DNA of 64,000 nucleotides from Branchiostoma floridae (Eukaryota; Chordata; Leptocardii; Amphioxiformes; Branchiostomatidae), in NCBI RefSeq assembly GCF_000003815.2, contig NW_023365802.1:47333-111332 (forward strand). Reading direction: 5' to 3'. A model generated the notes under the pieces. The model did not search any database. It was not told the DNA's origin and saw nothing but the letters and a program-made list of their open reading frames with translations. Position numbers and translations under genes: made by a program. Of the stretch, positions 1-64,000 are shown piece after piece. Position 1 is the stretch's first letter. The number at the start of each line of letters is the position of its first letter.

Positions 1-837
1 TTATCGTAAGCAGTTAACTTAGAGACCCTCACAAACTACAACACACCTCTGGAAGCACCGAGAAGATAACTGACAAAAACATGCCAGGAACCAGTGCATG
101 TACAGAGGCGAGGTAACCTGATACATGGTAAATGACATACACTAGTGCACACAACACTGGACCCCTTATATTTGGCTAATTGCAAAAGTAAACAGACACT
201 AATCTAGCCCAGGGCTAAACCACAAACAGACATGACAATTTCAAGCAGATGTGAAGAGACCCCCCAATTAACACAGAATTTAACATTCTGTACCAGGTTC
301 AAAGTCAATTAGGCCCAAAATCAAACCTGACCGTCTGGCAAATACACTATACACAAATCTACCAAATACCATCGCAGTAGCACGCTGCGTACTCGAAATA
401 TAACAGCGGAAACGGACCAAAACACAAACAACACGAACCTAAAAACTATACCTGTATTTCATACAGGTAATAAACGAGTGAAACAAAGACAACTACATAC
501 ATGTACATAACATGGCATGTTGGAACAGTAGTACATGAAGAAAGTAACCAGTGCCATCCGACCCTATCAAATGAATAAAAGTGGATGCTGCTTGAAAGTC
601 TTCTAAACAATAAATGTTTAAATAGCCGTATGTATAGTCCTTGCATTCGATGAAAAGATGAACCTGATATAATACTGGTAGTATCACTTGTTGACTCTTT
701 TTAGTATAGATACCATATTCCTTGGACCAAAGGAAGACTAGTGATATGCTAGTTTTCAATTTTGTCTTTCCTACTTTACCTTTTCTTTCAAGTTTGCAAT
801 ACGTTCTTTTATGATTTGAGATAATGGGCAGATTCCT
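1..837. other. No gene seen
   Basis: AT-rich sequence downstream (on the minus strand) of the small secreted-protein gene. I see no coding exon, RNA gene or clear repeat. It may contain the 3' untranslated region of that gene, but I did not find a canonical minus-strand AATAAA in it. Confidence 0.4.
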
Positions 838-1176
838 TTAATATGGGATACCTGAGTATGCAATTGTGGAGGCCTGATCAACATCAGAAACTAAAGGAGA
901 AAAACTCAAAACTCTACCTTCAAGCTCTTTGAGCAGACGTTTAGCTTCATCGATGTCAGATGGAGCATCTCCGGATCTATCAATTAGCTGTTGTTCCTTC
1001 CATTCGCTGTTGTCTTTGAATCAAAAATAAGTAAAGATCAGATCAAATGTCAAATCCAGACGGTAAATTCTCCCTTTCATTATTTCATTTGATATAAATA
1101 AATGTACACCTTTACCTGGATACACGGCTCCAACCAGAAGTGCCAGTGCCAAAACAAGCCTGAAGTGACTAGTCAT
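838..1176 (-). CDS. Predicted small secreted protein, two coding exons (78 aa)
   Basis: Two exons on the minus strand, 1116-1176 and 838-1013, join in frame through a GT-AG intron (donor after 1116, acceptor before 1013) to give 78 codons and a TAA stop. Exon 1 encodes a signal-peptide-like start, MTSHFRLVLALALLVGAVYP. The remainder is an acidic, helix-prone segment beginning DNSEWKEQQ, with a Lys-Arg pair at residues 45-46 and Gly-Arg at 53-54. These could be prohormone-type processing sites, but that is speculation. The ATG follows a possible acceptor AG with context GTTGAAGATG, so a 5' UTR intron is likely. An alternative donor inside exon 2 (GAAG|GTAGAG, after Glu52) could extend the gene to an unseen exon; without it the frame reads on to a stop. 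I do not recognise the family. Splice structure and secretion are inference from sequence signals. Confidence 0.6.
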
Positions 1177-2007
1177 CTTCAACCTTAGTCCTGTCCAGTA
1201 CCTCTGTATTCAAGACAAAATTCAACGTTACATTCTGAGTTGTGTCTTCGCGACGCATACGTAACGCTACATATTCATGTAAGACGAAAAAAAAGCTCTG
1301 CGTATATTGCTAACTAGACAGATGACTATTGTGTGAAAAATGCAAATAACACAGATACCAGGATGACCGAAATAATCATTGTTTATGGACGAAATTGCAA
1401 CAAGATCCAAAATACGATAAAGTAAGTATGTCGTTTGGTACTTTTTGTATAACCAACGTCGGAATAAAACAAAGCATAGTTTGATGCTATATAAAAGTAC
1501 TAAAGTACATATTTAAATGTTTCAACATATCAAGTTCAACGAAGATTTTGTGAAAAAGACATTGGCCGTCGTTTCTCTCCAATTCAGACTTGAGTAAAAA
1601 CCTAACATCAACCGATGGCTAGAAACAAGTTCAAATATTTGCGAGTGTAACGAACAACACGCCACCGTAGACCAAGGTGAGTACCAAAGTCATTGTGTTT
1701 CAGATATCACCAAAACATATTGAGAAACGTATGCCCGGCGTATTGCTCCAGAGGTACTTCTAAGATTGGATGCCCCTGTTTGCAAACCCCTGGGATATAC
1801 TCCTTTACCTGAATGAAAATCGGCTTGCATGCCGATTTAAGCTTTCGTGAATAGACAAAGGTTCAAACAAACAAACAAACAAACAAACATGACATCGAAT
1901 TCAACGATCATCTGGACCGATCGACAATGGTGTTGAGCACTGTATGCCAGGGCCAAGGCCGTGGCCGCCCACTCTTTTAAATCAGAATCGTTCATTTTTG
2001 GTGCACT
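1177..2007. other. Inferred intron sequence, no gene
   Basis: Sequence upstream of the small secreted-protein start. It holds a short perfect hairpin (AATCGGC/GCCGATT, about 1815-1835) followed by an (AAAC)n tract at about 1863-1889, probably the tail of a retroposed element. No coding exon seen. Confidence 0.4.
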
Positions 2008-2019
2008 ACTCTCAGGTGG

Positions 2020-2301
2020 TGCCGGTGCAATGGCCTAGTGGTTAGAGTGTTCGCCTTGCATTCGGTAGGTCGTGAGTTCGAACCCCGGCCGGGTCATACC
2101 AAAGACTTTAAAAATGGTACATGCTGCTTTCTCTGCTTAGCACTCAGCACTAAAGAGAAAGAGTATGGAAGTTAAACACACATCACTACCAGCGGACCAG
2201 ACCCCTGCTGTAGTGACTTGCACATGTGTGGCCCAAGGGGTACTCGAAATGGAGATGGGCGCCACCCCAAAAGCATCTGCACAGATGTAAGGGTAACTTT
2301 A
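2020..2301 (+). mobile_element. tRNA-derived SINE with 12-bp target duplication
   Basis: The left end is a tRNA-like head with an RNA polymerase III A box (TGGCCTAGTGG, about 2040) and B box (GAGTTCGAACCCC, about 2076), then a tRNA-unrelated body. The element is bounded by a perfect 12-bp direct repeat ACTCTCAGGTGG at 2008-2019 and 2302-2313, as expected from LINE-mediated retroposition. It lies in the inferred 5' intron of the minus-strand secreted-protein gene. Family name not assigned. Confidence 0.85.
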
Positions 2302-2313
2302 ACTCTCAGGTGG

Positions 2314-2670
2314 ATGGTGCACCCTGGCTACGCAGTTTTCGTACCAATTGAACTTATTTGATATAAATAAGATGAACCAATCTTCATTTGATTTATGATT
2401 GGGAAAAGAATCGGGTCGAGTGGAATCTAAAACGACACCTGGCGTGTGCAATTAACCCTTGCAGTGCTGCGCCCAACATATCTTTGGAATCATATGTTGG
2501 TCCCCATGCTAAATGTACTGGCAGCTAACTGAAAAACCGATTATAGATCCTGGTACCAATTAGGCGAAAACAGCTCCAACGCAAATCGTAAACCGACCAT
2601 GCAAATAAAATGTTACCCCGTTTAGAAGTAAGTCAAATAAAATCTTTATAGCGAAACAGGGTCTACACAT
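2314..2670. other. No feature seen
   Basis: Unique-looking intronic or intergenic sequence between the SINE and the foldback element. Nothing recognisable. Confidence 0.4.
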
Positions 2671-2870
2671 CCTAAAGCCCCCTCTACAAATCAAGAATTT
2701 AGCTCGGCCGAGTTGTCAGCGAGCTCTACATTACAAGGAGGCATGACCCTGATGCTGAAGAAGAAACTCTGCCATTTGTTTGTAGGCAGCATGGTCATAC
2801 CTCCTCGTAATTTAGAGCTCGCTGACAACTCGGCGGAGCTAAATTCTTGATTTGTAAAGCCGGCTTTAGG
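2671..2870. mobile_element. Foldback element / MITE with about 90-bp inverted arms
   Basis: The two halves are near-perfect inverted copies: the left arm starts CCTAAAGCC at 2671 and the right arm ends GGCTTTAGG at 2870. They share the block AATCAAGAATTTAGCTC and the stretch around GAGTTGTCAGCGAGCTC. About 20-30 bp of non-matching sequence (about 2765-2790) forms the loop. There is no coding capacity and I see no clear target duplication. It is likely a non-autonomous foldback element; the parent family is unknown. Confidence 0.75.
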
Positions 2871-4203
2871 ACAGCAAATGCCTAACTGAACACATTCTGA
2901 CTGGACATCACCGAACAAAGACTGGCTTCGATGTGACCAACCGAACGAAGAATGGCCTGGCGGAGGAACGGCGTAAGGTGGCATATCTTTGGATTAAAAA
3001 GGGAATCCAAAATACATTATACGACAGCGCGTATCGAAATATTTTAGGTCCCTTTAAAGCTATGATTATATGTAGCAACACTCAAAAAAGGGTGAACGAT
3101 TTTACTTTTCACCTACTATAGCAGGAAGTAGCAGTAGCTTCGTCCAAAAGTCATGTAATCATCAAAGTAGAATTTGGCAGTAGAATACGATCTTTTCAAG
3201 AGTTTACGCACCGTAGGCGAACACATGGACGGCCCAATCGTACATGGACCCCGACAGGTCCCCGCATCCCTGGCTGCGCTTGCCGGCGATTTCGTGATGT
3301 CTTGTACGAAACATTTGCCATATTTGTTTCTCTACCATCGAAGTAAACTCAAATAGCTGGGTCAAGACATCTCGCTAGAAGCCTTGAATAAAGAACCCCG
3401 ATATTTTGAGATCAAGGAGCTGACATCGTTCGCCCAAAACATAGATATTCCTTAAACCTTTAAAAAGGGAAAACAGGGTAAATCTTTCTGCAAATAACTA
3501 AATCTAAACGTATAGACCTGTGCACTCAGGATAACCTGTGCATATTAAAGGAAGAATCCTGGGTGAATTAAATGATAGATTCACGCGCCAACAAACTAAC
3601 AGATGTGGCATGGTAGATTACACCATCACAGCAGCTCGTAGTTCCACAATAAAAACTCAGTAGATATACAAATTTCTATCATTGTGAAGCAATGACTAAA
3701 GATAAGCGACCGCCCACTGCAAATTGAATTAAAGCTGGTAGATACATCAAGGCACCTCCCAACGGACAGAATATGTGCATTTTGTAAGGAAAAATATTTA
3801 GAAACTAAATATAATTTTGTTTTACAATTTTAAAAATTTAGAGTTTGGCTTCAAGATTATTGGAATTTCTACTGCTCACAAAAAATTAACATAAATATAC
3901 AAAGGAGCATGAAACAGAATTTTTTTCTCTACAGAAAGTAAAGGGGCGACCGCTTTTCGGAGAGCAGATTCTACTGACAGGCATAAGGTTCTAAATGACC
4001 AGAGAAGCTTCTAGCTTACACGTGGCCTAGTCTAATGTTACCTGTATGACAATAATGTTCCCCTCAAAAAGCCTTAGACTACAAATATTTAAACTTAAAT
4101 TTTAAAATTAAAACTCCAAAAAGCGGGAGAAAGTCCCAGCACCCCCCGCTCTGTCACTCTGCTCTTTAGAAAAAAAACATAACGATTACTAATGATATCT
4201 CAC
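2871..4203. other. Inferred intron, no gene
   Basis: No convincing coding exon. Short open frames at 2933-3121 and 3174-3356 lack splice context or recognisable motifs. Interpreted as the rest of the 5' UTR intron of the gene at 838-1176. Confidence 0.35.
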
Positions 4204-4290
4204 CTTTGTAGGTCAAAGAAAGACTTAGTTTTTGTGGCGTATTGACAGTGCAGCGGTGCCTTCATCTGAAGCCTCGAGAAGTAGTCTACC
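4204..4290 (-). other. Possible non-coding first exon (5' UTR)
   Basis: On the minus strand a stretch without ATG-led coding ends in a strong splice donor, CTACAAAG|GTGAGAT, at 4204. A TATA-like TTTAAAA lies just upstream at 4313-4319. The acceptor in front of the secreted-protein ATG near 1183 is in the right orientation. I infer that this is the first exon of that gene, giving an intron of about 3 kb. The transcription start (about 4290) is a guess from the TATA spacing. Confidence 0.35.
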
Positions 4291-4312
4291 TTCAATGTTG
4301 GAATATCCCCGC

Positions 4313-4319
4313 TTTTAAA
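4313..4319 (-). promoter_or_regulatory. TATA-like box
   Basis: TTTAAAA on the minus strand, about 25-30 bp upstream of the proposed first exon at 4204-4290. Supported only by position relative to the donor site. Confidence 0.3.
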
Positions 4320-5070
4320 GGTTCAAAGTCGGCCCACCATAGATGCATCGCGTGCTACCAGCGTCACGCTTTCTTCAAAGAAGATTAACAAGACACAAAT
4401 AGAATCCTAAGTAGGAGATATGCTCGAATAGAAGAATGCAGGCCAGAATTGCAAAAGCGGTAACTATTGACTCTGAACGCTTAAAATGTGGCTAAGAGCC
4501 AAGTTAATTTATTCCACGCATTGTGTACTATCTCTCATTTATACGAAATTAAGACGACATTACCATTTGTAAACTCCTATTACTATCATAAACGTAGCTA
4601 TGTATGATAATATAGTATTGAAAGTCAATCAGAGGAAAATATTGTGTGAATGTGTCGGCCTCGAGTAGTGAAACTCGATACGCCACGGCCGCTAAGAGAC
4701 TGACATGCTTATTAGATTCTTAACAAACAAGCTATTTGACCACTGCCCTCCTTACATTCCCCAAAGGGCGGTGCGTACGTTCTTACGGATACGGAAACAT
4801 TTACAAGACACAAAAAGAAGCCAGGATAGGCTCTAATGGCGGTATGCAGTCTAAACTTGCACAAGCGTTTGGTTTAAATTAAAACATCGATAAATGCGAA
4901 GTTCATTTTGTTTTACTCATTATATTTACCCTTTATTTCTAAGAAGTAAGAACTAAGAAGTTGATTTAAACACTAGTTTCTTTTTATGTATAAGAGAATC
5001 TTCATAAATGGAGTGCCTATTTCCATAAACACTTTCAATGTATAAGCAAACTCATGAATACCAAACAAAA
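4320..5070. other. No gene seen
   Basis: Sequence upstream of the proposed promoter and before the 38-bp minisatellite. No coding signal or repeat recognised. Confidence 0.4.
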
Positions 5071-7228
5071 AGTCACTTCTACACACTACACTGATGACTA
5101 CCTCACTAGTGTCACTTGTACATCTACAGTCATGGCTACCTCACTAGTGTCACTTCTACAACTACACTCATGGCTACCTGACTAGTGTCTCTTCTACAGC
5201 TACACTCATGGCTACCTCACTAGTGTCACTTGTACAACTACACTCATGGCTACCTGACTAGTGTCACTTCTACAACTACACTCATGGCTACCTCACTAGT
5301 GTCACTTGTACAGCAACACTCATGGCTACCTGACTAGTGTCACTTCTACAACTACACTCATGGCTACCTCACTAGTGTCACTCAATGTACAGCTACACTC
5401 ATGGCTACCTCACTTGTGTCACTTGTACAACTACACTCATGGCTACCTCACTAGTGTCACTTGTCCAGCTATACTCATGGCTACTTCACTTATGCCACTT
5501 GTACAACTACACTCATGGCTACTTCACTAGTGACACTTGTACAGCTACACTCATGGCTACCTCACTAGTGTCACTTGTACAGCTACGCTCATGGCTACCT
5601 CACTAGTGTCACTTGTACAACTACACTCATGGCTACTTCACTTGTGCCATTTCTACAACCACACTCATGGCTACCTGACTAGTGTCACTTCTAAAACTGC
5701 ATTCACGGCTACCTCACTAGTGTCACTTGTACAGCTACACTCATGGCCACCTCGCTAGTATCACTTCTACAACTACACTTATGACTACCTTACTAGTGTC
5801 ACTTCTACAACTATATCATGGCCACCTCGCTAGTATCACTTCTACAACTACACTCATGGCTACCTGACTAGTGTCACTTCTACAACTACACTCATGGCTA
5901 CCTCACTAGTGTCACTCAATGTACAGCTACACTCATGGCTACCTCACTAGTGTCACTCAATGTACAGCTACACTCATGGCTACCTCACTAGTGTCACTTG
6001 TACAACTACACTCATGGCTACATCACTAGTGTCACTTCTACAACTTCGCTCATGGCTACCTCACTAGTGTCACTTCTACTACTACACTCATGGCTACCTC
6101 ACTAGTGTCACTCAATGTACAGCAACACTCATGGCTACCTGACTAGTGTCACTTGTACAACTACACCCATGGCTACCTCACTATTGTCTCTTGTACAGCC
6201 ACACTTATGGCTACCTCACTAGTGTCACTTGTACAACTATACACTCATGGCTACCTCACTAGTGTCGCTTGTACAACTACACTCATGGCTACATCACTTG
6301 TGTCACTTCTACAACCACACTCATGGCTACCTCACTCATGTCACTTCTAAAACTGCATTAATGGCTACATCACTAGTGTCACTTCTACAACTACACTCAT
6401 GGCTACCTCACAAGTGTCACTTGTACAGCTACACTCATGGCCACCTCACTAGTATCACTTCTACAACTACACTTATGACTACCTTACTAGTGTCACTTCT
6501 ACAACTACAGCCAAGGCAACCACACTTATGTTATTTCTTCTGCTACATTCAAGGCTACCTCTCCAGTGTCACATTTACAACTACTCTCATGGCTACCTCA
6601 CTATTGTCACTTCTGCAACTACACTCATGGCTACCTCACTAGTGTCAATTCTACAACTACAATCAAGGCTACCTCACTAGTGTCAATTCTACAACTACAC
6701 TCATGTCTACCTCACTAGTGTCACTTCTACAACCACACTTATGGCTACGTCAATAGTGTCACTTTTACAACTACACTCATGGCTACCTCACTTGGGCCAC
6801 TTCTACAACTACACTCATGGCTACCTGACTAGTGTCACTTCTACAAGCACACTTATGGCTACCTCACTAGTGTCGCTTGTACAACTACACTCATGGCTAC
6901 CTCACTTGTGTCACTTCTACAACCACACTCATGGCTACCTCACTCGTGTCACTTCTAAAACTGCATTCATGGCTACCTCACTAGTGTCACTTGTACAGCT
7001 ACACTCATGGCCACCTCACTAGTATCACTTCTACAACTACACTTATGACTACCTTACTAGTGTCACTTCTACAACTACAGCCAAGGCAACCACACTTATG
7101 TTATTTCTTCTGCTACATTCAAGGCTACCTCTCCAGTGTCACATTCACAACTACACTCATGGCTACCTCACTATTGTCACTTCTGCAACTACACTCATGG
7201 CTACCTCACTAGTGTCAATTCCACAACC
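5071..7228. repeat. 38-bp minisatellite, about 57 units, with higher-order repeat
   Basis: Tandem copies of a 38-bp unit containing ACTCATGGCTACCTCACTAG and GTGTCACTTCTACAACTAC. Units vary at fixed places (TCACTTGTACAG, CTCAATGTACAG, CTGACTAG and others). Marked variants recur in order: the block with AGCCAAGGCAACCACACTTA near 6510 returns near 7078, about 570 bp (15 units) later. The block with GTGTCGCTTGTAC at 6261 returns at 6869, 608 bp (16 units) later. The array is therefore multi-unit (higher order) at its right end. Each unit contains the palindrome CACTAGTG. Open frames through it (Met-Ala-Thr-Ser, His-Gly-Tyr-Leu repeats) arise from periodicity. Confidence 0.95.
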
Positions 7229-7875
7229 TTTCCAACACCCTAGGTACCACTTGACGTTTTCTCTTTCTTTTGTATAATCGGACATGCCTGCCATCGCCGG
7301 AGGTTAAAGTCAAAACAATATTGCATTTTTTTTAATCGAGCAAAAATCCTTATTGCGTTTTACTGTTATAGTTGAAATGTAAATTTTGTCTTATTGGAAA
7401 TCCCTGTCTGCGGGTCCGGAGTGACGACTGTTCGTCCTGGCATTTATCGTTTAAGACTCATGTAATCACTGGCCGGCTATGATATCATTAAATTTTACCC
7501 TAAACGATTCAGAAATAAGTTAATGACTACCTTAATTATGTCGTTGTTAATTACAACAAGTGGCTTGTCAAACTTGAAGACTAATATCATGCGCGATAGG
7601 CAAAGGAATTCTAGTGTCGTGGGAACGAATATTTAGCCCATTGGTATGTCCTGAAGATGGATTACTCGGGACTAGCTTCAAAGTACTTGTGAAGTGAAGT
7701 GTGCCCTTCATATTGAACTTCATGTGTCATTTAAGCTACGACGAGATTATGTATGGAATGTCTTTTAAGCCACTAATCGCTATCTAATATGTGCTAACAG
7801 GGGAAATAATCCTTTTGTTGCTTTCTGACTCGCCCGTGACAGGCCTAACATTAGTTGTGAACATGTAATAGGAAC
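7229..7875. other. No gene seen
   Basis: Unique-looking sequence between two tandem arrays. Nothing supported. Confidence 0.4.
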
Positions 7876-8095
7876 AGGTTATGTCATGCTTACAAAAGCG
7901 TGGTGCCGATGCCATAGGTTATGTCATGCTTACAAAAGCGTGGTGCCGATGCCATAGGTTATGTCATGCTTACAAAAGCGTGGTGCCGATGCCATAGGTT
8001 ATGTCAAGCTTACAAAAGCGTGGTGCCGGTGTCATGTTTTCTTTATAGAAGTGTAACGTGGTGCCGGTGTCATGTTTTCTTTATAGAAGTGTAAC
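7876..8095. repeat. Two adjoining short tandem repeats (40 bp x about 3.6, then 38 bp x 2)
   Basis: A 40-bp unit starting AGGTTATGTCATGCTTAC runs from 7876 to about 8034, with the last copy partial and diverged. It is followed without a break by two identical 38-bp units starting GTGGTGCCGGTGTCATG at 8020-8057 and 8058-8095. The second unit uses the end of the first (GTGGTGCCG), so it probably arose by a new slippage within the older repeat. Confidence 0.92.
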
Positions 8096-8499
8096 AGCGG
8101 TATTGTTCTATCTGCTCTCCCTGTCATAACAATTTCTGTTGAGTGTGAAATTGTAAAGATTCACTCTGGCATGACATACAAGTTAAACAAGATTATTGTC
8201 AGCATCACAGCCAGGTGCGCCGGTTTCCCGTGTGAAAGTGCACCATAGGAATGACCCCCCCCCCCCCCCATAATAGACATGGTTGCACCAAACCTGTTTC
8301 GTACAGCATTACAGCTCAATGTGCCCACAGGAAGTGTTTAAAGAAGATTCCATTCTCACACAGGGCTCACATTTTATAATTGTGTTTGGAACAGTCTATT
8401 TTGCATAGGGTAGGTGATGGTTAAATTGTGCTCCATACCCAAAAGTTACCTGTGCGTAGTTATATTTAAATTTTCGGTTGCTTCGTCGATAAGAAATCT
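8096..8499. other. No gene seen; poly-C run
   Basis: Unique-looking sequence with a poly-C tract at about 8257-8270. No coding or RNA gene signal. Confidence 0.4.
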
Positions 8500-8800
8500 T
8501 TTTAATTCTTGTGACCAAGAGGTTGCGGGTTCAAATCCAGCTGCTGTGTCACCGATCTTGTGCCCTTTGGAAAGGCACTTTACACGACTTTCCTCACTTA
8601 ACTCAGGTGTAAATGAGTATCTAGCTGCGGCTAGTGACTTTGTGTGGCCTTGGTGGGGCTTTGTGGCCGAGACAGGCTTTAGGGGCATGTTCGGGCATGA
8701 GCGGCTCCCGCCATGGCACACGAGTCAGGGGTAGGAGGAACCCCTTACATCTATGGTTGGAAGTCCTCCTAGGAGACGGATACTCCAAACAACAAACCTA
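8500..8800 (+). mobile_element. SINE-like element with B box
   Basis: The stretch from about 8505 contains a B-box-like GGGTTCAAATCCAGC after TGTGACCAAGAGGTTGC, followed by a body with CCCTTTGGAAAGGCACTTTA. This has the form of a tRNA-like promoter with a conserved body, as in deuterostome SINEs. The A box is degraded and I could not find a target duplication, so the ends are approximate. Open frames on both strands here are not treated as genes. Confidence 0.55.
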
Positions 8801-10230
8801 CATCTGCTGGAGCCGCCTCACACGTTGCAGACAGTTCTGCCCCTGTGAGACTTACTGCTCCAGTAGACGAGAGGGTGGAGAAGGAATCGCACACCCCTCC
8901 TTCACCATAAAAAGTCACGTGCAGGTCAGGCAAGCAGGTAAAAAGCTTGTCTGCCTCCTCATCTGTCCAATCGACAGGAGAACAAAAAAAATGATTGATG
9001 TTGACATGGAATATCACGAGCAATAGTAAATAACCTTTGTCATCAGCTGAAACATCTTTTTTATGTGTATACCTTGCTAGTACTGCAATTATCCCTAAAG
9101 TATAAAAGCTTCTGTCTCGTGGATTAAAGAGGTTATCTTGCAGTCATAACTGCACTTATGTACGACAATAAAAACAAACTTTATAAATCAAAAGCATATC
9201 CTGAAAATCCTCACTGGAAGTGCTATCATAGCAAAATGAAATCTTGATCTGGCAATGTGAACTAGAATTGCTGGTCAATAAATGTTTGATGAGGTATGTT
9301 TCTGTTTTTAATTTATGACATTGGAACTTCTTACCTAGTAGATGATTAAAATTCTATCAAATGATTGTTAGGATCTTCTCTCATTTATGACAAAGGTTGG
9401 TCTTAGCTTGTTAGTTTATTACGTTCCCATAAATGATCGTTTATCTAGAAAATGGACTAAAAACTGCATCTTTCAGATACACAAGCACAATACTCAAATT
9501 GGACACTTCGACTCTACCCCTTACGACAGAATCATAATTTACAGTAACTAAGTCAATAGAAAGAACTTTCTGATATTGTTAGCTTATGGTACTATCATGT
9601 CCTCATTTCGTGGTGTGTCAAAATCTACATTCAGTTTAAAAATTCTAGAGGAGTACTGAAATACATTCTATTGCACCCCAAACACCGTCCATCAAAATAA
9701 CCAGTTCAGTCTATCGTCTGAATAGTATGAATTCACTTTAATTGTTGCTTTTGCCAAGTAGTTGTGAAATGTTTTGCAACCATATGCCTGAGGTAACCAT
9801 GCTTTGTTAGGCAAGAGCAGTATTGGTGCACGTTGCTAGGTGACGCTTTTGATACATGAGAATTAAGCTTTGCTGGGCATGTCTTTAACAAAAAAAAATT
9901 GCAGTTCACGTATGGTTTACCAGTCGGCGCTTATGACCATGAATAGATGCATAAAGGTTCTATTTTAGATTCTAGTAACATTGCTTGTCGACTACTTTGA
10001 TCCATAGAGCAAAATGATGTAAATTGACACACAGCAGAAGCCACATGTAGAGATAACCTTTCATATAACATATGGTCTTCTCAAATACACGTTCATTCAA
10101 CTATCTAGGATATATCTTTTTATAAATTTAATATTTCGTCAGATTTACTGATAAGAATTTCTCTTGTAGCCCCGAGTTGAAAGGTAATGTATGCAGGCAG
10201 TGTTGTCATTAAAGGAACAGATGGGGTGTT
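8801..10230. other. No confident gene
   Basis: A minus-strand open frame (8769-9023) reads in a protein-like way (contains VDWTDEEADKLF) but starts inside the SINE body and has no splice context, so I leave it unannotated. The rest is AT-rich sequence with nothing recognisable. Confidence 0.35.
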
Positions 10231-11757
10231 CTTCTGTATCTGTAGCTGTATCTATATAGCCGCTATAACCGCCGTTCGGCGTAACACACCAGCTTCGCAG
10301 GCACGCGGCGCGGCAGCAGCTGGCTATATTACACCGAACGACTCATTACAAATAACTTTTGCACATCTATCTGCAAGCGTTCTTTAAAACTACCCAGAGA
10401 AGATGCTCCTACTGTACTTGGTGATAACAAATTCCACTCTACGATAGTTCTGGGAAAGTACGAATTTTTAAACACATCAATCCTAGGTTGGTAACTCTGG
10501 TATTTGAAGGCATGACTGTTTCTTGTTCTTTTTTGAGCTGGTATTAGATACTTATCAGTCGGTACGTCCACCAGATTATTGGTCATTTTGTACATCATGG
10601 AAAGTCTGGACATTTTCCTTCTATCTTCAAGTGACATCCACTGCAAATCTGTTTTCATTTTGGTAACACTAGAATCCCTGCTATAGTTGTTTGTGCAGAA
10701 TCGGGCAGCTTGGTTCTGTACCGTTTCAAGCTTGTCTTTGTATACGGGTTCCATACTGAAGTGGCATATTCAAGGTTGGGTCTTACTAGTGACGTGTATG
10801 CAAGTGATTTTACCCTGGTTGGGCATGCCCACAAGTTTCGTTTGATTACTCCCAATGTCTGTTTAGCCTTGGTTGTTATTTTGTTAACATGGACACCCCA
10901 CTTCAGCCCAGTTGTTAATGTAACACCCAGGTATGGTTGGGTTTTTGTGGTTTCTAATGTCTGACCACAAAACTGGTAAGGGGACACATTTTGTGTTCGT
11001 TTGTTCGTTATGTGCATGATATAGCACTTATCAGGATTGAACTGCATAAGCCATTTCCTTTGCCATTATTCCAGGGTGTTCAGATCTTACTGAAGAACTT
11101 GTGAATTATTTTGTGTGGATACCTCTATATATAACAGACAATCATCGGCGAATAACCTCACACTTGAAATGAGCTGGTCTGGTAAGTCGATTATGTAGAA
11201 GAGGAAGAGCAATGGTCCCAGCACAGTCCCTTGCGGAACTCCCGACGCTACTTTAACTGGAGCTGAGGCCTTCCCTTCCACCACTACCGTTTGCTCTTTA
11301 TTTGTCAGGAAAGTCTTCAGCCAGTTAAGTGTAGTACCTTGAATTCCATAGAACTCCAGTTTTAATATGAGTCTGCTGTGTGGGACTTTATCGAAGGCTT
11401 TAGTGAAATCGAGTATTGCTAGATCCACCTGTCTTTTATTGTTCAGTGCCCCAGCTATGTCGTGAACTGTTAAAATGAGCTGTGTTTCTGTGGATCGCTT
11501 TGCTCTGAAACCATGCTGGTAGTCCGTTAGTATATTGTGGCCTTCTAAGTGTTTCATGATATGGCTATGTATAATGTGTTCCAGTAGTTTACAGGAAATA
11601 CTGGTGAGTGAAACAGGTCTGTAGTTACTGGGGATCGCTCTATCTACCTCTTTTGAAAATGGCACATATATTTGCATCTCACCAGTCTTTGGGGATTTTT
11701 CCTGTGTCAAGCGATTGTTGGAAAATGTTGGTTAAAACAGGTGCGATTTCACTGGCT
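10231..11757 (-). mobile_element. CR1/Jockey-like non-LTR retrotransposon, 5'-truncated and frameshifted
   Basis: Minus-strand remnants of a LINE reverse transcriptase. From the 5' side: an RT N-terminal piece up to IPKDW, then a stop and frame change; the RT core at 11087-11710 with NYRPVSLTSISCKLLEH, DFTKAFDKVPHSRL, SGVPQGTVLGPLLFLFY and the catalytic box FADD; then thumb and C-terminal pieces at 10655-11047 and 10329-10754 in other frames. The 3' untranslated end continues to about 10231 and finishes in a short (AGATAC)-like tail. At least three frame breaks make it non-functional. The 5' end is cut exactly where the 32-bp minisatellite array begins (about 11757). Clade is assigned by motif style only. 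Confidence 0.88.
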
Positions 11758-14590
11758 GTCTGCCTGACAGATTTGCAGACAGTCAGTGACGCAGACAGAC
11801 AAAGATGAAGCCAGACAGGGAGGCAGACAGACAGAGAGGAGGACAGACGCTTGCAGACAGACATTGGGGCAGACAGACAATGAGAAAGCCAGACAGGGTT
11901 GCAGACAGACAAAGAAAAAGCCAGGCAGGGTTGCAGACAGACAAAAAAGAAGCCAGACAGGGAGGTAGACAGACAGAGAGAAAGAGAGACGGGCTTAAAA
12001 AACAGACAGAGAGAGAGAGAGAGGCATAGAGGCTTTCAGACAGACAGGGAGGCAGACAGACAAAGAGAACGCCAGACAGGCTTGCAGACAGACAAAGAGA
12101 GGGGCAGACAGGCTTGCAGACAGATATAGAGGGAGAAAGACAGGCTTGCAGACAGACAGAGAGGAAGACAGACAGGCTTGCAGACAGACAGAGAGGCAGA
12201 CAGACAGTCTTGCAGACAGACAGAGAGGCAGACAGACAAAGAGAAAGCCAGACAAGGTTGCAGACAGACAGAGAGAGAGGCAGACAGGCTTGCAGACAGA
12301 CAGAGAGGGAGACAGGCAGGCTTGCAGACAGCCAGGAGGTAGACAGACAAAGATGAAGCCAGACAGATTTGCAGACAGTCAGTGAGGCAGACAGACAAAG
12401 ATGAAGCCAGACAGGGAGGCAGACAGACAGAGAGGAAGACAGACGCTTGCAGACAGACTTTGGGGCAGACAGACAATGAGAAAGCCAGACAGGGTTGCAG
12501 ACAGACAAGAAAAAGCCAGACAGGGTTGCAGACAGACAGAGAGAGAGACAGACAGGGTTGCAGACAGAGAGGGAGACAGACAGGCTTGCAGACAGACATG
12601 AGGCAGACAGACAAAGAGAAAACCAGACAGGGTTGCAGACAGACAAAAAAAGAAGCCAGACAAGGTTGCAGACGGACAGTAAGGCAGGCAGACAAAGAGA
12701 AAGCCAGACAGGCTTGCAGACAGACAGACAAAAAAGAAGCTAGACCGGGTTGCAGACAGACAGAGAGGCAGGCAGACAGGCATGCAGACAGACATAGAGG
12801 GAGACAGATAGGCTTGCAGACAGACAGAGAGGGAGACAGACAGGCTTGCAGACATACAGGAGGCAGACAGACAAAGAAGAAGCCAGACATGGTTGCAGAC
12901 AGACAGACAGTTAGGCAGGCAGACAAAGAGAAAGTCAGACAAGCTTGCAGACAGACAGACAAAAAAGAAGCTAGACCGGGTTGCAGACAGACAGAGAGGC
13001 AGGCAGACAGGCATGCGGACAGACATAGAGGGAGACAAATAGGCTTGCAGACAGAGAGGGAGACAGACAGGCTTGCAGACATACAGGAGGCAGACAGAGA
13101 AAGAAGAAGCCAGACATGTTTGCAGATAGACAGTTAGGCAGGCAGACAAAGAGAAAGTCAGACAGGGTTGCAGACAGATAAAGAGGAAGAGAGACAGGCT
13201 TGCAGACAGACAGGAGGTAGACAGACAAAGACAACGCCAGACAGGGAGGCAGACAGACAGAAAGGAAGACAGACAAAGAAAAAGCCAGACAGGGTTGCAG
13301 ACAGACAGAGAGAGGGGCAGACAGGCTTGCAGACAGATAGAGAGGGAGACAGATAGGCTTCCAGACAGACAGAGAGGAAGACAGACAGGGAGGGAGACAG
13401 ACAGATTTGCAGACAGACATTGGGGCAGACAGACAATGAGAAAGCCAGACAGGGTTGCAGACAGACAGAGAGGAAGACAGACAGGGTTGCAAACAGACAG
13501 AGAGAAAGACAGACAGGCTTGCAGACAGACAGGGAGGCAGGCAGATAAGAAAGAAGCCATAAGGGGTTGCAGGCAACAAAGAGGAAGCCAGGCAGGGTTG
13601 GAGACACACATAGAGGAATCCAGACAGGGAGGCAGACAGACAGAGAGGGAGACAGACAAAGAGAAAGCCAGCCAAGATTGCAGAAAGACAAAAAGGCAGA
13701 TAGAAAGTCTTGAAGACAGACAGGGAGGCAAACAGACAGGGTTGCAGACAGACAGAGAGGGAGACAGACAGACTTGCAGACAAACATTTGGGCAGACAGA
13801 CAATGAGAAAGCAAGACAGGGTTGCAGGCAGACAGAAAGGAAGACAGACAGGCTTTCAGACAGACAGGAAGGCAGGCAAACAAAGAAGAGGCCAGACAGG
13901 GAGGCAGACAGACAGTGAGGCAGAAAGACTAGAGAGGCAGACATTGAAAGAGGAAGCCAGACAGGGTTTCAGTCAGACTGAGAGGCAGGTAGACAAAGAA
14001 AAGGCAATTCAGGGTTGCAAACAGACAAAGAGGAAGGCAGACAGGGCTGCAGACAGACAGAGAGGCAGACAGACAAAGACAAAGCGAGACAGGGTTGCAG
14101 ACAGACAGAGAGGGAGACAGACAGACTTGCGGACAGGCAATAAGGCGGGTAGTTAAAGAAGAAGCCAGAGAGGTTGCAAACGGACAAAAAGGAAGCCAGA
14201 CAGGGTTGCAGACAGACAGAGAGGGAAAAAGGCAGGCTTGTAGACAGACACGGAGGCAGACAGAAAAAGAGGAAGCCAGACAGGGTTGCAGACAGAAAGA
14301 GGCAGATAAACAAAGACGAAGCCAGACAGGGTTGCAAACAGACAGATGCAGACAAACAAAGACGAAGCCAGACAGGGTTGCAATCAGACAGAGAGGGAGA
14401 CAGACAGGCTTGCAGACAGACAGGGACGCAGGCAGACAAAGAAAAAGCCAAACAGAGAGGAATGTAGACAAAGAGAAAGCCAGAGAGGGTTGTAAACTAA
14501 CAGAGAGGCAGACAGACAGGCTTGCAGAAAGACAGAGAGGCAGACAGAGAAAGAGGAAGTCAGATAGGGTTTCAGTCAGACAGAGGGGCT
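11757..14590. repeat. 32-bp minisatellite array A (GACAGACAGG orientation)
   Basis: Tandem variants of a 32-bp unit made of GACA quartets with insertions such as CTTGCAGACAGACAG, AAGCCAGACAGGG and GAGAGGGAGACAG. The unit length is not a multiple of three and stops are rare, so all frames of the minus strand stay open for hundreds of codons (Cys-Leu-Ser-Val). These frames have no protein evidence. Blocks of specific variants match arrays B and C on the opposite strand. The array abuts a broken LINE on the left and a possible exon on the right. Confidence 0.97.
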
Positions 14591-14747
14591 GCCATGACTC
14601 AGGCGAAAACTCCGATAATTGCTCCTCGTAGGCTGAATCTTTTTGGTAGGCGCTATCATTGGGCTGCCAAGTAATATAAACCGGCTGGAGGCCTGGGATA
14701 TCTGTGCTCTCTAAGGAACAGAAGGTAGGCTGGGATGTTTTCAGATC
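14591..14747 (-). pseudogene. Possible coding exon cut by minisatellite
   Basis: On the minus strand a good acceptor (TTTTATATGTCAG|GATC) opens at 14747 a frame of about 50 codons, including PTFCSLESTDIPGLQPVY and two SAY motifs (DSAYQKDSAYEEQ). Its composition is unlike the neighbouring repeats. The frame then runs directly into array A at about 14590 with no donor site, and an assembly gap follows upstream. It may be a real exon whose 3' half was lost when the array expanded or inserted, or a chance frame. No family recognised. Confidence 0.3.
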
Positions 14748-14770
14748 CTGACATATAAAATACTGTATGG

Positions 14771-14870
14771 NNNNNNNNNNNNNNNNNNNNNNNNNNNNNN
14801 NNNNNNNNNNNNNNNNNNNNNNNNNNNNNNNNNNNNNNNNNNNNNNNNNNNNNNNNNNNNNNNNNNNNNN
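14771..14870. other. Assembly gap (100 N)
   Basis: A run of exactly 100 N, a size often used for gaps of unknown length. Confidence 0.99.
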
Positions 14871-15000
14871 CATGACTTAAACATTGTTAGCTTAGTTGTT
14901 GACCACGCGATCAACGACTTATAATTTAAGAATGTATTAGTTAGCTTTCTTAACTAACGCATTATAAGCAGGAATGATTGTTCTGTACTCTGTGATATTA

Positions 15001-15645
15001 TTGAATGAATGAAGAGTGAAGATCTTTATTGCACATTTTTGCAGTTAACAGATACAAAATGAGACTATTGCTGGATAAATTCAACTTCTCGCTTTTCTGT
15101 TATAGAGGAGATAACAGTGCAGATATGTTTTATGATCGATGGTTTGTCTAGTTGCATTAGGAATATGAATTTTTCTACAGAACTTAGGTGAATAAAATAG
15201 GGATATTGGTGCGACAGTAAATGCCACAACTGAAAAATTCCTTTCTCATCCAATCTGCCTTTTATTATCATCATCAATCTGCCTTTCCCTGAAAAAAAAA
15301 CAACCCTTCTCCAAAATGTCATCTCATCACTTAACAGCCCTTCAGTTACTTTCTTCAACACATTCTGATAACTAGAGAAAAAAACTATCTTGTACGCAAA
15401 CCCAAGAAAATTCAAGCTTTTTAAAAGTCACTTGTCTATTGAACTCTTACGATCCATTGGAATAAAAAAAAGAAACATACGAATTTTACATGAGTTTGCG
15501 CTAAATATATATACAATTTTAAGTAAATTGAGAATTTCACGTTCTAAAAGAATATCTTTTTCAGTTCCGTAAAATTCATATTTTGGTACCCCTGTGATTA
15601 TAGATAAGGATTTAGCATATGATGGGCAACCTTCTTGCAACATTT
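15001..15645 (-). mobile_element. 3' end of a LINE (CR1/L2-like), degenerate
   Basis: Minus-strand frames at 15428-15643 (with EGCPSYAKSL) and 15065-15415 (with SSVEKFIFLMQ) resemble the cysteine-containing C-terminal tail of CR1/L2-type retrotransposon proteins. After the stop there is a polyadenylation-like CAATAAAGATC and the sequence ends in a TTCATTCATTCAA tail at about 15001-15012. This tetranucleotide tail is typical of CR1/L2-type LINEs. The same tail type is seen on the plus strand at about 38600. Coding identity is tentative; the tail is clear. Confidence 0.5.
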
Positions 15646-15804
15646 AGTCATCTGTGATGTCTATGTTGAAAATGATAACGTGTCATTGTTTTCGGTATTA
15701 CTTTTGTTCCCTTTGCTTTATTCTGTTTCATTTTTAATAGAATACTATTAGACAAGACTGAAAACTCAAGTTGTAAGAATTACAACGGTCATGCAGACAA
15801 TCGA

Positions 15805-15945
15805 CACGTGTCATTGATGCCCCCTAGTGATTCTTATCGTTTTGCAGCTATAAGTGATTTGTCTGCAATAATGTCTTGAACTGCAAGGAGGCAATTTTGA
15901 TCCATACAGTGAACCCTATGCTCTAAAATAGAGGTGTCTGCTTAT
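15805..15945 (+). repeat. Dispersed repeat, copy 1
   Basis: About 140 bp including CATTGATGCCCCCTAG and AATTTTGATCCATACAG. It is matched in inverted orientation by 50455-50600. No coding capacity; probably one end or body of a non-autonomous transposon. Confidence 0.6.
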
Positions 15946-16034
15946 TCATGAAACTTTTACAGAATTCATAAGGTCTTTTGTAACCGTTACGTCAGCTATA
16001 CTCGTAGCCTTCGTTCAAATTCACACTTTGAGAG

Positions 16035-16195
16035 TACAGTGAAAGCCAGTTAATTGCACATCGGATTAACGAACAATTCTGTTCACTGCACGGGGTACCA
16101 AAATCCAAAACCGGTGCGGTCCAGCTAGATAACTTCGCATTATTGCACCAGCTAGAATAGTTTTGTCCGTTTCGAATATTCGATAGATACTAATG
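16035..16195 (+). mobile_element. Tigger/pogo-like MITE fragment, copy 1
   Basis: Starts TACAGTGAAAGCCAGTTAAT, with the CAGT...TTAAT start style of pogo/Tigger terminal repeats and a flanking TA. It shares GGTCCAGCTAGATAAC with a second, inverted copy at 21100-21258. The right end is unclear. Superfamily assignment rests on the terminus only. Confidence 0.45.
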
Positions 16196-16827
16196 TCATA
16201 GAATGGCAATAGAACCGGCACAGTTAATGATATTTATTTTGAACTATTTTTATTTTATTTTCCAAAAAATAGGAGCAAATGCGTGAACCAATCAATTAAA
16301 TTGGTATGGCCTGAATGAATTTTTTTTCTTTGCCAAACTTTTCTTTTTCGCACGCCTGCATATGCGTTTTGGGGTTCTCAGAGCATATCATCTTTAATCA
16401 TATCATCTTTCAATCAAATCAACGTGTCCTAAGAAAATATTGATCTAGCGAAAGATAGGATATAAGTTGGGCAGAGACATTTAATGGAAATACATCGAGT
16501 TGAGTTGCGTTCAAAAATATGAAATAAAGCAAGACACCGAGTAAGAACATTTAATGGAGGTTTTTGAACTGTTGCTATTGTTCACAAAATTTCCTTTAGG
16601 TCACAGCAAGTAACGTTTATGGATGAAATCCTTTTATAACAATCACTGTAACAATAGTGAGATAGGGCGAAAATAACAAGATGGCTGCATTTTCAAAATA
16701 GACACCATAAACGTTGTAACAAGAATCTAAGTGACAAAACATGATATCACAGCCAACAAGACAAGTTCATTCCTGTATTAAAGACACGTACTGGTGACAC
16801 TAATGTGGTAGACTGGTATCGCAAAGT

Positions 16828-16955
16828 TGGTAACTACACTCATGGCTTCCATAGTGGTGCATGTCATTTTTACAACTATCCAACTAGTTTCACTTCAAGA
16901 ATGACTGTCATGGCTACCATGCTACAATGCTAGTGTCACTTCTAGTACAATCATT
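16828..16955 (+). repeat. Isolated, diverged copies of the 38-bp minisatellite unit
   Basis: About three degenerate units, recognisable by ACTACACTCATGGCTTCC, TTTACAACTATCC and GTCATGGCTACC with CTAGTGTCACTTCTAG. They lie about 9.6 kb from the main array at 5071-7228. No gene overlaps. Confidence 0.7.
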
Positions 16956-19128
16956 ATTCTACAACACATTTGCCCATTTTGGTAACTTTTCGTCATGTTG
17001 ACCATCTCTAAATAAGATAAAATTTCTTGGTTGTTTTTCTGAAAAAAAGAAATTAATGAGCGCGCAAAAGTCATCCAGAAAATTTACTTGCTGTGGCCTT
17101 TCTGAATGTTACAGTATTGGCTCAATGGTGCCTCCTATTTCTCCCTTGTCTTTATCATTGATAACAAAATAATGAAGCACACAAAAAAGAGAATCACAGA
17201 GCCAAGTGACTTTATCACCGTACCAGTGACTTTATTCCCTTGAAATATAATTCAGTATAAATGTTCCTATCATATCATTAGCTGGCATATTTCACTCCAC
17301 ATAGTTGTGTGCAATTCTGTCAATGTGGCCAGGTGTAACACATACCCCACATTATGTGGCAAAGGTAAGATAAATTATCATATCATTGTCATCGTTCTTG
17401 ACTATAGCAACTCTTCCTTATCATACTGATTGTGGGGTCTGGGAAAAATGCACAAAAGCAAAAAATATGCAATATATGCCATCTTTACACCAAGGATATG
17501 ACAACAGAAAGTATAGATATCTACTTTGTGAATGGACTGCAATACTGTCATATAACATCAAAATACAACTAGCAGCTATAATTGTTATATTAACTGAGAC
17601 ATGGTAATTCAGCATTCACTGTATGATCATACAGTTTGTATCACATTTTTTCAACTATATCTCCTTTGCATTAGCTAACATTTCTTTCCACACAGGTGTT
17701 GAACTTATGAACTGGAAACTTAGTAACAGAAATGTACCTGTATATATATATATATTCCTCTATTCAAAGTAGATACAAATGTGATATGATATTATACGAT
17801 GGGCTTTATCAGATATTTACAACAATTATTTTTTTAAAACTCGTACGAGACTAGTGCAAAAACAGCTGTTTACTTGTAATAACTTTTTGGTTCTCATTTT
17901 GTGGTATTGCATACAATTTCTGCAATACTTAGAAGAACTGACAAATATTCATATGTAAAAATATGAATATGTTGTGAAAATAATAAAAACATTGAGCAGT
18001 TTTTTATAATTCCTTTGAGGTGACAAACCCGGAGACAATAGACTGTGCACATGTGCCTCATATGCATGTATGGTACAAAAACATGCATGAAGAAAAAAAA
18101 ATTGTCACAGACAAGATTATAACATATACAGGTGTATCTGGTCCCTATGAAAATAATGAAGATACAAAAAATGAACCATTAGCATAATATGAATCAGTTA
18201 TTAATTTAAAAAAACATCAAATATCAAACTGGAGGCCTTTTTTATAGAAATATTACAAGAATAATATTCCTCTCTTGGGCAAAATAATATCTTCAAATTT
18301 GGACTCTCTCTTCGTTCATCAATGTCACATGTCTTGTTACCTCACGATACGGATAAATATAATTTTTATGGTACTACATTTTGTAGAGTCAGTTTGGTTT
18401 GGATAAAATTGAAGCAAACGGTTTTGACTCTAAAATTTAAACATTTGAAAAAATGCCCCGCCTTTTCCATTAGGCAACTGCTCAAAGTTCAGTTCACGCA
18501 ATCTTTCATTTCTACTCGTAAAAATTAGGTTATGAAAAATAATCTAGTGAGAGTTTTTTTTCTTTTTATAATATTATACTACAGAAACCCACCAAACACA
18601 GATGGTGTACTATTGGGGTCATCAGGTGCATTATTGTTGCAGAGGATTCATAATCCCGGAGGAAGCTACCATTGGTTTATCATATTCCGTTTTGCTAGCA
18701 GTGATGAAACAACAAGAGTCTGTAAATTATCTATAGTTACAACATGTCGCAACTGGAGGCGAATTTTAATCCAATAATGCAAATAATAGATCTGGGGTTG
18801 TGTTTGATACTAATACGGTCTAACTGTGCTACATCCGAACACTCCATCCAACTGAACCTGAGCACAATCAAGTCAGGATTGTAGAAAAGTCTGGAAACAG
18901 TTTAATGAAGGCATTGCCTCTGAAATAGGTTAGACTACCAGGAAATCAATGAGAATAAAGGGTGATGTCGAAACACCACTTTTAACGTTATTCTAAATTG
19001 CCACTGACAAGATTGTAAGATCACTGTCATACAAAATGATTGTCAATTGGGCCAAACCCCTGACACAGAGATAGCTCAGGTAACCAGACGCTTGTAGATG
19101 TGACCCATAATCAAACATTCTGGGGTTG
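16956..19128. other. AT-rich region, no confident gene
   Basis: Long AT-rich stretch with short open frames of low information. One segment (18580-18670) reads as a possible exon on either strand but has no supporting splice pair. Nothing else recognised. Confidence 0.4.
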
Positions 19129-19690
19129 GGAGATCCTCAGGCATGATTCTCACTTTCACAGACAATATATACTCCCGAAGGAGAGCGGGAGGGGGTGGGG
19201 GTAGGGATCCTCAGGCATGATTTTTTACTTTCACTGACAATATATACTCCTGATGGAGGGAGGGAGGGAGGGAGGGAGGGGGTGGGGGTCGAGATCCTCA
19301 GGCATGACTTCTCACTTTCACAGATAATATATACTCCTGATGGAGGGAGGGAGGGGGTGGGGGTCAAGATTCTCGGGCATGATTTTTTTACTTTCACTGA
19401 CAATATATACTCCTGTTGGAGGGAGGGAGGGGATGGGGGTCCAGATCCTCAGGCATGATTTTTTTACTTTCACTGACAATATATACTCCTGATGGAGGGA
19501 GGGAGGGATGGAGGTGGTGGGGGTAGGGATCCTCAGGCATGATTTTTTACTTTCACTGACAATATATACTCCTGATGGAGGGAGGGAGGGGATGGGGGTT
19601 GGACATCCTGATTTCTCAGTTCCGTGGGCCATATGTACTTCCGATGGATGGACGGATGGGGTGGGAGTTGCAGATCCCGAATTCAAATCA
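19129..19690. repeat. Tandem repeat, about 75-85 bp, about 7.5 units
   Basis: Unit contains ATCCTCAGGCATGATTTTT, ACTTTCACTGACAATATATA and a purine run of GGGA repeats whose variable length changes the unit size. The last two units are more diverged. The strong GGGAGGG purine run could form G-quadruplex or triplex DNA; this is inference. Confidence 0.92.
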
Positions 19691-20179
19691 TAATTGCAAC
19701 ATGTCACAGTCATGTCAAGTCACTTGTCGTGGGTCAAATCCCTGATGAAGGAAAATCAAAACATTTTTTGCTGATTCTTTGATCATGATGTAATGTGAAT
19801 TATCCGGTCAAAATTCAAGACTTAAGGATAAAAGAATCTATATGTAGACATCCTTGAACAACAGTTAACCAAACTAAAAGTTACAAGATAATTTGAAATA
19901 TATAGATGCTCAAGTGATAATGGTACATCAGTTATGTTGTCGTCTGATGATGAGATGGACTCAGGACAAGGGGACAGAATTGTTCTTATACCATTTTAAG
20001 CACAGCACTTTGGAGATGCCAACTATTTCATCATAAACAGATCACATAAAATCTTCAACAGTACAAATCAAAACACATAAAAAAATTAAGATGAAGTACA
20101 GTATCTCAATTATTATAGCTGCCCATTTAAATGTCTCAGTTGTCATTATTAACATTACATGTTTGCCTAGGAAAATGCT

Positions 20180-20960
20180 CTTTTATGGCATCTAACAGTT
20201 TTTGTCCTTAACTGTTGACATACAGCTAATTAATTTACAAAGAGGCGACAATGCCTGGGAGCCCTTTCTACTTACAAAAAACTAGCAATACATTATGTAT
20301 ACCCTTAATTCTGTTTTATGGCATCTAACAGTTTTTGTTCAACTGCAGACATATCAAAGCTAATTTATTGACAAAGAGGCGCCAATGCTTGGCAGCCCTT
20401 TCTACTTACAAAAAAAGTAGCAATACATTATGTATACCCTTATTTCTTTTTCATGGCATCTAACAGTTTTTTGTTCAACTGCAGACATATTAAAGCTAAT
20501 TTATTGACAAAGAGGCGCCAATGCTTGGCAGCCCTTTCTATTTACAAAAAAAAGTAGCAATACATTATGCATACCCTTAATTCTGTTTTATGGCATCTAA
20601 CAGTTTTTTGTTCAACTGCAGACATATTAAAGCTAATTTATCGACAAAGAGGCGCCAATGCTTGGCAGCCCTTTCTACAAACAAAAACTTAGAAATACAT
20701 TATGTATCCGGCCTTAATTCTCTTTTATGGGCATCTAACAGTTTTTTGTTCAACTGTTGACACACAGCTAATTTATTTACAAAGAGGCGCCAATGCCTGG
20801 CAGCCCTTTCTACTAACATTAGCAATACATACCCTTAATTCTCTTTTATGGCATCTAACAGTTTTTAATTCAACTGTGGACATACAGCTATATTCATTTA
20901 CAAAGAGGCGCCAACGCCTTGGCAGCCATTTCTACTAACAAAAACTAGCAATGCATCTTC
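20180..20960. repeat. Tandem repeat, about 133 bp, 6 units
   Basis: Unit begins TTTTATGGCATCTAACAG (at about 20180, 20313, 20447, 20582, 20722, 20843) and contains ACAAAGAGGCGCCAATGC and GCAATACATTATGTATACCC. The last units are shorter. No coding capacity. Confidence 0.92.
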
Positions 20961-21099
20961 TTAAAGGCAACCTGCTTAAGTGGTACCAGCATTAAAAAAA
21001 TTAATTGTTACTAACATTAAGAATTGATATTATGTACCTCCTTCATGGCGGCTAGCTTCTATCAGCACAACATTTAAAAAATTGTTAGACTGGGACAAT

Positions 21100-21258
21100 T
21101 AAGCACACCCCATTTGCCAGGCTAATAGTGCAGTGCAATTATCCGGGTGCAACAAAGCAGTTATCCAGCTGGACCGCATTGGTTTGGGATTTGGAGATTC
21201 TGTGCAATTAACAGAGGTGTGCAGTACTCTGTTGTGCAATTAACTGGCCTCTACTGTA
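21100..21258 (-). mobile_element. Tigger/pogo-like MITE fragment, copy 2
   Basis: On the minus strand it begins TACAGTAGAGGCCAGTTAAT and contains GGTCCAGCTGGATAAC, matching the copy at 16035-16195 in inverted orientation. Same caveats on superfamily. Confidence 0.45.
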
Positions 21259-21354
21259 TTAACAAAAACTAGCAAACATGTACAGTTCTATCTCCTCAAT
21301 GGCAGCCTCATTGGCACCAACATTTCAAAAAATGTCATGTGACTACCTGATGAT

Positions 21355-21562
21355 ATACTGTAAATGCAGAAACTTTTGCGGTGGTTTAATGTTTGCAGTT
21401 TTCACAGAGGCCGCTTCACCGCAAATTTAACCGTGAACATTTTTCCTTGGCAGTAAGAGACTATAGTGCATGGTGCTACCGCGAAATTAAAACCACCGCG
21501 AAAAGTCCATTTTTCCGCTACCAAGAAATTAAATCTCCGTTAACTTAAATCCATTTACAGTA
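21355..21562. mobile_element. Short MITE with ACTGTAAATG termini
   Basis: About 200 bp, left end TACTGTAAATGCAG and right end CCATTTACAGTA. The body is rich in GCGG/CCGC palindromic tracts (GCGGTGGTTTAA, AACCACCGCGAA). The outermost TA could be a TA target duplication. No coding capacity; a Tc1/mariner-type non-autonomous element is plausible. Confidence 0.6.
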
Positions 21563-21605
21563 CAGTGGTCCTTTGTTGTAGAATTGTCATTTATTGATTG
21601 GGATT

Positions 21606-23565
21606 TTAGGCCGCACTAGTGACAGGTGCGCCTGCAAAGGTTAGGCTGAACTTGTGAAAAGGTGCGCCTACAAAAATTAAGAAAAAACAAAAGTAAGTTA
21701 AGGCTGCACTAGTGACAGGTGCGCCTACAAAAAAATCACGCAAAAAGGAAAGTAAGTAAAGGTTTGGCCGCACTAGTGACAGGTGCACCTACAAAAAAAT
21801 CAAGTAAAAACTAAAGTAAGTAAAGGTTAGGCTGCACTTGTGACAGGCGCGCCAACAAAAACATTAAGCAAAAACAAAAGTAAGTTAAGGCTGCACTAGT
21901 GACAGGTGCGCCTACAAAAAAATCACGCAAAAAGGAAAGTAAGTAAAGGTTTGGCCGCACTAGTGACAGGTGCACCTACAAAAAAATCAAGTAAAAACTA
22001 AAGTAAGTAAAGGTTAGGCTGCACTTGTGACAGGCGCGCCAACAAAAACATTAAGCAAAAACTAAAGTAAGTTAAGGCTGCACTAGTGACAGGTGCGCCT
22101 ACAAAAAATCAAGCAAAAGGTAAAGGTTAGTCCGCACTAGTGACAGGTGCACCTAAATAAATCAAGCAAAATGTAAAGGCTAGTCCGCACTAGTGACAGG
22201 TGCACCTAAATAAATCAAGCAAAAGGTAAAGGTTAGTCCGCACTAGTGACAGGTGCACCTACAAAAAATCAAGCAAAAGGTAAAGGTTAGTCCGCACTAG
22301 TGACAGGTGCACCTAAATAAATCAAGCAAAATGTAAAGGCTAGTCCGCACTAGTGACAGGTGCACCTAAATAAATCAAGCAAAAGGTAAAGGTTAGTCTG
22401 CACTAGTGACAGGTGCGCCTACAAAAAATCACGCAAAAAGCAAATTTAGTAAAGGTTAGACCGCACTAGTGACAGGTGCACCTACCAAATGATAAGCGAA
22501 AGGTTATTTAAAAGTAACGGTTAGACCGCACTAGTAACAGGTGCACCTACAACAAATCAAACAAAAGATAATTCAAAAGTAAAGGTCAGACCGCACTAGT
22601 AACAGGTGCACCTACAAAAAAATCAAACAAAAGGTAATTTAAAAGTAAAAGTTAGACCGCACTAGCAACAGGTGCTCCTACAAAATATCAAGCGAAAAGT
22701 AAAGTAAGTAAAGGTTAGTCTGCACTAGTGACAGGTGCACCTACAAAAAATCAAGCAAAAGGTAAAGGTTAGTCCGCACTAGTGACAGGTGCACCTAAAA
22801 AATCAAGCAAAATGTAAAGGTTAGTCCGCAATAGTGACAGGTGCACCTAAATAAATCAAGCAAAAGGTAAAGGTTAGTCTGCACTAGTGACAGGTGCACC
22901 TACAAAAAATCAAGCAAAAGGTAAAGGTTAGTCCGCACTAGTGACAGGTGCACCTAAATAAATCAAGCAAAATGTAAAGGCTAGTCCGCACTAGTGACAG
23001 GTGCACCTAAATAAATCAAGCAAAAGGTAAAGGTTAGTCTGCACTAGTGACAGGTGCACCTACAAAAAATCAAGCAAAAGGTAAAGGTTAGTCCGCACTA
23101 GTGACAGCTGCACCTAAATAAATCAAGCAAAATGTAAAGGCTAGTCCGCACTAGTGACAGCTGCACCTAAATAAATCAAGCAAAAGGTAAAGGTTAGTCT
23201 GCACTAGTGACAGGTGCACCTACAAAAAATCAAGCAAAAGGTAAAGGTTAGTCCGCACTAGTGACAGTTGCACCTAAATAAATCAAGCAAAATGTAAAGG
23301 CTAGTCCACACTAGTGACAGGTGCACCTAAAAAAATCAAGCAAAATGTAAAGGTTAGTCCGCACTAGTGACAGGTGCACCTAAATAAATCAAGCAAAATG
23401 TAAAGGTTAGTCCGCACTAGTGACAGGTGCACCTAAAAAAATCAAGCAAAAGGTAAAGGTTAGTCCGCACTAGTGACAGGTGCGCCTACAAAAAATCAAG
23501 CAAAATGTAAAGGTTAGTTCACACTAGTGACAGGTGCACCTACAAAACAATCAAGCAAACACTAA
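21606..23565. repeat. 54-bp (53-62 bp) minisatellite, about 35 units
   Basis: Units share the core GCACTAGTGACAGGTGCACC followed by an A-rich spacer with AATCAAGCAAAAGGTAAAGG. Longer units dominate the left end, where a block of three units (about 183 bp) is repeated at about 21700 and 21884. Shorter 53-54-bp units form trimers further right. Each unit carries two perfect palindromes, CACTAGTG and AGGTGCACCT (often AGGTGCGCCT), so every copy presents CAGGTG E-box half sites. Confidence 0.95.
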
Positions 23566-23984
23566 AGACCTACACCTATAGATAATGGCAGCAGAATACA
23601 GCCTGAGCCAAAAATGAGCGCTAAAAAAGACAAGCTCCACGCCCTCTGGCTTACTCCAGGGCGAAAACAAGCTGATGATTCAAGGTTGGAAAGCTCATCA
23701 TTACGATAATTTCTTGTTGCCAATAAAAGAACTTAAACTCTATGGAATTACACACCCACCCATCATCTTGCTACTCATCCCTGTCCCATAGTGAGTGAGT
23801 GAGTGTGAGTTGAAACATAACGGTAGAAATTACCCATATCCATAGCACCTGCTGACAATGGTGGAAGAACAAGTTCTGTATCCTGTCACTTGAGGCCATC
23901 TCATCATGACAACAACACTTCTGATGACAACAAATTCCAAACATTCTTTACCTTGAATATATAATTTTATATACATAAATATTA
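23566..23984. other. No gene seen
   Basis: Unique-looking sequence between two arrays, with a short GAGT run near 23795. No exon or promoter supported. Confidence 0.35.
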
Positions 23985-25515
23985 TGTACAAACCAGCCTT
24001 TTCCCCTCTCTGTCTGTCTGCAACCCTGTCTGGCTTCATTTTTGTCCGTCTGCAACCCTGTCTGGCTTCTTCTTTAACTACCTGCCTCATTGTCTGTCCG
24101 CAAGCCTGTCTGTCTCCCTCTCTGTCTGTCTGCAACCCTGTCTCGCTTTGTCTTTGTCTGTCTGCCTCTCTGTCTGTCTGCCGCCCTGTCTGCCTTCCTC
24201 TTTGTCTGTTTGCAACCCTGAATTGCCTTTTCTTTGTCTACCTGCCTCTCAGTCTGACTGAAACCATGTCTGGCTTCCTCTTTCTCTGTCTGCCTCTCTG
24301 TCTTTCTGCCTCTCTGTCTGACTGAAACCCATTCTGGCTTCCTTTTTCTCTGTCTGCCTTTCTGTCTTTCTGTAAGCCTGTCTGTCTACCTCTCTGTTGG
24401 TCTGTAACCCTCTCTGGCTTTCTCTTTGTTTATCTTCCTCACTGTCTGACTGCAAGCCTGTCTGGCTTTCTCTTTTTTCTGTCTGCGTCCGTGTCTGTCT
24501 GCAAGCATGTCTGTCTCCATCTCTGTCTGTCTGCAACCCTGTATGGCTTCTTCTTTTTCTGTCTGCCTCCGTGTCTGTCTGCAAGCCTGAATTATTTCGT
24601 CTCTGTCTGTCTGGAACCATGTCTGGCGTCCTCTTTGTCTGTCTGCAACCCTGTCTGGCTTCTTCTTTAACTACCAACCTCCCTGTCTGTCTGCAAACCT
24701 GTATCCTTCCTTCTTTCTTCGTCTGCAATCCTGCCTGGCTTTCTCTTTGTCTGTCTACCTCTATGTCTGTCTCCCTGTCTGCCTGCAAGCCTGTCTGTCT
24801 GCCTCACTGACTGTCTGCAAATCTGTCTGGCTTCCTCTTTGTCTGTCTACCTCCTGGCTGTCGGCAAGCATGTCTGCCTCTTTCTCTGTCTGTCTGAAAC
24901 CCTGTCTGGCTTTCTCTATGTCTGTCTGCAACCCTGTCTGGCTTTTTCTTTGTCTGTCTGCAACCCTGTCTGGCTTTCTCTTTGTCTGCCTGCCTAACTG
25001 TCTTTCTGCAACCATGTCTGGCTTCATCTTTGTCTGTCTTCCTCCTGTCTGTCTGCAAGCCTGTCTGTCTCCCTCTCTGTATGTCTGCAAGCCTGTCCGT
25101 CTCCCTCTCTGTCTGTCTGTCTGCATGCCTGTCTAACTGCCTCTCTGTCTGACTGCAACCCGGTCTAGCTTCTTCTTTGTCTGTCTGCAACCCTGTCTGG
25201 CTTTCTCTTTGTCTGTCTGCCTAACTGTCCGTCAGCAACCTTGTCTGTCTCCCTCTCTATCTGTCTGCAAGCCTGTCTGCCCCTCTCTCTGTCTGTCTGC
25301 AACCCTGTCTGGCTTTTTCTTTGTCTGTCTCCCTCTCTGTCTGCAAGCCTGTTTGCCTCTCTCTCTGTTTGTCTGCAACCCTCTGGCTTTCTCATTGTCC
25401 ATCTGCCCCAATGTCAGTCTGCAAGCTTGTATGTCTCCCTCTCTGTCTGTCTACCTCCCTGTCTGGCTACTTTTTTGTCTGTCTGCAACCCTGTCTGGCT
25501 TTCTCATTGTCTTTT
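23985..25515. repeat. 32-bp minisatellite array B (CTGTCTGTCTGC orientation)
   Basis: Reverse-complement orientation of array A. Segment 24000-24320 follows 14230-13910 (minus strand) almost variant by variant, including the rare TTCTTTAACTACC and CCTGAATTGCCTTTTC. Segment 24320-24600 follows 14600-14240. The TTCTTTAACTACC marker recurs at about 24070 and 24662, giving a higher-order period near 590 bp. The array is interrupted at 25515 by a transposon and resumes in phase at 29185. Confidence 0.96.
25508..25515 (+). repeat. Target site duplication, left copy
   Basis: TGTCTTTT, repeated at 29185-29192. Removing the intervening DNA and one copy restores the normal minisatellite phase (CTCAT, then this octamer, then TGCCTCAATGTCTG). 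Confidence 0.7.
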
Positions 25516-25596
25516 CACCCATGTCCAGTATCAGGGTGAAATGCACGAAGTTGTCCTAAGTTAAGTTAGATGTCTGAAGTTGTCCAAAGTTGTACG

Positions 25597-25709
25597 NNNN
25601 NNNNNNNNNNNNNNNNNNNNNNNNNNNNNNNNNNNNNNNNNNNNNNNNNNNNNNNNNNNNNNNNNNNNNNNNNNNNNNNNNNNNNNNNNNNNNNNNNNNN
25701 NNNNNNNNN
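25597..25709. other. Assembly gap (113 N)
   Basis: Run of N inside the left part of the TIR element, flanked by complementary-looking CCAAAGTTG and AAACTTTGG, so the missing piece may contain a hairpin or repeats. Confidence 0.99.
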
Positions 25710-25834
25710 AAACTTTGGACAGTCAGCATTGCGTGTTTTAGATCAGGTCGCGTATACCTAGGAAGATGTCGCCTAGCTTGACTTTGGCGATATATATACT
25801 CCGCTACTCCGCGTCTACAAGTATTCTGTGTAAC

Positions 25835-25990
25835 GTTCAAATGTCTCAACTGTCATTTCTAGAACCTTTCTTCTAATGTTCTCATCTTCTTAGACGTCAC
25901 AATCTGACGTTTACGTCACTAACTCAGGTGTTTTCGTAATTCGAAACCGGAATGCGTTCTTCGAACGGTGTCGTCGTTTTTCAGTCTAAC
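25835..25990 (+). repeat. Direct repeat, copy 1 (5' flank of P-loop gene)
   Basis: Contains GTCATTTCTAGAACC, TTTACGTCACTAACTCAGG and GGAATGCGTTC. A diverged direct copy lies at 26590-26755 in intron 2 of the P-loop gene. It includes CRE-like half sites (GACGTCAC, TTACGTCAC). Confidence 0.7.
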
Positions 25991-26589
25991 AGTTTGAAAC
26001 CGTGTGGCGATGAAGTCGCCACGGCTACTTTTTAGTCCGTGTCTTTGACGAAATAGACTTTTTTTAACGGGGAATTTACGGACAATATTATATCATATCA
26101 TGTCGTGCAGTAAATCTTTGAAGGCTACAGATCTCCATTCGTCCTGGAAAGTCGAGTTTGACTGGAAGGATTTTCCGGAAGAACTTGTTCAGGTGGGTTA
26201 GTCGTATTAATCGCACCTTGACATGTTTTGAGTTCTGACTTTTGATTCATAAATCTTCTATTCTTTAGAAGTTACATCTTACAAAACAACATATTTTTTA
26301 TCAGAATGCAGATTACTTATCTTTATTAAGATTTGTCTTATTCTTCACAGGGATGTTGTGCTGTTGCATCTGTTTTGTGCGTGCCAACGGTGGCTGTTTT
26401 ATATAGCCTTATCACGGTCGCGGCTTTTGCTGTAAGCCATGCACAAGTCTCTCCACCTGACACCAAATGGAGGGAAAATGTTCTTCTGTGGACAGCCATC
26501 TGTCTGCCAACAGGTAGATTTACTTCTAAACACCTTTTTTATTGTTTCAAATCAAACGTTTGATTCAATGTAGATATAACGTTATATGT

Positions 26590-26755
26590 TCGAAATTTAC
26601 AACCGTCATTTCTAGAACCATACCTTGTCGAACATTCTTTTGCTTAACGTCACCAACAGACATTTACGTCATTTGCTCAGGTGTTTTTTTTTTAAATTCG
26701 AACCTGGAATGCGTTCGTAGAATGGTGTCGTTTTTCAATCTCTGTATTGCGCCAC
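26590..26755 (+). repeat. Direct repeat, copy 2 (intron 2 of P-loop gene)
   Basis: Diverged copy of 25835-25990, sharing CGTCATTTCTAGAACC, CATTTACGTCA, GCTCAGGTGTTTT and GGAATGCGTTCG. Either a duplicated promoter-proximal piece or two insertions of one small repeat. Confidence 0.7.
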
Positions 26756-26934
26756 GACTGCTTTTATTTCATTTGTTCTATTCCTTTTAAACATCTATTA
26801 GCGGGGATCAAAATGACATTTACCTGTTGTCTTGGCAGGCGCTGGGAAATCTACTATCTGTAAATGCGTCGATGTAGGTTAGACATCCAGGTAATAAGAT
26901 ACGCCAAAAATAGTTACTCAAGCAACTGGATATG

Positions 26935-26995
26935 GTTTTGAAACGGTCAGACGTTTCGGAAAGAATCCACTTTCCTTCGTCAGTGACACTGAAGT
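26935..26995 (-). ncRNA. Hammerhead-ribozyme-like motif in left pLTR
   Basis: Minus-strand core CACTGACGAAGG, then a six-base helix GGAAAG/CTTTCC, then CGAAACGTC. Hammerheads need CUGANGA, helix II, GAAA and a cleavage triplet. All these blocks are present, but one extra unpaired A follows CUGACGA, and helix I pairing is weak by eye. Hammerhead motifs are known in Penelope-like elements, which supports the call. Confidence 0.45.
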
Positions 26996-27159
26996 GATCT
27001 GCAAGAAACAGGTCTTTTATACTCTAACTATGAATGAAGACAATTTCAGATGTCCAATAGGAAAGGTTGTAAGACAATTCAGACTGAAGACAATTTGGAT
27101 TCCAAAGATAACAAAGCTAAGCCAAAGTCAAGCTGAAGACAATTTGGATTTCAAAGGAT

Positions 27160-27618
27160 AAACTCAGACGGATCTTCCAAAACTTCAACATCGCCACTAA
27201 CTTCAAACCTCACTCAACCCTCCGACACAAACTGGTACATCCAAAAGACAAACCACAGAAAGGTACTAAGGCCAATGTAATCTACAGACTCAAATGCGAG
27301 GAACCCAACTGTAACAACACATACATTGGTGAGACTAGTCGTCCACTAAAAGCAAGATACCAAGAACATTGCAAACCGAAGGCCAACGGCAACTCTTCTG
27401 CTATTTTCAACCACCTACAACACAACCAAGGACATTCCTTCAACCTCCAATCTACCGACATCCTAGACCGTGAAGCCCGCTGGTTTGAACGGGGAGTTAG
27501 AGAGGCCATATATGAGAGAATATACAATCCCACCCTCAACAGAAAAGGGGGGCTACGTATGGAACTTTCCGGCACTTGGGACATAGCACTACCCCCCCCC
27601 CCCCAACAAAACTTTTAG
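27160..27618 (+). pseudogene. GIY-YIG endonuclease domain of Penelope-like retroelement
   Basis: A plus-strand frame with no start codon (5'-truncated) runs about 150 codons to TAG at 27616-27618. It contains the expected endonuclease order: a CEEPNC cysteine motif within VIYRLKC...NTYIGETSRPLK (the GIY-YIG-like pair and catalytic Arg), a conserved HC and H spaced across the middle, and the C-terminal helix REARWFERGVREAIYER with NPTLN. In Penelope-like elements this domain nicks DNA to prime reverse transcription. The upstream reverse transcriptase is missing, so the copy is dead. Because ATG is absent and both flanks are pLTRs, I mark it as a pseudogene. Confidence 0.85.
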
Positions 27619-27849
27619 CTCCTGTAACTAAAAAAACAACAGGAGCTAATTGACTCATTTGCATTAACTGTGTCTTAGCCTTGATATCCTTTGAAATCCA
27701 AATTGTCTTCAGCTTGACTTTGGCTTAGCTTTGTTATCTTTGGAATCCAAATTGTCTTCAGTCTGAATTGTCTTACAACCTTTCCTATTGGACATCTGAA
27801 ATTGTCTTCATTCATAGTTAGAGTATAAAAGACCTGTTTCTTGCAGATC

Positions 27850-27910
27850 ACTTCAGTGTCACTGACGAAGGAAAGTGGATTCTTTCCGAAACGTCTGACC
27901 GTTTCAAAAC
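27850..27910 (+). ncRNA. Hammerhead-ribozyme-like motif in right pLTR
   Basis: Inverted partner of the motif at 26935-26995, with the same core blocks (CTGACGA at 27862, CGAAAC at 27887) on the plus strand. A possible short stem III is ACG/CGT around TCTGAC. Same caveats. Confidence 0.45.
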
Positions 27911-28076
27911 CATATCCAGTTGCTTGAGTAACTATTTTTGGCGTATCTGTAAATGGATTCAAGAACTTGTGACTGATGTTTACACGAAGTTGCGGAAAGA
28001 CCATACGGACAGTGGTAGTCCGTCTGCTGGGTTTACTTATGTACTAAATGGTGGAAGTACTTCAATTAATTATTAA

Positions 28077-28432
28077 ATTACAAGGAATAACATAACAACT
28101 ACTACTTCTTATGATACAAAGTAGTGAAAGATGACTGCAATACATGTAGTTTATGAATAGATAGGGGAGATGTTTTCAGGTACTTGTATATAGAAGTGAC
28201 GTAAAAAAAAGAATAATATAATATTAAGAGTGAGCTTAAATTATTTTGTGCGCATTGTTAAAACGAACGTTAAGAGGAGAAATAAAAGACAAAAAAGTGA
28301 AATAAATGAAATTTTTTACAATGCATGAACATTGATTTTGTGCTGATTAATGTGCATCTATATTTTATCTGTTTATATGCGTGAGTGGTGTGTATCTTAT
28401 TTACACATATATAAGTTTTTACTATGTATTAA
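28077..28432. other. AT-rich interior of the TIR element, no gene
   Basis: No continuation of the P-loop gene is visible; no splice acceptor leads to a recognisable domain. Confidence 0.45.
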
Positions 28433-29045
28433 TTAACTTTGGACAAATTCGTACACATGCCGCCCTACCCTGCCCACTGTCCAGAGTTAGATGACGTCAC
28501 GTAACTTTGCACAAGTTAGGACAACTTCGCACACTTGTTGACCTACCCTGCCCACTGTCCAAAGTTAGATGACGTCACGTAACTTTGCACAACTTAGGAC
28601 AACTTCGCACACTTGTTGACCTACCCTGCCCACTGTCCAAAGTTAGATGACGTCACGTAACTTTGCACAACTTAGGACAACTTCGCACACTTGTTGACCT
28701 GCCCTGCCCACTGTCTAAAGTTAGATGACGTCACGTAACTTTGCACAACTTAGGACAACTTCGCACACTTGTTGACCTACCCTGCCCACTGTCCAAAGTT
28801 AGATGACGTCACGTAACTTTGCACAACTTAGGACAACTTCGCACACTTGTTGACCTACCCTGCCCACTGTCCGAAGTTAGATGACGTCACGTAACTCTGC
28901 ACAACTTAGGACAACTTTGCACACTTGTTAACCTACCCTGCCCACTGTCCGAAGTTATATGACGTCACGTAACTTTGCACAACTTCGGACAAGTTCGTAC
29001 ACTTGACACCCTACCCTGCCTACTGTACGAAGTTAGATTACGTCA
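28433..29045. repeat. 78-bp tandem repeat with CRE octamers, about 7.5 units
   Basis: Units of exactly 78 bp contain GTTAGATGACGTCACGTAAC, TTAGGACAACTTCGCACAC and CCTACCCTGCCCACTGTCC. The perfect palindrome TGACGTCA (CREB/ATF consensus) starts at 28492, 28570, 28648, 28726, 28804, 28882 and 28960, and an eighth lies outside the repeat at 29060. The array sits subterminally in the TIR element, where transposase or host factors often bind. Confidence 0.95.
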
Positions 29046-29184
29046 TCCAATAAATGTTTTGACGTCATCTGTGACTCCCGATATAGCATCAAAGCCAGTG
29101 GGAAACGGTTGTAACTTAGTACAACTTCGTACAACTTCGTACACCCTAACTTCGTGCACTTCACCCTGATACTGGACATAGCTC

Positions 29185-32100
29185 TGTCTTTTTGCCTCAA
29201 TGTCTGTCTGCAAGCGTCTGTTCACCTCCTTGTCTGTCTGCCTCCCTGTCTGGCTTCATCTTTGTCTGTCTGCCTCACTGACTGTCTTTCTGCAACCATG
29301 TCTGGCTTGCTCTTTGTCTGTCTGCCTCCCTGTCTGTCTGCAAGCCTGTCTGTCTTCCTCTCTGTCTGTCTGCCTCCCTGTCTGTTTTCTTCTTTGTCTG
29401 TCTGCCTCACTGACTGCCTGCAAATCTGTCTGGCTTCCTCTTTGTCTGTCTATCTCCTGGCTGTCTGCATGCCTGCCTGTCTCCCTCTCTGTCTGTCTGC
29501 AAGCCTGCCTGCCTCTCTCTCTGTCTGTCTGCAAGCCTGTCTGCCTCTCTCTCTGTCTGTCTGCAACCCTGTCTGGCTTTCTCATTGTCTGTCTGCCCCA
29601 ATGTCTGTCTGCAAGCGTCTGTCTTCCTCTCTGTCTGTCTGCCTCCCTGTCTGGCTTCACCTTTGTCTGTTTGCCTCACTGACTGTATGCAAATATGTCT
29701 GGCTTCCTCTTTGTCTGTCTACCTCCTGGATGTCTGCAAGCCTACCTGTCTCCCTCTCTGTCTGTCTGCAAGCCTGTCTGCCCCTCTCTCTGTCTGACTG
29801 CAACCCTGTCTGGCTTTCTCATTGTCTATCTTCCCAAATGTCTGTCTGCAAGCTTGTCTGTCTCCCTCTCTGTCTGTCTACCTCCCTGTCTGGCTTCTTA
29901 TTTGTGTGTCTGCAACCCTGTCTGGATTTTTCTTTGTCTGTCTGAAACCCTGTCTGGCTTTCTCATTGGCTGTCTGCCCAAATGTCTGTCTGCAATCGTT
30001 TGTCTTTCTCTCTGTCTGTTTGCCTCCCTGTCAGGCTTCCTCTCTGTCTGTCTGCAACCCTGTCTGGCTTTTTCTTTGTCTGTCTGCCTCACTGACTGTC
30101 TGCAAATTTGTCTAACCTCATTTTGTCTGTCTGCCTACTGTCTGTCTGCAAGCCTGTCTGTCTCCCTCTCTGTCTCTCTGCAACCCTGTCTGGCTTTCTC
30201 TCTGTCTGTCTGCCCCTTGTCTGTCTGCAAGCCTGTCTGTCTTCCTCTCTGTCAGAGTGCAAGCCTGTCTTGCTTTCTCTGTGTCTGTCTGTTTCCCCGT
30301 CTGTCTTCAAGACTGTCTGTCTGTCTTTTTTTCCGTCTGCACCCCTGTCTGGCTTTCTCTTTGTCTGCCTGCCTAACTGTCTGTCTGCAACAAAGTCAGG
30401 CTTCATCTTTGTCTGTCTGCCTCCTGTCTGTCTGCAAGCCTGTCTCTCTCCCTCTCTGTCTGTCTGCATGCCTGTCAGCCTGCCTCTCTGTCTGTTTGCA
30501 ACCCAGTCTGGCTTCTTCTTCGTCTGTCTGCAACCCTGTCTGGCTTTCTCTTTGTCTGCCTGCCTAACTGTCTGTCTGCAACCTTGTCTGGCTTCCTCTC
30601 TGTCTGTCTGCAAGCATGTCTGGCTTTCTCTTTGTCTGTCTGCCTAACTGTCTGTCTGCAACCTTGTCTGGCTTCCTCTCTGTCTGTCTGCAACCTTGTC
30701 TGGCTTTCTCTTTGTCTGTCTGCCTCCTGTCTGTCTGCAAGCCTGTCTGTCTCTCTCTCTATCTCTCTGCATGCCTGTCTGCCTCCCTCTCTGTTTGTCT
30801 GCAACCCTGTGTGGCTTCATCTTTGTCTGCCTGCCTCAATGACTGTTTGCAAATCTGTCTAACTTCCTCTTTGTCTGACTCCTGCCTGTCTGCATGCAAG
30901 TCTGCCTCCCTCTCTGTCTGTCTGCAACCCTGTCTGGCTTTCTCTTTGTCTGTCTACCCCCTGTCTTTCTGCAAGCCTGTCTGTCTTCGTCNNNNNNNNN
31001 NNNNNNNNNNNNNNNNNNNNNNNNNNNNNNNNNNNNNNNNNNNNNNNNNNNNNNNNNNNNNNNNNNNNNNNNNNNNNNNNNNNNNNNNNNNNNNNNNNNN
31101 NNNNNNNNNNNNNNNNNNNNNNNNNNNNNNNNNNNNNNNNNNNNNNNNNNNNNNNNNNNNNNNNNNNNNNNNNNNNNNNNNNNNNNNNNNNNNNNNNNNN
31201 NNNNNNNNNNNNNNNNNNNNNNNNNNNNNNNNNNNNNNNNNNNNNNNNNNNNNNNNNNNNNNNNNNNNNNNNNNNNNNNNNNNNNNNNNNNNNNNNNNNN
31301 NNNNNNNNNNNNNNNNNNNNNNNNNNNNNNNNNNNNNNNNNNNNNNCTGTCTGTAAGCATGTCTGGCTTTCTCTTTGTCTGCCTGCCTAACTGTCAGTCT
31401 GCAACCTTGTCTGGCTTTCTCTTTGTCTGTCTGCCTCCTGTGTCTGCAAGCCTGTCTGTCTCCCTCTCTATCTGCCTGCATGCCTGTCTACCTCCCTCTC
31501 TGTTTGTCTGCAACCCTGTCTGTCTGCAACCCGGTCTAGCTTCATCTTTGTCTGCCTGCCTCAATGACTGTTTGCAAATCTGTCTAACTTCCTCTTTGTC
31601 TGTCTGACTCCTGCCTGTCTGCATGCAAGTCTGCCTCCCTCTCTGTCTGTCTGCAACCCTGTCTGGCTTTCTCTTTGTCTGTCTACCCCCTGTCTGTCTG
31701 CAAGCCTGTCTGTCTTCGTCTCTGTTAGAGTGCAACCATGTCTTGCTTTTTATGTGTCTGTCTGCCTCACTGTCTGTCTGCAAGACTGTCTGTCCTGCCT
31801 CTTTGTCTGTCTGCAACCCTGTGTGGCTTCATCTTTGTCTGTTTTCCTCACTGACTGTCTGCAACCCTGTCTGGCTTCCTCTTTGTCTGCCTCCTGTTTG
31901 TCTGTAAGCCTGTCTGCCTCTATCTCTGTCTGTCTGTCTGCAACCCTATCTGCCAGTCTGGCTTTCTCTTTGTCTGTCTGCCTCCTTGCCTGTCCGCAAG
32001 CCTGTCTGTCTTTCTTTCTGTCTGTCTGCAACCCTGGCTGGCTTCCTCTTTGTCTGTCTCCCTCTCTGTCTGTCTGCAAGTCTGTCTGCCTCGCTTTCTC

Positions 32101-32889
32101 TCTGTCTGTCTGCAACCCTATCTGGCTTCATCATTGTCTGTCTGCCCCAATGTCTATCTGCAAGCTTGTCTTTCTCCCTCTCTGTCTGTCTGCCTTCCTG
32201 TCTGGCTTCTTCTTTGTCTTTCTGCAACCCAGTCTGGCTTTTTCTTTGTCTGTCTGCCTCTCTGTCTGTCTGCCTCCCTCTCTGGTTTTCTTTTTGTCTG
32301 TTTGCAACCCTGTCTGGCGTTCTCTTTGTCTGTCTGTCTCCGTGTCTGTCTGAAAGCCTCTATGTCTCTCTCTCTGTCTGTCTGCAACCCTGTCTGTCTG
32401 CCTCTTTGTCTGTCTGCAACCCTGTCTTGTTTTCTCTTTGTTTGCCTGCCTGTCTGTCTGCAACCCTGTCTGCCTTCCTCTGTGTCTGTCTGCCTCCTGT
32501 CTGTCTGCAACCCTGTCTATCTCCCTCTCTGTCTGCATGCCTGTCTGCCTCCCTCTCTGTCTGTCTGCAACCCTGTATGGCTTTCTCTTTGTTTGTCTGC
32601 AAGCCTTCGTTTCTGTCAGAGTGCAACCCTGTCTTGCTTTCTATGTGTCTGTCTGCCTCCTTGTCTGTCTGCAAGACTGTCTGTCCTGCCTCTTTGTCTG
32701 TCTGCAACCCTGTGTGGCTTCATCTTTGTCTGTCTGCCTCCTGTCTGTCTACAAGCCTGTCTGCCTCTCTCTCTCTCTCTGTCTGTCTGCAACCCTGTCT
32801 GCTTTCTCTTTGTCTGTCTGTCTCCCTGTCCGTCTGCAACCCTGTCTGGCTTCCTCTTTGTCTGTCAGAGTGTCTTTTTCTGTCTCTCT
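29185..32889. repeat. 32-bp minisatellite array C (continuation of array B)
   Basis: Same unit and orientation as array B; it begins with the right copy of the target duplication TGTCTTTT. Segment 29580-29770 follows array A (12480-12300, minus strand) closely. The marker CACTGACTGTCTGCAAAT recurs many times (about 29276-29430, 30090, 31855). Contains a gap at 30992-31346. It ends where the RTE-like LINE begins (about 32890). Confidence 0.96.
30992..31346. other. Assembly gap (355 N)
   Basis: Gap inside array C. The sequence before it (30875-30991) is nearly identical to 31605-31720 after it, so the join may be collapsed or duplicated. Confidence 0.99.
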
Positions 32890-33230
32890 CTCTCTTACTT
32901 ACTTGGGCCTACTGCCCATCCTTGGGCATAGGCCACGAACTAGCTGCTTCCATCTCCGGCGGTCCTGGGCCATTTCCTCCAGCTGTCCCCATGTGTAGCC
33001 AGACTCCCTCACGTCCGCCTCCAGGCTTCGCCTCCAGGTGTTTCTGGGTCTTCCCCTCTTGCGCTTTCCTGGGGGTTCCATGTGAAAGCTTCTCTAACTG
33101 TGATTGAGGCCGGCTTGCGCAGGGTGTGACCCACCCAGGTCCACCGCTTACGAAGTATTTCTATCCCTACTGGTACCTGTCCGGTGCGTTGCCATAGTTC
33201 TTCATTACGGATGGTGTTTGGCCAGTAGAC

Positions 33231-34634
33231 TCACAATATCTTCCGTAAGCAGGTGTTGATTAATGCTTGTACTTTCTTTGTTATGCCAGCTGTTGTTCTC
33301 CATGTCTCAGCACCATACAGTAGAACAGGTTTTACCATGGTGTTGAACATCCGGATCTTGGTGCTGATGTTCAAATCTGAGCATCTCCAGACTTTATCCT
33401 GTTGTTTGAATGCTGTTCTTGCCTTTCCAATCCGTGCCTTTACGTCTGCCTCTGTCCCACCCTGTTTATCCAGGACACTTCCAAGGTAAGTGAAGTTGTT
33501 CACTTCCTCTAGTGGTTCTCCAGCCAGAGTTATGGGACTATTGCAGTAGGTATTGACCTTGAGGATCTTAGTTTTTCCGCTGTGGATCTTGAGGCCTAGG
33601 GTAGCTGAGCATTTGTCAATGGAGCAGGTCTTCTCTTGCACCTGCTGCTGTGCATGGGAGAGGAGTGCCAAGTCATCTGCGAAATCCAGATCGTCCAACC
33701 ATTTCCCAGCTGTCCATCTTATCCCGTTGTTCCTGCCATCAGTAGATGTCTTCATACACCAATCTATGGCCAAAAGGAACAGGAATGGGGACAGTAGGCA
33801 TCCTTGCCTTACCCCAGTCCGCACTTGGAAAGCATCTGTGAGTTGTTGACCATGGATTACCCTGCACGACATCCCTTCATAGGAGTTCTTGATGATGTTG
33901 GTAATTTTTTCGGGTATGCCATAGTGCCTCAGTAGTTTCCATAGTGACTGTCTGTCCAGGCTGTCAAATGCTTTCTCATAATCAATAAAGTTGATGTAGA
34001 GGGGTGAATTCCATTCGATGGACTGTTCTAAGATGATTCTGAGTGTGGTGATCTGGTCTGTGCAGGATCTGTTCTTCCTAAACCCAGCCTGTTGGTCACG
34101 GAGGTGTGGGTCCACGGCATCTCTCATCCTGTTCAGGAGGACTCTATTGAAGACCTTGCTCGGGACTGAGAGAAGTGTGATTCCCCTGTAGTTGGCGCAG
34201 GAGCTAAGGTCTCCCTTCTTTGGCAGCTTGATGATGTGCCCCACCTTCCTCTCCTGGGGGATCTCTTCTTTCTCCCATATGCATTGAAACAGTGGGTAGA
34301 ACATCCCCACACAAGTCTCCACATCTGCCTTCAAGGCTTCTGCTGGGATGTTGTCTGGGCCTGATGCTCTCCCATTCTTCAGTTGCATGACAGCTCTCTG
34401 GACCTCCTCTTTTGTTGGGGGTCCACAGTCAATTTCCAGGTCACTGACTGCTTGGCTGATGTCTGCAGTTTCCCTTGGAGATGGTCTGTTTAGTAGTTCT
34501 TCGAAATACTGTGCCCATCTGTGTTTTTGTCCTTCCATGTCCTGGATGGTATTTCCATCACTGTCCTTTACAGGTCTGTCTGACTGTGTGCGTTTACCGG
34601 AGAGTTTCTTGATTGTAGTATATAGCTCTCTCAT
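33231..34634 (-). pseudogene. Reverse transcriptase of RTE-like LINE (467-aa open frame)
   Basis: Uninterrupted frame of 467 codons with RT blocks in order: KNGRASGPDNIPAEALK, the finger motif NYRGITLLSVPSKVFNRVL, QAGFRKNRSCTDQI, the palm INFIDYEKAFDSLDR, VRTGVRQGCLLSPFLFLL, the catalytic box FADDLALLSH and GLKIHSGKTKILK, then thumb YLGSVLDKQGGTEADVK. The frame stops after NTCLRKIL, where intact relatives continue. The tail resumes in another frame at 33081, so there is at least one inactivating change. This is the least decayed transposon ORF in the window, suggesting a fairly recent insertion. Confidence 0.9.
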
Positions 34635-34679
34635 GTTGCCATGGCGGGCTGCTTCCTCCGCTTCTGTCGCCAGTGTCTC

Positions 34680-34779
34680 NNNNNNNNNNNNNNNNNNNNN
34701 NNNNNNNNNNNNNNNNNNNNNNNNNNNNNNNNNNNNNNNNNNNNNNNNNNNNNNNNNNNNNNNNNNNNNNNNNNNNNNN
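34680..34779. other. Assembly gap (100 N)
   Basis: Gap within the LINE between the endonuclease linker and the reverse transcriptase. Confidence 0.99.
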
Positions 34780-35482
34780 TGTGTCTCTTAACTGCATTGT
34801 GTGCTTCTACATATTCTTCATGTGCTTGTGATTTTCCAGCTCGTGTGCGGGAGTTGTTCATTACTGCTTTCTTCTTCTTTCTGTCCTCTACTTTTTCCAG
34901 GGTTTCAGTTGAGATCCACTCCTTGTGCTGTTGTCTCTTTTTGCCCAGCACTTTCTGGCATGTAGATGTTATTATCTCCTTTATTCCCTCCCACTTCTCC
35001 TCAATCGGGTCTTCAGTGGGGTCTTCTGCCATGTTCTCTGCATCTTGCAGGACCTGGAACCGGTTAGACAGTGTGATCCGGAATTCTTCTAGCTTGTCTG
35101 CTTCCTTGAGAACTGTGGTGTCGTACTTTATGCTGTCTCTTCTGTTGTGGCCTGTCCAGTTGCTCCTTAGTTTTAGCCTTAAGCTGGTGGTGGTCTGAAG
35201 AGACGTCAGCTCCTCGCTTGACCCGAACATTCTGGAGGGATCTTCTAAACTTCTTCCCTATACAAATATGGTCGATTTGGTTTTCTGTGAACCCATCAGG
35301 TGATGTCCAAGTGGCTTTATGTATCCTTTTGTGTTGAAACATACTTCCACCTATGACTAGGTTGCTTGTAGCACACATGTTGGCAAACCTCTCCCCATTG
35401 TCATTCATTGTGCCTAAGCCTTCTTTTCCCATGATGGACTCGAAGCCTTGGTTGTTATTTCCTGCCTTGGCGTTTAGGTCCT

Positions 35483-35693
35483 GCAAGCCTGTCTGTCTTC
35501 TCTCTCTCTGTCTGTTTGTAAATCTGTCTAACTTCCTCTTTGTCTGTGTCCCTCCTGTCTGTCTGCAAGCCTGTCTGCCTCTCTTTCTGTCTGTCTGCAA
35601 CCCTGTCTGGCTTTCTCTTTGTATGTCTTCCTCCCTGTCTGTCTGCAAGCCTGTCTGTCTTCCTCTCTTTCCGAGTGCAACCCTGTCTTCTCT
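35483..35693. repeat. 32-bp minisatellite array D (end of B/C/D array)
   Basis: Last 210 bp of the CTGTCTGTCTGC array, to the right of the LINE insertion. It ends at GCAACCCTGTCTTCTC, after which unique sequence begins. Confidence 0.95.
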
Positions 35694-38454
35694 GTTGACT
35701 TAAGATGGCCCAGGGCATATGAGCACGACTTTCAAAGTCCTGTAGGAAAATTGTCATAACTCCGTCATAGAAGATTGAAAATGCCTCAAATCTGGTGAAT
35801 ACGGAAAACACAACTATAGAAATGCAAACATGAGTCATTTATGAAGTTACATACTCTGAATTTTGAGATATCACAATTTATTATGATGTATAATTTTTCA
35901 ACAAAATGTAGTCTAGAAAACCATTCCCAACACGCAAATTACATGAAATTTTTTAGTACATACTGACATATGTTCCCTTTCAGAACTAGTGAGATTTATT
36001 GAGAAACATGCTCCTGCTCTGTTGTAATATAAATAAATATTGATTTTTTTCACATTTATGCATATAGTTTTAGGGTACCCTTTACTATAATCACCTTATA
36101 ACTCAAACCAAAGACCATATACAATATATTCAACTACATCTGAGTGTAGAACAGGACGTTTCCAACGATTTAATTTCCTTTTAAGTCATTGCTACCGTTT
36201 TCTACAAAGGTTTGAAGTTTGTACCATCAATTTTTACCCTGTAAGCCATGTTTTAGTAAATCTGCCCATCACTCAACGTGACAGGTCGTAATTAGCACCT
36301 CCATGGGAAGAAATTAGCTGTAATTCGCACTTGTGCCATAACAAAAGAACCAAGGTTTATTGTTTATTGTTATGCGTAGACTAGTCTGTTGGTATAAACA
36401 GTTGTTTTGTAGCAAGATTGTTATTATGCTCATAGAACGAGAAAAGTTTTAGTCAATGTTAGAGAATAAGTCTCTCTATTTACATTGAAGATGGATTCTA
36501 CAAGATGCACATCCAGAAAGCCGTACAAAATGTAAAAGTAGGGCATTTTGGCCCCGCAGCGCGGCTTCGAATCCCTGGTGTCAAGAGACTGTACTATTGG
36601 GCAAAAACTCAGCAAAATTCGCTCAAAACAAGTCCGACTTGGCCTCTGTTGCAGTCTTCGAACGGGGCTTGTTTTTATTGGGGATGGGGCGTTGGCGTTG
36701 GTTCGCGATTTTCAACGTTTAGCTACGTGCGCCGGGAAAGGGGTTTTGCCCAAGAAGCTTGGTTTGCCGAGAAAGGGAGTTTGCCGTGGCATAAGATAGC
36801 ATCATAAGCTTGGGAAGGAAGGCGGAGGCTAATGAAACTCCTTACTAATACTATCTTATGCTACCGCAAGTTCTACTTGGGGATAAGTTATATAGCTCAG
36901 ATATTAACCCCCTTGCTCAATACATTACAACCTCCTTGACTCAACACTGCCAAACTGGGGTATGAAATAACCCTTCTTGGTCCAACATTTTTTTTCGAAC
37001 GCACCAGAATAGAACAGAGAGAGAAATTGTGTGCTTTGAGAAGTAAAACATAATATGGGTTGCTATAGTTTGCATGAAATTAGTGTATAAAACTGACCAT
37101 GAGAACAACAAATCATTAGAGAATACTATGCAATCTACAGCCATAATGATTCTGGCCTGTCGCCATGTTTGTTATCATTACTGATTAGAATGTTTGTTTA
37201 GGGCTGTCAGAGTAAAATTGCCTATGATGAAAAGAATTTGAAATCCACCGAAATGCATGTACAGTATACTTCGATGTGTAAACTTTTGTACAAAAACGTG
37301 AAAAAAGTGACATTGGTCTCCTCCTTCTTTATTTCCCCCAAGACAATTGGACAAAAGTTGTGTTATTTGGAGGTTGGTCCAGGCAGACAACCATACATAT
37401 GATCTAGGCCAACAAAGGAAAATAACCACACTAATTCAACTCGTATGTTCTTTTCTTTTTATAGCTAGAATCCTGTGCTTCCCTTATCAGAAACGCCCGT
37501 GTTGGTAAAATGCCCTTTCCCCGGCCGTTATATTGGGCAAAAAAGTCTGGTCATTTAGGGCAAGGAGTTTATATAGAAATATATAGGGTGTCTTCTATTT
37601 AATGTGTTTATGTTGTGCCGTGCTCTTTTGCACTTTACCTGAAGCACTTCAAGTATGATGCATAACATTTTTGATAAATGTTTATAGAGCAGCGGGAGTG
37701 GTTAAAACTTTCAGAAGCATGTCAAATACTTCAAACATCTATCTGAGTATGAGACTGTGATTTTTTTCCCATCTTTTGTATAGGTTAGATTGTAGTTCTC
37801 CCTGGTTGTGAAGAAGGTACTTTTTGTTTGTCGTTCACACTCGGACAGAGACAAAAGACCAGACTACACATACTCCGTGGCAAATACAACTTTTACAATG
37901 GCTGTAAAATGTTTGCTCAGCTGTGATTGACAAACTCAAAAGTGTCATATTTAAGTGTCAAATTTATGGTTAAAGAAAATGAATCAATAAGAATAAAGAA
38001 ATGACGATTAGAAAATAGATTAAAAGTTAATCAAAGCGCGTGCATTCCCATATCCCCATTCAGCGTTTCACAGATGTGTATTGTTTCTTGTTTTGCCGAA
38101 ATCATTAGTGGCCATGAACCAGTATTCTGTATGTATAAGCACACGACTGTCTTGTCCTTTCCTTTGCACTTCCTCAGATTTTAGAAATTGAGTGCGAGCA
38201 ATTACCTCACCAGGACAGATTAGCGCCTGATTGGGATGCAAAGTGAAGGCGGGACACTGGGTGGCAATTATCACTCAAACTACTGCATATTTACAAGCTA
38301 TGTGCTCGCACTTGGCTCATTTCAATATCCAAGTACCTAATAATCATATTTAAATGAAATATCTGGCAAGGCAGACCTGGGCAATCTTAAGTGAATGGAG
38401 AAGTTGTAGACGTTAAAAGTTTAGATGCAGGACTTCCAGGTTCAAAAATAGCGT
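35694..38454. other. No confident gene
   Basis: AT-rich sequence. A GC-richer patch at 36540-36810 contains an open frame and a B-box-like GGCTTCGAATCCC but no A box or domain. No exon with a matching splice pair was found. Confidence 0.4.
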
Positions 38455-38612
38455 ACTACCTTTTATCGTATCTTTGTTGAATGAATCTTAATGTAGTTTT
38501 AACAAATGCTTTATGTATCATACAGCAATTCAGCCTTGTATGGCTGCTATGTTATGTACATGTACTTGCGCACTTGTTTGGCGCTAATAAACCAGTCATT
38601 CATTCATTCAAA
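38455..38612 (+). mobile_element. 3' end of a CR1/L2-like LINE
   Basis: Plus-strand sequence ending GCGCTAATAAACCAG followed by TCATTCATTCATTCA at about 38595-38612. A polyadenylation-like signal with a TTCA tetranucleotide tail is characteristic of CR1/L2 LINE 3' ends. No ORF remains; the left limit is uncertain. Confidence 0.5.
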
Positions 38613-40079
38613 ATAATTCGGCGAAGGTAAGGGGTCGTGGAACTCTAGTTTAAATATCTTACAGCACCAAGACAATTTCTTTACTTAACTTGTGTAATGA
38701 CAACTGATATTGACTGTATCTCATCGGTTAGAAATTAAGGAAAAATTTCTTTCAGTGCGTTATTATTAAGGCATGCTCAGTACCAAATACAATTCGATTG
38801 TGTATCGACAACAATCGTTACCCCTAACTAACCTGTCCTTTATGTACTGTATATTTATTTCTGCCCTTAAAAGTAAGACACTCGCGATATTTCTACTTTA
38901 AAGTCCGCTGTAACAATTTCATATTCATGGCTTAATTTCGTCGCCCAGTAATCATTGATATAAGTGCAAATATCTATTGTTAACAAAATCATGCTAATGG
39001 ATCAAAAGCACCTCCTAGCAATGTTAATACGAAGCACAACTGTTACAGTTCAAAGACAGGCGTCGCCCTGATAATAGCTTTCTGCTATGCCTGAGCAACG
39101 CTTTGGCAATACGCGTATAATATACCGAGAACGAACTGCTCATCATGTTCGATTGGGGTAGTGTGATCTTGGAAAGCTTCCCGAGTGCAGGAATCCATAT
39201 ATAACGACATCACAATTGATGACGTCTATGCTAGCACCACTTTTATTTTAGTATACCAAAGGTCAACAGCTGATTACAGAAGATCAAAAATAAAACTAAT
39301 CGATTCTCAACTCCATCAATATGAACCGTTTTGATTGTGGCGTTCAGAACCAATGACAGACGAGTATCTGTGATTAAATCGTAAAGATCGCTTATTTTAT
39401 CTTTGTGTGGATAGCGATCCCCGCACGACAACTGTTTTCGGTACATCTTTGTGTGTGCGTGGCTGTGTGCGTATATGTATGCGTGCGCCCGTGTATGTGT
39501 GTGCGTTTGTGCTTGTACATGTGTGTTTGGTGCACAGAAGCTTGTACGTCTGTGTGTGTGGTGCACCGAGTGGTTCCAAGAGGCATCATGACGACTCTCC
39601 TGTAAACTTGTGTTGAGCGAACTTTAAATTTCAACTAAAGCGAAACCCTATCATTGCCTCTGCTCAAACAGAAGCAGCTCGTGACTGTAGCAAAGATACT
39701 TATCACAGCCAACTGCGTCTATCAATCGAAAGAGTGGCCAAGCACGAGTTATCCTCCTCTGAAGTTATGAACAAAAGTCCCACTGCAGATCGAAACAAGC
39801 CACCAGGGGGCCCAAACTTACACGACTTACTCCCTGCCAAAAGACGCATTCACTACTCAAAATCATGAACCTGGCACTTGAGGAAAATTTTACCACCAAC
39901 TTTGATCCTCCGCAGCTGTACCGTAACTTGCCGCTAGAAGGCCCGTCTTCTATGAAGTGTTGAAGGATTTAGAGTGTAGAACGTGCTTTGTCAAAAGAAA
40001 GTGGACGTTTGGCATTTTATGAAGGCATTCGATAACTCAAAGTTCGCTATCCTTTCTAAAGTATTTAGTTTTAGACGTT
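38613..40079. other. No gene; GT-rich low-complexity patch
   Basis: Holds an imperfect (GT)n tract at about 39450-39575 whose open frames are compositional. The stretch 39680-40079 may contain decayed 5' parts of the LINE that follows, but I cannot assign motifs. Confidence 0.4.
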
Positions 40080-40830
40080 AGCCTGGGCTCTACCAGCCGA
40101 AGATACGGTATGGAAGTCAGCCTTGAGAAGACCAAGTGCCTTGTGACTGGCCCGTCAGACACAGTACAGGTTACAGTGAGAGGCACTGACCTAGAACAGG
40201 TTAGTGAATTTACATACCTGGGCTCCCTTCAGACAGAGGACTGCAGTTCTGTGAGGGAGATAAAGGTCAGGATAGCCAAGGCAACCTCTGTACTGTCGAG
40301 ACTTAAGCACATTTGGAATAGTCACAACATCTCCCCGCCAACTAAAATCCAACTTCTACGTTCCCTTGTGCTATCAATTTTCTTGTATGGCGCCAAGGCT
40401 TGGACTTTAAATGCAGAGATTGTAAAACGGATAAACGCATTCGAGATGAACTGCTACCGAAGACTACTTCGTGTCCACTGGTCAACTCACACTTCTAACA
40501 GAGAAGTCATGCAGCGTGTTAATACCCTCGTCGGCCCACGTCCAAGTTTTTTTGTCATTAGTGAAAAAGAAGAAACTACAATGGTTTGGCCCTGCCACAA
40601 GAGCAAATGGTACTTTGACCCACACTATACTCGAAGGAAGGGCGGAGGGTCAAAGACCTAGGGGACGCCCACGTCGGACTTGGACTAGTGATTTGAAAGA
40701 ATGGACGGGACAAACAATCCACGATCTGGCAACCTTGGCTGAGGACAGACAAAGGTGGAAAACTTATGTTGATGGAAGTGCTGCCCCTACGGCCGGTGAG
40801 GCTATTGGACCGGTGAGGTGAGGTGAGGAT
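40080..40830 (+). mobile_element. LINE reverse transcriptase C-terminal fragment
   Basis: Plus-strand frame from about 40080 includes MEVSLEKTKCLVTG, LEQVSEFTYLGSL, IKVRIAKATSVLSRLKHIW, LRSLVLSIFLYGAKAWTL and INAFEMNCYRRLLRVHW, the RT thumb and connection region of non-LTR elements. Around 40520-40560 the frame shifts, and continues as KKKLQWFGPATRANG, GRPRRTWTSDLKEWTG and LAEDRQRWKTY. The 3' end has a (GGTGA)n tail at 40813-40829. The palm domain with its catalytic box is missing, so the copy is 5'-truncated and dead. Confidence 0.85.
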
Positions 40831-41197
40831 ACATACTAAAGGTGTCAATGACTACAAACATAAGGAGTATAAATGCAGTATAGTGCTTCTGAAACACAAG
40901 TTAAGAGAAATAACCTACTTCATATATTCACCGAAGGGTGGCTGTATTGTTCACACCAGCCAGACGATTGGATTAATACAAAAGATCCCCGCCAATATTG
41001 GCGGGGTTGTGTCAGAATGAAACTATGGAAGCAAACTTCAATTTTGAACACTACTAGATAATAGACTGATGGTAAAAAAGGGCGTGTTCACGTATGAAAG
41101 CAGCTGGCGTAATAGTCAGATAAACGTCACCCTTTTGAAGTTCAGGTAGGTAGAATGTACTTGTTGCTAATCTTATAGTCGTTTGACTGAATCGTTA
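40831..41197. other. No feature seen
   Basis: Unique-looking spacer with a small palindrome CCCCGCCAATATTGGCGGGG at about 40986-41005. Confidence 0.4.
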
Positions 41198-42152
41198 TTA
41201 ACCCTATTCAGACCGGGGGGGGGGCTTTTGAGGCCCGCGCCAACTTCGATGTCCTATAACGCCAGAACGACTTACGCTAGAGCCACCAAATTTGGTGAGT
41301 TTTCCTAAAATATTGTTGGCAACAATTTCACGAAGTTTGACAAATTTTCCATTTTTTCGTGTTGCCATGGCAACCGTTTGTTGACAGGCTGTTTTGCCAA
41401 AAATCACTATTTTTGGTTCTAACAATGTATTTTTCACATTTATTTGCTATATTACTGATATTTTGTTACATAAATAAAATCTTATACTATTTAGCATATC
41501 TTTCATAATTATATATGCATAAATTATGCTAATTTGATGACGTCATCAGCCCAAAATCCAAGATGGCGGACCGTTTGGCCAGATCAAGAATAACAAGCTA
41601 ATTATCCCTGAAAATTTGTAACTACCTGGTATTTTTCATCAAAAACCATCTAAATAAATGAATAGAGTCTATTTCCATTGCCCTTTGTGATTATTTGTTG
41701 CAAAAAAAGTATTTTTCAAAATTCAAGGTGGTGGATATAATATGGCGGAGCCCAACTGGTATCTTAGATGTGCATGACGTCATTTAATGACGTCATTTTG
41801 ACGTCATTGATGTTGCTATTGGCAACGCAAGTCGTAATAAACATTATTATTCTGTTATCTGCACTTTTTGTTACATTTTTGTAGAATAACTTGAAGTTTT
41901 GTGAGAATACCCTTTTTTCATGGGTCCGGCCAATATAATCAAAATGATGACGTCATAATTACGTCATCTTACGTCAACGTAACGTCAAACGTAAAATACT
42001 TGCCAGATATTATGTCGATATCATGTCCTAAAAATTTTGTGGCCTTACGGTACGTCGTTTCAGAGTTATAGGACTTCAAAGTGGAGGGCCTCAAAAGCCC
42101 CCCCCCCCCCGGTCCAGGGATGACCAAAAAAGCCCGGTCTGAATAGGGTTAA
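41198..42152 (+). mobile_element. TTAA-flanked non-autonomous DNA transposon, copy 1
   Basis: Flanked by TTAA at 41198-41201 and 42149-42152. Termini are CCCTATTCAGACCGG and its inverse; inside them inverted GGCTTTTGAGGCCC/GGGCCTCAAAAGCCC-type arms contain poly-G and poly-C runs. The body is AT-rich with many GACGTCA blocks and no ORF. A TTAA target is the rule for piggyBac and Kolobok elements. A second copy lies in inverted orientation at 57131-57955. Confidence 0.85.
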
Positions 42153-43100
42153 GACATGTATACGACATTGAACGGATCCCATTGTCAGTCATAAAAATAA
42201 ACAAGTTCGGGTAAATCTTAAAACTTATTGGTTATTTGTGGTAATGATGTCATGCTTACCGGACATGCGCACCGGTCATACGATAACATGTTGTTGGAAT
42301 TCTGAACAAAATTGTGCCTTACGGACTTGTGAAGTGATGTGAGCATCACCTCAACCTTTGTTCCCTGTTACCTGTACTACATAATTTTGGGACTGCGGTA
42401 GTTTGAATCAAGTCACTTAGAATAAGCACTGAACTTTCACATTGCCCTGATTATTCCAACTAATACACATAATCTGAATTTATTAATATAAAAAAGGCTA
42501 GATATGCTTCAAGTATGCAATTTCACTTTGTTAACTTAATAAGAAAAAGGCTTCAGTGACCTCAAATATCGGACTATGCCTTTTTGAAAACCTGTGTTCA
42601 ACTAACTTTCATACGCTAGGAACATGCGATAGTTTCAAAGTTCAAACACAATATCTTATTTGGCAAGCGTGAAACGTATATAATAAACACTGTTCTCGAT
42701 TTTGAACATATACAGGCTTTTAGGAACTGGTGATCCCAGTCTACTGTTGAATTTGGTACAGTTTAAAACAACTCGTACCGCATCTATTTAAGCAGAAGGA
42801 GACAAATAGTCCCTTTTTTGCCGTGGGCATTGGCAGGGTTGTACCAATCTGACATTTCGGAGGGGGGATAGGCTTTGCCCGAAGGACATGCACAGAACGA
42901 AAACAATAACTACTTAATTTTAATCTTAATACTAGTGCCTATTACCGTTTAATATGCAACGTTTGGATAAATAGATATACGCAACATTTCTTTTCATTGA
43001 GTTATTCATTCAAACTTATTAAAATCGTTATTCTTTACTCAGATCTTCACAAAATCTGTACTGTGGCAGATGTTTTGTCTTAAGGAACACACGCACAAAG

Positions 43101-43101
<1 letters not shown>
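42153..43101. other. No feature seen
   Basis: AT-rich sequence without recognisable genes or repeats. Confidence 0.4.

Positions 43102-43163
<62 letters not shown>
43102..43163. repeat. (CA)n microsatellite
   Basis: About 31 uninterrupted CA dinucleotides. Confidence 0.99.
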
Positions 43164-43166
<3 letters not shown>

Positions 43167-44835
43167 TCACAGACATACAAACACACATATACACTATTGT
43201 GAACAGACGAATAATTAAAACCATCCAGCTACTTTTCGTTATGGCGTTTAATACCCTCTCAGAGCCCTTAGAAATCCCAAAATTTAATGCTACAAGTTAC
43301 TATAATTGCGATGGCTAACCCAAGAAAGCTAAAAAAATTCGGGTTTGTATTTGCATAAAGCACTCATTCACTGAAGTCGAAGATGATGCACTGAATGTAA
43401 ATAGGACGTACTGGGAGGCTACCAGGGCTACGGAAAGAAAAAAAATTCATCTCTGTGAATTGTGGTCAAATTTAGCAAATGTGTTCAAAAATGTCTTTTT
43501 CCGTGGTTACCTTGACTTTATTCGATCTAGATAAAAGTATACTTAGTAAAAACGGTTTTGATATAAAACACCAGGTAACCAAATTCATACCATAATGACT
43601 ATGCAAACGTCCTGCGTAAGAGTAAAACATCAGGACGACAAGTATTTGGTCCATAAACCGTACTTTATTGCCACCTTGATTAATAGGAGTACAGATAATA
43701 GAATAAGTAAGAAAGTCTGCAAATGCGTCTATCCAGATAATGTCAATTTTGCGTGTTTCTCACAATATCATCAACACATCGTTTTCTTCGCTTGTTCTGA
43801 TGACGTTCTGATGACGTTCTGATGACGATGACCGCATCAAAAGGTAAAGGCCATACGGTTTGGTGGCAACAATTCCTGTTAAATCAATTCATTCACATTC
43901 ACTTTCAAATCGTTGTTTTTTAAGATATACTGTTAGATGATCGTATCGCATTAAAGTGATGTTATCGTTACCACGTACATCTAAACAGAAACTTTTTGGG
44001 AAGACTAAAAAAAAGTTTTCTAATGTCATATATGTCATGCCATAACTAAATGGAAACCAATGTAAGTGAAGTATATATTTTGGTCTTAGGACGACTGGGA
44101 TAATTACGTGTTATAAAGTAGTAATTTGTTTATTCTGAAAGTTCAAGATGTACTGAAAGTTGGGAAAGCAAAAAAAAACTGTCTACTCATTTTCTGACAT
44201 TTGACACCCAAAACTTAATGTGCCAATTGTGTACATGTGTTTCAAAATTTGTAACCATCTAGCTGTTTATCAAATAATTCCCCAGAAGGATTTTAATTGT
44301 CGAGAGAAAAACAAAACATCGATGCTACAACCTTATCAATGATTATACAGAATAGTCTTGAAGACGCAAAAATGGATACAGCAACCTTGAAAAAGCTAGT
44401 ACAATGTAAGCAAGTACAGAATGAAATTGACATGAAACTTTATCTTAATTTGTAAGATGTGCTTAAAACTTCGGGGCTCAGACTACAGTGATTTAATGTA
44501 AAGGAAGTCAGGAAGCATACGCCTTGTTCATGATGATTTGTCACCATTCTTCAGCCAGAACAACATTGGGGGTCCATGGCGCAAAGGCAACCTACAGGGG
44601 TGAACAGTACTGTTTCAATATTAAAATAGTAAAGTGAAGTCGTCAAAATATCATGAATGAGCAACTTTTAGCATTTAGCATTGATAACTTCACACCAAAT
44701 ATAGAAATGCTCATAATAAACTTACAAGTATAAATTATGTTTTTGAGTTGTTGTACATCAAGTATATATGTATGTGATATTGTTTCGTCTAATTGTCACT
44801 ATAAAAATGTAAGTGTGGTTTTTAGCCATAAAGAT
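43164..44835. other. No gene seen
   Basis: AT-rich sequence; open frames lack motifs. A short perfect direct repeat TGATGACGTTC lies near 43798-43825. Confidence 0.4.
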
Positions 44836-45012
44836 TTAGTATGTTATAATGCTCGTACGTGGTGCCAGGTCACGAGGCTTGCGCTCTACATTGGCCCGGA
44901 TGTTGTTGTCGTCACCATCCTGTTTGGGGAGGATCACTCCAGCATCAGCACCATCCGGCATCATGGCCGCCAAGGCGATCAGCAGGAGAAGAAGCTTCAG
45001 GTTTCCCTTCAT
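44836..45012 (-). CDS. Predicted small secreted peptide (58 aa)
   Basis: Minus-strand frame of 58 codons ending in TAA. The N-terminus is a textbook signal peptide, MKGNLKLLLLLIALAAMMP followed by DGADA, with likely cleavage near residue 24. The predicted mature part (about 34 aa) starts GVILPKQDGDDNN, has no cysteines, and contains an Arg-Lys pair at 44-45. The ATG is preceded by a possible splice acceptor (CTTGCATTAG|GTGAAAG), so a 5' UTR exon probably lies upstream. This start context resembles that of the gene at 1176 (AG|GTTGAAGATG). GC content is higher than in the flanks, as expected of coding sequence. A donor before the stop could splice it to another exon. Function unknown; a peptide hormone, antimicrobial peptide or small matrix protein are all possible. 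Confidence 0.55.
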   Translation of the reverse strand: MKGNLKLLLLLIALAAMMPDGADAGVILPKQDGDDNNIRANVERKPRDLAPRTSIITY

Positions 45013-45063
45013 CTTTCACCTAATGCAAGGTAAAAAGTTATAGTTTACTTATATAAAAGCTTG

Positions 45064-45198
45064 TTAATTAAGGGTTGTTTTATTTGGTGGTTCTAGCAAA
45101 GGACCATGCGTTAAGGGGGCACACACCAGTTTATTTGGGGGTTCAAATGGAGGCGGCACACCCTCAAGTCTAGCGACCATCTCTTCCAGGGAATTATC
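45064..45198 (-). CDS. Possible terminal exon of a second small peptide gene
   Basis: A good acceptor (TATTTTCCTTCAG|GATAATTCC) at 45198 opens a 44-codon frame to TAA at 45064-45066. It begins DNSLEEMVARLEG, contains EPPNK twice (PFEPPNK, LLEPPNK) and one cysteine. The start recalls exon 2 of the 838-1176 gene, which begins DNSEWKEQQ and has LLKELEG; in both, a potential donor falls at the LEG codon. I found no signal-peptide exon upstream within 1 kb. It may belong to a tandem relative of the 44836-45012 gene or be its alternative exon. The two AATAAA motifs within it could also serve as polyadenylation signals. Confidence 0.33.
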   Translation of the reverse strand, partial: DNSLEEMVARLEGVPPPFEPPNKLVCAPLTHGPLLEPPNKTTLN

Positions 45199-46295
45199 CT
45201 GAAGGAAAATAACTGTATATGGGGTGAGAGGATATGCCTTCAGCTACAAGACCAACTGAGTTTCGATCCTTCAACTTCTCTAAGTTTGAAAAATTATAGG
45301 GAAAAAACATTATTTTCATGTCAAAAATGATGCACAAAATCGGGCATTTTCGCATTGGATAAAACAGATGAAGAAGATTTTTCCGGCAAGCACGACTGAT
45401 ACTGCCAGAAAGAGGAAAATCTAAAGACTAATCCAGCCAATTATAAAGAAAATTCTAGTACTACAGTTTTTTTAATCATCCACGGCGCGCGGCATTGCAA
45501 CTTTGCTTGACACAGCGCTTCAAAGGTAAATCTAGGTCACCGACCTCTTTACATTCAGGCGTAGGGATATCGCGGAAGCAACGCGCGGACCAAAACACAA
45601 TTTGCACCAAAAACACACCATTTCCTACGCTTTTCAGCCATGTAACCGTTTAATGTCATTTCGCAGGAAATACTGAGAAATGTCAACTCAAACATGGGCC
45701 CTCGGAAGCCTTTCGTTACTTTTTGGTCGCGGACTACCACGAACCCCGGTCGCGGAAGAACTGGGGTGTGCACCGTTATGACACCATATACGGGTCATTA
45801 ACCTTATTATCATATAGCCTTCCCAAACTCGCAAACTACTGTATGACGTAAGATATCCCTGCCTTGGTGGGTGTGAATTCCTTTGTCGAATTTCTAAATA
45901 TTTGTCCTTTGGTACATACATCTGTAAGGAGATTACAGATTGTATTTTGAAACAAAAATTTCCACAGAAAATTTTGGAAACATTGTAGTCTTGGCATGTC
46001 AAGCCTTTTCAAATTTTTAGTCTTACGTTGCTGTTTTTATGATCATTCCTCCCTGCAGGGTCTGATCTTTCCTCCATGCTATGTGCTATTCTGATTGGCT
46101 ACTTTACTGTCTATCGCTTCTTCTTATCGGTTAATGAGAACAGAATCAACACCGGTTTTGATTTTGTTTAACACCTGCCTGGCTGGAATCTATGTGTAGC
46201 AGCTTCATAACCAACATGGAATGGGCCTTCTGATTGGTCCGCGGCGCCTGGCTATATGATAATAACACATCAAGCGATTGTTGAAAATATATACC
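45199..46295. other. No confident gene
   Basis: Searched on the minus strand for a signal-peptide exon for the peptide locus; none found. Otherwise unremarkable. Confidence 0.4.
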
Positions 46296-46460
46296 TAGCA
46301 AACGTCCACAACGACGGTTAGGCATCCAGGTACAGATAAACTCGACATAAAAGTTACTCAAGCAATTTACAAAGTTTTGTTGACGGCCATACCTTTAGGC
46401 AAAATTTGTTGTCTTTCGTCAGTGACTTTATACTTCACGTTTTTATTTTATTGCCTTATG
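46296..46460. mobile_element. Penelope-like pLTR fragment, different family
   Basis: GGTTAGGCATCCAGGTA, AAAGTTACTCAAGCAA and CTTTCGTCAGTGAC occur in the same order and spacing as in the pLTR of the Penelope-like element at 26.9-27.9 kb, but the intervening sequence differs. The hammerhead-like core is degraded here (CTGACGA kept, GAAAC lost). No ORF. Confidence 0.65.
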
Positions 46461-47100
46461 GTCAATGTGTCGCAATGTGGATATGTTACACTTCAGACAG
46501 ATTTGGAGTTACTAATTGCATTACGTGTCATGATGGTAACATCAGGCCTGACGAACCTGATTTAGAAAAAAAATAGATTATTACAGTTGACATGCGGCTT
46601 TTCTTTCTCGTTGAATGCACTTCTGAAATTATTGTTTTTCTGTTAAAGTCATGGCAATCCCATTAAGCATATTCACTAATTATTCTTATTACTAGCCTTG
46701 GAATGTGGACAAGTTTTGTATTTGAAAAAAAATATGATGTAGAAAACCAGATTTACTTGAAAATATTGTCCACGTGGGGGTATATTTTTTAAAGCCGTCA
46801 TTCCCAGGGGTGAGTTTGATACTGCCTTATAATATCAGACAGAAATGTTAGAGGTAGTAGGGTGCTGAGTCACCGTGGACTCACTTCTACATGAATGAGG
46901 CCAAATCGGTCCATTCCCTCAGGCCTATTGTGAGTCAAACGACTGGCATGTCAAGGTTTCACCTTTGGCATAGGTTTGGCGAGAAGCTTGCTTACGTGTC
47001 GCAGTATGGCTTTATTTTCAGTTACAGCATGACTTGGCTCAATTACGAGGTCGAGGTAAAAGCTAAATGCGATTGGTCTCATTGGAAGGTCATTCCTTTT
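46461..47100. other. No confident gene
   Basis: An open frame at 46891-47103 (with FHLWHRFGEKLAYVSQYGF) reads plausibly but has no splice support or recognised motif. Confidence 0.3.
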
Positions 47101-48830
47101 TAAAATAAGCTAAAATTCGGAGAGAAAATAGCTTGTCATAATACCACTGGCATTCTGATTTGCCTCACTCATACGTACTACTTTGTAGTGTTGTCACGTA
47201 TTTTTACACAAACTGCAGCATAGCTAGATTACAATCTCTAAGACGTTTTCGTACCACAGCCCCCACCCCACCCCCTCCATTGTACTTTGGAACATTTTGC
47301 ATTTTTGAAAACTAGAAGAATTCATTCAGGGACGGCTTCTATTAGAACTCTGTCTTCCCTGGTGGCTTTACATATTACTAGGAGGCAGTAGTATTACTTT
47401 TGACATATGCGTGAAAAAAACCTTTTATGTGACTATTCAAACGCTGTTCTCAACTTCATTCCTTTACCTAGAATCTATATAGAAAATATTTCCCCACCTG
47501 TGAGACAAAATTCGCGACAACGTAAGAGGTCTTCAAATCTGTAGTGCTGATCAGAGTCCCGCCCTGTCTCTAAAAGCCGTCTAACCGGTCCAACCGTCAG
47601 TACTTTGCGACAAGTGTCAAAGGTAACAACCACTGACGTCAACAGTGTTCGGCCTTTGGGATTTCGATAGTTAAGGACCACAAGGTCACTGATATTGACG
47701 CAAAAAACTATAGTAGAGTGCCGTTTTCAAGCTGGACAAACTAATATGTTGAAATCGAGTATAACCTACAAAATAAGTAAAAATAACAAAACAATATCGT
47801 TTTGGAAAAAAAAGACCTCTTTAAAGTGGGGCCATGCGGAGCCCTGCGGAATTGCAGTCGACTCACCAAGACAGTCAGCTGTTAAGGTTATGCGTATTGA
47901 ATGATACATAGAATTGGCAAACATCATGGTTTTATACATACACTCAAGTGATTGGGTATAAAACAAGGTCCTTTTTTATAAAATAAGTTAAAATTCAGAA
48001 AGAAAAGAGCTTGCTATTAAACTACTGGCATTATGTTTTGACTCGCTCACGTACTACTTTGTAGTATGGTCACGTACTTTCACACAAACTACAGCATAGC
48101 TAGAATACGGTGGCTATGACTTAGCCCACTAATGTATGCCTCGCCTTGAAACCTTTTCGCATCCCCCCACCCATTACACTGCCCCGAAAACATTTTAGTA
48201 ACTTTTTTCAGTCAGAAAAGCCTCTTGTTAGAACTCTGTCTGCCCAGGTCGTTTTACATATCATTAGGAGAGAGCAGTAATACTTTCTCCGCATGGGTGT
48301 CAAAACGTTTTATGTAACTTTTCAAACCCTTTTCACAGCGAAAAAAGACAGCCTCCTTTCTTCACATAGAATTCATACAGTAAATATTTGCCCACCTGTG
48401 AGACAAAAATGTCGACAAGGTTAGAGATCTTCAAGCTTGTAGTGCTGTTTAGAGTCCCACCCTGTCTGTAAAAGCTGTCTAACCGGTCCACCCGTCCCTT
48501 CACGTGACTTTTTGACAAGTGTCAAAGTTAACCACTGACGTAAACGTTACAGTAACAGCACACAGTTTTCGGTCTATGAGATTTTGATAGTTACCGACAA
48601 CAAGGTGACTGATATCGACGAAAAAAAAATATAATGCATTTTTAAATTAGACAAACTGGACAAAAATTACCGGTTTGAAAAACGATTACGCCATATTTTA
48701 AGTGGGGTCATGCGGGCACTGCGGAATTGCAACCGACTGACAGACGCAGTAAGCTGTAAAGGTGTATTGATACACAGAATGGACAAACATTGTTATCTTA
48801 TACATACTATCTGAAAGTCGGCACATTATG
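47101..48830. repeat. Tandem duplication, two diverged copies of about 875 bp
   Basis: 47101-47975 and 47976-48830 align through many blocks: AAAATAAG(C/T)TAAAATTC at 47102 and 47980; GTACTACTTTGTAGT; CACAAACT(G/A)CAGCATAGCTAG; CCACCTGTGAGACAAAA; GCTGTCTAACCGGTCCA; and TGCGGAATTGCA. Open frames are not conserved between copies, so the duplication looks non-coding or pseudogenic. The best kept block (47490-47600 with 48385-48490) ends on the minus strand in GTCTCACAG|GTGGG, which looks like a splice donor in both copies. Confidence 0.85.
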
Positions 48831-50454
48831 CTTTTATATAAGTTGATGCCCCTACTGCCTTTCACGTAAGAGTGTTTACAGACGCATCCAGATTTCGACC
48901 GCACTTCTTTTTACCCCTACATCATAGACATTGGGGTCGCGGAAAAATACTGTGTTCTGCGACCTTACCGCAATGAGGTAAGCTGGCGGACCGATAGTTG
49001 CAGCCCGCTGACGGGTCATAAATCCCAGCCAGAGATTGGGTAAACAGAGGTCAATGCAAGGTCACATACAACGACTTGTGGAAAGATGACTATCACTTGT
49101 CTGCTTATATGTAGATAAGGTCCTTGAGATTATTGATGGATCGAGAACAAACATGTGATATGTAACTTTCGTAAAAATAAGATAAAAAGCTTTTTAATTG
49201 ACTATATTAGACAAAAAAGCATACGAAAGACGAAAAGATCTTTTACCCTTAGAGTAATATTTAGTGACAATAGGAAAAACAAGATGAACTAGAAAGGCTC
49301 GAAATTCGGTATACTAGTATTTACCTATCCCGCTCTTAATGCGACAGTGGACTTGTCCAAATCACCCCTGCGCTTTTAACAGTATATTCTCCCCAAAAGT
49401 AAACAAATGTGAATTAATTACGGTCCAAAACAGGGCGTACCGAAGAAGCCACTTATAGAGGAATGTACTCTTCCACAGGAGCTCCTATGCTTGACTTATT
49501 GGTTATTGTAATCGCCAGTTCCTATTTTTCCAAAAGAGAAAAAAATAAATATTGTGAAGCCATTTAACTATTTCCAGTACGATAACTAGCTAGGTCTAAG
49601 TACTGTTATAATCTCCTTATGATGTGAGTAGATTATAGTATATAGTAGAATATTGCGATAAACCTTATTTTATTAAAAAAGCACAAGTTTCGATAATTTT
49701 AAACAAGCAGGTGCTTGTGTAAATTGTTTGTCTTCTTCAAGCTGAAAACTTCATCTTCTTTTAGTATTGTTTGAGCCCTTATCTTTATTCTAGACGTTTT
49801 TTTTTATTTTTAAAAGAAATTTAACGCGCCTGAAGTCAGATGTCACTTAGTTGCACTAAGTCTAGCAATTATATTTTATGAACTATAAAGGCCGCGGCAT
49901 TTGCTCGTGAGCAAATACGGTAAATTTCAATACATCCGATCCCAATGCAAAAATGCTCTCTTCCACATTACCCTTTTGCAGAAATTGACCTATCCCCAAA
50001 CATCATGACACTGCAAGTGGTTTTTAAAAAGCCCCACACTCCTCAGGACATGACTGGACTCTTCCGGAACACCCCTACCTATGCAAAATGTATGTGTGTT
50101 TATTTATTTGTGTGACTGCACATTTGTATAGGTTCATCACAGAGGAATTTTGCAAGTCCATTTGTCTGATAGTATTCTGGATTGTAAAATAGTTCTTTCG
50201 GATCGAAAGCGTCACCTAGCATCATTTACCACAACTGCAAATTATTTCGTCATGCCCAATGACTATTGTTAGTCTTTCAATGTTATTTTTTAATCTTTAA
50301 TACGATAAATCAAACCACACACAAGAAAATTGTAGAAACGAAACGTTATTATTTTCCATACAAATCATTTAACATCGAGGACAGTAAATGTTGTATTGAA
50401 GCTATCCAAAATATGACACCTGAATCACTATCACAATGAGTTCATACGGATTTT
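48831..50454. other. No gene seen
   Basis: AT-rich. Contains a perfect 8-bp hairpin ATTTGCTC-GT-GAGCAAAT at 49899-49916, next to CGGTAAATT, possibly a transposon end. Nothing else. Confidence 0.4.
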
Positions 50455-50600
50455 CACGATAACCCCTGTTTTAGAACATCAGGATTCCCTGTATGGATCA
50501 AAATTGCTCCCATCAGTTCAAGGCGCTATTGCAGGAAAATCAAAGATAGCTGCCAGAACAATAAGAATCGCTAGGGGGCATCAATGACACGTGCCGACAC
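50455..50600 (-). repeat. Dispersed repeat, copy 2
   Basis: Inverted counterpart of 15805-15945, sharing GTATGGATCAAAATTG, CAGTTCAAGGCG and GGGGGCATCAATGACACGTG. Non-coding. Confidence 0.6.
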
Positions 50601-50776
50601 AAACACACGCAAAAAAACGAATTTACTCTGGAAGAAGTCGCACATACTCTATTGATTCAGTTAAAATTAGAATAGAGTGAAACCTAAATGTTTTGAGAGA
50701 AAAATATTACAGTAATCTATTTATGGAGAGACCCAGGCTTTGAAATACGTGTCATTTTTTTCACCAAATGAAATGA

Positions 50777-50823
50777 AGTAATAAGACTTGTTTCGAATTT
50801 TCATAGAAACAAGTCTTATTACT
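50777..50823. repeat. Perfect 18-bp inverted repeat (hairpin)
   Basis: AGTAATAAGACTTGTTTC at 50777-50794 and its exact reverse complement at 50806-50823, with an 11-base loop. The stem does not extend further, so it is short for a microRNA precursor. Confidence 0.9.
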
Positions 50824-51670
50824 GAATAGACGGAGAACCGGGAAGATTTTAAAGTCATAAAGGATTGTGGTGAGGGAAGTTGTATCTTATTACATATATT
50901 GATGAATGCACTGATTTCCATGGACTTTTCTTAGCATACGAGGTATCAAGTGCACATGCAACGACAAAGATGTAGCATTAGTTCTTACCGCTAACCTGTC
51001 CCTTGACCGGGGGTGGTCGTGGGGGCGCTTTATATTTAGTTATATTATAGGAGTAAGATAGCAGCACTGTACTCAAGTGTAAGCTTAAATTTTATTGACC
51101 AAAGCACCATGTTGAAATACATTCTAGCCGAACACATGTCAAATTATTTAGGGGCACTAACCGATATAATTTGTACAGAACATATAAGCTCATTTTATGT
51201 TACATAAACTATTGCCTACGGTGTGTGAAGTTCTACCTTCATCAGAGAAAATAATTAACTTAAATTGTATGTTCCAGGTGAAAATTATTTCCATCTAAAA
51301 CAAGATTGATAGTACTTGTATTTAAAGAAAAAAATTGTATGAAGACCAAGGCATTTCAAACTATTATATGACTTATTTTCATTTCTATGCTAACTAAAGC
51401 TAGTTTGTATAACAAAAACTATCGCCTCCTTGGCTTTATCAGACCACTATAGATTCCTCAAAACTATCCAACTATGAAAACAAATTTCTTCTCAATGCTA
51501 TTCTAAAAGTTGCGACCAGTTAGTGATACATTTACAAAAAACTTCATAGCAGAACAACAATTTTTAAGCCAAGTGGAGCGTACTTACGTAGAGCCTTTAC
51601 ATATAAAGCGTAAACATGACATATAACGTTATGAGGGTAAAGTCTTGGTGGAATCGCCAATTCTTTCGGT
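50824..51670. other. No gene seen
   Basis: AT-rich region downstream (minus sense) of the zinc-finger gene. Nothing recognised. Confidence 0.4.
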
Positions 51671-51875
51671 TATACCCCTGTCACATTATCCACGATCTTG
51701 AGGCGTATGTCGATGGAAGATTGGCGATATTTAAGATAGACAGAGGGATGCGCGTATTGTTCACCTAAAAACCGTCCTTGTACCTTGTACAATTGTTGTG
51801 CTATGAATTTATTATTATAAGCGAGGCTCGAGAATCTTCGTCTGATCGATTTTCGCCAAATGTGACAGGGGTATA
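51671..51875. mobile_element. MITE with TATACCCCTGTCACATT termini
   Basis: Terminal inverted repeats TATACCCCTGTCACATT (51671) and AATGTGACAGGGGTATA-like (ending 51875) enclose about 205 bp without an ORF. The outer TA at each end may be the target duplication. Lies in the 3' flank of the zinc-finger gene. Confidence 0.75.
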
Positions 51876-52132
51876 AAGTTCTAGATAGGATTCTTTGTCG
51901 ATTGAGATCTCTGTCAGGATCTCCGCCGCTAAAACTGGAGATTCTACTGGTAGAAATCCCAAACGGAACTTATATATTCAAACCTATTGAACCCGCTTAA
52001 AATTCATACCATACGTTACTTTTCTAACCCCAGGTCTAACATTGTTATTTTTAGGTTTGTGGTACCTTAATCGCACAAGTTTTGAGGCTTAAGGTAAATA
52101 TAATGTAGTCATTGTATTTGTATACATATACT

Positions 52133-53386
52133 TTAATTGTTGTGAGTGTTCATATGTCTTTTAAGATGAGCTGGCGTAACAAACTGCTTGTCACACTCCT
52201 CGCACTTGTACGGCTTCTCACCCGTGTGAGTGCGAATGTGTGCCTTCAAATAGGACGGTGAAGAGAACTGCTTTTCACATTCTTCACACTTGTACAGCTT
52301 CTCACCCGGGTGAGTGCGCATGTGTACCTTCAGGTCGGACAGCGAAACGAACTGTTTGTCACATTCTTCACAGTGGTGAGGCTTCTCACCTGTGTGAGCC
52401 CGCATAATATGTGTCTTCAGGGTCGACGAACTAGTGAACTGTGTACCACACCGCTCACAACTGTAAGGTTTCTCACCCGTGTGGGTTCGCATATGTGCCT
52501 TCAGATGGGACATCGAAGTGAACTGCTTGCTACACTCCTCACACGTGTACGGCTTCTCACCCGTGTGAGTGCGCATATGCAACTTCAGGCTGGACCGCGT
52601 AGCGAACCGTTTATCACACTCCTCACAATTGTACGGCTTCTCACCCGTGTGAGTGCTCATGTGGAACTTCAGTTGACTCAAGGTAACGAACTGCTTGCTA
52701 CACTCCTCACATTTGTATGGTTTCTCGCCTGTGTGTACCCGTGTATGTACAAGTAGGCCCTCTAAGGTAGTGGACTGCTTTCCGCACTCCTCACATGTAT
52801 AAGGCTTCTCACCGGTGTGAGTCCGCATGTGAACCTTCAAATGACTCGACTGACGAAAACGCTTCTTGCACTTGTCACACTGATACGGTTTTGCGCCCGA
52901 GTGAGTCGCCATATGCGTCTTCAAGTGAGGACGCTGACTAAACTGATTGCCGCATACTTCACATTTGAACGGTTTTTCTCCATTGTGATTTCTGACGTGT
53001 ATCTTTAGGGAATCAATGTGAGCAAAGCGTTTCTTGCATATCTCACACTGGTACGGTTTTTCACCGGTGTGAGTCCGCATATGTGTCTTTAGATTGGTTA
53101 TCGTGTTGAATTGCCGGTCGCACTCCTCACACTTGTAGGGCGTCTCGCCAGTGTGAGTACGCATGTGTCTCTGTAGGCCACCACTCTGACGGAACGTCTT
53201 GCCGCACTCCTCACACCTGTAGGATTTTTCACCGGTATGAGTTTTCATGTGTTTCGTCAGATAATTCCGTTTACCGAACTCCCTGTCACACTCGTTGCAC
53301 TTGTGTGTCCGTGGAGTAGCGCTTCCATTACCAACCTTTTCCCTTCCTGGTGTCCGGTGGAGAACTTTTGCTGTTTCCATGTTCAT
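52133..53386 (-). CDS. C2H2 zinc-finger protein, 14 fingers
   Basis: Single coding exon of 417 codons plus stop. The start MNMETAK was chosen because the exon begins at a clear acceptor (ATCATTTCTGCAG|GTAC, about 53410), which makes an earlier in-frame ATG at 53422 intronic. After a short basic leader (about 29 residues) there are 14 consecutive Cys2His2 fingers joined by TGEKPY-type linkers, up to a C-terminal MNTHNN. Finger 7 lacks the core Phe (CGKQSTTLEGL) and finger 11 has four residues between its histidines (HIMRAH). The linkers after fingers 4, 5 and 12 are altered (NGEKPF, SGAKPY, PGEKLY). No KRAB, BTB or SCAN-like domain is present. The protein probably binds DNA in the nucleus as a sequence-specific regulator. 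Fingers 8-14 have similar helices rich in Ser at position 2, suggesting recent internal duplication. Confidence 0.95.
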   Translation of the reverse strand: MNMETAKVLHRTPGREKVGNGSATPRTHKCNECDREFGKRNYLTKHMKTHTGEKSYRCEECGKTFRQSGGLQRHMRTHTGETPYKCEECDRQFNTITNLKTHMRTHTGEKPYQCEICKKRFAHIDSLKIHVRNHNGEKPFKCEVCGNQFSQRPHLKTHMATHSGAKPYQCDKCKKRFRQSSHLKVHMRTHTGEKPYTCEECGKQSTTLEGLLVHTRVHTGEKPYKCEECSKQFVTLSQLKFHMSTHTGEKPYNCEECDKRFATRSSLKLHMRTHTGEKPYTCEECSKQFTSMSHLKAHMRTHTGEKPYSCERCGTQFTSSSTLKTHIMRAHTGEKPHHCEECDKQFVSLSDLKVHMRTHPGEKLYKCEECEKQFSSPSYLKAHIRTHTGEKPYKCEECDKQFVTPAHLKRHMNTHNN

Positions 53387-55895
53387 TAGCCCCTGTGATT
53401 TGTACCTGCAGAAATGATACAAGTAGTTACTAATTTGTGTACTCAGGGCTCATTAAAAACCGTCCTAGTGGCAATATTTTTGTTTCCAGGTAAATAAAAA
53501 TGAAATAAAACTCAAGATTGCTAATTTGCGATGGTAATCCTGAATTCCCCAGTTAGATTGTTTTAGCCAACAAAATATGTCATATTACATCATAACGTTA
53601 CCAAAACTACATACGTCATCATACACCTAATAGAACTAATTACATCCGGGGCTCTAAAGAGTTTCTTTAGATGAAAATACCAATTAACCATTTGTCAATC
53701 TTGCAGAACGTGATCAGACATCTAGGAGGGAGGGGCGGGGTAACGGATTCAAAAGTATGTCCCGTTCAAACATTTAACCTTAAAAATCGAGTTTCACGGT
53801 TTCACCAACCATGTGCGATAACATGCATTTGGGTAATGTGCCAAATATAAAAGCCCTTATACAAAATATTATGCAATGACATTTTATGCAGATCGTCCGA
53901 TCCCGACGGAACATTCATGTATTATATTAGCAGGGCTCGAAATACCACCTGTATAATTATGCGGGTATAATTGGAGCTGTGCAGGTATTTCTGGTGTCTA
54001 CCTGCACCTAACCTGCATTGGTCCATCTACTGGGCTTATATATACATGTTTCATGATGTGGTCTTTACTTACTGCATTGACTTATCAACTATGGAGTATG
54101 ACAGAAATGATGGCGATGGTGTCTGAACAGATTTTAATATGATCAATACTTCCTAAATTCTGAGCGGTACAGGTGAAAGTTGTCTGGTGCAGGTAATTTG
54201 CAATGTTACCTGCAAAAAATGTATTTCGAGCCCTGATCAGAAATTGTCAAAATTGAACTGTTCAAAAATTATGACTGTTCAATTTTAACATATTGCCCAT
54301 ATTTCACCGCGCATGCATTGTATGTTGGAACCTTGAACCGCCATATTCTGTCAGCAATTATTACATCTATTAAGACCAGAGCTTATTGCACGTAGAGTTG
54401 CAAAAGCGTGTTTCGAGAAGTATCTACAACAAAAAAATGACCTTCGAACGTGAATAGAATTATGAAAATTACTATCAAATATTCATTAGTTTTTTGGCAA
54501 ACAAAGGGACGGGGTTCTTTAGTTTCCAGGGTTTGTGTTGTCTTCATTTTTCTAATCACGGTAAATGTTTCTGTAAGTAAATCTGAAGAACAAATTGACT
54601 AATTTGAACAACGAATTTTTGTCACAGAAAAATGTCTAACTCGGAAGACTGCGTGGCTTTTCGGATTCAAAACAATAGATATAGACAGAGGCATTCAAGT
54701 GCCTGGGGTAGCTGTCCAACTCTCACATTACAGAAAACAGTTGGGAATTTCAGTAAAACAAAATAAGGGATTCTAGGTTTCGGGGAGAGCGTAGCAAGTT
54801 CAGGTATGGTGTAAGTCAACAAAGCGATACCATCAGCTAAAACTATACAAGGGTGATCAGCAGATTAATATTACGGCTACATCAATGTGCTACGGGGCCT
54901 CAGTATCACGTTAGTTGTATTTATCTTGTATTGTCAAATCTAGGTCTCCGCTTATAGAATTCTTTTGTTGTAGCCATGACGGGAAACCTTTGTACCAAAA
55001 AAGCGTTTGCTATTCACAACCTGCATACCGAGGAAACCTATACACAATGACCTGGAAACACGTCTTTTGCATAATAATGACCATCGGAATTGACATCTGT
55101 CGCGCTTCTGAATACATCCAGCAAGGACATTATATACAACTCCCTTGCTTCCAGACAGAAAAAAAAGACATTCTTCATTTAGATAGATAAGCATTTCACA
55201 CAGTCAAGTTTCATTAAATGTTGCTAAATTTTGAAAGGTTACACTATGTCCTAAAACACAAGAAAGTAGTCTAAGGTTTGAGAAATTTGAGCATAGGCAA
55301 AACAAAAGAGGCAAAATCCAATTGTGTATCTTTTCCACGACTCCAAATCTTTTAAAAGCACATTCCTGACAAGAATCAATGCGTTAATCTACTAGTCATA
55401 ACCAATACTCTCCTAACACAGGATATAGGACATTTTTTTTACACATTCAACAAGTAGGTACTTACTCGGGTACTGGTAGTGTAAAAGAAGTCTCCTGTAT
55501 CATATATTCTACAAACCCAATTGAAATCATTTTCGGAAATATCCTAATATAGCTAATGCAGGCTTTTCATTTGACGTCATCTGCGCCATGTTGCATTACA
55601 GTGTTCGTCTGTAAAACACACGAAGATGGCAGTGCTTAAGCCATATATTCGCCAACATTGTCTCCAGGAGATTTAAATTATAATTATCGTGACGTAAATG
55701 CGAAGCCTGTATAGGTAAAACTTTGACGTATTCAAAAGCACTCATGCTGGTCGGGGGTATGTTGCCTGGTAAAACTCGTACATCGTGTGCAAAACATAAC
55801 AATGTACGTGCTGTCTTGCGCTAACAGAGTAAAATTTGTCTGCGTTCTAAAGAGGTAATACGACACACTAGACGTTAAAGGGAACTTCACCTTAC
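53387..55895 (-). other. Intron 1 of the zinc-finger gene
   Basis: Runs from the donor CAGAAG|GTAAGG at 55896/55895 to the acceptor near 53410. The first about 25 bases upstream of the ATG are 5' UTR in the coding exon. Contains a hAT-like MITE; short open frames (for example 54915-55190, plus) have no motifs. Confidence 0.6.
53931..54235. mobile_element. hAT-like MITE in the zinc-finger intron
   Basis: Terminal inverted repeats CAGGGCTCGAAATAC at 53931 and GTATTTCGAGCCCTG ending 54235, perfect over 15 bases. Starting CAGGG is usual for hAT elements. The body contains repeated ACCTGCA/TGCAGGT motifs. No obvious 8-bp target duplication remains. Confidence 0.75.
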
Positions 55896-56000
55896 CTTCT
55901 GAATATCAGCGATGACGACGACCTCCCTGTCCCTGTCTGAAAAGAGAGTCCACACACAGCTAGGGTCGGAGCTTGTACCAAGCGAATCCTCGGTCACCGT
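55896..56000 (-). other. 5' UTR exon of the zinc-finger gene (inferred)
   Basis: Minus-strand sequence ending ATATTCAGAAG|GTAAGG, a strong donor, with no ATG. It lies downstream of a TATA-like TATTTAA (56016-56022). It is in the right place and orientation to splice to the acceptor before the zinc-finger start. Transcription start is approximate. Confidence 0.55.
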
Positions 56001-56015
56001 TTCGTAGAACCCGGA

Positions 56016-56022
56016 TTAAATA
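56016..56022 (-). promoter_or_regulatory. TATA-like box of the zinc-finger gene
   Basis: GGTATTTAATCC on the minus strand, upstream of the inferred 5' UTR exon. Confidence 0.35.
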
Positions 56023-56030
56023 CCGTGACC

Positions 56031-57130
56031 AATCAGGGCTCGCCTCTCAGACAACCATGCCACATGTCCACCAATACTGAATGCAGACTACAATGAGATC
56101 AGACAAAATACGCCATTGGTGTAGGGAACATTTCAGTATTTAGAGTGCCTATTCTTAACAATGGGAATCATGTCAGAAAGATGCTCGTGTCAAAAATCAC
56201 CTACCTGAGTTTTAGAACATGAAAAACTCACATTGGCACGGTTGTCCGGCCTCTCAAGTATAATTTGACGACAAAACAAGGAAAAATTCCGGCAGAATGA
56301 TACGGTTTCAAAACATAGGTGGTGACCTTTTCATCCATTTTCACTGCCTTTAAACAACACCAAAACACCAAACTTCTAAAGCCCTCTGCAACCACAAATG
56401 TTGCTGAAAATCTCAACACAATCTAGCGGTTACGACCATTACCTGTATTATACACCTTCAAAATCCAAACATATCCCAAGAAAAACATTTCTACAGGCAC
56501 TTTTGCCAAGGATACCTAATCATGCAGGCTGAAAGAAGGCCATCTGCGCGTTTCTGGAAATACTAAAATTTGCCCTGTAAGATACGACACATACAGACAC
56601 ATGAAAAAACACACTTAGATCTAATGTACGGTTCATATTCGTTAGTTAAAGTAATTTCTGTTCCTTACCGCGACTGTTTCAGACACTGGGTTAAGGGTAG
56701 CCTATCATAATCTCACAGTGGCAAGCTGACTCCTTTTGCCAGCTATACTCCTTAGCCACCCTTCATACTATCTAATACCACTGGTGACTCTACCTGGATA
56801 ATACCAAGGTACCGATCTACTGAATATCTCTCGCTTAAGTTTAAACACAGCCTGTATCGAACAAGCTGGTACGTTAAAGGGACAATTTCTCTAACAACAT
56901 GTGATAGAAATACATGGAAATTCGATTAACAAAAAGAGAGGTAGTAGACTTGCTTAATAAACAATACACATAACAGTTCTCCTGGCAGCATTACAATGAT
57001 GAATCTTACAAATAGCAAAGTTTGTAAACAAAATGTTAAAATAATGGTTCATTGATGAAATTATATCTATAGTTTAAAGTTAAAATACGATTTTAAGGAA
57101 GTCTTACGAATGTGTTGTTTTGGCGGGGCA
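56031..57130. other. No gene seen
   Basis: Upstream of the zinc-finger promoter. No coding or repeat signal that I can support. Confidence 0.4.
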
Positions 57131-57955
57131 TTAACCCTATTATCCTGGTCAATCGTGGATGGGGGGTGGGGGGTGGAGGTATTGAGGCCGGCTTCTTCTA
57201 AGTCCTATGATTCTTAAACGACTTTTCATATAATTACCACATTTTTAGGAAATGATATAGATATATTATCTGACAATTCTAAAACATTTGAAGCTATTAT
57301 GACATAATATGTCGCGTTTAGGACAGCATCATTTTTATAGCATTGGCTGGAACCATGAAAAGGGTACTTCCAGAAAACTTCACGGTATGCTACAGAATGT
57401 ATCAGCAAGTACAGATAAAATAATAATATTCGTTACGACTTGTGTTGCCAATAGCAACATCAATGACGTCAAAATGACGCCATGCATATGTTATATACTT
57501 GTTGAGCTCCACCATGTTATATCCACCAAAATAAATATTTTAAAATACATTTTTGCAACAAATAATCGCAAAAGACAATGGAAATAGACTGAAACATTGC
57601 ATTTTGACCAATGACGTCGTCCAAATAGCATAATTTATGTGTATTCAATTTTGAAATATAATCTAGATAACATAAGATGATGTAACAAAATAGCAGTAAT
57701 ATAGCAAATAAACGTGAAAAATTCATTGTCAGAACCGAAATTAGCGATTTTTTTTAAAAATTGCCTGTAAACAAACGGTTTAATGGCAACTCGAAAAAAA
57801 CGAAAAAGTTTTACACTTTTTTAAAATCGTTGTCAACTAAATTCTAGGAATACACACCAAATTTCGTGGCTCTAGCGTAACCCAGTCTTGCATTATATGA
57901 CATGGAAGTTGGGACGGGAATCAAAAGCACCCACCTCCTGCCTGAATAGGGTTAA
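57131..57955 (-). mobile_element. TTAA-flanked non-autonomous DNA transposon, copy 2
   Basis: TTAA at 57131-57134 and 57952-57955, with termini CCCTATTATCCTGG and CCTGAATAGGG. Internally it matches copy 1 (41198-42152) in inverted orientation, for example GGCTCTAGCGTAAC with its partner TACGCTAGAGCC and AACAAACGGTTTAATGGCAA with CCATGGCAACCGTTTG. No ORF. It has diverged and is shorter than copy 1. Confidence 0.82.
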
Positions 57956-60073
57956 GTTAAATGTTCAAAGACTTCAGCTATTCTAAGGCTTAGGATTTAG
58001 ATATATGTCTTATAAAAACAACAGACATGTAAAAACGAGTTCGTAAGACACCATAAAGTGGCAATAATAGTGTCACTGAAAGTTCAGCTAATGTTCATTT
58101 ATCAAGCGTTTCCACAATGGCCGGGATAGCGCTTGTCCTGAAGCACTTTGACTCAGAAGGCTGCTGGTGCTGACCTGGGTTGCTTAGGTTTCTTCCGTGC
58201 TGTTCACATTGGTAATAGGCTTTGTCTAGACAAAATAGATGGTGTTGCAGCAGTTAAAATATCAATTTAAGAACTTCTCAGGCATATCGCTACCTACAGG
58301 TATACCACTGCTAAGCGTTAGCAAATGGCCCGTCCCTTATAACGATTCCTTTTTTTGTATAAATTTTTAAAGGGAGGCTAAGTTTGCACAGATATTTCTA
58401 ATTACTAAGCATGTCAACTCTGCCTAACATACGTCATCAACAAGGGTATTTAACTCCCTTTGCTTAAATAATTGGCTTGTAATTTTTTGTATGTTGGTAG
58501 CTGAAGTGCAAAAGGAACTACTCTTACAAATGAAAAAGGAAACAATTGCGTCTTCTGCAGTTTAATCAGTTACATGCAAGTTATATGGTAAAATATTTCT
58601 AATCATATACTAAAAAAATTGTGTGTACTCGAGATTATGCCTTCCATTATAAACACTACAAGCTTGAGGCAAGCATTCTGGCAATCTATCGTATACTGCG
58701 AGGGCGCGAAGAAATTTTGCCTTTGTGATGTAATGTACTAGTGGCCATTTTGGTTTAGCAAATTAAAAAATGCACAGATATTGTAAATTATTCATCGAAT
58801 TTGACTTTGGCAATACGTTAACATATATTTTTCGACTTGTTTTCGTTTTTAGATATTGCAATTCAAAGTGTATATATTATATAACGTTACAGTTTAGTCG
58901 AAAACATATTTTCTAGAACAGATGGATATCGTGTCACCAAAAAATTGAATCAGCATGACCCAAGGTGGCAACGAAGCTTCAAGGTGTCTAAAGGGCATGA
59001 TACAATAGGTATGTGTAGAAACTTTATATATGGCTTGTCTGTGAACAGTCCAGCTCCTTCACGCCAACACAGATTGATCTGATATTTAGTATGTGGGTAG
59101 TTCTTGAGAAGGAGATAAAACGTACGAGGTGTTTTTTCGTCTAGTGGCTTCTGACGGTTTTGCAGGGGATGTTTGTACCTGAAAAATAGTGTTTAGTGTG
59201 CTAAGTGTGGCGATTACGCAATAGTGGTTTATATTTAGGAGTTACGTCATTCTGCGTCGGTTGGAGTTTTGCATGGCCCCGTCCCCACAGGAAGTGACCC
59301 CAAAGGTCATAGTTGCGCAATAGAGGACAGCACGACTTATATATACCAGACGATTACAAGACAATGGTACTACAGGGACAGTACATTGTACATGATGGGG
59401 TGTAAACGTTTCCTATAAGATTTGATAATCTGTAGATTAAGGGCAAAGAATAAGGGCAATGATGATATTGTTTACAGGGGCCTATATTATACGTTTTAAA
59501 AGGGTTGTACATGTAACAGTTACTACCGGTACAATACATTGTTGAACAAAGCAGGGTTTGTTTTTCACAGTAACTTGTAGTCATTGATGAGATTGTTTAT
59601 AGGGATTGTACATTAGACATATGGGATACACAATGTAGTGGACTGCATGTTACATCATCATTGTTGCAACCATTGATACATTTGCTTCCGGTGGTGGTTT
59701 TGTTATCCTACCTGCTGAAATCGGACAAATTTCTTGTTGGATAAGCATTTGGTCTCTCTTCCAAGGAAGAAATTATGCATCCTGTATGTTATCCCGGACA
59801 GAAAAAAGTGTCGCGAGGCGTATAGTCCTATTGACTGACAAACCCCGTGCGGGCGGATAAAGCGTTCCCGCCAAGGCAGGACTTGTGCCAGCTGGACTGA
59901 TTTCACCGGGCGACGCGCGGCTTGTCATGGTCGTCAGTAGGGCTCCCATAACCTGGCTAAATGGTTGGAAATTACCCACTCTACCCGAGAAAAGTCATAC
60001 TAGGACAAATACATGGCATGCGATGTACATCTCAAAGTTGAAATTTTATCACTAACCATTTGGTTTTTATGTC
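57956..60073. other. No confident gene
   Basis: Mostly AT-rich. The stretch 59790-59960 is GC-richer (minus frame with TSRASPGEISPAGTSPALAG) and looks like part of a repeated element rather than a gene, but I have no second copy here to prove it. Confidence 0.35.
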
Positions 60074-60320
60074 NNNNNNNNNNNNNNNNNNNNNNNNNNN
60101 NNNNNNNNNNNNNNNNNNNNNNNNNNNNNNNNNNNNNNNNNNNNNNNNNNNNNNNNNNNNNNNNNNNNNNNNNNNNNNNNNNNNNNNNNNNNNNNNNNNN
60201 NNNNNNNNNNNNNNNNNNNNNNNNNNNNNNNNNNNNNNNNNNNNNNNNNNNNNNNNNNNNNNNNNNNNNNNNNNNNNNNNNNNNNNNNNNNNNNNNNNNN
60301 NNNNNNNNNNNNNNNNNNNN
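60074..60320. other. Assembly gap (247 N)
   Basis: Run of N just left of a tandem repeat, which may have caused the break. Confidence 0.99.
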
Positions 60321-60339
60321 CGATTAATTAAAGGTGGGT

Positions 60340-60840
60340 AAAGATGGTTCACAAGTGCCAAGTAGCATAATCCCGCCATTTGTACTGATATGTGGCGAGA
60401 ACGTTTGGGCACGGGGTCATGTCAGAATTTCAATAAGTTCCAAGTCGCAAGCCCAAAATGGAAGTTATACGTTTATGTCTTGTTTTCGCAGCGATGTAAT
60501 GTAGAGTATATAGGTCACAAGTGGTAATTAACATAAGCGCGTCATTTGTACTGATATGTCGCGAGAACGATTAGGTGAGAGACACGCACGGGGTCATGTC
60601 AAAAGTTCAATGAGTCACAAGTCGCAAGCCCGGATGGATACTATCCAGGATAGTTATACTTTGATGTCTTGATTTCTCTGCAATTTAATCTAGGGTGTCG
60701 CAAGTGCTAGTTAGCAGATTCATGTCAGTTGTACCGATAGGTTATCTAAACGATTGGGTAAGAGACAAGGGGTCATCTGAAAAGTTCCATGAGTTCCAAG
60801 TCGCAAGCCCAAAATGGAAGTTATACTTTTATGTACCTGA
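60340..60840. repeat. Tandem repeat, about 177 bp, about 3 diverged units
   Basis: Unit markers GGGGTCATGTCA/ATCTGA, AAGTCGCAAGCCC (about 60446, 60625, 60799) and ATGGAAGTTATAC recur at 174-179 bp. The middle unit has a small insertion (ATACTATCCAGGATAGT). Confidence 0.85.
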
Positions 60841-62130
60841 GGAGGAGCATTCCGTGACGACACCAGCCATCACATTTTGAAGGTGTTCGCTGGGGATGTG
60901 AAGATCATTTATGTGGATCTCACCAATGACGGCGTTGATGTGGTCAACGTTATTGTTTTATGTGTTATCTTATTGATATTTTGATGCAACCGTCGATTTT
61001 AGCCCAGTCAATATAAGTCTTTATCTTTAAAAGACCATGAAAGGTATTTTCTTTGTCCATGGAAATGAATGGACAGGGACAGTTTGTGTCATGTGCACAG
61101 ACAAGAAAGGATGGATGATAGAATACTTTTAAAATACAGCCTACTGCCTAAATCCTTTTTTTCGGCGCACCTCACCAAACACATCAAAATCCACGTATAA
61201 TTCCAACAACATAAACACTGTTAAGCTAGCCAATGACACGTCTACAAATAAACCCTGCACCACCGCACCATCACCCATTTCACGAAGGTTGAGTTCTCCG
61301 AACGCTTGTTTTAATTAGGATAGGCCGATTGAGAAGCACTTACTTCATGATGAAGCTCTTCAAATAAATACACTTTAAGCCTTCAAAGATGTTGTCCTCC
61401 GACTTGTACCAAAGATCCTCCTCCTTTAAAGCTGAGCAGTGAGTTCTCTGAGAGCGGCCTTTGAAGTCATCGTGATGAGAGATTTATTAATCTTGAGTTT
61501 TGAACGATGCATAGCAACAAGAATGACTACAAGCTTTGTTCCCTTCTCTTAGTCACTCTTACGTAGAAATGAGACTTTTCAACATGACCTTGATCACGTT
61601 TGTAATTTGTGTGCAATGATTACATATACTTGAACTGCTGCTAGGGGAGCACTGGAAAGAATATCAGTGAATCATTATGTAACGTTTAAAAAAATACAAC
61701 AGTGGTATTGTGATGCACGAGTTGGAATTAAGCTGAAAAAAGTTGTTTATAGTATACTTTTTTGTGGTGAAATATCTGAGGTTTCAGCGCAGTATTTTAC
61801 ATGTATGTTTCTTTAAGTCTTATTATTTTTTTAACAAGCGTGCCATTCAGAACTATTAACACCAAAATGCAACAACTTATATAGTACTACTTTGAATTTG
61901 AATAAAACAACTATCAAGAGTTTGCTCAAAATAACAGTTGTGGTAACTCCTCCTGGCATCACCAGGGTTTCTGAACTAATTTATGTACCTGTTATTTTTC
62001 TAGACTGACCATTGGCGTATTTCCGGCTTTAGGTAATACAATTATGGCCTTAGCCTTCTAGAATGGAACGATAATGTAGCTTGCATTTGGTTAGACTGCA
62101 GTCAGAGGCAACATTGTTTCTCTCACCATG
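60841..62130. other. No gene seen
   Basis: AT-rich sequence with no supported exon or repeat. Confidence 0.4.
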
Positions 62131-62580
62131 CTTTAAAGCTTTTACCTCCATGAGAAATGGAGGTATAGTTTTTTACTCGACATGGACTGTTCGTGTGTGT
62201 GTGTGGAATGGAGAATAAGGCTCCTAACACTAGTTACCACGCTTGCGTGGGTAAAGGAACTATGGGTAAAATGTTTAAGTTGAAGGCCCTCGATAAAACA
62301 TTTAATATTTATTACATTCGAATAAATTTTTCACGCTGAACCAGTCTGTTATCTCCCAGGTTGTTACGGTGCAGACCGTGTGGAGAGTTTTTTTCCAGGC
62401 GTCCACAGCTGACATCAAGGGGGGGGGGGGGGGGGGGGTTGATCCGCACCCCGCAGAGGCACGGAACGGACGGCAGGGGAGGGGCATGTCGGGTAACTAT
62501 TATCACTATAGCATTTAAAGGGGGTGACTACACATGTACAATGTTTCCAAGTAATACATGTATTGTTGTATCCAACTTTC
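62131..62580. other. Hairpin-bearing repeat end and poly-G tract
   Basis: ACCTCCATGAGAAATGGAGGT (8-bp stem; about 62146) is followed by a short GT run, resembling the terminal hairpin of a dispersed element. A run of about 19 G at 62421-62440 is present; open frames through it encode only Gly or Pro tracts. Confidence 0.4.
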
Positions 62581-62599
62581 GTCATTATCTAATTTTCGT

Positions 62600-63470
62600 A
62601 CTATGCCGCATACTGGATATCAAGAAAACGACCTGAGCAGGAGGACGCGTCCTGGATATCCAGAAAACGGCCCAAACAGGACGTTTCCTGGATAAACAAC
62701 GGTATTTATGCAGAACGTGTACGTGGGGGTGGAGCTTCCTGTTTTCGAGGGAGGAGACTATGTGGCATGTTATTTTCGTGAAGAAGGCCGCCATCTTTGT
62801 ATCCCCCCGCAAGAGGTTTATGTAGAATATATTCTGTCAGCTCCTGCTGTTACAGAACTGAATTAAGAATGTTCATAATGATACTTTTATGTTAACATGT
62901 TACTTATTATACGTATCAGGCCAAAAATGCTTTTTGCGTAATCAATTAACAAATGGCAGTCAAGATGGGATAAAGTCAATGTTGTTTTCCGTGTAGAGAC
63001 ACATTCTAGTTACGTGTTAATAGCATTCAGATGGCGTCCCTTTGTCATGCCCGGTCCACATCCTGGATATCTAGAAAACGGCCTGAACAGGAGGACGCAT
63101 CCTGGATATCCAGAGAACGGCCCATGCAGCCCTGGCCGCATCCTGGATATCCAGGAAACGCGAATTTATTCACATGTTACATATCAGGCCCAAAATGTCT
63201 TTTGCGTACAAAATGGCAGTAAAGGTGGGATTAAGTCTAATTTGTTTTTCGTGTACCGTTCTAGTTACGTGTTAATAGCATCCAGATGGCGCTCTTATCA
63301 TGGGGAGGGCAGCGGTCACTTCCGGGTTTTAATCTCTCGCAACTAGAGTCTGTCGAGGTCTCACGAGGTCGATCCAAATATGGAAAAATGAGCATGCATA
63401 ACTGTTTTCTGTCCTGTCAATCACCATGATTGACGGCACCGGAAATACGAATCCTGGATATCTAGTTTAC
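62600..63470. repeat. Duplicated block with CTGGATATCCAG palindromes
   Basis: 62890-63050 and 63170-63305 are diverged direct copies (ATATCAGGCC, GTTACGTGTTAATAGCAT, CAGATGGCG). Between and around them the 12-base palindrome CTGGATATCCAG or close variants, usually followed by AAAACGGCC, occurs about eight times (62613, 62651, 63060, 63100, 63145, 63452 and others). Confidence 0.75.
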
Positions 63471-63920
63471 GTACGTTTTTGTACGATTCCTGGAGCCGAC
63501 GAAATCTAGATGTAGCATGTGTTACTTTTACGGGGAAGTTGAGGAAAAAAATATTTAATTATCTCAAGAATCAAAACTTCAAGTCATACAAACTAGTATA
63601 CTCTGTCGACTGTCATCAAACACATTTGCAAGAATTTGTACACGGCTTGTCTGTAAATAGACCACCCCATAATCAGAGCCCTTGGATTGGTCATCTGACG
63701 ATACCATGGGGTATGGTGTCATGTGGATACAAAACTCCGAGAAGGAGAAAGGCAATTTTTTACAGCGGATTTCAACAACTTCAGGATCTTTCCAACAGTA
63801 GCCACTCCAAACCTGACCAGATCTAACATATCTCATATACCCCTCTAACGCACAAAGTATGAAACACATTCGTCCAGCCGTTCTTGTGTTATCTTGTTCA
63901 CACCCATACAAAGGCACACG
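63471..63920. other. No confident gene
   Basis: Open frames on both strands (63479-63826 plus, 63579-63995 minus) overlap each other and the CA repeat; neither has a motif. Confidence 0.35.
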
Positions 63921-63921
63921 C

Positions 63922-63924
63922 ACA

Positions 63925-63970
<46 letters not shown>

Positions 63971-64000
63971 CGCACAAACAGACACAAACACACACACACG
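63922..64000. repeat. (CA)n microsatellite, runs to window end
   Basis: Uninterrupted CA from about 63926 to 63967, then an imperfect CA-rich tract to the end of the window. Confidence 0.97.

Follow-up and report, generated by a model that had tools for sequence, protein, structure and literature searches.

DNA transposons that move by cut-and-paste are distinguished in part by their ends and by the target site duplications that they leave. The tips of hAT elements are CAGRG-like, Polinton/Maverick elements produce a 6-bp duplication and TIR transposons are known to capture pieces of genes. Zisupton elements make 8-bp target site duplications, according to the part of PMC12730594 available to us. 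The domain DUF3987 is listed among putative helicase domains fused to all3500-family primases in the available part of Kazlauskas et al. 2018 (PMC5862659), and the accessible portions of the literature that names it concern bacteria, phages or their mobile elements. We found no report in the open-licence literature of DUF3987 together with Branchiostoma, or with a transposon and terminal inverted repeats, and no mention of DUF3987 in the accessible portions of open-licence papers on amphioxus or metazoan transposons. The window analysed here, a stretch of 64,000 nucleotides from Branchiostoma floridae, contains one such element; with a probability of about 0.93 we regard it as non-autonomous and as belonging to a family of cut-and-paste DNA transposons that was active recently. 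Its ends and target site are as follows.

25516..29184, + strand: full element in the assembly, 3,669 bp long, of which 113 are a run of N and part is a nested insertion; ends set by other copies
25508..25515, unstranded: left copy of the 8-bp target site duplication, TGTCTTTT
29185..29192, unstranded: right copy of the 8-bp target site duplication, TGTCTTTT
25516..25520, + strand: left tip CACCC, conserved in the family; it and the right tip do not form an inverted pair
29180..29184, + strand: right tip AGCTC
25521..25552, + strand: left terminal inverted repeat, 32 bp
29148..29179, - strand: right terminal inverted repeat, 32 bp

The insertion at this locus is confirmed as real, and the interpretation given in an earlier note on this DNA (an insertion, its ends and an 8-bp duplication) is supported. 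The 32-bp inverted ends described there are identical at 31 of 32 positions, and 100 shuffles gave no match. The flanking octamer, which the same note offered as evidence of insertion, is indeed present on both sides, but it is weaker evidence alone than was claimed because 8-mer matches are frequent in this low-complexity array: random pairs match in 11.5% of cases if slack of up to 6 bases per side is allowed and in 0.4% without slack. The flanking arrays searched hold one further occurrence, at 30322. The proposal that virtual excision repairs the phase of the array held up well, in that the flanks joined minus one octamer agree at 72 of 80 bases with the intact unit at 29554, the best of 49 offsets compared (runner-up 64), and the flanks mapped singly fall best at adjacent places, 29554 and 29594. 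This argument is strong, and the decisive proof of insertion is the existence of other copies in the genome. Those copies also fix the ends, which had been placed otherwise: the element runs from 25516 to 29184, with five conserved bases beyond each inverted repeat.

We searched the 513-Mb genome to which the window belongs for the family ends, allowing up to 3 mismatches and using reversed patterns as the control; there were 72 left and 80 right ends, and the reversed patterns gave 0 matches. The ends form 59 candidate pairs spanning 257-6,235 bp, with 12 left and 20 right ends left over as unpaired. Other copies with the same ends and 8-bp duplications, which the earlier note had proposed looking for, do exist: the duplication is exact in 21 of 21 copies including that in the window, a sample biased towards high-scoring left ends and including the two shortest and the two largest pairs and one pair in which two right-type repeats occur. 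Twenty of the 21 have the left tip CACCC (one has CACTC) and 20 the right tip AGCTC (one has ATCTC). The shortest copies are 257 and 288 bp, and derivatives as short as 257 bp retain the ends only. Inverted repeats common to copies at unrelated sites and a target site duplication of constant length (8 bp) are features of cut-and-paste elements of the TIR class. Divergence is low (mean pairwise value 1.85% for 12 copies over 1,061 nt, with the window copy 1.14% from the majority) and the activity of the family is therefore recent; the mean is higher in a second block of 381 nt from 13 copies (2.72%, with the window copy at 2.37%).

The ends are accompanied by subterminal repeats:

25553..25728, + strand: subterminal repeats on the left, inverted with respect to the related right array; positions 25597-25709 are all N
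28435..29045, + strand: subterminal array on the right, made up of 7.8 copies of a 78-bp unit and containing TGACGTCA (CRE-like) and AACTTNGNAC decamers
29113..29143, + strand: 10-bp repeats AACTTCGTAC adjoining the right inverted repeat

The CRE-bearing repeats that had earlier been left without a name are thus the subterminal arrays of the element, and all 21 copies contain TGACGTCA, at 1-15 sites per copy. Where the window has its 113 N, other aligned copies hold about 125-295 bases, mostly near 200. The best reading of the family is that it moved in trans and that decayed DUF3987 genes are present in its longer members. In this reading a transposase acting in trans would bind the subterminal arrays as well as the 32-bp inverted repeats, would cut at the two tips, CACCC and AGCTC, and would insert the element through an 8-bp staggered cut. 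The DUF3987 gene would have been carried by a longer ancestral element. In the window copy, exon 3 is interrupted by a Penelope-like retroelement.

26867..27943, + strand: nested truncated Penelope-like element with GIY-YIG-like coding; 264-nt inverted pLTR-like arms at 26897-27160 and 27685-27948
26855..26866, unstranded: one of the two copies of a 12-bp duplication, TATCTGTAAATG, that bracket the Penelope-like insertion; the other lies at 27944-27955
27277..27405, + strand: portion of the Penelope-like frame that matches the GIY-YIG domain (PF01541, frame residues 53-95, E 3.6e-4)

The large internal palindrome and the GIY-YIG frame are a separate, later insertion and not part of the transposon. 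The size of 3.67 kb given earlier is correct for the element as assembled, but it is made up of a family member of about 2.58 kb and a Penelope-like insertion of 1,089 bp. In the 20 other copies the insertion site is empty in 9, and 11 have no match to the site. The GIY-YIG match scores 21.2 bits, slightly under the curated cut-off of 22.6. A scan of the 165-aa GIY-YIG frame gave no reverse transcriptase match, and the insert, at 1.08 kb, could not accommodate a whole Penelope frame. No hammerhead was matched in the pLTR with Rfam at E up to 1, and the fold was not better than that of shuffles (z -0.52). An Rfam match to the snoRNA snoZ7 inside the insert (E 0.38, below cut-off) was taken as chance.

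The element also contains the start of a gene:

26100..26192, + strand: predicted DUF3987 exon 1, 31 aa, followed by a GT donor
26351..26513, + strand: predicted DUF3987 exon 2
26839..26866, + strand: predicted exon 3, first part, with Walker A (GAGKST), interrupted by the nested insertion
27956..28036, + strand: predicted exon 3, second part, which stops where the element, compared with L026 (a copy of 6.2 kb), is internally deleted

The P-loop exons, seen earlier and left unnamed, belong to DUF3987 (PF13148), a putative helicase family: spliced exons 1-4 of L026 match it with E 9.9e-14 and 51.7 bits against a curated cut-off of 27. The window exons alone reach 18.9 bits, under that cut-off, and exon 4 of L034 falls slightly under it (E 3.7e-6, 26.8 bits). 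The profile positions covered (7-52, 134-213 and 188-241) comprise the Walker A region and the stretches that follow; the exons further along the lancelet gene gave no match in Pfam. Exon 1 is kept in 15 of the 21 copies. More of the gene is present in L026 and in the one-ended copies L034 and L035, with L026 being the only two-ended copy to extend it beyond exon 3, and there exon 4 is frameshifted. The earlier note had suggested looking for a full P-loop gene in a full-length copy; no full-length open gene was seen in the copies read. A genome-wide search with the DUF3987 profile gave 0 matches at E 0.001, probably because the exons were scored singly. A protein query with exons 3-4 matched 26 places in the genome.

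No transposase was recognised in the frames that were Pfam-scanned or checked by eye in the window and the copies read, in agreement with the earlier note. No autonomous copy was recognised among L026, L029, L030 (largest pairs), L031 (the copy with two right-type repeats), L011, L012, L015, L021, L034, L035 and the parts read of a 32.9-kb pair. Frames of L034 that by eye looked like a pogo-like transposase had no Pfam match and are not claimed. Pfam, NCBIfam and PHROGs otherwise gave weak or unrelated matches only on the window and copy frames (among the weak ones DUF7475, E 0.035, and TIGR01453, E 0.019, the latter to the GIY-YIG frame), and a PDB sequence search gave no match. The family probably belongs to a named superfamily with 8-bp duplications (hAT, Zisupton/KDZ, P or an unnamed Repbase 8-bp class) and may be catalogued already, since duplications of that length are compatible with several superfamilies; Polinton/Maverick is rejected on the duplication length, which is 8 bp here and not 6. 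KDZ-like exons are present in the genome (12 matches to PF18758), but none is near a listed end, the closest being about 420 kb away; this distance is weak evidence because derivatives move in trans. The P-type transposase domain PF21788 had 0 matches, but the search controls were silent too, and the tips CACCC/GAGCT are unlike the CAGRG-type hAT tip.

It is close to an even bet that the DUF3987 gene is a captured passenger, acquired once and then amplified, as the capture of gene pieces by other TIR transposons offers a precedent. The genome contains diverged DUF3987-like pieces at other places, and the two that were read (L036 and L037) have no related ends, so the gene may exist outside the element. 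The genome yielded no closely related donor, however, and the gene runs from its predicted first exon onward, unlike a random fragment. An appreciable possibility, though we would not bet on it, is that the gene is the element's own and encodes an accessory ATPase or helicase for transposition, acting beside or with a transposase in the full-length element. In favour of this, 22 of the 26 exon 3-4 matches lie inside or adjoining family copies (two of them within L026), and the other 4 are diverged (53-77% identical) and contain stops. Coding changes between L035 and L026 or L034 lean synonymous, with 12 synonymous over about 360 sites and 14 non-synonymous over about 1,068 when two stretches are pooled by hand; these numbers are low, L035 enters every comparison, and one stretch, the second, was read by eye and lacks a Pfam match. 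Against it, neither a full-length open gene of this kind nor a transposase was recognised in the copies read, and derivatives without the DUF3987 gene also transposed, so it is not needed in cis.

Several loci are irregular. The right repeat of L011 is mostly deleted, and its TAGCTC tip and exact 8-bp duplication persist. No right end was found for L012, L015 or L021 in the 10 kb fetched per locus, and no left end for L034 or L035 at either locus read; the right tip of L035 is GCCCG, without AGCTC. At C10 and C11 no octamer is common to the nearest ends, but the outer ends, 32.9 kb apart in one (C10:1143269-1176197) and 8.9 kb apart in the other (C11:13083476-13092384), do match. The parts of the C10 unit that were read (the first 17.9 kb and last 3 kb) do not support it as an autonomous parent. 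On its left a left end is followed 1.58 kb on by a right end with a different octamer, its right side has the last 438 bp of the element only, and the DUF3987 protein query found no match in it. By eye, further frames of the unit resemble LINE-, lectin- and mariner-like pieces. The unit is possibly a copy of about 1.1 kb split by later DNA, a macrotransposition or an assembly join. The C11 unit, read as 2,201 bases at the left and two 201-base stretches, has an end pair fused tail to head and a further right end with the octamer AAAATTTT. A lineage with its own DUF3987 ATPase and transposase, asymmetric tips and occasional mobilisation of long stretches between such distant ends (8.9 and 32.9 kb) is unlikely. 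A chance origin of the inverted repeats and octamers from the repetitive array, in which octamer matches with slack are common, is refuted by exact duplications in every copy sampled, 20 of them at other sites, and its probability is negligible.

What was an unexplained insertion now represents a young, defined transposon family that has fixed ends, a derivative structure and a DUF3987 gene. The presence of a multi-exon DUF3987 gene within a TIR transposon of an animal points either to gene transfer into a eukaryotic transposon or to an unusual enzyme within one, and the youth of the family makes insertion polymorphism testable in living lancelets.

The window insert resembles Penelope-like retroelements in its putative GIY-YIG-like coding, inverted pLTR-like arms and short target duplication, and differs from them in being truncated to about 1.08 kb. 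The family shares its 8-bp duplication with hAT elements, whereas its tips, CACCC and GAGCT, set it apart. The duplication is likewise that of Zisupton/KDZ elements (for Zisupton, from the available part of PMC12730594), although none of the 12 KDZ matches in the genome is near a listed family end. The lancelet gene is like other DUF3987 proteins in that its Walker A region and following stretches match the profile, and unlike them in being split by introns inside an animal TIR element, whereas the available part of PMC5862659 describes fusions of putative helicase domains to all3500-family primases. The family is alike to non-autonomous TIR transposons and MITEs with 8-bp target site duplications in its short inverted ends, internal deletion derivatives, subterminal repeats and high similarity among copies; it is distinguished from them by five conserved terminal bases, CACCC and AGCTC, that are not inverted, by long 78-bp CRE-bearing arrays and by the DUF3987 gene of its longer members.

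The element at window 25516-29184 arrived by insertion, and its inverted ends and octamers lie where an earlier note placed them. That note had argued that excision restores the phase of the host array, and this was upheld: the joined flanks minus one octamer match the intact unit at 29554 at 72 of 80 bases, the true phase beating all others of 49 offsets by 8 bases. The host array is 4-base-periodic, and an octamer match there alone is not rare. Twenty other loci were taken by their left end, and the right end was present in the fetched stretch for 15, all of them with an exact octamer; the remaining five were L011, which keeps its tip and octamer and has most of the right repeat deleted, L012, L015, L021, and L024, which is truncated by a contig end. 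Five further copies, picked for size or end type, have the exact octamer too. The claim of an insertion with 8-bp duplications was correct: the duplication is exact in 21/21 copies, the window included.

Features of the window copy
25516-29184: transposon with terminal inverted repeats
26867-27943: nested insertion with a GIY-YIG-like frame
Right subterminal array: 7.8 units of 78 bp

We searched a genome of 513 Mb in 431 contigs, containing the window. The end pattern with three mismatches allowed found 159 ends, the first 100 of these being among the matches listed, and its reversed control had 0 matches in the same genome. Tip-specific patterns gave 73 left and 85 right matches; the left set included one match with the right tip, and the right set five with the left tip. 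With each end counted once, the totals are 72 left and 80 right ends. When nearest ends were paired, 60 pairs resulted, one of which, 3 bp long, was dropped as an artefact of fused ends. The other 59 (257-6,235 bp) are candidates by distance, the majority known from end positions alone; 12 left and 20 right ends have no partner.

Two of the 59, of 1,583 bp on contig C10 and 3,974 bp on contig C11, have no common octamer between their nearest ends. At both places it is the outer ends that match: those at C10 (the L058, L039, L060 locus, G000:C10:1143269-1176197) are 32.9 kb apart and share TTACTGAT, and those at C11 (G000:C11:13083476-13092384) are 8.9 kb apart and share CGCATTAT. These units are two of the three candidate pairs exceeding 6.3 kb. 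Each might be a copy that was split apart, and in the parts read the C10 unit has apparent host DNA between its ends; an assembly join is also possible. That both outer 8-base matches arose by chance is improbable. Inside the C11 unit (L057 and L061), two elements are joined tail to head, with just AGCACAC between their inverted repeats.

The tips, CACCC and AGCTC, sit outside the inverted repeat and are each invariant in 20 of 21 copies. Motif arrays lie in subterminal position at both ends of the element, with 1-15 sites of TGACGTCA per copy (21 copies). Subterminal arrays of this type are common transposase binding sites; CREB-type regulation through them is also conceivable. The stretch upstream of exon 1 (window 25835-25974) is repeated in intron 2 (26588-26731) at 81-83% identity in ungapped blocks, and the repeat occurs in other copies at 74-77%.

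The nested Penelope-like element lies in exon 3 of the DUF3987 gene, has arms of 264 nt that are 100% complementary, and is flanked on both sides by the 12-bp repeat TATCTGTAAATG. It is a later insertion, because its site is empty in nine of the 20 other copies; the other 11 have no match to the site. Among the copies read, it is present in the window copy alone. Without it the window copy measures about 2,580 bp; eight of the nine empty-site copies are 2,576-2,746 bp long, and the ninth, L026, is 6,235 bp. By eye, window 46310-46430 resembles the outer part of a Penelope-like arm (GTTAGGCATCCAGGTA...) and may be another copy of that group.

Elsewhere in the window, another element, some 0.95 kb long (41198-42152), has TTAA adjoining matching inverted ends CCCTATTCAGACCGG (41202 and 42134-42148), and fits a piggyBac- or Kolobok-like non-autonomous class. 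A frame at 40080-40830 looks, by eye, like the C-terminal portion of a reverse transcriptase from a non-LTR retrotransposon.

PMC5862659 names DUF3987 as a domain with a putative helicase role, fused to the primases of mobile elements in bacteria. Exons 1-3a of the window copy match it weakly (E 9.5e-4, below cut-off). The 6.2-kb copy L026 extends the gene, and its spliced exons 1-4 reach E 9.9e-14. The exon 4 frame is unbroken in two other copies, L034 and L035, and in L034 it matches at E 3.7e-6 (26.8 bits, cut-off 27). Exons past the fourth, predicted by eye, had no Pfam match, and a genome profile search by single exons gave no DUF3987 match. A protein query of the genome found 26 places, 22 of them inside or adjoining copies of the family and four diverged, with stops; no element-related ends were seen at the two diverged loci read. 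L035 compared with L026 and L034 over two coding stretches shows few changes, with pN/pS of 0.20-0.62 on small counts. One diverged locus, L037, contains a decayed DUF3987-like exon and a frame (8483-8998) with a hit to PF04843 (herpesvirus tegument, N-terminal domain) at E 3.8e-9. A further frame there (6086-6403), at the same locus as the diverged DUF3987-like exon, resembles DUF1280 (E 1.2e-4, below cut-off) and could represent a second gene from a related mobile element.

No transposase was recognised in the copies read, whose frames were partly scanned and partly checked by eye. KDZ exons are present in the genome, none near the listed element ends, and one P-element domain search of the genome had no match, its controls being equally without match. 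The absence of a recognised transposase is consistent with mobilisation in trans.

In a 1,061-nt block, 12 copies differ pairwise by 1.85% on average (range 0.1-2.96%); in a 381-nt block, 13 copies differ by 2.72% on average (range 0-5.79%). Set against a lancelet heterozygosity of 3.2-4.2%, the figure in the abstract of PMC12500494, this divergence indicates that the copies are young. The element belongs to a real, young and apparently non-autonomous transposon family, whose DUF3987 gene, asymmetric tips and two long units are uncommon traits.
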